Below are positions 1 through 40,218 of a stretch of 40,218 nucleotides of DNA, one piece after another. Source of the stretch: Stephanodiscus triporus (taxonomy: Eukaryota > Bacillariophyta > Thalassiosirophyceae > Thalassiosirales > Thalassiosiraceae); the NCBI GenBank assembly GCA_036939755.1, contig JALLAZ010006326.1, forward strand, positions 1 through 40,218, written 5' to 3'. The notes beneath the pieces are model-generated. The model was not told the origin of the DNA. It saw only the letters and a program-made list of their open reading frames with translations, and made no database searches. The translations under genes and the position numbers were made by a program. How positions within the stretch are numbered: position 1 is the stretch's first letter; each line of letters starts with the position of its first letter.

Positions 1-596
1 TTCCCAAGCGTGTGGCCCGCCCGACCCATCACCTTCTGTCCGTAGACGTAGGCTTTGTAGACGGTCACCTGTTTGCGGTTACAACAACGTAAACGACATC
101 AAAACTGTGAAGAGATTTAGACACCTGAAGACACACAACAAGAGCAAATCGACGGTGACAATTTCATCATTTGGTGCAACGTAACAATAAGTTACCCCCA
201 GGGTTCCCCCGGTTCCAATCTGTTGTGTCTAGGACCTAGGACGGATGATGTCGTGGCGATGCGCGATCGTCAACCTGACAACTTGGGGCCAGGGCCTGGG
301 AACGAGGGCAAGAGGGAGGCAAGGGAGGTTGATTGCGATCACGATCGCAATTGATCTTGAATTTGGGGGGCACTGGCAGCTCTTGGTGAGGGCCCCCCAT
401 AGGAAGAAGCAACTCACCATAACAACCAATGGCAGTGGTAGCAGTGTGGCAGCAGCACGGATAAGGATGACAGTGGCGGCTGGTGGAGGTGGAGTGGTGG
501 CGGCTGATAGCAGCCGAGAAGGTGCCTGGTGTGTGTGATGTGTGACGTGTTTGCTTTGTTTTTATGGGTTTCCCGGGCAGTCTGCAACAGCGATTT

Positions 597-686
597 ACAG
601 CCATCTGGCTTGGTGATAGATTACGACGGCCATCCCAAAAACTTGTTGGTAATATGACGTATGATGACAGCCATCTGGCTTGGTGA
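597..686. repeat. Pair of 20-bp direct repeats
   Basis: The sequence ACAGCCATCTGGCTTGGTGA occurs at 597-616 and again, identical, at 667-686, 70 bp apart. A shorter related piece (CAGCCATCCCAATAG) follows at about 692 and GGCCATCCCAAAAAC lies at about 630, so the unit seems to be a decayed tandem of about 35-70 bp. Confidence 0.75.
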
Positions 687-759
687 GAAGACAGCCATCC
701 CAATAGTCTGTGTGGACTGCACCTGCGATCCGTTTACATTATGACACATAGATAGTGAC

Positions 760-960
760 TACTCCATTAATTCATTAATACGTCATTAATTCATTAAAAC
801 TCCATTAATTCATTAAAACTCCATTAATTCATTGATGCGACAGTTATTTATACCAGTTCCTACGTTGAAATCATTACTTTGTCATTGATTCATTACTGTG
901 ACATTTTTTCATTAATACTCCATTAATTCATTAAAACTCCATTAATTCATTGATGCGACT
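760..960. repeat. AT-rich short tandem repeat cluster
   Basis: The motif CTCCATTAATTCATTAA is repeated with small variations at about 760-835 and again at about 918-955. A longer block ending in TTCATTGATGCGAC is present in two copies (about 815-841 and 935-959), so the cluster itself looks duplicated. No coding potential. Confidence 0.8.
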
Positions 961-1714
961 AATACTTAAGTACGTACGTTGATTGGTTTCGCCGTTAGAT
1001 ACGATACCAGCAAAAAACACGGCGTCAGTCACGCCAAGACCCTCTCTGCGAGAGAGAGAGGTTCATTGTTAGGAGTTTACTACTGAGCTTGTTATGTAGA
1101 ATAGTACTCTACTCTTTACTTATCTACAGAAGTTCTCAGCTAAATGCCAACATCTGATTTATTCACAAGTCATTCCCACAGATGTTAATTATTTCATTAT
1201 AATTCCATCACTCTCTTGTCCCACCACCAGAAGTCGACATTTTAATGCGAGAGGTGGCATGCCGAGGTGTGCGTGAATCGTGGAAGGAATTAACCTTCGA
1301 TACGATACCACCAATCCCAAACAACACCGATGTAGCATCATCCCATCACTACCTATCATGCCTCCCCCCCAATGACAGCCAACTGTCCTCAAAGACGAGT
1401 CTCCGACACGTCGTTCTGGCATGAATGGCAATGGGACGATGGATCCGCCACTGTCAACAGGCGCGTGTTGGCAACACCCTGACTTCAAGTAGGATTACCC
1501 AATGTTGAAAAAATATTGAAATTCAGCAAGTTGTTTTCGGTTGCTACTTACACAACCCCCACGTGGGAATAAATGAAAATAGTACTATCCGTTTACACGC
1601 GCGGTCGAAGAATCTGGATCTTTGGCGACGAGATGTTCCGGATCCCCGAAACTAACCCCTAACGCCATCCAACTCGACGATTTGAAACCACACATCATCA
1701 TCATCATAGCAGCG

Positions 1715-3364
1715 ATGTTATCTCGAGCCTCCCTAGCGCTCGGCGATCGCCTCCGTCAGCGCGCCACCGGCGCGAATGCCGCCGCCGTCGCCGCCGTCCG
1801 CCGATTCTCCCCCACGTCCGCGTCCATGGAACAGTACGACCTCGTCGTGATCGGGGGGGGTCCCGGCGGATACGTCGCCGCCATCAAGGGCGGACAGCTC
1901 GGCCTGAAGACCGCGTGCGTCGAGATGCGCGGCACACTGGGCGGGACCTGCCTCAACGTGGGATGCATCCCCTCGAAGGCCCTGCTGAATAGCTCCCACC
2001 ACTACCACGACGCGTTGCACCACTTCGCCGATCACGGCATCAACGTCGGGGAGGTGACCATGGACGTCGCCAAGATGCTCGAGGCGAAGGCCGCGACCGT
2101 CAAAGGCCTGACGGGCGGGATCGAGCATCTGCTCAAGAAGCACAAGGTGGACTATTACAAGGGCAGGGGGAGCCTTTCGGGTCCGAACGGGGTGTCGGTG
2201 ACGCCGAACGACGGCGGATCCGAATTGACGCTCGAGACGAAGAACGTCATCATCGCGACGGGGTCGGAGGTCACGCCCCTGCCGCCGGTTCCCGTGGACA
2301 ACGCGCGGGGGAAGATCGTCGATTCGACGGGCGCGCTCGACATAGCCAAGGTGCCCGGGAAACTGGCGGTCGTGGGGGGGGGGGTGATCGGACTCGAGAT
2401 GGGATCCGTATGGTCCCGCCTAGGATCGGAGGTCACCGTGATCGAGTACATGGATCGCGTGTGTCCCGCCATGGACGTGGAATTGACGAAGAAATTCCAG
2501 GCGACGCTGAAGAAGCAGGGGTTCAAGTTCCGAATGTCGACCAAGGTCGTGAAGAGCGAGGTCGTGGGCGATTCCGTGCACATTACCACCGAGCCTTCCA
2601 AGGTTAGTTTTCTTGTTTCTTTCGTGGATTTGTGTTCACGATGATTATTTATTTTCTTTGCCTCGCGGAATTTACGCTTTGATAATCGTATTTTTCGAAC
2701 AATCGTGATCCGATACTTACAGGGAGGAGATCAAACGACCGAGGTTTACGACATAGTTCTGGTCGCCACCGGACGCAGGCCGTACACCGCCGGACTCGGC
2801 CTGGAAAACCTCGGTATTCAAACAGACAAACTCGGCAGGATCGACGTGGATTCGCACTTCCGCACGGCGGTGCCGAGCATCTACGCCATCGGCGACTGCA
2901 TCGACGGGCCGATGCTCGCGCACAAGGCCGAGGAGGAGGGCATCGCCGCGGTGGAGACGATCGCGGGATACGCCGGGCACGTCAATTACGACGCCATCCC
3001 GGGGGTGATATACACGTTCCCGGAGGTGGCGTCGGTGGGGAAGACGGAGGAGGAGCTGAAGGCGATGAACGTGCAGTACAATAAGGGGACGTTCCCGTTC
3101 GCCGCCAACTCGCGCGCGCGCGCCAACGCTACCGGCAATTCGGAGGGATTCGTGAAGGTCCTCGCGGACAAGACGACGGACAAAATCCTTGGAGTACACA
3201 TCATGGGACCGAACGCCGGGGAGATGATCGCCGAGGGAGTACTGGGCATGGAATACGGAGCCGCCTCGGAGGATTTGGCCAGAACTTGCCACGCGCATCC
3301 GACCCTCAGCGAGGCATTCAAGGAGGCGTGCATGGATGCGTACGATAAGCCTATCCATTTTTAA
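1715..3364 (+). CDS. DLD: Dihydrolipoamide dehydrogenase, mitochondrial (E3 subunit), two exons
   Basis: Spliced CDS 1715-2602 joined to 2723-3364; the 120-bp intron begins GTTAGT, ends CTTACAG and is phase 0. The product is 509 residues, the usual length for the mitochondrial enzyme. It reoxidises protein-bound dihydrolipoamide with FAD and NAD+ in the pyruvate, 2-oxoglutarate and branched-chain dehydrogenase complexes and the glycine cleavage system. Visible features: an Arg/Ala-rich presequence (residues 1 to about 38), the FAD dinucleotide motif [10 protein letters not shown] (47-56), the redox disulfide in [16 protein letters not shown] (Cys79 and Cys84), the NAD-binding [12 protein letters not shown], the second FAD motif [16 protein letters not shown], and the C-terminal HAHPTLSE with the His-Glu catalytic pair. 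I chose ATG 1715 because the frame upstream has no ATG and this start gives a targeting peptide. The neighbouring gene is convergent. Confidence 0.96.
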
Positions 3365-3784
3365 TCTATTTTGTTTATGGAGGGGTCGGAGATGTGCTTG
3401 GTGGTATCTAGGCTCGAGGAAAATTAGAGAGGGACGATGAAATGAAATAAACCTGTCTTTGATGAATGTGAATATCTGAATTAGAACTGGGACATAAATG
3501 TGTGACGTAACTTTTTGCATTGAACCGAACCAGAACCAACGAACGGATGCTGGTAGGAAAACTTGAACGCGACGACTGACGACAACAGCACGTCGATCAA
3601 TGTTTCGTTTTCTTGAGGACAACCGATTTTTGCCGGCATTCGATGATGAAGGTCATGCGATTCACAGCGCGACGATAATCCTCATGGCAAAACTAATCTT
3701 CTTCAGAGATATGTAATGATTATGTGACGTCGCTTCCGTATCGACAAACGCCCCGCGATCCCCCCCCGATCGCCCTGTCACATC
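3365..3784. other. Convergent intergenic region
   Basis: About 420 bp between the 3' ends of the dehydrogenase and the transporter. AATAAA-like sequence occurs at about 3445 (GAAATAAACC), which could serve the plus-strand gene. The minus-strand open frame running through here (2717-3622) is antisense to conserved dehydrogenase exon 2 and is not a gene. I see nothing else. Confidence 0.6.
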
Positions 3785-5520
3785 TCACAACAAATGGGGA
3801 AAGAAGGAGTTCACCACCGACATCCACGCCCCCGCCAATGCCAAGAATGCCCCTAGCCCGATCAGGCCCCTGTTCCACCATCGCTCGATCCTCAACGCCG
3901 TAGTCGCCTTCAGCGTCCCGTCGCCAATCCGACGCGATGTCGACTTCAGGAAAAGGAACGACGGTATCATGTATATGAGGGCGGATCCGAGCATTGCGCC
4001 ATTCAGACTGACGACGAATCCTGCGTCGTTCGTTAGCAGGGCCAACGCCGTGACCGACCCGACGAGCCACCTCGAGGTACGATAGTGCACCTCGTCCGAT
4101 ACCTCCTTCCCGCCGTGGAAGATCTGGTAGTATGCGTTCTTCAGCGCGTTGGAGAGGAAGCCGTACGAGCCGAGGAGGCTCACGCCCATGAGCAGGCGGC
4201 ATAAGGTGGCGCCGGAGTCCAGCGTGGAGTAATTGTTTAGGATCACACCCCTGGACGCACCGCCGAAGGTCAGGAAACCCAGGCACATCATCAGGGCGCT
4301 GATGAATACCGTGATCGCGAAGCCGATGATGGACAATTTGGCGAATCGCGCGGGTGTGGGATCCTCGAGGGTCTGGTAAAAATCCGGACTCGACATGTGC
4401 ACGAGGAAGGCCGTGGCCGCCATGGACGACACGACGAGGAGGGACGTCGGACCCCGCGTGCCCGTGACGCCGAAGCTCGGACGCAGGTCCGGGGGGAGCG
4501 AGCGGAGGTAATCCGTCGCCCCCCTCCCCCCCCCGGCGACTGACGACGAGTAGGCCCCGCCCGGGAGGGCGCGCATCGTCATGACGACGCACGTGGCGAG
4601 TATCCCGACCACGCCGCTGATCGAGACCGGCGCCAGAGCCGCCAGGGACCTCAGTCGGCACATCGGGTACACGCCCAGGAGGGAGATCGCGGCGACGCTG
4701 AATTGACGCGTCGACGCGACGCTGCCACCCGGCAGTCCCGCGGTGATGGCGAGGCTGCGGAGGGTGTCGCCGAGCGTGATCGAGTACGCGAGGCACGTGC
4801 CGTAGCACGTTATCATCACCACGAGGCTCACGAGCCACGACGTCGACGTCCCGACCTCGCGATCCCACAGTTGACCGATGCTCGTCACCCTGACACCGTC
4901 GTCCCCCCCCCTCGATTCTTTCCCGGCGACGGAAGTGAGTCGACCGAGGAGGTGAAACGTGTACGCGCTGATGGCGCCGAGCACGAGCAGGATCGAGGTG
5001 GTGGGAACGAGGCTTTTTTTTTGTTTTCGATACATCGCCGATATGAGAGGGTGCGTGCGAAGAGACGAAAGTGACGATCCAGGGGTGAGGACCGGACGAC
5101 GATGCAGACTGGTGGCGAAAGGTTCGGGACGACGACTATTACACTGTATGTGTGCGCGCGCACTCACGCTCCTCGCACGTCGCCGTAGGCCGCGACGCCC
5201 GCCGGCAGGGACAGGACGCCCGATCCGACCGCCCCCTTGATGAGGTTGAAGGAGGCGGACGCTATCGTCGACTTGCCGCCCCCATCGTTGTCGCTGTCGC
5301 CGTCGGCGGCCGTGGCGGACGATGCGGCATTCGCCCTCAGAGCGGTGGCGTCGACCCCGACCCCGACCCCGATCCCGGCGATGGAGGCGAGGGCTCGTCG
5401 CGTTTTGACATTGTCGCTCGAGGAGAAGACGGAGGATGGACGGGAGCGGAACGCATCGGACGGCGTCGTCAACGCATCGACGAGGATGAAGATCGCGACA
5501 ACGCAGTTGGCGATCTTCAT
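3785..5520 (-). CDS. AAAP-family amino acid transporter with plastid-type presequence, two exons
   Basis: Spliced CDS complement(3785-5012, 5168-5520), 526 residues. The 155-bp intron runs from GTGAGT at 5167 to the acceptor at 5013; splicing restores ...AYGDVRGA|LVPTTSILL without a frame break. The start of the fold, FNLIKGAVGSGVLSLPAG, is the typical first membrane helix of amino acid/auxin permeases (Pfam Aa_trans). About ten further hydrophobic segments follow. The N-terminus, MKIANCVVAIFILVDALT, looks like a signal peptide and is followed by PSDAFRSRPSS and a Ser/Arg-rich stretch. This resembles the heterokont bipartite plastid signal, where the residue after cleavage is Phe. An upstream in-frame ATG at 5562 would add 14 residues and weaken the signal peptide. 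Substrate and membrane are inferred; a plastid envelope or complex-plastid membrane is possible. Confidence 0.85.
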
Positions 5521-5962
5521 CGTGAGGTACTGTTCGTTCAGATCAGCCACAACTACAACCATTAACACCAACGGCTGAGGCGACTTCGGACCTCCCCTCT
5601 TCGCCCGCGGACCGACTCCAATTCAAAAATCACAATAAATTATTATTATCTGGGGAGAGAATTATCCGGTCTCTTCCCCCTCCTTTCTCCATTGAAATCA
5701 CCTTGATATTATCAACGGCAGCCTCACGGCGGTGCTTATTTTTGTATTTTACTACACACAACTACCAAGACAACCCAATCAACCCCCCCGATCATCCCCA
5801 ACTGAACGCGACGCCGGTCCTCCTGGAACACACACTTAAGAATCCGACGTTTCCCCCCCTGTCCCAGACGAATATTCCGGCGACGGCCACGATCGCTACT
5901 CCCCGGAATCTAAGACGACTGTGACTTTACAGGAATACCTCAAATCTTAACCCAATTTGCTT
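5521..5962. other. Intergenic region between the transporter promoter and the retrotransposon
   Basis: This stretch contains the 5' leader and promoter of the minus-strand transporter and, on its right side, the unresolved 5' boundary of the retroelement. Composition becomes C-rich and purine-poor from about 5700 onward, which may mark the start of the element. The 73-codon open frame at 5703-5924 has low-complexity composition and no support. Confidence 0.45.
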
Positions 5963-6316
5963 ATGACCGAGACCTCCAACTCAAACCTACGACGACACGA
6001 ACAACGATTCTTCGCACGGAAACATAAGGATCAGCGAAAATTCATCCAAGGAGTTAAACGATTGGTGCACTTACGAGCGGTGCGAAGACACTTAGAGGAA
6101 GTCGCCAGACACCTGGCCAAAGAACCGCGGAAGAGTCTACGGCTGCAGTGGAAACAACACAACGCTCGGTCGATACGAGAGCAAGGGGGCCCGTGGTACA
6201 CCCTTATTCTCTTCGGCGAAGAGGGCTACTGGTCCAACGGCGGGCCATCGCTCGAAGGGCATAACATTACCATCTTCCCATCTCGCCTTCCTTGTCCCCA
6301 CGTCGGCAATTTCTAG
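5963..6316 (+). CDS. Small basic leader ORF of the retroelement
   Basis: 117 residues from ATG 5963; not recognised. The N-terminal two thirds is rich in Arg, Lys and His (for example RRHEQRFFARKHKDQRKF and VKRLVHLRAVRRHLEEVARH), consistent with an amphipathic, nucleic-acid-binding helix. The last 30 residues are Gly/Pro-rich. It lies about 370 bp before the second leader ORF and in another frame from ORF1. It may be a small protein of the element or an upstream ORF in its leader. No domain supports either reading. Confidence 0.4.
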   Translation: MTETSNSNLRRHEQRFFARKHKDQRKFIQGVKRLVHLRAVRRHLEEVARHLAKEPRKSLRLQWKQHNARSIREQGGPWYTLILFGEEGYWSNGGPSLEGHNITIFPSRLPCPHVGNF

Positions 6317-6683
6317 TGTCCTTCTGTAACATCAACACTCCAACCTACTCAATATCTCCCAAACACTACCAAAGAATCTCCATTGTGCAGATCTGATAAA
6401 ATTGGCGGGTGGATAGAAGAACAAATCTCCTGTCTAAGAAAGAATCGTACGACACCACCCATCAACTGACGCAAGAAATCACACACAATCCGCTACGCCT
6501 ATCATATTTCCTTTCAAACAGATCTTCCCAAACACAAGAAAAATATATCTCGGTCGTTACTAGACGAACAATGACGGCCATGATGTGCCACCCACCTCCC
6601 GTGTCCTCAATGATTAACAACAAGAGGAGAGTGCATTATTGTTTGCACTCTCTGACCCTCGCCATCATTTTTCTCAACATATT

Positions 6684-7175
6684 ATGGTCAACGAACAACC
6701 CCTGGCAACAGTCCACCCATCAACTACACGCCTCTATACGACGAAGCCACTTGTGCGGCAATACGAAGAACTACTTACTCCACCGAATACCCCTCCCGAT
6801 TTGGGAGACCTCTGTTTCCTCCACAGTCAACTTCTTTTCGTGGCGAAAGTCTGCCGCCTCCGCGGTCTCCCCGAAACGTCGGTCTCTAGAGTTCTGGAAG
6901 AGGCAGAAGCTTTCCGGTTACGCTGTCGCCGAGGACCCCCAGCGGAGCGCCTCTCTCCCCGCGAAGAGCGTCACCTCCAAACAGCGATCGATCAGGTTAT
7001 TTTTGCCCCCACGACCCCCCCCCGCACCGAACATCTTGGCCAAGGAAACGCCATTTGTCCCTTACACTGGCACTCATCATTTATCACGGGTAAACCCCCA
7101 AACACAAGCTACACATCCGTCCACGTCGACGACGCGGCACCAACATCTCTTCCCCAGACGGATTCATCTACCTGA
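6684..7175 (+). CDS. Second leader ORF of the retroelement, overlapping the ORF1 frame extension
   Basis: 163 residues from ATG 6684, of unknown family. The composition is protein-like, with alternating charged and hydrophobic residues, such as RQYEELLTPPNTPPDLGDL and SVSRVLEEAEAFRLRC. The ORF1 reading frame is also open across the whole interval, and the sequence is purine-poor on this strand, which makes stop codons rare, so openness alone is weak evidence. The residue pattern in this frame looks better than in the competing frame. It could be a translated leader protein or a chance ORF. Confidence 0.35.
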   Translation: MVNEQPLATVHPSTTRLYTTKPLVRQYEELLTPPNTPPDLGDLCFLHSQLLFVAKVCRLRGLPETSVSRVLEEAEAFRLRCRRGPPAERLSPREERHLQTAIDQVIFAPTTPPRTEHLGQGNAICPLHWHSSFITGKPPNTSYTSVHVDDAAPTSLPQTDSST

Positions 7176-7290
7176 CTCTCCTTCGAATTGTGCGTCGGAT
7201 CTAAGGGAGAAGTACAACCCTTCGAAAGCAATTAAGATTATTTCCCTCCCCAGTTTTCGTCATCCTCCAGTGGACACTTTCTCCGGGATC

Positions 7291-9408
7291 ATGGCCAACC
7301 GTTCTGGACGCGACCGGGCTCAACAACAAGCGGATCGACAGGAAGCGGAACTGGCTCTCCTAAAATCCATGGAAGCAGAAGGGCAAAAACGACAGAAGGC
7401 CAAGCAGAAACGAAGCGAAGAGAGGAAGAAGGAGGAAGAGGCGAGGAAACAACGGGAGGACGCGGAACGGAAAGCAGCTTTGGAGAAACAAACTGAAACG
7501 GCAGTGCAGGCTGTGTCTCCAGAAGCTACTATGGAATTAGAACTTGCCGATTCGGTCAACAACGAGTCGCTCCTATCTTTGATGAACGGCAATCCTGAGG
7601 AACCCTCCGAAGTCATAGATCCCGAAGAACGATCTCCGGCAAAAAACAAACCAAGGAAATTAGGCACCTCGACCGTCTCCAAGCTAACGACAGCGAAACA
7701 CCCAGTTAAGAGTGCCCTCAGGACAGGATTTCAACTCGATACCCACGCTCAAAATCACCCAAGGGTTCTAGCAGAAGCATCGATCCAGCTTACTAGTGAC
7801 TCCCCCGTACAGGAGTTCATCGTAAATCTACAGGAACTTCTTAAGAACGGTCAGTTGGTAGACAAAGTCTTCGCCTTCTGTGCAGTGAAGGATGACGGTC
7901 GATCCAAGATAATTAGGGATCCGTCGGGAATACCTACCAATATGACCCTTCTCAGTGCCTATTTTAAGATTTTGGGTACAAAAGGACGTAATGCATTTGA
8001 AAAACAAAAGGTGTACAAAAACAATAAGGAAGTTAAGGGGGAGCTTCGCGATCCAACGATTTACTTTTCCTTTGCCTTCGCGACGGACGATGATCCTGAG
8101 GATATCCTCGCTCGAATTAGTCACGAGTGGCACCGCAGGGGTGGAGGCATCCTGAAGGTTAAGGAGCTCCAGACGTTTGAAAGCGAGACAATCATGTGCC
8201 TTTTTAATGTACTCACGATCACGCCGAAGAAAACCATCCTCGCCGAGCTGAAGACAATCCTAGAGAAGTCACTTACACTTATTCAAGAATCCGATGACAC
8301 GGTAAATCCATTTGATCCAAAGGATGTTCCTCAGCACAGTAAACTTCCTGCGATCGAGCTCCGACTGCTTAACCCGAAGTTACCAGGTCAGGACACCTCA
8401 CATTTCAACAAACTCAGTTGGAAGGCCCAAGCAAGCAGGAAAGTGTTCCATATCGAATGCGATAGTCGATATTCAAGCGAACTCAAGAATCTCATTCAAG
8501 TTGCGAAAGACACAAACCTAATCAGAGATATGTGGGGCAAGCATGCGCACCTCAGCGAGGTTGTGGATAAAGACTCTACGCCAAGCGAGGTAAAAAGACT
8601 AATGCGGGTCGCGCAAGTCCATTGTAACTATCAATGCTCAATGCTCCTGGAGGATATCACCGGCATTACGAACCTGGATGCAGAGGCAGTGCTTTATCAG
8701 GATAACGGCGTGTCTCCCTTACCCCTCACCCTGCGAATGATATTATTACGCTTTGTGAAATTAAGTGATGGCCACAGTTTGTTCGCCGAGATCCATCAAT
8801 CCAACGAAGTCATGGGACGGGTTCAGGCGGTAATCCCCAACACTCCAGAGGCGGAAACGATGATCCTGATGATGAATAAAAATTTTCCAGCTTACATTGG
8901 CAACCTACTCCGGGAGCGGGGAGTCGCTGATGACTTTTTGATGGAGCTTCTTAAAAGATCTTGCTGCCCTAATATGCTCGCAGAGATGTCCACTTGCATC
9001 TGGGACTCGGACACCGGTGTACTCACAACCCAACGAGAGGCGAAAGAAAAATCAGACACTAAAAAACTGGTTGATGCTCCGTGGTTTAAGAACGCTTTCG
9101 AGGATTTGGTATTGGATACGGGCAATGCTACGAAACGACCAACTCCGCCCCCAGAGTCTCTTTTCAATTTGGATGAGGACCGCTCTGTGAAAACTATTCA
9201 CGAACGCAATATGAACAGACTTCCTTCCACGGGAATCCTTCTCCCGAGGAAGACCGACGAGATCGTCCATGTGGCGAGCTCTGATGAGGACTCCGCATCC
9301 TCGTCTGGTGACTCCAGGTCGCGTAATGCTACCGCCGATGGGGAAGACGGCTCCCCAGCCTCGAGTGAGGAGGTCAACGGCGCGCAAGGCGCGACCTTGG
9401 GCGGATAG
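7291..9408 (+). CDS. Retrotransposon ORF1 protein
   Basis: 705 residues from ATG 7291 (MANRSGRDRAQQQADRQ). The frame is open back to 6409 with an earlier ATG at 6571. I prefer 7291 because the upstream residues look like translated leader and the protein then opens with a strongly charged Glu/Lys/Arg coiled-coil segment (about residues 15-70). The middle is a globular region without a recognised domain, including segments WHRRGGGILKVKELQTFESE and KLPGQDTSHFNKLSWKAQAS. The last 80 residues are Ser/Asp/Gly-rich and probably disordered. No zinc knuckle, RRM or esterase domain is evident, so this is not one of the common LINE ORF1 types. Its position before an endonuclease-RT ORF suggests an RNA-binding particle protein. 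The frame is intact. Confidence 0.75.
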   Translation: MANRSGRDRAQQQADRQEAELALLKSMEAEGQKRQKAKQKRSEERKKEEEARKQREDAERKAALEKQTETAVQAVSPEATMELELADSVNNESLLSLMNGNPEEPSEVIDPEERSPAKNKPRKLGTSTVSKLTTAKHPVKSALRTGFQLDTHAQNHPRVLAEASIQLTSDSPVQEFIVNLQELLKNGQLVDKVFAFCAVKDDGRSKIIRDPSGIPTNMTLLSAYFKILGTKGRNAFEKQKVYKNNKEVKGELRDPTIYFSFAFATDDDPEDILARISHEWHRRGGGILKVKELQTFESETIMCLFNVLTITPKKTILAELKTILEKSLTLIQESDDTVNPFDPKDVPQHSKLPAIELRLLNPKLPGQDTSHFNKLSWKAQASRKVFHIECDSRYSSELKNLIQVAKDTNLIRDMWGKHAHLSEVVDKDSTPSEVKRLMRVAQVHCNYQCSMLLEDITGITNLDAEAVLYQDNGVSPLPLTLRMILLRFVKLSDGHSLFAEIHQSNEVMGRVQAVIPNTPEAETMILMMNKNFPAYIGNLLRERGVADDFLMELLKRSCCPNMLAEMSTCIWDSDTGVLTTQREAKEKSDTKKLVDAPWFKNAFEDLVLDTGNATKRPTPPPESLFNLDEDRSVKTIHERNMNRLPSTGILLPRKTDEIVHVASSDEDSASSSGDSRSRNATADGEDGSPASSEEVNGAQGATLGG

Positions 9409-9421
9409 TCGCAACCAGCTA

Positions 9422-9444
9422 CCCTCCCTTACCCACGGGGAGGG
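9422..9444 (+). other. Hairpin in the ORF1-ORF2 junction
   Basis: CCCTCCC (9422-9428) pairs with GGGAGGG (9438-9444) across a 9-nt loop, starting 13 nt after the ORF1 stop codon and ending 100 nt before the ORF2 ATG. A stable stem at this place could influence reinitiation or internal initiation of ORF2 translation. The role is inference. Confidence 0.45.
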
Positions 9445-9543
9445 CACAGGGCGGCAACGTTCCGTCGCAGTGATCAATATGTGCGAAATATAAATCTGAT
9501 AAACGAGCTCGGGGAACGGACACGCTTGAGTCAGGGAGGAAGG

Positions 9544-12500
9544 ATGGCCATCACAAGTCATGAATCCGTCCTCACTGCTCTGGTACAACGCTCCAACCGA
9601 TACTCGAATCGAGGTAAAATCAGGGGAGTAGATGACAACTTAGTAGCCTGGACTCTTGACGAGACAGGAACGGTGGATACTTCCTTTTTATGTCATAATT
9701 ACGAAAATAACGAGCGATTAGCGCTCGCAGAACAACAAGAAGGGATTAGAGTTTCAGACTTGGGTTTCGTGGATGAGGTATTACAAATACACGGGGTTGC
9801 CCCAACGAGCAAGCCCGAGGGGGTGATTAGGCTAATTTACGAGAACGTCAACGGGTTGAGTAATAAGTTATGTAATAACGAAAAGGTGGAAAGGGCGAAA
9901 GAAATCCATGACGACTTGGAAGTCGATCTGGTAGCATATAATGAACATCGTTTGAACATGAGAAGTAAGAGTAACATAAACGGATTCAACCAATTGTTCA
10001 AGGGTGGAGAGGCGTCAATACAATCGGTGGTGGCACACAATGTACATGAAAACATCGGGCGCGTGCAGGAAGGCGGCACGAGTGTAATGGCCTTCGGACC
10101 GGTGACAGAGTATCTCGAGCGAGACGAGCCTGGTAAAGACGAAACTGGCCTAGGTCGGTGGGCAGTCATGACATTTAAGGGGGACGCGGGGCGTACCCGA
10201 GTTGTCTGTGGATATAACCCATGCTATAATTCCCGGCCAGATAGCAGCACCACTTACCAACAACACAGGCGGTACTTTATATCCCAGAAGAAAGACCTTA
10301 CCTGCCCCAGGACAAGGTTCCGCGAAGATTTGATAGCCCAGCTGGTCAAATGGAGAGAGGAGGGGGATAGGTTGATTGTGTGCCTCGACACAAATGAACA
10401 CATTTATCAAAAAGCCCTAGGCAAAGCCCTCACTGACGCCGACGGTCTGGCGATGAAGGAGGTCGTAGGAGAATTTACGGGGAAGGCCATTGGCACAACC
10501 TTCTTTAGGGGATCAAAACCAATTGACGGAGTATGGGCCACATCCGATATCACTATCAGTAACGCAGTGATCATGCCGGCAGGGTACGGAATAGGAGACC
10601 ACCGGCTATTCGTTATTGATATGGTAGCGATGGATATCATTGGTGCGACGCCTCCAAAGGTGATACGTCCACCGTCACGGAAACTGAACACTAGGATTCC
10701 CAACGCCGCAGCAACATATTCCCGCCTGCTGGAAGAACAGATAATTAAACATAGGTTAATTGAGAGAGTCGGGGAAGCACATTCCAAGAGCAAATCAGGG
10801 CGGTCGCTTGAGAAGAAACTTAATCGTCTGGACGCGGAATTAGGGACATACATGAAACATGCCGAAAAACACTGTAGGAAAATAAAGTCAGGAAGAATCC
10901 CTTTCTCCCCAGAAGCTGCCCTATGGATCCGGCGATCTCAGACCTACCGGTCCCTACTACGCTACCATGCAGGTAGGGTCCGGAACCGAGGCAATTTGAA
11001 ACGCGCAGCACGTCGGTGTGGTATACCCGACGCCCTCTCTCTCTCGATTAGGGAGATTCACCTCCGCTTGAGGGTATGTGTAAGCAAATGTGAGTACTTT
11101 CGACGTAACGGGAAGTATTACCGACGGAAACACCTGTACGCACGTTTGGAAGTGGCGAAAGAAAAAGAAGACGAAGAGGCTGCAAAGCAAATTCTAGCGA
11201 TAATCCAAAGAGAAAAGGATAAAAGTTTCTGGCGGCGGTTAAGTTATTCACTGGGGACACCTCGTGGACGACCATGTTTTGGAGTACAGGTACCACAGCA
11301 GGACGGCACAGTCCAAGAGTACCAGGGTCAGGCAGAATTAAACGAGGCAATATGGGAAAATATTCATAGAAAACGATTTCGACTAGCGGAGTCAGCCCCC
11401 CTGTGCAGAGGGATGTTAAGGGGGACCTTTGGATATAATGCTATCTGTCAAACCTCTCAAATGATATTAGATGGGACATATGAATATCCCCTTGATTTCG
11501 ACGAATCTACTAAGGAGATCCTTCGGGAATGCGCCGCAATTAGACTACGGATCCCCAAAGGGTCAGTCAACTCTCTGATAACGAGAGCAGATTGGGACAA
11601 CCATTGGTCTAAGGCTGATGAGAACACGTCATCGTCACTCTCCGGGCGTCATTTTGGTCATTACAAGGCTGGCTTACGATCGGCATACGTTTCCCATCTC
11701 CAGGCGCTTTTGGCAACGCTGACGATTCGACGTGGGCTTGTCCTTGACCGGTGGTCGCAGGGTTTGTCGGTAATGTTAGAAAAGATTTACGGATGCTCCC
11801 TCATCACTAAGCTGCGTTCGATTCTTCTGATGGAGGCTGACTTCAACGCCACAAACAAGACTGTATATGGAGTTCGGATGCTGCATAACGTCCGTAAGTA
11901 TCAACTTATGCCAGAGGAGATTTATAGCGAACGGAATCGACTCGCGGATGACGGCACCTTATCTAAGGTATTGTTCTTCGACATCGCCCGGCAACTCCGC
12001 CGGCCGGCGGGACTGGCTTCAGTGGACGCTGACAATTGTTATGATCGCATCGCCCATCCAATGGCGTCGATGGTGTTCCAAGCCTTCGGCGTTCCTACCG
12101 GCCCGGTCCGTTCAATGCTCACCACAATCCAAGAAATGCGTTTCTTCCTCCGTACAGGCTTCGGGGATTCGGCAGGCTATGCTGGGGGCGAAAAGGGTTC
12201 ATCGATAGACATAATTAAGAACCAAGGGATCTGTCAGGGAAATGGGGCTTCCCCAGCGACATGGACAGTTGTGACTATCCCAATGATCTCTGCACATAAA
12301 AAGAAGGGCCACGGGGCTCACTTTCTCACCCCACTGACACAAACTCCCTGTCACCTAGCAGGCGGTATGTTCGTCGACGACAACGATCTATTTCACTTGG
12401 ACATGCGAAAAAATGAATCAACAGTGGACGCACATCATTGCCTACAGGATAGTGTGATTAGTTGGGGCAACCTACTGAACGCCACTGGAGGGGCACTGAA

Positions 12501-15338
12501 ACCGGAGAAATGCTCCTTTTACCTAATCTCCTTCCGATGGAAAGCAGATGGCACCTGGATGTACGACTTCAACGAAGCGAACCCAGAATTCGAGATGGGG
12601 GTCCCCACGGTGGATGGATCCTTGGTAGGGATAGAGCATCTCTCGGTCCAAAAGGCGATAAAAACACTGGGATCGATGACATGCCCATCAGGGTGTTACT
12701 CCGCTGCTATCGATAGGATGAAGTTGCAAGGACAAGAGTGGATTGAGAGAGTCCTCGCTAGCAAACTTAGCCGACGGAATGTGCTGTTTATGGTTGATTG
12801 CCAACTTTGGCCGCGCGTGGGGTACGGCATTTGCAACAATACGGCGCCATGGAAGGTGCTCAATAATTGCATGCAACGAGTTTATTGGCAGTTACTTCCT
12901 CGTGGAGGAGTTCGGCGGTCGGCCCCAGTGGCGCTCCGCCAACTGGACAGGGGATTTTATGGTATTGGATGCCCCCACCCTGGAGTGGAATGCCTAGTCG
13001 AACAACTTAACAAGCTCCTGATACACTACGGCTGTAAATCCGGACTCGGTCTGGAAATGCAGGTATCCATGGAGGCCCTCATAACTGAGCTTGGATTATC
13101 CCTTCAACCCTTCCAAGAATCATTCGAAATGTATGGCAAGGGGATAACCAACTCCTGGCTGAAGTCAGTATGGGAGAAAGTGTCGTTGTTCAAAGTGAAG
13201 GTGGAGATCTCCCCTCTCGCGGTACTGGTTCCCAGAGAGGGTGATAAGTGGTTCATGCAGGCGGTTAAGGATGCTGGGGTCACAGACTCAGATGAATGGT
13301 GGATTATTAATCGTTTCCGCTGCCACCAACAGGTCCTGTTCTTATCGGACGTGCTGGATGCAGGAGGGAGGAGTTTGGACAAAAAATATCTATCGCTGCG
13401 GGAGGATCACGAGGTTTGGTCAACGATAATTTTCCCATTAGAGAAACCACCTCAAAGGCATGTGGCTATATGGCGCCGGGTGTTATATTCTCTCGCTCCT
13501 CGAGGCCGAGTGCAAAATCGGGTCGGAAAATTTGTTGGACGAAGTCACAAAATCTGGGAGTGGAGATATCATGCCTCCACAAACAGGCTCCTTCATCTAA
13601 AAGGTGCGGTTATGGATATTTACGGCCCCTCGGCGATCCCTGTATACGCGAACCGGCCAAACTTTTGGACACGGTCAAGGATAGACGTGGCTCCAGAAGA
13701 TATAGGAGACATATGCTCAGTGAAGTCAGTGGCATTGGCGGTGTATAGTATTCTCACGACGGCGTCCGCCGCCGCACCCCCTGATCCGCCAGCTAACTTC
13801 TTGGGGGTCTTGCACGAATGGAAGGACACGTGGTTGTGGGATAACCTAACAATCCTGGGGGAGCCATCTTGGGTGGAAGACGCCATCAAGGACAAGTCCC
13901 TTGTAGCGGTCACGGATGGGTCATACATTAAAGAGATGTACCCGCAGATAAACTCAGCAGCCTTTGTCCTGGAATGTACGAAAGGGCGGGGGCGTCTATG
14001 GGGCGCCTTTGTGGAACACACCCCGGATGCATGTAGTTACCGAGGGGAACTATTAGGTCTCATGGCCATCCATCTCATTCTTCGGGCAGTGAATGCGGTA
14101 TCAGGGCATTGAAAAAAGTCAGGGATCTGCCCCCGTATCGTATCCCAACGAAGTGCAGTCACTCTGATATTCTCAAGAATATTATGTTAAGTTGCGACAC
14201 CTTATCATTCTCACGGCAGTATTCCCACGTCAAGGCCCATCAGGATGACCATCGATCTTACTCCTTACTATCCCGGGAAGCTCAGCTCAACTGCCAGATG
14301 GACTACCTGGCCAAGTGTGCAATCCACGAAAACGCCGCTCCCTACGAAACCCCTACCCGTCGTCTTCCTCTTGAGCCTATTTGCGCATTTCTCGGACGGA
14401 ACAAGCTTACCTCAGACAGGGCCGACCGTTTGCGTTTTTGGGCACACAAGCAATTGGCTAAGTCTCACTTCCATGAAAAGAGTATTCTCCTTGCTCATCA
14501 ATTCGATAAGGTGGACTGGGACTCGGTTCATACGGCTCTCAGACGCGTTCCTAGGATGTTCCAAATATGGGCCTGTAAACAAGTCATGGACATCGCTCCG
14601 GCTAATGGAAACCGGCCATGGGAACGTGACTTGTGCCCCCGATGCCCTAGCTGCGCGCAGGAGCGTGAGACGTGCGAACATATTCTTTTTTGTAATTACG
14701 AAGGTAGGGTTGATGTCTTACTAAAATCGATCGAGTTATTATCCTCATGGATGTCAGAGGTGGACACAGACCCGGTTCTAAGGGACAGCATAGTGGAGTA
14801 CGCGAGGGGGCGAGGGAGTATCACGATGTCTGAAATATGCTCTTCTCAGGGTGAGAGATATCGTTTGATGGCTAGGGATCAAGATGACATTGGGTGGCGT
14901 CGGTTTATGGAGGGAATGATATGTCAAAGGGTGAGGGCAATACAAACGGAGTACTCAGCGATAGAAGGGTCCAACATCTCACCTGACCAGTGGGCCGCGG
15001 GCGTTGTAATTAAATTGTTAGAGGTAACTCACGGTCAGTGGCTGTATCGATGCGTTCAAGTACATGATAAGGTACAAGGTACAATGGTAACCCAGCGGAA
15101 GGAAGAGCTGCAGCGGGAAATAGAGGAGCAGCGGGAGAGGGGATTTGAAGGTTTGCTCGAAGAAGATCAATTCTTGGGGGAAGTCAATCTCGACGATTTG
15201 GAATCGTCTTCCGGGGAACGCCAAGAATATTGGCTAGTAGCTGTGCGCGCGGCGCGGGAGGCTAGATTACTCCGGGATGGAGTTCACCAGACCACGGGTT
15301 GCGGGGCGGATGCGCAAGATGGGCAACTTATTACTTGA
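9544..15338 (+). pseudogene. Retrotransposon ORF2 (endonuclease, reverse transcriptase, RNase H) broken by a frameshift
   Basis: First frame 9544-14112 (1522 residues), then continuation in the -1 frame to 15338. Domains in order: AP-like endonuclease (about residues 95-355; IYENVNGL, AYNEHR, CLDTNEH, DGVWA, GIGDHR), a basic linker, then reverse transcriptase with motif A ASVDADNCYDR (about 826), QGNGASPATW, and the catalytic FVDDND (about 942). RNase H begins at TDGSYIKEM (about 1457) and reaches RGELLGLMAIHL. It then hits a stop at 14110, while the other frame continues with CGIRALKKV, HSDILKNIM, HVKAHQDD and LNCQMDYLAK. The tail contains a zinc-type C-x2-C-x11-H-x3-C motif (CPRCPSCAQ...H...C). 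The junction looks like a small deletion that removed part of RNase H together with the reading frame. Endonuclease and RT catalytic residues appear intact. Confidence 0.88.
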
Positions 15339-15387
15339 CTCTTACCCTGTTCAATCAGGGAGACGGGCTTTCAATAGCCTGTCGTTC

Positions 15388-15405
15388 CAAGACAGGTATG
15401 TCTTG
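15388..15405 (+). other. Stem-loop in the retroelement 3' untranslated region
   Basis: CAAGACA (15388-15394) and TGTCTTG (15399-15405) form a perfect 7-bp stem closed by GGTA, about 50 nt after the last stop codon. Many LINEs use a 3' stem-loop that the element's reverse transcriptase recognises; a similar role here is inference. Confidence 0.5.
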
Positions 15406-15788
15406 AAGGAGAGCAGCCCTCTCACGCGGTTCCGACTGCGACGCTGTTTGGTGGACACACCCTCGGCGTATAAAGACCCCTACAAAGGTGCAAACGGTCT
15501 AGGTAGTATTAAAACGTTACCTAATTTCTCAAGTTGTTCTGTTCTGTTCATGTTGTTCGTTCGGACGCGAATGTGAGCACTTGGGTTGCGGCTGTTTGCA
15601 ACAAAATCGCGCAAAACAAAGACGAAAAAAAAAAGAAAAATAGGAAAAAATAAACGCCGGCCGGTCCGAAAAACAATTCTTTCCAACGGATCTATTTATT
15701 TTTCGTGCATTTTTGTTTCCATAAACAAAATCCAAAATCACAGCGTGTCAGGGTAGACCGTCATCATCATCTCATCCCTTCTCAAGCC
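15406..15788. other. Retroelement tail and cullin promoter region
   Basis: The left part is the remaining 3' untranslated region of the retroelement. An A-rich tract at about 15628-15652 is the likely end. The right part, with TTTATTTTTCGTGC at about 15690-15705, must hold the leader of the cullin gene. I see no other gene. The cullin reading frame is open to 15705, but the first ATG is at 15789. Confidence 0.5.
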
Positions 15789-16766
15789 ATGTCGTCGTCG
15801 TCCGGGCCGAGGATCGTAATCGTCCCCAACAAGAAGAAGAAGAAGACCACTACCGCCGCCGCGGCGTCGTCGTCGTCGTCGTCGATGATCCCGACGAAGG
15901 GTCGCGCCGGCGGTCCGCCGAGCCCCACCGCCGTAATCGCGTGTCCGGGGGACGGCGGCGTCGCCGCCGCCGCCGCCCCCCCCCCCGCCGACGTCCGTCG
16001 TCGTCGTCCGGGGGGAGGGCGAATCACTAGCAGCGGCGGCGGCGGCAGGCCCGGGAGCGGCGCCGTGCTCATCCGACCGTTCTCCAGGCCGCCCGTCCTC
16101 CCTCCCGACTTTTACGAGTCGTCCCTCGATTCGTTGCGTCGATCGCTCGACGGGATCCTCCTTGCCGTGGGAGGGACGACGAATCCCGCCCCCGCCTTCG
16201 ATGGCGGCGGCGGCAGTGGTCGTGCCCTCTCCCAACCCCATCTCCTCCCCTCGAGGGAGGAGCTTTACCGTTCCGTCGAGGACCTCAGGGTTCACGGCCA
16301 CGGTACGAGGCTGTACCTCGACGTGGCGAGGATGATGGACGGCGCGGCGATGGGGGCGATCCGTCGCCTCGCCGCTACTGCCACTCCGTCGTCGTCGTCG
16401 TCGTCGGTGGACGACGTCGTCACGGGAGGGGAGGGGGGGGTGGGCGGCATCGTCGGGCGCGCGATCATCGACGCATACGTCGATCCCGCCTCCGGTCTCG
16501 TGGGATACGATCCATGCCACCTCGCGTACGATCCTGCGGAGGGGGGGGGGGGGGACGAATGCGCGATGCGACGGCACGCCCTCCTGAGACGCGCGCGTCG
16601 GGAGCTTAGATCGTCGTACCTCGAGCGGTACCTGACGTACGTCAGGTCGATATTCCTCGTCCTCGACGGGGCGTACGCGTTTCGATCGGACGTCGTCCTC
16701 GGGGAGATCGGATGCGACGACTCGCGCCGCCGTCGCGGACGGACGACGACGATCTCGTCGTCGTCC

Positions 16767-16798
<32 letters not shown>

Positions 16799-16805
16799 GT
16801 CGTCC

Positions 16806-16837
<32 letters not shown>

Positions 16838-19466
16838 GTCGTCGTGGGTCCCGACGCCCCCGGATGGGAGGGTGATGGAACGATCCGCGGCGTCCGGGGG
16901 GTCGGGCTCCGACTCGCGTATGTGGGGACTACGGGACGTCGGCATCGCCTGCCTACGTCGGCACGCTACGACGTCGCCCCCGGGATACCTCCCGGTCCTC
17001 ACGGCGCTGATCGTAGCGACCGCGCGAGCGGTCCTTTCCGAGTACGATCGCGACGACGGCGACGACGGCGGCGACGCTTCCCCCCCCCCCTTCCCCGCCG
17101 CGTCGTCGTCGTCGTCGTCTTCGTCGTCGTCCGCGGCGTTCGACGCGCGTCCGCTGGCGCGGGACTGCGTCCGCACGATAATCGACCTCGGATCCCTGTC
17201 GTCGCTGCTGGAGGAGCTCGTCGTCATCGCGTCGTGCCGATTCGGTACGGAGGGCGAATCGTGGAAGATCGCGTTGCGCGAGGGGGGGGGGAGGACGGCG
17301 TCGGAATTCCTCGCGTACGTCGAGCGTAGGCTCAGGCGGGGAGTGTCGCTCGCGGATTACTACCTCCCGGGTTCGGGAGGCGCCGACGGCGTCGCCGCGC
17401 TCAGGGGACTTTCGAGGCTCGGTCGACTCTCGGGCGCGATGTCGCCCCTGTCGTCGTCGTCGTCGTCGTCGTCGGGGGACGACAATGTGGTCTGGTCCCC
17501 CGCCGACGACTCCTACCGCAGGATATTCCCGGCAATTATCGAGAGGCGTCTTTTGGGACCTAACCTCTCGGTTCCAGGCTCGGGGGTATTGGAACCGCGG
17601 CACCTCTTCCCCATATTGGACGACGATGCGGGAGGGGTCGGGGGTGACATGGCGTGGAAGTCGTCCCCACCGGGGGTGGGGTCGGGAAGCAAGACCTACG
17701 AGGATGCCAGGCGGCTGTACGGACTCTGTTGGAGGATGACGGCATCGTCGGCATTACCCGGGAGCGACCCGACGCCGACGTCATCGGCCTCGGCGCTGGA
17801 TCTACTCCGCGTGGCCTTTGGCAAGTACGGACGCATCAGGGGCCACGAGATCGTGCAGCAGGGCCTTCCAAAGCTGTCACCGGACGGCACCCCCATTGCC
17901 AACAACAACGTCAACCTGAAGGACATGGAGAAGAGGGTCGTCCCCGACTTGCTCGCGTTCAGGAAGCACCTGTGTTCCCTCCACGCCGTGGCCTTTCGTG
18001 GAGACGAGTCGTTCGGCGCCGCGTTCCGTTCGATACTCGACGATGTTCTGAACGGTTCGGCGTCGGGATCGTCGCTGTTGGACGACGTTGACTCCGAGGG
18101 GGGACGCCGCACAGCCGAATTGCTCGCCAAGCACGTGGACATAAGGTTCAAGGATGCCAAGGCCTCCGCGGGATTATTGGGGGGGGGCTCCGTGATGAAC
18201 ACGGCAATCGCCACGGACGTCAATGAGTCGTTCCAGAACGAGATTTTCGTCCTATTTCGCCATCTGCACTCGAAGGACGTATTTGAGGCTTTCTACAAAC
18301 GCGAGCTCGCGAAGCGGCTGTTGACCGGCCGCGCCGTTTCCACCGACATGGAATGGAGCTTCCTGACGAAGCTCAAGGCGGAGTGCGGTTCATCATACAC
18401 GAGCAAGATGGAGGGAATGTTTGCGGATATGGAATTGAGCAGGGATATAATGGCTAGCTACGCGGCTTATTCCGCCGGTAGTGCCGCTGCCACCCCAGCA
18501 GCGGCTGGTGATGTTTTTTCATTGGGCAAGATGGTGGATATGGACGTGCAACTTTTGACGACGGGTTTTTGGCCGGTCTATCCGCAATATGCAAATATCA
18601 TTCTTCCGCCGGAGCTGTTGGCGCTACAGACAAAGTTTGAGAATTACTATAATATAAAATATCAGGGGAGGAGAATAACTTGGTGAGTGATAGCCTTTTG
18701 TTGGACGGTCGTCTGACATTGTTTCGTTCTAATTGTCGCCTCCGATTCACTCTCTATTTACGCTAGGCAATATTCGTTGGGCAATTGTATTGTCAAGGCA
18801 TCTTTCCCGAAGTCGATTGGGCCGAAAGAGCTCATTGTGAACTTGTGCCAGTGTCTAGTGCTGCTTTGCTTCAAACACTGTGATGGTTTGGATGGACTGG
18901 GATTTACGCTTGACGAAATCATGAAGAAGACGGGCATTGACGACAGACCCGAGCTGGAGCGAGTGTTGCTGTCCTTGAGCATGGGAAGGGATGGGACACG
19001 CGTACTGAGGAAGGTGGACTACGACTCCCCGACCCAACCTATATCGCCATCCTCCAAATCACCAATCAGTAACAACAAAGATGTTGATTCCCCCCAAAAG
19101 GCCAAAAAGCAGCGAGTCCGACGCAATGTTGGCCAGTACGATCGATTCCTCTTCAATGCATCGTTCACATCCAACCAACGACGTATCCGCATTACTAACA
19201 TCACAATGAAGGAAACTTCCGAGGAACGGACTAAAACTCACGCGGCGGTGAGCAAGGATCGGCTGTACTTCATCGACGCGGCGTGCGTTCGGATCATGAA
19301 GGCGCGGAAGACGATTGATCACCGCGACCTGATTGGTGAGGTGATGTCGCAGCTGAAATTCCCGGCATCATCAGCAGACATCAAGAAGCGGATCGAGAGT
19401 TTGATCGAGAGAGAGTACATGGAAAGGGTAGAGGGAGATCGATCGAAGTACAAATATCTGGCATAA
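15789..19466 (+). CDS. CUL4: Cullin, CUL4-like scaffold of a CRL ubiquitin ligase, two exons
   Basis: Spliced CDS 15789-18682 joined to 18767-19466; the 84-bp phase 2 intron (GTGAGT...GCTAG) rebuilds RRITW|QYSLGN. Product 1197 residues, against about 750-900 for usual CUL4. After a low-complexity Ser/Ala/Pro-rich start, AVLIRPFSRPPVLPPDFYES and LPSREELYRSVEDLRVH match the beginning of the CUL4 N-terminal repeats. The conserved core includes KDVFEAFYKRELAKRLL, KLKAECGSSYTSKMEGMFAD and TGFWPVYP. The C-terminal winged helix has the neddylation segment ACVRIMKARKTIDHRDLI and ends KKRIESLIEREYMERV. CUL4 bridges RBX1-E2 with DDB1 adaptors in the nucleus for DNA repair and replication control. Excess length comes from Ser, Asp and Gly runs inside the N-terminal repeats. 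The assignment to CUL4 rather than CUL3 rests on the N-terminal match. Confidence 0.92.
16758..16846. repeat. TCG/TCC trinucleotide repeat encoding poly-Ser in the cullin
   Basis: An almost pure run of TCGTCG and TCCTCG units encodes more than 25 consecutive serines in the cullin N-terminal half. Shorter TCG runs encoding Ser occur at about 15869, 16388, 17103 and 17450. The same run is open on the opposite strand as Asp/Glu and as Val/Leu in a third frame, which explains several spurious open frames. Confidence 0.9.
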
Positions 19467-19658
19467 GGACTATAATTATTCAAAATAAATAGACATTTGA
19501 GTATCTGTAGTCCCCAACGAGGACAAAGGACACAATCTAGCTCCTAACCTTGGTCTTCTCGAGCTTTTTCTTCAGTGGCAACTTCAATCTCAACCTTGAA
19601 TTCATTTTTCGTTCAAGTGCTTCGGAACGCATAGTGGTTCGGATCCTTCATTCTTTTT

Positions 19659-19904
19659 TCAGGGATCGTTAAAGGTAGAAGGCAAGAGGATAATACCATC
19701 GACCACTATTTGGATGGATGATTCCACGTTTTGGACATGCAGTGCAGTGCAATCAGATTTCTTTGACCAATCACTATCCCATTTGAATGATTCCTTGTAG
19801 TCATATACTGTGCGGCGAAACCATAGCTGCTTCCTGGTGACAAAGAGGTAAGCACTCCATCCCATCTCATCATGGGGGATAGCTTCACCACCTTTGTCTT
19901 CCAT
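19659..19904 (-). CDS. Hypothetical small ORF, possibly a fragment
   Basis: 81 residues from ATG at 19904; unrecognised. The composition is protein-like, with several Trp and Tyr (GWSAYLFVTRKQLWFRRTVY), and the frame reads sensibly upstream of the ATG (STISIYDSSVQPLLG) for about 25 codons, up to a 7-C run. This suggests a remnant of a longer coding sequence. It lies beyond the end of the degenerate gene at 20047-22434 and in another frame, and could be its displaced C-terminal part. The rest of 19467-20046 shows only the cullin 3' flank and a GC-poor spacer. Confidence 0.3.
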   Translation of the reverse strand: MEDKGGEAIPHDEMGWSAYLFVTRKQLWFRRTVYDYKESFKWDSDWSKKSDCTALHVQNVESSIQIVVDGIILLPSTFNDP

Positions 19905-20046
19905 GCCTAGTAAAGGTTGGACGCTTGAATCATATATAGAAATGGTGGATGGGAGAGGAGTGTTGGGGGGGCGGCATGATCGGCATCAGCAGGTGCAGTG
20001 AGAGGGAGAAGACTGTATACTAGAGTAATTATTTATGATGAATTCA

Positions 20047-22434
20047 TTAGAAGTAGGCAGTTGTCTTTCTAATCACTCTCCAGCGCTCGATCATCATAAT
20101 GATGATTGGGCGGATGATTTTGCAAATTTTATAGTGCTCTGATCCTGACTGGTCGATACCATGCTCACTGCAATAGGCTGCAAGTGCATCTCTAGTCTTG
20201 AATGCTTTGTGGGTTGCTTTTGCATAATTTAGGTACTCTCCAACGAGGAGACAGTTGTCTGAGTTGTGATGTAGGTCGTCTGTCTTCCTGTCCAGCGAAA
20301 GTGGATAGACTCCCTCTTGGTATGGAATTCCGGTGATCAGACACCCGTTGCCCATCTGATTACAGTGAACGTCTTATACGGACGTGTATCCACATAAGAT
20401 ACGTCCAGCCTTTGTCTTCACTGTTCTATTCATAGCTCTAAATGCCTTGGGCATGATATTCCGACTAATACCGTTTGGTACTACTACCACGTCATCGCGC
20501 ACTTATGCTTCATATGCTCCGTCAGCAGCTGATTCGTCATAATTCTCCGACAGATGGTCCATGTGTTCCTTGAACTCGTTGGGCCTCATAGAAAGCTTGT
20601 ACCTGTTACTCCACCATGTACAAATGTACCACATCTGTTTTTCCGCATCCGATTGCAGAGAGGGATTCCCCTGATCAATCAAAAACATATTAGATCCTCC
20701 GTGAGAAGCAAAAGTAAGCTCGCTGCCGCTGTACCAGCACCGCAGTACCAATAAATCCAATTTCTTCAGTAGTGATTCCACCATGCACTCAAGCGCATCG
20801 TCATCATGTTCCCTGAGGTCAAGGAGGGTGTCCGTAGAAACTTCAAAAGGAGTATTAGGGTTAAGAATGTACCAATCTGCAAGTTGCAGAATAAATACCA
20901 ACGCAACGGCTTCTCTCTCGAGTCGTGCGATGTTGAGTTCATAAATGTTTTTGCTCTTAGCTTCAGAAAAGCAAGAAGATCCACTTTTTGCAATTCGGCT
21001 GCCTTTGCATTGTCCGTTGCATTTCGCATTGACTTCTCCAGACATGTTAAGGCACGAATCCCTTTCTTAACTTCATAAAAAAATCCAGGAAACACATCAC
21101 CTGCCTTCTTGTGCTGCCTACTGCATTTGCAATGGTGCCCCAACATGCAGTTTGGGTCCCGGCAGGCATCAACTGGACATCGTGTAGACACACAAAAATC
21201 AATGATTTTCTCTCCTAAAAGCAATCTAGTGCGCATGGTGGCTTTGTCAACAGGCCAATCGGCCTGCGCGACAAGGGCTTTGTCAACAGGCCCATTTGCC
21301 CGAGCGACGAGGTCGTCTTTGCCAGGACCATTCACCAGCGTGACGAGGCTCATTGGCAAGCCAGTGACTCTTGCGGGCATCTAGAGGTTGTCAACCTCAT
21401 CTTCGTCTGTGTCAATGAGATCGCCAAGATCGCCCTGGTCAGCCGAGGTGGCGACAAGGCCAGCGAAGTCAGAGGACGCGACAAGGTCGATGAGATGGTT
21501 GGACGGCCCTGCCAGTAGCAGGGAGAAGGGGGAGAAGCCGCGCAACGTAGCAACCAACCGACAATGGCGCAAGTGGACGAGGTCGATGGGATGGTTGGAT
21601 ACAAGGCCGGAGCCATTGAGGAGGGAGGCAGTGAAGATACTCCCATTGTCCCATGCCTCCGTGGCCGCAACGACATTCGGCATGCCATATCTCGATTCTT
21701 GGTGTCTTTTCAAGTACTTTGCGCACCTCTTGGCGTGGGTGAGGCGGTCAGAGGCATCGTACTCGATCGAGACGTCGGACAATTTTTGGCGGACGAAGAG
21801 ACCACAAAGTCATCCATCTCCCTCCTCCTCTTCTTGATGAGGGGCGCATTGACTGAGGCGCAACTCAGCCTCTCCTCTTCCCAGCGTTCCAACAATTTTG
21901 CCTTCTTCGGGTTGCCTTGGCTGCTATCGTCTGTCGTTTCCATCGGGAAGAAATTAGGTTTCGACTTCCCCTTGGTGACATCCTGAGTGAGGTAGAATTC
22001 GGCAGCGGCAGGGGTATGGGCAGCGACGGCAGTTGTCGTCCCCAGCTTGGCCTTTAGGGAGGCCACGTAATCTTCGTGCTTGACGAGCACCTCGGATGTC
22101 AGCTGCTCATTGTCTTGAATTTGGAAGTAGGCATCGAACGATGCCCGTTCTGCCACGCTCGTATTAGTCTTGCACCACAGCTCCTCGATCGTGGACCTCT
22201 GCTCACTCACAAGCTGGCCAATCATGGCCCTCTTCAATTCCTCCAGCATAATAGATACCGATGAAATTACAGGTCCCATTTTGCCGAGCTTGGCACGGAG
22301 CAAAGGCTTCTCGCCCTTCATGGCGTCGGCAATCTCCTTCCGGAATTGGTCGCGCATCTCGTCTGGTGCGACCCAATGGCGTCCAATATCCCCTCAACCG
22401 TCGTCACGGCGAGGCGGTCGAGGGACTCGCGCAT
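20047..22434 (-). pseudogene. Degenerate gene of unknown family with frameshifts and in-frame stops
   Basis: Read 5'->3' on the minus strand the segments are: MRESLDRLAVTTVEGILDAI (from 22434); a shift to MRDQFRKEIADAMKGEK (22357-21710) with a helical, charged region; a shift at an A5 run near 21783 to LSDVSIEYDASDRLTHAKRC (21782); an in-frame TAG at 21381-21383 followed directly by MPARVTGLPM; a Cys-rich segment CPVDACRDPNCMLGHHCKC; a shift near 20960; then EAKSKNIYELNIARLERE, with in-frame TAA at 20503 and 20374, ending at 20047. Each segment has protein-like composition and the segments are collinear, so this is one gene that lost its frame. The A5 shift could be a sequencing slip, but the three in-frame stops argue for real decay. 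The family is not recognised. A Cys-rich cluster suggests zinc binding, and a mobile-element origin is possible. Confidence 0.6.
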
Positions 22435-22614
22435 CGCGAGTGACAGGGGGTGGTGGCTGTGGTGAGGCGCATTGACGGTGGACTTGGTTGATATTGCTTT
22501 GTTTTTGAGTTGGTGACGGTGTTGGGTTAGGGAGAAGAAAATTTCAAAATCTGACGCGCTGGACAAGAAGAATATTTGAATTTCAAAATAATGATAAGAA
22601 TTATTTCGTAATAT

Positions 22615-24216
22615 TTAAAACCGAACCACACATGTTTCATCAGCTCCAACAGCGGCTGTCGAGTGTCGACGCTCTATTATGGATATCATTTCATCGAGAA
22701 CTCTCGCTGTAATAAATCGCTCCGGATAAGAGCCGACTTGGCCAAATGAAAATTGAGCTGCTGCACGTCTCTGCGGAGTGGTTGGTCCCAACACACTTGA
22801 AAAATGCCATGATGTCGGCTGGTCAATACCATGATCCAACACCATGCTATTGCCGCTGAAACGCTGACGTGATCCCGCCATGACAGAAGCGTGCCTGTCA
22901 TTGGAGACTAATGACGAAAGAAACGGTGATGGCATACCTACCGAATAGTATTTTGTGGATGAGATAGTCGGCCTTGGTATTTGTGCTGTGTGAGCATGGA
23001 AGTCTGTTTTCAACAACGAAGGAGACAATTTTTTCCATCTACACTGGAGAAAGGCACTCCTCATGTCGTCGAGCCAATTGCCGGATGAGGAAATACGATA
23101 GTCCGGAAGCCTTTTTGGAACAGCCATCGATACCGATGGAGCAGGCGCGTCTGAATTGGGGCGGTGTACCTCACATAACCAAGGATCACTCCCGGCGAAA
23201 TTCCTGCCCGACGAAGAAATGGAAGAGTAATTGCTCGTCGAGTGCAACATTACCGGTGTAACGAATCTCAATGAATGACCAATTTCTTTTTCGTTACTCA
23301 ATCCAGCGTACTTGCTCTTGCTTTTGGGTGCAGCGAAGTTCTTTTCTTCTTTACATTGCTTGGCGTGCGATTTCAATACAGCAAACGATTTCTTGAATCT
23401 GACAGTCGCCCAATGAAGGAGAGCTGCATATCCCTTCTGCCGCAAATCGATGCACTCATCGACGTATATCCTCCACCGGTTCACAATCATCATTAAGAAA
23501 TATTTCTGACGAAGTTTCATCGACGTGACTGTGATATCTCGCCAAGATTGCAGTGCTTTCTCCAAGACTCGACGGCGCACCAACAAAGCTTGGTTATGCC
23601 TTTGATCCACGTTACAGTCCAATCTTTTGATGGTGCAGGGTGCAACTTCCTCATTGGCATAATGTTTTGCTCGTCTCAAATGGTCAAATGCGCATCGGCG
23701 AGCAAAAATCTCAAGAATGCCGTTAAAGTGATGCATGGAACTCTTGAAGTGTAAACGATTTGTCTTATTTGAATGATCAATGCGCATTCGCTCATTTAGA
23801 GGAGAGAGGGGTAATTCCTTCACGAGTTGGCAGCGGCGGGACGAGAGGGGTGGGACAACAGACATACCACAGTCCAGTTGGATTTCACCAGACGCATCAC
23901 TTTCATCATCTTCGCAAAGCACATATTTATCGTAGCTGCAATCGTCGTATAAACGGGCCCTTTGTGGGTTGCTATCACTGCTGTCGTCGGAGAGAGACTT
24001 TTCTTCACTGCTTCCACATCGAGGTTCTAAAAGCTCGAAGCTATCGATGTTTGAGTCATCATCACTAATATTGCAATGAACATCACCATCATCACAGTCG
24101 ATGTCGTATCCGTTGGATGAAGGTGGTGGGTGAATGTCACTGAGATCGCCGTAGCTTTCGACTGACAACACTGGCGAGCCAAGATCAGAGTCCACGTAGG
24201 CTCTCGCGTTCCCCAT
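22615..24216 (-). CDS. Hypothetical protein with Sfi1-like Trp helices
   Basis: 533 residues from ATG at 24216, one exon. The N-terminal third is acidic and Ser-rich (several Asp/Ser clusters) and probably disordered. Residues about 160-290 are strongly helical and basic, with three evenly spaced Trp motifs: KALQSWRDITVTS (Trp225), MMIVNRWRIYVDE (Trp248) and YAALLHWATVRFKKSF (Trp269). Spacing of 21-23 residues and the hydrophobic-x-x-W pattern resemble Sfi1 repeats, which bind centrin in centrosome-like structures. The C-terminal 240 residues are Ser/Pro-rich without a domain. The Sfi1 comparison is inference from the pattern. If correct, the protein could sit at a microtubule-organising or other centrin-bearing structure. 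Confidence 0.6.
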   Translation of the reverse strand: MGNARAYVDSDLGSPVLSVESYGDLSDIHPPPSSNGYDIDCDDGDVHCNISDDDSNIDSFELLEPRCGSSEEKSLSDDSSDSNPQRARLYDDCSYDKYVLCEDDESDASGEIQLDCGMSVVPPLSSRRCQLVKELPLSPLNERMRIDHSNKTNRLHFKSSMHHFNGILEIFARRCAFDHLRRAKHYANEEVAPCTIKRLDCNVDQRHNQALLVRRRVLEKALQSWRDITVTSMKLRQKYFLMMIVNRWRIYVDECIDLRQKGYAALLHWATVRFKKSFAVLKSHAKQCKEEKNFAAPKSKSKYAGLSNEKEIGHSLRFVTPVMLHSTSNYSSISSSGRNFAGSDPWLCEVHRPNSDAPAPSVSMAVPKRLPDYRISSSGNWLDDMRSAFLQCRWKKLSPSLLKTDFHAHTAQIPRPTISSTKYYSVGMPSPFLSSLVSNDRHASVMAGSRQRFSGNSMVLDHGIDQPTSWHFSSVLGPTTPQRRAAAQFSFGQVGSYPERFITARVLDEMISIIERRHSTAAVGADETCVVRF

Positions 24217-24516
24217 GCTGCGGGTCCTCCAAGTTCAAGTATTCTTGTCGGATTCAAGGAGTCGCCGAACAGACGGAGAGCGATACCGGTGGCGAGAAAG
24301 TTTCGTAGACAACAATTCTATTTTCTGCACGTATCGATCTTGTGGCAATTGGTACATACTTTATTCGCGCGTGTGTTGGTCCACTAACTTTTTTGGGAAA
24401 GTTTCCAAGCCAAGCGCCCTCCGCGCGACTTCCGGCGCGTCATCCGACCCATTTCTCGCTCCCTCTTATTCAACTGGTGAGGGCCTGGATGTCAATGTTG
24501 GTAAAGGATTAAGTCT

Positions 24517-24657
24517 GGTTTGGGGGGGGAAGAAGGTTGAGGGGGGGGGAAACCTTCCCTGCGCGCAGGAAGGTTTAAAAAAGTGGCGTAAAAATGAGGC
24601 TCCCTGCGCGCATGGAGGGTTTTCTCCCCCCCCAAACTTTGGTTCCCCCCCCAAACC
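24517..24657. mobile_element. Small TIR/hairpin element (MITE-like), 141 bp
   Basis: The ends are perfect 15-bp inverted repeats: GGTTTGGGGGGGGAA at 24517-24531 and TTCCCCCCCCAAACC at 24643-24657. Inside are two hairpins sharing the same core: AAACCTTCC(24550-24558)-CTGCGCGCA-GGAAGGTTT(24568-24576), and CTCC-CTGCGCGCAT-GGAG at about 24599-24616. Length, termini and inner dyads fit a miniature inverted-repeat element or foldback. No clear target-site duplication is seen. It lies in the 5' flank shared by the divergent genes on either side. Confidence 0.6.
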
Positions 24658-24731
24658 AAATTATATCCGTTGGTAAAACATCTCTACAGGTTAGGAGTGA
24701 GTGAGTTGGCCGAAGATAACACAGAGGGAGA

Positions 24732-24753
24732 GGGCGGGGGGGGGGGCGGGGGG
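24732..24753 (+). other. G-rich tract with G-quadruplex potential
   Basis: An almost uninterrupted G run (GGGCGGGGGGGGGGGGCGGG and following Gs) lies about 115 bp before the amidohydrolase ATG. It has enough G-tracts to fold as a quadruplex in the nontemplate strand. A regulatory role is inference; a homopolymer artefact of sequencing is also possible. Confidence 0.4.
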
Positions 24754-24865
24754 AAGTTGCCTTTGCTGCTGAGACGAGGACGGACGGATGTGGAGGTTCG
24801 CGCCTTTTATTTTTTTCTCTCCTCCCCAAACCAAAACACTGGCCGCACCATAAAAACATTAGTAA

Positions 24866-26002
24866 ATGACGATGCCTGCACTGTCCCTCGCGGAAGTGTT
24901 CCTCGTTGTCAGCTCCATCGGTGGTGTTCAATCATGGATGCAATTCAAATCCCTGCCATTGAAGTTTTCTGGCGGTAGACGTTGTGGAGGCAGCATGAAA
25001 GCCCGTGAATTGATTTGTAGTGTGGACCACAACGAACGATTGGACTACGAGATCTTGGCGAAGGAGCTGGAACACTGCGAGGGAGAAATTATCGACCCTC
25101 ACCTTCATTCGGCTCCCTGGTTTGATGACGCCGATACCCTCCTCGAGGAGCTACGGAGGAGCAACGTCTCGGTCGGTCTCTTGTACGATCCCTATCCCAA
25201 GCTCGTCTACCCGTACGATGTCAATACCCGTGTGGCCACGATAGCAAAACAAAGCAACGGGAGGATCTACGCGCTCGCCTCTTTGAATACCACGCACGAC
25301 AACTGGACGGACCATCGCGAATATGAAATAAAACGGCTCCGCGATGGCCTCAAGCGCGAGTGCGTGCTGGGAACCAAATTGGCCCCGCCCCAGACGTGCT
25401 TGCCCCTAAACGGACCTATCATGGACGACATCCTTGAGGTGGTCAACGAATCCATACAAAAACTCGTCGCCATCCACATCGGCACTACCCCCGCTTGTGG
25501 CCCACTTGGTAAGCAGATCGGGATCGAATGCAATTGCGATGAGGAATGCGTCGATCCCTCCCTTTTGATTCCGAAGATTGAGGCCTATCCGGACGTAACA
25601 TTTGTCTTGTTACATAGCGGACACGAGTTCATGCCGGCCGAGGGCCAGAATGGCTACTACTACGACTTCCGATTCACAGACAAATGCATTGCCATGGCTC
25701 GAAAGTATGACAATGTTTATCTCTCGGTCTCGGCCATCTTCGCCCAGCACCCCGACGGTACCTTGAAATACCCCGGTGGATTCGAAACTGTACGGAAAAT
25801 GAAGGAGGCCGGGATCACTCGCAAGGTGTTTTGGGGATCCGATGCCAGCTTCTATAGGGGGCAGATCCGTCCTGTCCTTTTGACTGCGATCAAGGCAATG
25901 ATCGTAGCGGGGTGGACGCCCGAAGAACGAGCATGGACCCTGAGAGGATGCGCTCGACACGTCTTCAAGATACCGTTGATACTAGGTGCTACGATCGAAT
26001 GA
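24866..26002 (+). CDS. Amidohydrolase-2 family metal-dependent hydrolase, probably secretory
   Basis: 378 residues, one exon, ATG 24866. Metal-ligand motifs of the amidohydrolase TIM barrel appear in order: IIDPHLHSAPW (His79 and His81, strand 1), LVAIHIG (His204), VLLHSGHEF (His250 and His253) and FWGSDASF (Asp326, strand 8). GTKLAP (Lys171) could be a carboxylated bridging lysine or simply conserved sequence. The first 23 residues (LAEVFLVVSSIGGVQS) resemble a signal peptide, so an ER or extracellular location is plausible. The family covers decarboxylases and hydrolases such as lactonases and amidases; the substrate cannot be told. Cys-rich segments at about 210-230 (ACGPLG, IECNCDEEC) are unusual and could form disulfides, consistent with a secreted protein. 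Confidence 0.75.
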   Translation: MTMPALSLAEVFLVVSSIGGVQSWMQFKSLPLKFSGGRRCGGSMKARELICSVDHNERLDYEILAKELEHCEGEIIDPHLHSAPWFDDADTLLEELRRSNVSVGLLYDPYPKLVYPYDVNTRVATIAKQSNGRIYALASLNTTHDNWTDHREYEIKRLRDGLKRECVLGTKLAPPQTCLPLNGPIMDDILEVVNESIQKLVAIHIGTTPACGPLGKQIGIECNCDEECVDPSLLIPKIEAYPDVTFVLLHSGHEFMPAEGQNGYYYDFRFTDKCIAMARKYDNVYLSVSAIFAQHPDGTLKYPGGFETVRKMKEAGITRKVFWGSDASFYRGQIRPVLLTAIKAMIVAGWTPEERAWTLRGCARHVFKIPLILGATIE

Positions 26003-26847
26003 TCCCTACTGCTGCGATGCATCTTCGCGACAATAATCAGACATTTGGAGATCGCACAACCCCTCAATCTCGGCAAAAATCATAGCGGAGGCGATTGTGG
26101 GCCCATCAAAGAAAGCAAGGGAGACTGGCTAGCCTCTCTTGCACGCCAATCCGCAAACTCCGACAGCAATCCAAATCCCAATGATTCCTCACAAAGAAGA
26201 GGGAAAGGCAGTGGCACTGGCACAATCTGAGGCTGAGAAAATCTAGTTACTGAGTACATTTGTGTATAGAGATAAAAGTTACTATGAAACATACTATGCT
26301 ATAATGTCGCTAGAAGTGTCGTCGACGACGTGGGATCGAGGATCGCGGGCGATGACGCGGGTGCAGTCCCCTCTAGGGGCGCCAAGGAGGAGGACGATGT
26401 GGCCCTTGGGGACTCCGATGACTCTTCTAGTATTAAAGATGTCATTGAGATATCGCAGCGAAATGTTATTGCGATGATGACATTGTCGTCAGAGAAAAAG
26501 TTGGTTATTATTTTAGTCGACGACACAGCATTAGACTGACTGGCCCTTCACGATGTCTGGAATTGTGACCTGCATAGGCATGTGTCAATCATATGTGATA
26601 AATAAGGGTGGATAAGTCTCTCATGACAATATCTACAGACCCCTGCTGACTCCTAATCCCGCTGCTGGTGGTCCGCTGCTTGTTCTCTCATGGCAATGTC
26701 GACAGCAACGACAAAATCCCTTGCTGCATTATTCATCCATTCCCAAGCAAATTTAGTCGGGTTGTTGCCTAATGGCCAGCCCTTCAAAAACAATTATAAG
26801 CGAAATGGCAATGCAAATAATTTTTTTTTTTTTCAAGATTTGAAGTG
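26003..26847. other. Intergenic region without a supported gene
   Basis: Convergent gap between the amidohydrolase and the alpha/beta hydrolase. Three short open frames (26045-26230 plus, 26330-26539 plus, 26299-26526 minus) have Ser/Asp-rich composition and overlap one another; I do not call them. A T13 run at 26820-26833 lies just after the stop of the minus-strand gene, within its 3' flank. Confidence 0.55.
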
Positions 26848-29421
26848 TTAGTTCCAAGGGAAATAGTCGCCAAAATTATCACAAATGTTTCTAAATCTCA
26901 CCACATGTCCCCCACTCTTCGTCAAAGAAAGCATAATATTACCAGAGCCAGAGTTCACCAAGCCCTTCAGATCAGTGGTGCCCAAGGTGCGCCATCCAAC
27001 GATTGGATCGTCTAGAGCCATTAGGAATGCAAATGGAATTGATACGTTTCCAATTCTGCCCCATTCATTTCTTGGTGATGCTGACTCTGTTGGACCAAAG
27101 AGCTGAAATTCAGGCTCTCGATCTCCCATCGCGGACATCTCAGAATAGTAGTGCAAAAGGCTGTCAAATGAATTGTAGGTTACAATGGCCTCAGCATCGA
27201 TGTCCTTTTCGTGTAATAAGACAGAGAGAGATGAGATAAAAGATATTGAATGATGATCGATGTTAAATTTGGCAGTTATTGTATGCAAATTTGTAGGCAC
27301 ACTCACAGAAAGGGACGTTGCACGCAACATACCCAAGAATCGATCTTTCGTCAACCTATTCTTATAATGTCCTGCATATTTGCCAATTAAAATATCTTCT
27401 CTCCAAGTAAATGTAAGAATCGGTTGCCAGAGCCTCATGCTTCTCTTGAAATTTATCTGTTGGCGCAGATCTAAGCCGCCACTTATGGACATAGCAGTAT
27501 CGAGTGCTAAAGGTATAAAGGATGAAGTAATGAGTGCGCTGTTGTTGGGGTATGAAAAGAAAGTCAAAAATGGATACTTCAACAACGCGTCATACCACAA
27601 TGTCGTCCTGACCGAGCAAGAAAGTTAGAAAGGACCACACCACCTTAAAAAAGAGTGAGAGAACAGATGAGTCGAATGAGTGAGGGCTCTTAGCAGCTAA
27701 TGTCTAGAAATCAAATTTCTAGAAGAAAAATTAAGAGAATACATGCTCTCACCCGTTGAGTATCCGACGCCTGCCAATATTTGTCGTGTTTGTATATTGT
27801 GGGCGTCTGCGAGGGAGATCAATCCTTTCCTCAGAACCCTCGCCACGGCATCAACGTCGCCAGTCCGTGCGCCGTGGAAAGTATTCCACGTGACTAAATG
27901 TGTATCCATCATGCCTCTCGCAATCATCACAACCACAGTACTGCCCTCTTCCCTTCTTCGCTTCACCATGTCCTTGATAAATTCTTCTTGACTCCCGCCG
28001 TTGAGGCCGTGCAATAGTAAGTACACTGGCTTGTTCAAGTCATGAATGAACATAACTTGCTTCCTTTTGTCATTGGTGCTGATGTGTTGCTGTTTTCCTT
28101 CTTCCTTTTTCTCCTCAGTCGCATCATCATCATTGACATGATTCGAATAAGGAAAAGCGATATCAAGTGCCAAATACTCTCCATCGAACTGATTTTGCGC
28201 CCAGACTCGTACATACTCCTGATCCTCCACCGAATTCACCAGGAAAGGTATCCCGGTACGTTGATCGCCGTTGACCAAATATGGTGTGGCACCATTTTCA
28301 ACATTGTACGTCCGAGACGATTCCGGCCAGTGTGATACGATAGATGATGTGAGGGCATTCGAAGTCGAATAGTAAAGTCCCTCGTTGATGCTTGGTAGAT
28401 CGATGCCAGGATGTGGAATGTGCCGTAGCGGATTTTCATAGGATTCTAGGATGATGGCGGCAGCAGCCTTGTTGGTCGACAGCAGTCCCAAGCGATGATC
28501 CAAAAAGACTAAGGGAGAATAGCCGAGTATCGTAGTAACAACATCCATCATTGCATTCCCACCGTCCGATCTCAGATATACGATGATGGTTACAACAATG
28601 ATTAGAGTAATTGCGCATCGAAAAAGATTGTTCGCGGAAGGAGCGGAAGCACACCTAACGGCCATGATACTTGACAATACGAAAAGATATAACCCGAACA
28701 ATCGTCCATATTCATAGACGTACAAAGAGTCAGTGAATATGACGGATGAGCTTGTCAATCCAACAATGCAAATGGCGAATTGCATTGTCATTGCTGTTTC
28801 TTCCTTCGTTCTTGTTGTATCGTCCTCTCTTCGTCTTTCATCCTGATTTTTTTTCGAATCGATGTCCTCTGTCGATTTCTTTTTGCTTGAATCGACATGT
28901 TTCCTTGCTGTTGCTGCGGATGTTGCTGCTGCAATAACTTCACGATGAACCCAGTACATCAGGCACAGCGGGCCCAAGAATATCGCAAACAACCGTAACC
29001 ATAATTCTGTCATGGCGAGAGAGGGCGCCGACATGTTGGACGCTGTCAACAAGGCTTCCGATATGGAATGATCGTGCAATTCCAGTAGAGATGAAGAACC
29101 GATCGTTGGCGGCGGTGGAATCAGTTGTGCCTGCGTAGCGGTGGCGTACATATTGGAGGTGGGGGTGTTCGATGCCATTGGAGCAGCATTCATATTGGGC
29201 AGTTCGAAGATGGTTCCCTCTGCGATCCGAGAGAGGAGATTCTCCCTCTCACTTTTATTGGTCAACATGCTGTCGCCGCAGAACGGATGCGACATCGGCA
29301 GGCCCAAATGATTCAAGAAGTCACGTGCAGTAACATCTAGCTTCGTTTTCATCTTCGTCGCGCTGCGGCCGCCGACCTGCTCGTCATCCACCACCTCTGG
29401 TGAGCAAAAAAACGACGACAT
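26848..29421 (-). CDS. Membrane-anchored alpha/beta hydrolase (EMB8/YheT-like), four exons
   Basis: Spliced CDS complement(26848-27204, 27307-27506, 27596-27643, 27753-29421), 757 residues. Donors are GTGAGA, GTATGA and GTGAGT; introns are 109, 89 and 102 bp. The third intron keeps the frame open, but removing it restores RATSLS|DIDAEAIV, as expected in the family. The catalytic triad is visible: Ser555 in GVGYSTGGG (nucleophile elbow), Asp704 or Asp705 in MALDDPIVG, and His739 in KSGGHVVRF. VYLLLHGLNGGSQEEFI supplies the oxyanion loop and SISGGLDLRQQ follows the nucleophile. About four hydrophobic segments lie between residues 135 and 290 (for example LFAIFLGPLCLMYWV), so the enzyme appears to be held in a membrane with a C-terminal catalytic domain. 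Yeast and plant relatives act on acyl esters; the substrate here is unknown. Confidence 0.85.
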
Positions 29422-29698
29422 GCTGGGTTATGCGTGTGAAGAATAACTTTTTTAATGTCATCAGCCGCTGTCCTGCCACCTTTGATAAGGCTGACAGCAA
29501 CTGTTTGGAATTCGCTTCCTTGACACCAGTTTTTTCATTTCTGAAACGAGGTTGGCGCATTGCTGAGGAGAGGGGGACAAGTCGCCCGAACGCTGAACGA
29601 GTGTTCTCATCTTGACACTTGTCCGGATTAATCCCTCGTCCTTAATCGGGAGTCTTCGCTCACGACGGACGGACCAGCCGTGCACGACAAAGGCCAAG

Positions 29699-29823
29699 CT
29701 TGAATAATCTACCGGAGTCTGCCTACGTAACTTACAGGTACGTAAGGCAGAACCGGTAGAGACTCAAAAATAAAATGGCAAAATCCCTACGTAGGAATTG
29801 AAAATGGGTGGTAAAAGCCAAAA
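29699..29823 (+). repeat. Left inverted repeat of the helicase element
   Basis: Matches the complement of 33088-33194 in several blocks. It contains an internal palindrome (29709-29759): arms CTACCGG..TCTGCC..TACGTA and TACGTA..GGCAGA..CCGGTAG around ACTTACAGG. A second perfect 10-bp palindrome, CCTACGTAGG, lies at 29786-29795 and is not shared with the right end. Confidence 0.75.
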
Positions 29824-30163
29824 CCGATCACTGTCCTCTGTCCACCAAAAATAACAAGAGCCCCACCATGGCGTTTTCCGCCGAAAATTCAATCTTGTAT
29901 ACCAAAGCCGCGCCGCCCCCCCATACTTAATCCGCTGACAGTTAAGCTTCTAACATCATGTTGATTGATGTGTGCCCCTAATTCCCGCCTTCGGGGGTGT
30001 GCTATTTCCTGTGTTCGACCCCCCCCACTACCATCTTTATTCAGTATTTGCGCTGCTCGTCGCCCTCTTGTTATTGTGCTATGTCGCCCATTATTCATTG
30101 CGCTTGCTGCCGCCGACCATCAGGTGTCATTGATAAACCCTCTGTTGTCCCCCTTCCGTCCAT

Positions 30164-30937
30164 ATGTCTTCTGATTCTTCATCAGCGCCTTCTTTGGCCC
30201 CCCCCCCTCGCGCCGGATTTGACGAAATCGCTGATATGATTCGCGATATTTGTCTGGGTGCTTCGCCAGTTTCAACAAATGTTTCATCGACAGTCGCCGC
30301 TGCTGGTCGCCAGTTGAAGTCGTCGTTCACCAATAGCACGGGGAAGCAGAAATTAAACAACGATACTACGACGTCGGCCACTCCTGCTGCGAAGCGACGT
30401 GCGACTACGACATCGGAACACGAGTGTGTATTAATTTCTCGATTAATCACTGTCAAGCTGACAGATGCCAGACAGTCGGCGGTGAATTACGACGATAGTC
30501 ACGACGACAATACTGTGGATGATCGTTCAGTGAACACCACAAACGACGACGAAAGCATCATGAGTAGATCGTCCGAACGTGTTGCGTACAACAATCTAGC
30601 CGATGACGCTTGTGATGATGATGGCGTTGTATCGGGTATCGATGGGTTGCCTGAACTGGAACGGACTCTAAAACGGCTGCATATTAAATACCGCAAACCA
30701 CTTGACAAATATGCAATGACGGATATTTTTGAGCATGGCCGTGTTGTGCTCAATGAAAATCTCCACAAAGCACGATTCAACGCTCTGCAAAAGATTGAAA
30801 AGAAAAGAGATTTTATTCGACGGTCTGTTTGTTATTTTTTGTATCAAATGTCTAAAAGGAGAGAGTTGTTGGAGAGGTGCTCTTTGCGATCATCGGATCC
30901 CATGACAGAATACTATCAACCATCGTGGAAAGTTTGA
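30164..30937 (+). CDS. Unknown 257-residue protein inside the inverted-repeat element
   Basis: ATG 30164, one exon, no recognised domain. The first 150 residues are Ser/Thr/Asp-rich and probably disordered, with a short central strand-like segment (ECVLISRLITVKLTDARQ). The last 100 residues are a basic, helical block: LPELERTLKRLHIKYRKPLD, KYAMTDIFEHGRVVLNENLH, IEKKRDFIRRSVCYFLYQM. It is convergent with the helicase and shares the inverted repeats, so it is likely to serve the same element, perhaps as a DNA-binding or accessory factor; this is inference. No catalytic acidic triad or recombinase tyrosine signature could be picked out. Confidence 0.6.
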   Translation: MSSDSSSAPSLAPPPRAGFDEIADMIRDICLGASPVSTNVSSTVAAAGRQLKSSFTNSTGKQKLNNDTTTSATPAAKRRATTTSEHECVLISRLITVKLTDARQSAVNYDDSHDDNTVDDRSVNTTNDDESIMSRSSERVAYNNLADDACDDDGVVSGIDGLPELERTLKRLHIKYRKPLDKYAMTDIFEHGRVVLNENLHKARFNALQKIEKKRDFIRRSVCYFLYQMSKRRELLERCSLRSSDPMTEYYQPSWKV

Positions 30938-30986
30938 TAAAAGATATGTGTCGTCAATAGAAGATGAACGAACTAAACACCGGAGA

Positions 30987-32846
30987 CTACTGATATACCC
31001 TCCCAGTACTGATCGAGTCTGGACATACCATAAATGTCAACACTTCCGACATCGACTTTAACTGAATCGCTCGATCAGACTTCAATGGGTTCTGCATAAT
31101 CCGTGCATACATTTTTTGTACACAAACAAGGGAGATGTGAACCTCATATCTATTGTCGCCAAGATCAGCTAATGGATTACGATCGACGCGACCCATCTCC
31201 TGCACAATGACATGCATATTCGAAGGCAGTCCGATATGATATGATCGCCGGCACAGCTGACTACTCACACCACAGTCAGCCGCTTTAGTCGCCGGCATGA
31301 TCCGGATGTTTGGAAGACTAGGGCACTCACTGTCATCCAATTGGTCCAGTCCGGACAAATCATTTCCAAATGCATGCATGACCCAAACCTTGAATTGAAC
31401 ACCATCATCCCCAGTCAACGATATGACATCACCGTCGATTTTGCACTTATCAAGTATGCTCTCCATCGAATCGGTGATTGAACCAATAGCCTGTTGTTTT
31501 GAATTTGTGTACACTATAATTTTCAAATCAGTAGGATCCTTGAGATCCTGGGACACACTGCTGGAAACCGATTGAGATGGCTTCCCACATACGTTAACGT
31601 CGATGACGATTTGGCGACGGGATAACTCCAACCATAACACTTTGTCTGGTGGGCGTTGGTAGAGAGCGGTGATAACATCTTGATCACTCTGCCGAAATGT
31701 TGCCGACATTACAAGACGGTTACACTTCGTGGGCTGGTTCTCGTAAATACGCTTGAGCGTCTTCATGGCCGTCCGAAATTCAGGACGAAAAGCACGGCCG
31801 TCTTGAGCAACAGAATGAGCCTCGTCCACGACAATCAACCGGATAAGGTCCCGCGATGAAAGGGTGACCAACACCTTCTGCCAGAAGGTACCCGGTTGAA
31901 GGGATTGTGGGGAGGCGTATAAAAAGATTGACACAAACTCAGCCTCACGTGGGTTTAGCGAAATAAGACGATTGCTCAATACACGAGCATCGACGCCCAT
32001 GTGTTCGTCGAGGTGATAAGCCTCGATGAAGTTCTGCTCGTTAGTCGACTTGGAGACTTGGTCGCTACCGAGGCCAACCAGCGGTACCATCGTCAGTGTG
32101 ATCCCAGTCTGCAATGCGCCAACGGTGAGTGGGACCGCCGATTTACCGGACCCAGTCTTGGCAATTAGGTATAAAATCCTATCCCGCTGAAACGCAAGAT
32201 CGGCCACAGCCCTTATCTGGAAGTCGCGAGGGTAGCGGATCCCCCAATCATCAAGCATGGCTTGACGTATTATTTTCTCGTGGTCAGGGCTCACACCATC
32301 CACGTGCGAGTCGGCGACCTCGCCTCCCAAGGCCTCGCGACGATGGGGAGCAGTTAATTGATCGTAAGGCGTTGGATGACTGCCGCGTGGGTCAAGCTGA
32401 GTCCCCGGAATAATGGTGCCATCCGACGCGTCGTCGTCGTCGTCAGCAGACGCGTTGTCAGCACTGGTGTCGGGATTGTCAGAAGACGCATCATCGATGT
32501 CGGTGGCAGGATCGTCAGCAGCTGCATTGTCATCGTCTTCTTCATTGGGAGCGGCGGAATCGCCAGCAGACGCGAAGGGGTAGGATCTAGCGGAGTTTGT
32601 CCTGGCATATGGATTGATATAATCAACGTTTGGATCGAGACGAAAACGGAGTCCGCGCAACGTTGAAATTCCCCTATCTTCGGAAGGAGACAACGGACGC
32701 AACGAGGGACGGATCGAAGCAAGCCGGGCATGGGGATTGATAGTCGACTCCATGTCAGCATCCTCGGCGCCACTGGTTGGGGACGCGACTGGAGCGTTGC
32801 CTAGAACCAGGGGATCGACGAGGGGGGAGGGGGGGGGGACGATCAT
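30987..32846 (-). CDS. RecQ-like superfamily 2 DNA helicase
   Basis: 619 residues from ATG at 32846. An Asp/Ala-rich N-terminal third precedes the helicase core. Motifs: DFQIRAVADLAFQRD (motif 0, before the Walker A), AKTGSGKSAV (motif I, about residue 229), MVPLVGLGSDQV (Ia), VVDEAHSVAQDGRAFRPEF (motif II with the RecQ-type aromatic-rich loop, about 339), VMSATF (III), KIIVYTNSKQQA (IV), ATKAADCGV (V) and QEMGRVDRNP (VI, about 548). The DEAH-x7-G-x2-FRPE pattern is specific for RecQ. Motif VI has QEMGRVDR instead of the usual QETGRAGR. No RQC or HRDC domain is evident after the core. A better N-terminus (MSSERIPSLHQSRR at about 32937) lies in another frame and would join across a poly-G run near 32830, so the true start may be there. 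Confidence 0.85.
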   Translation of the reverse strand: MIVPPPSPLVDPLVLGNAPVASPTSGAEDADMESTINPHARLASIRPSLRPLSPSEDRGISTLRGLRFRLDPNVDYINPYARTNSARSYPFASAGDSAAPNEEDDDNAAADDPATDIDDASSDNPDTSADNASADDDDDASDGTIIPGTQLDPRGSHPTPYDQLTAPHRREALGGEVADSHVDGVSPDHEKIIRQAMLDDWGIRYPRDFQIRAVADLAFQRDRILYLIAKTGSGKSAVPLTVGALQTGITLTMVPLVGLGSDQVSKSTNEQNFIEAYHLDEHMGVDARVLSNRLISLNPREAEFVSIFLYASPQSLQPGTFWQKVLVTLSSRDLIRLIVVDEAHSVAQDGRAFRPEFRTAMKTLKRIYENQPTKCNRLVMSATFRQSDQDVITALYQRPPDKVLWLELSRRQIVIDVNVCGKPSQSVSSSVSQDLKDPTDLKIIVYTNSKQQAIGSITDSMESILDKCKIDGDVISLTGDDGVQFKVWVMHAFGNDLSGLDQLDDSECPSLPNIRIMPATKAADCGVSSQLCRRSYHIGLPSNMHVIVQEMGRVDRNPLADLGDNRYEVHISLVCVQKMYARIMQNPLKSDRAIQLKSMSEVLTFMVCPDSISTGRVYQ

Positions 32847-33087
32847 CGTCGTCTTCGTCTTTGTCAGAGGCGGAGTAGGGATTCCCCCAAGTAATCCGCC
32901 GCGACTGATGAAGGCTAGGGATGCGCTCCGATGACATGATATGAATCCTGAAATAATGGTGCTTGCGAGGGGAGGGGGGGGGAGGAATTCGATTGGGGGG
33001 GTGTGGGAAGGGCAGAAAAACCCCAAACATATGTAATCTACAGTAATACCTGTCGCGTTCCCACACCTCGAAAACTCACTAACAAAA

Positions 33088-33194
33088 TTTTGGCATTTAC
33101 CACCCCTTCTGCCATTTTATTTTTGAGTCTCGGGCTGATCCTGCCCCTACGTACCTGGAAGTTACGTAGGGCGGGTAACAGCTCGATATTCAAG
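33088..33194 (-). repeat. Right inverted repeat of the helicase element
   Basis: Complement of the left repeat, with about 20 bp fewer because the CCTACGTAGG block is missing. It has its own dyad (about 33135-33184): GCTG..CCTGCCCCTACGTA against TACGTAGGGCGGG..CAGC. Sequence differences between the two ends are largely compensated within each stem, which suggests that the folded shape is retained. Confidence 0.7.
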
Positions 33195-33267
33195 ATTGAG
33201 TGGCCAAGACCGGAAGTTGTCACATCCAAAATCTCTTGGTAATCATTATTGACTGATTATATGCAAT

Positions 33268-33486
33268 ATCCCACCATTGTGGGATTTTCTGATTTCTCCG
33301 GATTTTCACCGTGGTGGGAGGTTTCGAAGACAGATACTCTCTCTCTTTTGTACCTGTTTTGTCGTATGTATACGTAAATACCCTTTTTCAGCGAGGGTAT
33401 TTTTATGTGGGATTGAGGGGCGCAGGGTGGTACTTTTTACCGGAAAATCCCACATTTTTTGTTAGGAGGAACCGCAAAATCCCACA
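33268..33486. repeat. Short inverted-repeat cluster upstream of BDP1
   Basis: ATCCCAC-CATT-GTGGGAT forms a hairpin at 33268-33285. TGTGGGATTTT (33278-33288) recurs inverted as AAAATCCCACA at 33444-33454 and 33476-33486, and partly direct at about 33408. AAATACCC and GGGTATTT (33376-33383 and 33395-33402) form another perfect stem. The arrangement resembles a miniature inverted-repeat element of about 210 bp, or a set of binding sites in the BDP1 promoter. Confidence 0.5.
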
Positions 33487-33697
33487 CACACAACACACAA
33501 CAAAAATAAAACACGCCAACCATGGCGACGTCCGCCACTGCCTCTTCTGCCGCCCATGGCATCGGGCGTCGACGACGGGCACGACGACGGCCGCGACTGC
33601 GACGGCGACGGCAACGACGACGGCGAATCGACCGCCGCGTCCCGCCGCCCCCGCCCCCCGCGGGAAGAGGAGGGCCGTGGCCATCGCCCTGCCCACG

Positions 33698-35721
33698 ATG
33701 ACGCGACGCGCGGCGGCGGGCGGCGGGATGGGGGGCGCCGCGACCGGGACGACGACGACCGCGACTGCCGCCGCCGCGATGTCGTCGTCGTCGCGGGGGG
33801 GGGGATCGGCGATTATTACGACCGCGTACGCGGCCGCGCACGCGACGACGACGACTACGACGATCGGGGACGGCGACGACGACGACGACGACGATGCGGC
33901 GAAGGGGGGGACGACGTCGTCGTCGTCGTCCGGCGGCGGCGGCGACGACGACGACGACGACGTCGTCGTACGCGCTTACGACGACGAGGCGGACGCTCTC
34001 GTGCTCGCGGCGGAGGCCGCGGCGGCGGCACTCGTCCTCGAGAACGGCGACGACGCGATGGACGACGACGACGACGATTGCGACGAAGATGACGATGACG
34101 ACGGCTTCGTCGTCGTCGTCGACGAGACGTCGCCGGCCGTCGCGAAGACGACGACGACGTCGGACGTTCGCGACGACGACCGTCCCGACGACGGGAGGGC
34201 ATACGATCGCGACGACTTCGTAGTCGAGGGTCATCCGCTCGGTCGGCCGTCGCAGGTGCGAACGTTCGAATCGAAAGTGCCAACATCGTCGTCGACGTCG
34301 CGCCCGCTGATCATGTCGATCGCTCAACGGAATTTCGTTACGCATTATTACGGCATCGCGGGGGAGGAGGAGGAGGAGGAGGAGGACGTCGGCGTCGAGG
34401 TCGTCGTCGGGGGTGGACGACGACGACTCGGAGGACGCGGACTCGAGGAGGGGGTGGAGGAGGAGGAGGATGAAGACGACGACGACTGCGACAATTCGAA
34501 GTTGTCGGGTGGCGGGAAGGGAGGGGCGGGCGCGGACGGTGACGACGACGACGAGTTCGAGGAGGTCGTCGAGGAGGGGGAGGACAACGACGAAACAGGC
34601 GATGACGCGGTCCTCGCTAACAATGCGCCCGTCGAGGCGGGGGTGGGAGGCGGGACGACGACGGCCGCCGCGACGACGACCGCCACCACCCTCAGGGCGC
34701 TGTGTCGGCGAATACCGCGTTCTTTTGGGGGGAAGGTCAAGGCGAGGAAACTCGGCGGGAGGAAGACGACGAGGGGGGGTCGTGGTACGACGAACGGCAA
34801 CAAGAACGGGGTCACGTTCTACGAGGGGGGGGACGCGGTTCGTTTTTTTTCCAAGGACGAGGAAGACGACGTGAATCCGTCGCCGGATACGGAGACGACG
34901 ACGACGATTACGACGGACGAACTACGTAAGACCGGAGGGGAGGACGCGCCCCCCCCGGCCCCGTCCCCCCCCAGCGGCCCGCAGGTGACCGTCGACGAGC
35001 ACGGTCTCATCGTCATCGAACCGTCCTCCCTCCTGCCGAATCCCGAATCCCGTCGGTCCACGTCCCAGATCGACGACGAGCTCGGCAACGCCGTGATCGA
35101 CGAGGGGGAGAACGCCGGACGATTGGGCGCGATACAGGCGAGGTACGACTCGTACACGACCAACGCGCGGACGACGCCGGCTCGTTGGACCCCGCGCGAG
35201 ACCAGGACGTTCTTCGACGCGCTCCGTCAGTGCGGACCGGACTTCGGATTGATGCAGACGTTCTGCCCGGGCAGGACGAGGATGCAGCTGAAGAGGAAAT
35301 TCAAGGTCGAGAGCAGGAAGAATGCTAGGTTGGTCGATATGGCGTTGGATCCCAAGTGCAAGGTCAAGTTAGGTGTGTGTATGCGCGTTTTTATTTTCAC
35401 GCCGCGCACAGTCATGATCATATTATTATTATCTCTCCCCTCATGCCCGTTTATCCTTACTTATTCAATCTCGCGTGGGGTTGTTGTTTCTCTCTAGACT
35501 TGTCGGTCTTTGGTGACGATTTGGAAATTCCGGAGGAGGTCCCCCCCTTCGCCGCGGGGGCGACGCCCGCTGACCCCGCGGCCCCTGGCTGTGCATCTTC
35601 TGCCTCGACGGCGAAGGAGCGAGGAGAAGAGACGGACAGGGGCGATGCGGCGAGTTCGGTGAGAACTCGAGACTCCCGCTCCAAGGCACTTCAGAGTCTT
35701 AGAAATTTCACAGATTTTTAA
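33698..35721 (+). CDS. BDP1: TFIIIB subunit BDP1 (B'' component), two exons
   Basis: Spliced CDS 33698-35372 joined to 35498-35721; the 125-bp intron starts GTGTGT and ends CTCTAG, rebuilding KVKL|DLSVFGDDLE. Product 632 residues. The diagnostic part is the SANT domain at about residues 490-545: ARWTPRETRTFFDALRQCGP, DFGLMQTFCPGRTRMQLKRK, FKVESRKN. It is preceded by VDEHGLIVIEPSSLL and followed by LDLSVF, all typical of BDP1. BDP1 joins BRF and TBP to recruit RNA polymerase III to tRNA and 5S genes. The N-terminal 400 residues are low-complexity Asp, Glu, Gly and Thr runs from GAC repeats. The start is uncertain: ATGs at 33522 and 33556 lie in the other two frames, so a frameshift or extra intron is possible. 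ATG 33698 is the first in the frame of the SANT domain after the retained upstream flank. Confidence 0.85.
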
Positions 35722-35767
35722 TGTTAGAATGATATGTGCGATACCATAGAACGTGCTACTTTTTAGC

Positions 35768-36180
35768 TTAATTTTCAGATTGGCTGCATCTCCTTCTTCC
35801 CCTCCACCCCCCCATCCCATGCCATTTAAGGTTAACGCACATCTGCGGGTGGGGGAACCATTCCATGATCGTCCCGCATCCCCTTTCGATCCGTTTTCCA
35901 AAAGGCAATCTTCTACACTTTGTGCCATGCCTATGACATGCTACTCCATCCCGGGCATAGTTGGTGCACCCCTCATGGACACAGCATTTCCTCTTCACAT
36001 TCACGCCATGCCTATGACATACTACTCCATCCCGGGCCAAGTGTGTGCACCCAACATGGCTGCAATGTTTGACCATCGTGCCATGCATGACAATGACACA
36101 TACTCCGCCCTTAACGGCTCCATTGGTGCACCCCTCATGGCTGCAGAGTTTCTTCTCCGCATTCGCACCATGCCCAATAC
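35768..36180 (-). pseudogene. Remnant of a Cys/His (CxxxxC..C..HG) repeat protein
   Basis: On the minus strand three tandem units are readable in one frame: LCSHEGCTNGAVKGGVC, HCSHVGCTHLARDGVVCHRHG and CCVHEGCTNYARDGVACHRHG. These follow the pattern C-x4-C-x8-C-x2-HG, a small zinc-binding repeat that I recall as common in diatom genomes. The first unit is interrupted (VIVMHG instead of RHG), and the frame upstream has a stop (about 36188) just before another damaged unit. An ATG-initiated part exists (36088-35768, 106 residues), ending in an unrelated tail. I read this as a decayed fragment, but a short functional protein cannot be excluded. Confidence 0.55.
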
Positions 36181-36517
36181 ACGTTCAACATCACATGCAA
36201 CCATCATCATCGTATTCTCCATTCTACCAATGGCAGACCTGGATGCTGGAATGTCCAGACGATGGTTCATCTTGACCATTTCATTTCCAGCATTCGCGAT
36301 GGCCAAATTTTGGAAGAGTCAGACTTTGAATTACTTGCATAGGATTGGGAAGGCAAGTTATCACCATCAAATACCAAGGTGTGTATGTTATTGTCAATAA
36401 CGATTACTTGAATTGGTCATGGACCATGCCACCTTTCTCTGTTACCTGTGACAGTGGAAGAATGTAGAGTGTACCTTTGGTTAATTAAAGGTCGATGGCA
36501 GATTTTGAAGTCTGGGA

Positions 36518-36588
<71 letters not shown>

Positions 36589-36748
36589 NAAAAAGGGGTG
36601 AAATTGAATACATTAAGATCCATTAGGGTGCCATAGTCAACCCCTTTCTCCCAGATTTTGGGGATAAGCTCTTCGCTTCGAGACATCGAAGCTTGGATTA
36701 TGTGAAACAAGATCTGTACGGCGGCGACTCGAGGCGCAGAACGCTGGC
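36181..36748. other. Intergenic region with GT microsatellite
   Basis: The left part may hold further decayed sequence of the zinc-repeat gene. The right part is the promoter of the lumen protein gene. The only clear structure is the GT repeat at 36520-36588. No supported gene. Confidence 0.5.
36520..36589. repeat. GT dinucleotide microsatellite ending in an undetermined base
   Basis: About 34 GT units in a row end in an N at 36589, immediately followed by AAAAAGGGG. The N marks a point where the assembly or sequencing could not resolve the repeat, so its true length is unknown. Confidence 0.95.
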
Positions 36749-38201
36749 ATGGCGAACAACCTTCAATCGATCGGTCGGCCTGGCGGCCGTCTACGGCCGC
36801 TGCTGTTGACAACGCTTTACTTCACCCAAACCGATGATGTTGCATCGTTTGTACCACCTAAACGCGCAGTGATGTCACCATCCCACATTAAAGCAATTCG
36901 TTCCGGTGGTTTCGGATTCGACTTCGATGGAGACACAGCAGAGATCGTAGACTACGGTGGAGTGAATGATCGTTCACGTTCGCTCGATTACAGCGATAGA
37001 AGGTCGTTCCTTTCTTCGTTATTCGCCTCGTCCCTGTTGGGCGTGACGGCACCATCGCCGGCATTTGCCGCCAAAGGCGCGGCAGAATATGATTTGGAGT
37101 ATTACATGCGAGATCTTTTGTGAGTAAGAGAGAGGTCGCGCATTCTGTTCGTCCAGCGGCTTAATGAAATTAGTGAATATCACATCACCGCTTTTGCTAA
37201 TGTAATATTACTCAAACGACCCTTGCTATTTTGTTGATGGGAAAGTATGGGAAACAAAAGAGAGGGAAACCTGCCAGTGTCCAACGCTCCTCCCCCCCAC
37301 CCGCCTCGCAAACTCCAAGGACGATTGCTACCGCTTCTTCTTGATGATGACTTGCAATCATGCATTCCCATCTTGGAGTTGGCCCGAATAAGCAGAATAC
37401 CAATATCCACACTGTCCGAGCATATTAGAGCCGTCAGGTCCAAAGCACAATCTGCATTTAAGACGTCACATCCATGGGAAGACGAATTAGTGCGCGATGA
37501 GTACTATTTCGATTTGACGTGTTATGCATTATGGCGGACTGCATCCTCTGTCATTTCCCAAGACTATGTACAAAGGGATCTGTTCGTGAGAAACATGGGT
37601 AGACGGTTGTTGAATGAAATGATGACTTTTCTTTCCAAAAAGACAACCGATACGCTGCAAAGCACAAATGGTCCGAGTTTAACAGACACTGTGCCGTGCG
37701 TCATAGAAATTTTGAACATATTCCAATCTTCAAATTACTGCTCCAGTTATCGTCTTGGAGATAAAAATGATGACGAAAGAACCGGCCTTAATGTGTTTGA
37801 TTCGCTCGACGACGAAGAAATATCATCACAAGACGGTGGAGGGGGATCGGTCGATTGTTTAGTGAGTATCTTCGACCCGGCGACACTGGGCGGAGCACTG
37901 CAAATCAACGGCGAGGGTTCACGATTTGCACCCGACTTCATAGGACCTACTCTTGCAGCGGTGTGGGAACGTGTGGGCGTCGATGGTGCTGTAGGAGTCA
38001 GCTTCGAAAGTTACTTTGTCGATCCTGTCTACCGACCTAATCCCAAGGTAAGACTTAATGGCTCTGTGTCGAAACAATCATTCTCACTTGGCTCCTTGTA
38101 CTCACTTGATATCACATGTATGAAAAACGCAACTGGCGAAAACGGCGAAGGATTTCTTCCCGAATGAAAGACTCTATCAGTTTACAATTACGAGGAAGTA
38201 G
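36749..38201 (+). CDS. Predicted thylakoid-lumen protein of unknown function, three exons
   Basis: Spliced CDS 36749-37119, 37246-38047, 38151-38201; 407 residues. Introns are 126 bp (GTGAGT) and 103 bp (GTAAGA). The last exon, DFFPNERLYQFTITRK, was chosen because both splice sites are phase 0 and the residues look like a closing beta strand; without that splice the frame ends at 38167. The presequence has three parts: a hydrophobic segment LRPLLLTTLYFTQ; a cleavage site DDVAS|FVPP with Phe after it, as in diatom plastid signals; and after a basic stretch DRRSFLSSLFASSLL...APSPAFA, a twin-arginine signal with an AxA site. Together these predict import into the thylakoid lumen by the Tat route. 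The mature part (about 300 residues, from AKGAAEYDLEYYMRDLF) has no recognised domain. Confidence 0.75.
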
Positions 38202-38312
38202 GAGTGGTATGCTGTCATGCACTACTAACAATATAGAGTAAGAGATATTGAAAGTCAATCGACTACTACTGGCTTGGCATTCATGCTTGGATGATACACT
38301 GTTGTGACTGTT

Positions 38313-40218
38313 TCAAGCGAGTCTATCCATCACAAATTTCTTCGTATAGGTATCAAAAGATGATCTGACAACATTTTCCCATAATGACTTCAAAGTAGGA
38401 GCATCCATATTCTTATCACCCGCTTCGAACAGCAGGCGCCTGTGATTGATTCCGGAGCTATAATTCCAAATCATGCTTTTGAGCTGTCCTGATATCCATA
38501 ACCGTGGGTCTTCGTCTTTTGGTGGTGCCAATCTTTCGCGAAGAGGTGAAAACACTTCACTCTGAGATAATAAATGCTCGACGACCGAAGAGCAATGAAA
38601 ATCTATGCCCGCGGAGCATACGTCGGCGGGGTTCAATTTCGGCAAACCTCCGCGACATACGATGGCAGACGTGACAAGCTCGGCGCTCTTCTCGCGTGCT
38701 TTTTCGTGGAGGATCCTCGGGAGGTCCCACCAATAGACGGGTCGCGATGTCGATTCCGAGGCTAAAGTGGCGAGCGCGGCGGCAGGGACAACTATGGACC
38801 GGAATCTTTTAAGCCAAGTCATGGCGTACGTTTGGAGCATTTGAACATCACACTTCATACCTCCGTATTGGGCGCGGAGCAGCATTGATCTTATGAACAT
38901 GTCACATGGATTGACGGATGGATGCCGATGAGGAAACAGCTGTGACGTTGGAGTCTTCAATGAAAGATACGCTGGTAGTTTGTGATTATCGGACTTGTCT
39001 ATGCCTCCAGATGGATCATCTTGCCGTGCACAAGATGCCAGCTCGAATACCACCTGCATAACCCTTTTGAGTAAAGACATGCAGGGAAAGTACCCCTAGA
39101 GAGAGAGGATAGGAATAAATACCAAAGTTTGTAAGGAGAAGGTCCATCCTGTTGATCAGTGTAAAAAATAGCATTATGCCCCATACCTTGGATTCAGCCA
39201 CCATCAACCAAACCAGTAGCCCGAAATCAGGATGTAGCGTGCTATCTTCCAATACAATTATGGGCAGTCTATGTATTGGAATATTGACAGAAATGCCGTT
39301 TGAGGCATAATGCTAGCAGAAGAAAGGTGCACCCCATCCAACAACGATTAAGGAACTCACTCACCTTCGTACCAAATCCCCCCATGATCTATCGGCCAGC
39401 TCCATCGCGACGCGAATGGCAGGCAGAGGAGCGCGCCGCCGGATAGATTTCTGAAGGCAGGATTTCAGATGGGACACCTACAGATTGTCCCGGTATATGT
39501 TCACAATGGAGATGGGATATAACACGGTGAGACAAGCGAGGATGATGCCACAGCTCAAATACCTCACGGGGCATTCTTAGAACTCACCGAAAGCCGAGAA
39601 TGCCTTCGGACGAGCCTCCTCGCCTCATCGCCCTGGGAGGAGGATGGCAGGGACGAGCTCATCGTTAGCTCCAATGCCCTGTTGTCATCATTGGCATCGT
39701 CGGATATGATGTCGTCCCCCACCGTGCGGCTGCGTTTCACTTTTTTCATCGTGACGACGGCGGACCAATGGATACCTCCAATCGATATCGCCGAATCAAA
39801 CTGCGAACCTATCGAATCATTGTCGGGGATTCCTTCGTTGGCAGTAGCGTTGCCGTCCTCCTCGACGCCCGTCTTGGTAAGATCGGGAGTAGTTCGAGTA
39901 CCGTGGATGTTTGTCTCGGCGCCATCGTCGAGGGCAGTCCACGTGACGTTTCCCTCCGCATCATGCAGGTGAAATCGATGCCGTATGACGATTCCATCGC
40001 CGATACTGCCGCCGGACGACTTGTTGGCGGAGAATGCGACGGCCGAGCGCTCCATCATGTGCGAGAATGCATCGGCACTCGTCGTCGTCGCGGGCGGCGC
40101 GTAGTCGTCGTCGTCGACCGCCGGCGAGCGAGGGCTCGGACGACGAGCGCGTTTCCCGACGACGTTCGCTCCTCCCTCATTCCCCCCCTCCCCCCCCCCC
40201 CCCTTTCTCGATCGCGAC
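38313..40218 (-). CDS. Conserved-looking protein of unknown function, 5' end outside the window
   Basis: Spliced exons complement(38313-39095, 39187-39268, 39365-39477, 39588 to at least 40218). Splice sites keep frame: [32 protein letters not shown]; introns are 110, 96 and 91 bp. The first visible exon is open to the window edge and reads [14 protein letters not shown] (possible nuclear signal), then [20 protein letters not shown]. The first ATG inside the window is at 40058. The core segments [60 protein letters not shown] and [20 protein letters not shown] look strongly constrained, but I cannot name the family. The C-terminus is helical and basic. Conserved Cys/His in [16 protein letters not shown] could bind metal; that is inference. 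The start and any upstream exons are missing. Confidence 0.75.

What the first reader, a model, noticed from the sequence alone, without database searches (positions are those of the whole stretch)
29699..33194. Inverted-repeat element built around a RecQ-like helicase, without a visible transposase
A 3.5-kb unit is closed by inverted repeats of about 110-125 bp and contains only a RecQ-type SF2 helicase and an unknown basic protein, arranged tail to tail. Known helicase-bearing transposons use other combinations (for example Helitrons with a Rep-Pif1 protein). A RecQ-like protein as the main gene of a TIR-bounded unit would be a new class, or a derivative that borrows its transposase. The unit lies exactly between two divergent host genes, where an insertion is tolerated.
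Basis: partly seen in the sequence, partly recalled or inferred. Interest (0 to 1): 0.85.

Follow-up and report, generated by a model that had tools for sequence, protein, structure and literature searches.

The report
Transposon remnant with RecQ-like helicase
This is a broken copy of a jumping gene from a diatom-like alga: it kept its helicase gene but lost most of the large protein that probably moved it, and fuller copies with both genes sit elsewhere in the same genome.

Summary
Window 29700-33202 is a TIR-bounded unit with a RecQ-like SF2 helicase and a 257-aa ORF, tail to tail, between two divergent ORFs. It is multicopy: its left TIR has 14 further matches on 13 other contigs of the same genome. 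"No transposase" is wrong in an informative way: the 257-aa ORF is the two ends of a ~1,400-1,500-aa protein, fused by an internal deletion. Fuller copies (C1013, C644; one fused frame on C106) carry that protein beside the helicase. The terminus is 5'-CACTCAAA, shared by two diverged subfamilies and probably a third. Of six other elements with both ends in view, two have 9/9 target-site duplications, one 8/9, three none. The window copy is defective: left end truncated, large protein gutted, helicase C-terminus lost. Helicase-bearing TIR transposons are known (AcademH, KolobokH). Helicase and 9-bp duplication fit AcademH, reported from animals and fungi, but the large protein matches DUF6589 only below cut-off in 2 of 10 proteins and its fold could not be modelled. 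Verdict: a decayed member of a divergent, AcademH-like helicase transposon lineage in a diatom-like genome.

The parts
29700..33202 (.). Whole element as preserved (right end complete, left end lacking the outermost CACTCAAA)
   Evidence: compared with 17 other ends of the same subfamily and 7 of a second;
29700..29823 (+). Left terminal inverted repeat, short of its outermost bases; includes the subterminal near-palindrome CCTACGTAACTTACAGGTACGTAAGG
33088..33202 (-). Right terminal inverted repeat; read inward it begins CACTCAATCTTGAAT
29693..29698 (+). GCCAAG, putative remains of the left target-site duplication
   Evidence: inference
33203..33211 (+). GCCAAGACC, putative right 9-bp target-site duplication
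   Evidence: inference from 9-bp TSDs in other copies
30164..30937 (+). 257-aa ORF: N-terminus (to about residue 84) and C-terminus (from about residue 66-78) of the large transposase-like protein, about 1,200 residues missing between
   Evidence: C-part 51% over 192 aa to P0003, 33% to C1013; N-part 35% to C1013, 37% to C644
30987..32936 (-). RecQ-like SF2 helicase, 649 aa from the ATG used here; about 150 C-terminal residues of its relatives are missing; N-terminal part possibly frameshifted at a G run near 32830
27697..29421 (-). Flanking ORF on the left
   Evidence: no Pfam match over the cut-off
33311..35497 (+). Flanking ORF on the right, Myb-like (Myb_DNA-bind_7)

Best explanation
The unit is a decayed, non-autonomous copy of a cut-and-paste-type DNA transposon. 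The full form encodes a ~1,400-1,500-aa transposase-like protein and, tail to tail, a RecQ-like helicase, between TIRs of about 115 bp that end 5'-CACTCAAA, and it makes 9-bp target-site duplications. Shown: a multicopy family with shared ends, the gene pairing, 9-bp TSDs (9/9, 9/9, 8/9) in three copies, and the internal deletion in the window copy. Inferred: the large protein is the transposase and binds the subterminal palindromes; cuts staggered by 9 bp give the TSD; the helicase opens or remodels the ends or helps repair the intermediate. The window copy could move only if another copy supplies the transposase; it may be dead.
For: Left TIR: 16 matches in the genome, 2 of them the window's own ends. 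Terminal 17-mer with up to 3 mismatches: 103 sites against 39 for the reversed control. The small ORF matches both the start and the end of the C644 1,404-aa and C1013 1,509-aa frames. Of 15 contigs matching the large protein, 10 also match the helicase; of 19 contigs matching the helicase, those 10 match the large protein (lists are lower bounds). On C106 both lie in one 1,910-aa frame that runs off the contig. CACTCAAA ends at C790, at C406 and C1013, and one 8-base match at C644. TSD 9/9 at C224 and C429, 8/9 at C597. The helicase tree groups window with C790, C1013 with C406, C644 apart, in step with the ends. Helicase window against C790: dN/dS about 0.085, synonymous sites near saturation.
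Against: Three of six other two-ended elements show no TSD (C994 3/9, C406 2/9, C62 5/9). At C224 the left end was placed at CACTCACAAAC, two bases longer than the pattern. The window's own TSD is only 6 bp beside a truncated end. No catalytic fold could be shown: both models had mean pLDDT 40.6. None of the contigs read shows a two-ended element with both genes intact: C1013 runs off its contig at the right, C644 lacks its left end and its helicase frame is broken, C62 and C406 have both ends but broken or partial coding. The ends of C106 were not found.
Confidence: 0.87

Rival explanations
1. It belongs to the AcademH lineage of the Academ superfamily, extended to diatoms; the DUF6589-like protein is a divergent Academ transposase. 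(A finer placing of the best explanation, not exclusive of it.)
For: RecQ helicase is reported in Academ (PMC3627910, passage) and AcademH makes 9 or 10 bp TSDs (PMC10045372, passage), as here. Two of ten proteins of the family match DUF6589: C644 core E 9.1e-6, 25.1 bits, and P0029 E 1.1e-3, 18.2 bits, cut-off 27. That DUF6589 is the Academ transposase is only my recollection and rests on no call.
Against: Eight of ten proteins scanned give no DUF6589 match, though P0002 and P0031 are fragments that end before that region. The AcademH paper is not held, so neither its termini nor its catalytic motif could be compared. Its title, seen in reference lists, names animals and fungi only.
Confidence: 0.5
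2. A distinct helicase-bearing superfamily, belonging to neither Academ nor Kolobok. (Also a finer placing of the best explanation.)
For: A profile search of 5.8 billion proteins at E up to 10 found six sequences, two of them rows of the profile and the other four close kin; DUF6589 scores stay below cut-off; no other Pfam family fits.
Against: The 9-bp TSD and the RecQ helicase already fit a known lineage; the search tool needs shared 5-residue words and misses remote kin.
Confidence: 0.3
3. A Mutator-like element (long TIRs, 9-bp TSDs) that took up a helicase.
For: Long TIRs and 9-bp TSDs are recalled as typical of MULEs; TIR and TSD lengths here agree.
Against: No MULE family among Pfam matches at E up to 10 for C644, C1013 and P0028-P0031. 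Helicase and large protein recur together across subfamilies. The search of the own genome for MULE transposase PF10551 did not complete, so MULEs elsewhere in this genome are not excluded.
Confidence: 0.12
4. A RecQ-only transposable unit in which the helicase itself is the mobilising enzyme.
For: The window copy by itself encodes only a helicase and a short ORF.
Against: The short ORF is a deletion remnant and fuller copies hold the large protein. The window helicase itself is truncated.
Confidence: 0.03

Closest known systems
AcademH (Academ superfamily)
   Same: TIR transposon with a helicase gene; 9-10 bp TSDs reported (PMC10045372, passage), 9 bp here
   Different: Reported from animals and fungi (title in reference lists; fungi also PMC10799480, passage); here a diatom-like genome; transposase similarity not established
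KolobokH and Kolobok-1_CCri
   Same: Transposase plus RecQ helicase; in Kolobok-1_CCri the helicase is on the complementary strand, as here; Kolobok is listed from a diatom, Fragilariopsis cylindrus (PMC9587614, passage)
   Different: Kolobok makes 4-bp TTAA TSDs; here 9 bp and not TTAA; no Kolobok-like Pfam match seen
Mutator-like elements
   Same: Long TIRs and 9-bp TSDs (recalled)
   Different: No MULE domain found in the large protein
Helitron
   Same: Carries a helicase (PMC12730594, passage)
   Different: Helitrons encode an HUH nuclease (same passage) and are recalled to lack TIRs and TSDs
RecQ and DpdF helicases
   Same: Helicase core matches DpdF (E 3.1e-20) and RecQ (E 5.1e-18) models, all below cut-off
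   Different: Carried inside a transposon; window copy lacks the weakly RecQ_Zn_bind-like region that relatives keep

Membership tests
AcademH | 9-10 bp target-site duplication | tested here: met
   9/9 at C224 and C429, 8/9 at C597; not seen at C994, C406, C62
AcademH | helicase gene inside the element | tested here: met
AcademH | Academ-type DDD/E transposase | tested here: inconclusive
   DUF6589 below cut-off in 2 of 10 proteins; models too poor; no Academ sequences held
AcademH | Academ terminal sequences | not testable with these tools
   paper not held; Repbase not available
KolobokH | TTAA 4-bp TSD | tested here: not met
   9-bp TSDs, not TTAA
KolobokH | RecQ helicase together with the transposase | tested here: met
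   if the large protein is the transposase
Mutator-like | MULE transposase domain | tested here: not met
   no Pfam MULE match at E up to 10 in C644, C1013 and P0028-P0031; own-genome search unanswered
Helitron | no TIR and no TSD (recalled) | tested here: not met
   TIRs and 9-bp TSDs present
RecQ helicase family | RecQ subfamily score over the curated cut-off | tested here: not met
   TIGR00614 62 bits against cut-off 219.8; still RecQ-like by PDB matches

The most novel reading that the evidence does not exclude
The large protein is the recombinase of an undescribed transposon superfamily in which transposase and RecQ-like helicase have evolved together as an obligate pair in diatoms, in tail-to-tail and in single-frame fused forms, with diverged subfamilies sharing CACTCAAA ends.
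Probability: 0.28. Interest if true: 0.68.

Novelty: new variant of a known kind. Interest (0 to 1): 0.5.

Why it matters
What a RecQ-like helicase does inside a cut-and-paste transposon is, as far as I know, open. Here several subfamilies in one small genome keep the pair, once as a single frame, with defined ends and 9-bp duplications. If it is AcademH-like, it extends that lineage beyond animals and fungi; if not, it is a second origin of the same partnership. It also shows how an internal deletion can make a transposase look like an unrelated small gene.

Tried and rejected
Structure of the large protein: two AlphaFold jobs (P0003 first, then P0028 first) gave mean pLDDT 40.6 each; no fold search was run on them. 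DUF6589 by search of G000: no match, and none in the 14 controls, so uninformative. Viral origin: no match of P0003 in phages; 50 stretches in viral contigs matched a pattern, none was confirmed. Papers: DUF6589 in 0; diatom, RecQ and transposon together in 5, 4 listed, of which I read only passages of PMC9587614; other listings, each only a part of what was found. Passages only were read of PMC9587614, PMC3627910, PMC10799480, PMC10045372, PMC12210899, PMC10294476, PMC8290104 and PMC12730594. The PF10551 (MULE) search of the genome was unanswered four times. Rejected: single-copy locus, chance repeats, Helitron, Kolobok, RecQ-only element.

Full report
Observation. The window unit is as described: TIRs 29700-29823 and 33088-33202, helicase 30987-32936 (minus), small ORF 30164-30937 (plus), between divergent ORFs. 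The TIR alignment scores 48.5 against at most 21.5 in 500 single-base shuffles. The helicase matches Pfam DEAD (E 1e-11) and, below cut-off, Helicase_C; PDB relatives are RECQ5, BLM and RecQ; NCBIfam gives DpdF and RecQ models far below cut-off. The protein shows AKTGSGKS, DEAH, SAT and QEMGRVDR; I name these motifs I, II, III and VI from memory.

It is a family. The window is contig C1320 of G000 (21.65 Mb, 1,324 contigs). Its first 172 bp match 16 places, 14 outside the window on 13 contigs. The helicase has 27 matches on 19 contigs, the small ORF 8. Printing 20 end regions showed that 13 of them continue outward with CACTCAAA or a near form of it before TTGAAT; of the other seven, one is the window's left end and six were only roughly placed. 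So the inner repeat is not the terminus. A 17-base end pattern with up to 3 mismatches has 103 sites against 39 for the reversed control, so a good part of the weaker sites is chance. A second subfamily ends CACTCAAATTCGAA (C597, C406, C1013, C30, C109 and others). A probable third end, CACTCAAACTCGACC, lies at 7046 on C644; it rests on one 8-base match in about 1.6 kb. The window's right end is CACTCAATCTTGAAT at 33202; the left end lacks the outer eight bases.

Target-site duplications. Seven elements have both ends in view, the window included. C224: GGGTTCGTA 9/9 (left end read as CACTCACAAAC, two bases longer than the pattern). C429: GGAGTTGGG 9/9. C597: 8/9. C994: 3/9. C406: 2/9. C62: 5/9. 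With a chance of about 1e-4 for 8 or more of 9 at equal base frequencies, three in six is not chance. In the window GCCAAG abuts the truncated left end and GCCAAGACC the right end; I infer that a small deletion removed ACC plus CACTCAAA.

The missing transposase. On C644 (L052) a 1,404-aa ORF and on C1013 (L053) a 1,509-aa ORF run tail to tail with the helicase. The window's small ORF matches their N-termini (35% over 80 aa to C1013, 37% over 70 to C644) and C-termini (33% over 183 aa to C1013, 39% over 92 to C644, 51% over 192 to P0003), with about 1,200 residues missing between. Of 15 contigs matching the large protein, 10 also match the helicase: C1320, C790, C1013, C406, C644, C106, C868, C353, C200, C62; nine helicase contigs and five large-protein contigs lack the partner, some of them short or cut contigs. 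On C106 both are in one open frame of 1,910 aa, large protein first, which runs off the contig.

State of the window copy. Its helicase ends at residue 649, where relatives (C790, C1013, P0005) go on for about 150 residues that include a cysteine-rich, weakly RecQ_Zn_bind-like stretch. An overlapping frame at 32755-33066 holds a start that resembles relatives' N-termini by eye, so a frameshift in the G run near 32830 is possible. Against C790, dN is 0.141 and dS 1.67 over 465 codons, ratio 0.085, with synonymous sites near saturation: the helicase was constrained for most of that history; whether also after the deletion cannot be told. A tree places the window helicase with C790, P0004 and P0005 (100/100), C1013 with C406 and C644 with P0006 (100/100 each), in step with the end subfamilies. 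C199 and P0023-P0027 fall outside; C1181 and C70 lie nearer on a long branch; the program warns of long branches, so deep forks are unsure.

What the large protein is. Pfam DUF6589 matches the C644 core (E 9.1e-6, 25.1 bits, profile 65-366 of 410) and P0029 (E 1.1e-3, 18.2 bits), both under the cut-off of 27; the other eight of ten proteins give none, two of them (P0002, P0031) fragments that end before that region. The profile search found six proteins, two of them rows of the profile itself. Structure models failed. Acidic positions invariant in five cores include D66 (DNWQ/DNFQ), E353, D397 (GDA/GDV), E539, E544, D635 and E636 in P0003 numbering; which are catalytic is unknown. That it is the transposase is inferred from its size, its place between the ends and the loss of function pattern, not shown.

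Host. Among 24 helicase relatives the only close one with an organism name is from Thalassiosira exigua (P0022), and P0010 has an MMETSP transcript. I therefore call the host diatom-like; its species is not established.

Known relatives. RecQ helicase in Academ (PMC3627910), AcademH 9-10 bp TSDs (PMC10045372), KolobokH and Kolobok-1_CCri with RecQ (PMC9587614), AcademH in fungi (PMC10799480): passages read. The AcademH paper itself was not seen. Helicase and TSD fit AcademH; membership is open for want of a transposase test. Nothing of this kind in diatoms turned up in the listings, which show only part of what they found; Repbase was not searched.

Noticed in passing
L084 (C106:19291-26074) 1051-6783 minus: Large protein and RecQ-like helicase fused in one 1,910-aa open frame that runs off the contig, helicase at the C-terminus.
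   Followed up: partly
C224 (L078) 1499-1612 and C429 (L082) 1501-1649: Tiny 114- and 149-bp elements with the family ends and perfect 9-bp TSDs, MITE-like.
   Followed up: yes
C597, C1013, C406, C30, C109 and others: A second subfamily with ends CACTCAAATTCGAA; its left end has 19 matches including itself, some of them (C200, C62) to the inner region of first-subfamily copies.
   Followed up: partly
window 32755-33066 minus: Overlapping frame with a start like that of helicase relatives; possible frameshift at the G run near 32830.
   Followed up: partly
window 30987-32936 minus: Helicase core scores slightly better against the DpdF model (a 7-deazaguanine DNA modification system, recalled) than against RecQ models.
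   Followed up: no
window 760-951: Imperfect tandem array of a 19/38-bp unit.
   Followed up: no
window 36520-36588: Perfect TG repeat, 34.5 copies.
   Followed up: no
window 35768-36088 minus: 106-aa ORF with repeated Cys/His motifs, looks like a small zinc-binding repeat protein (by eye).
   Followed up: no
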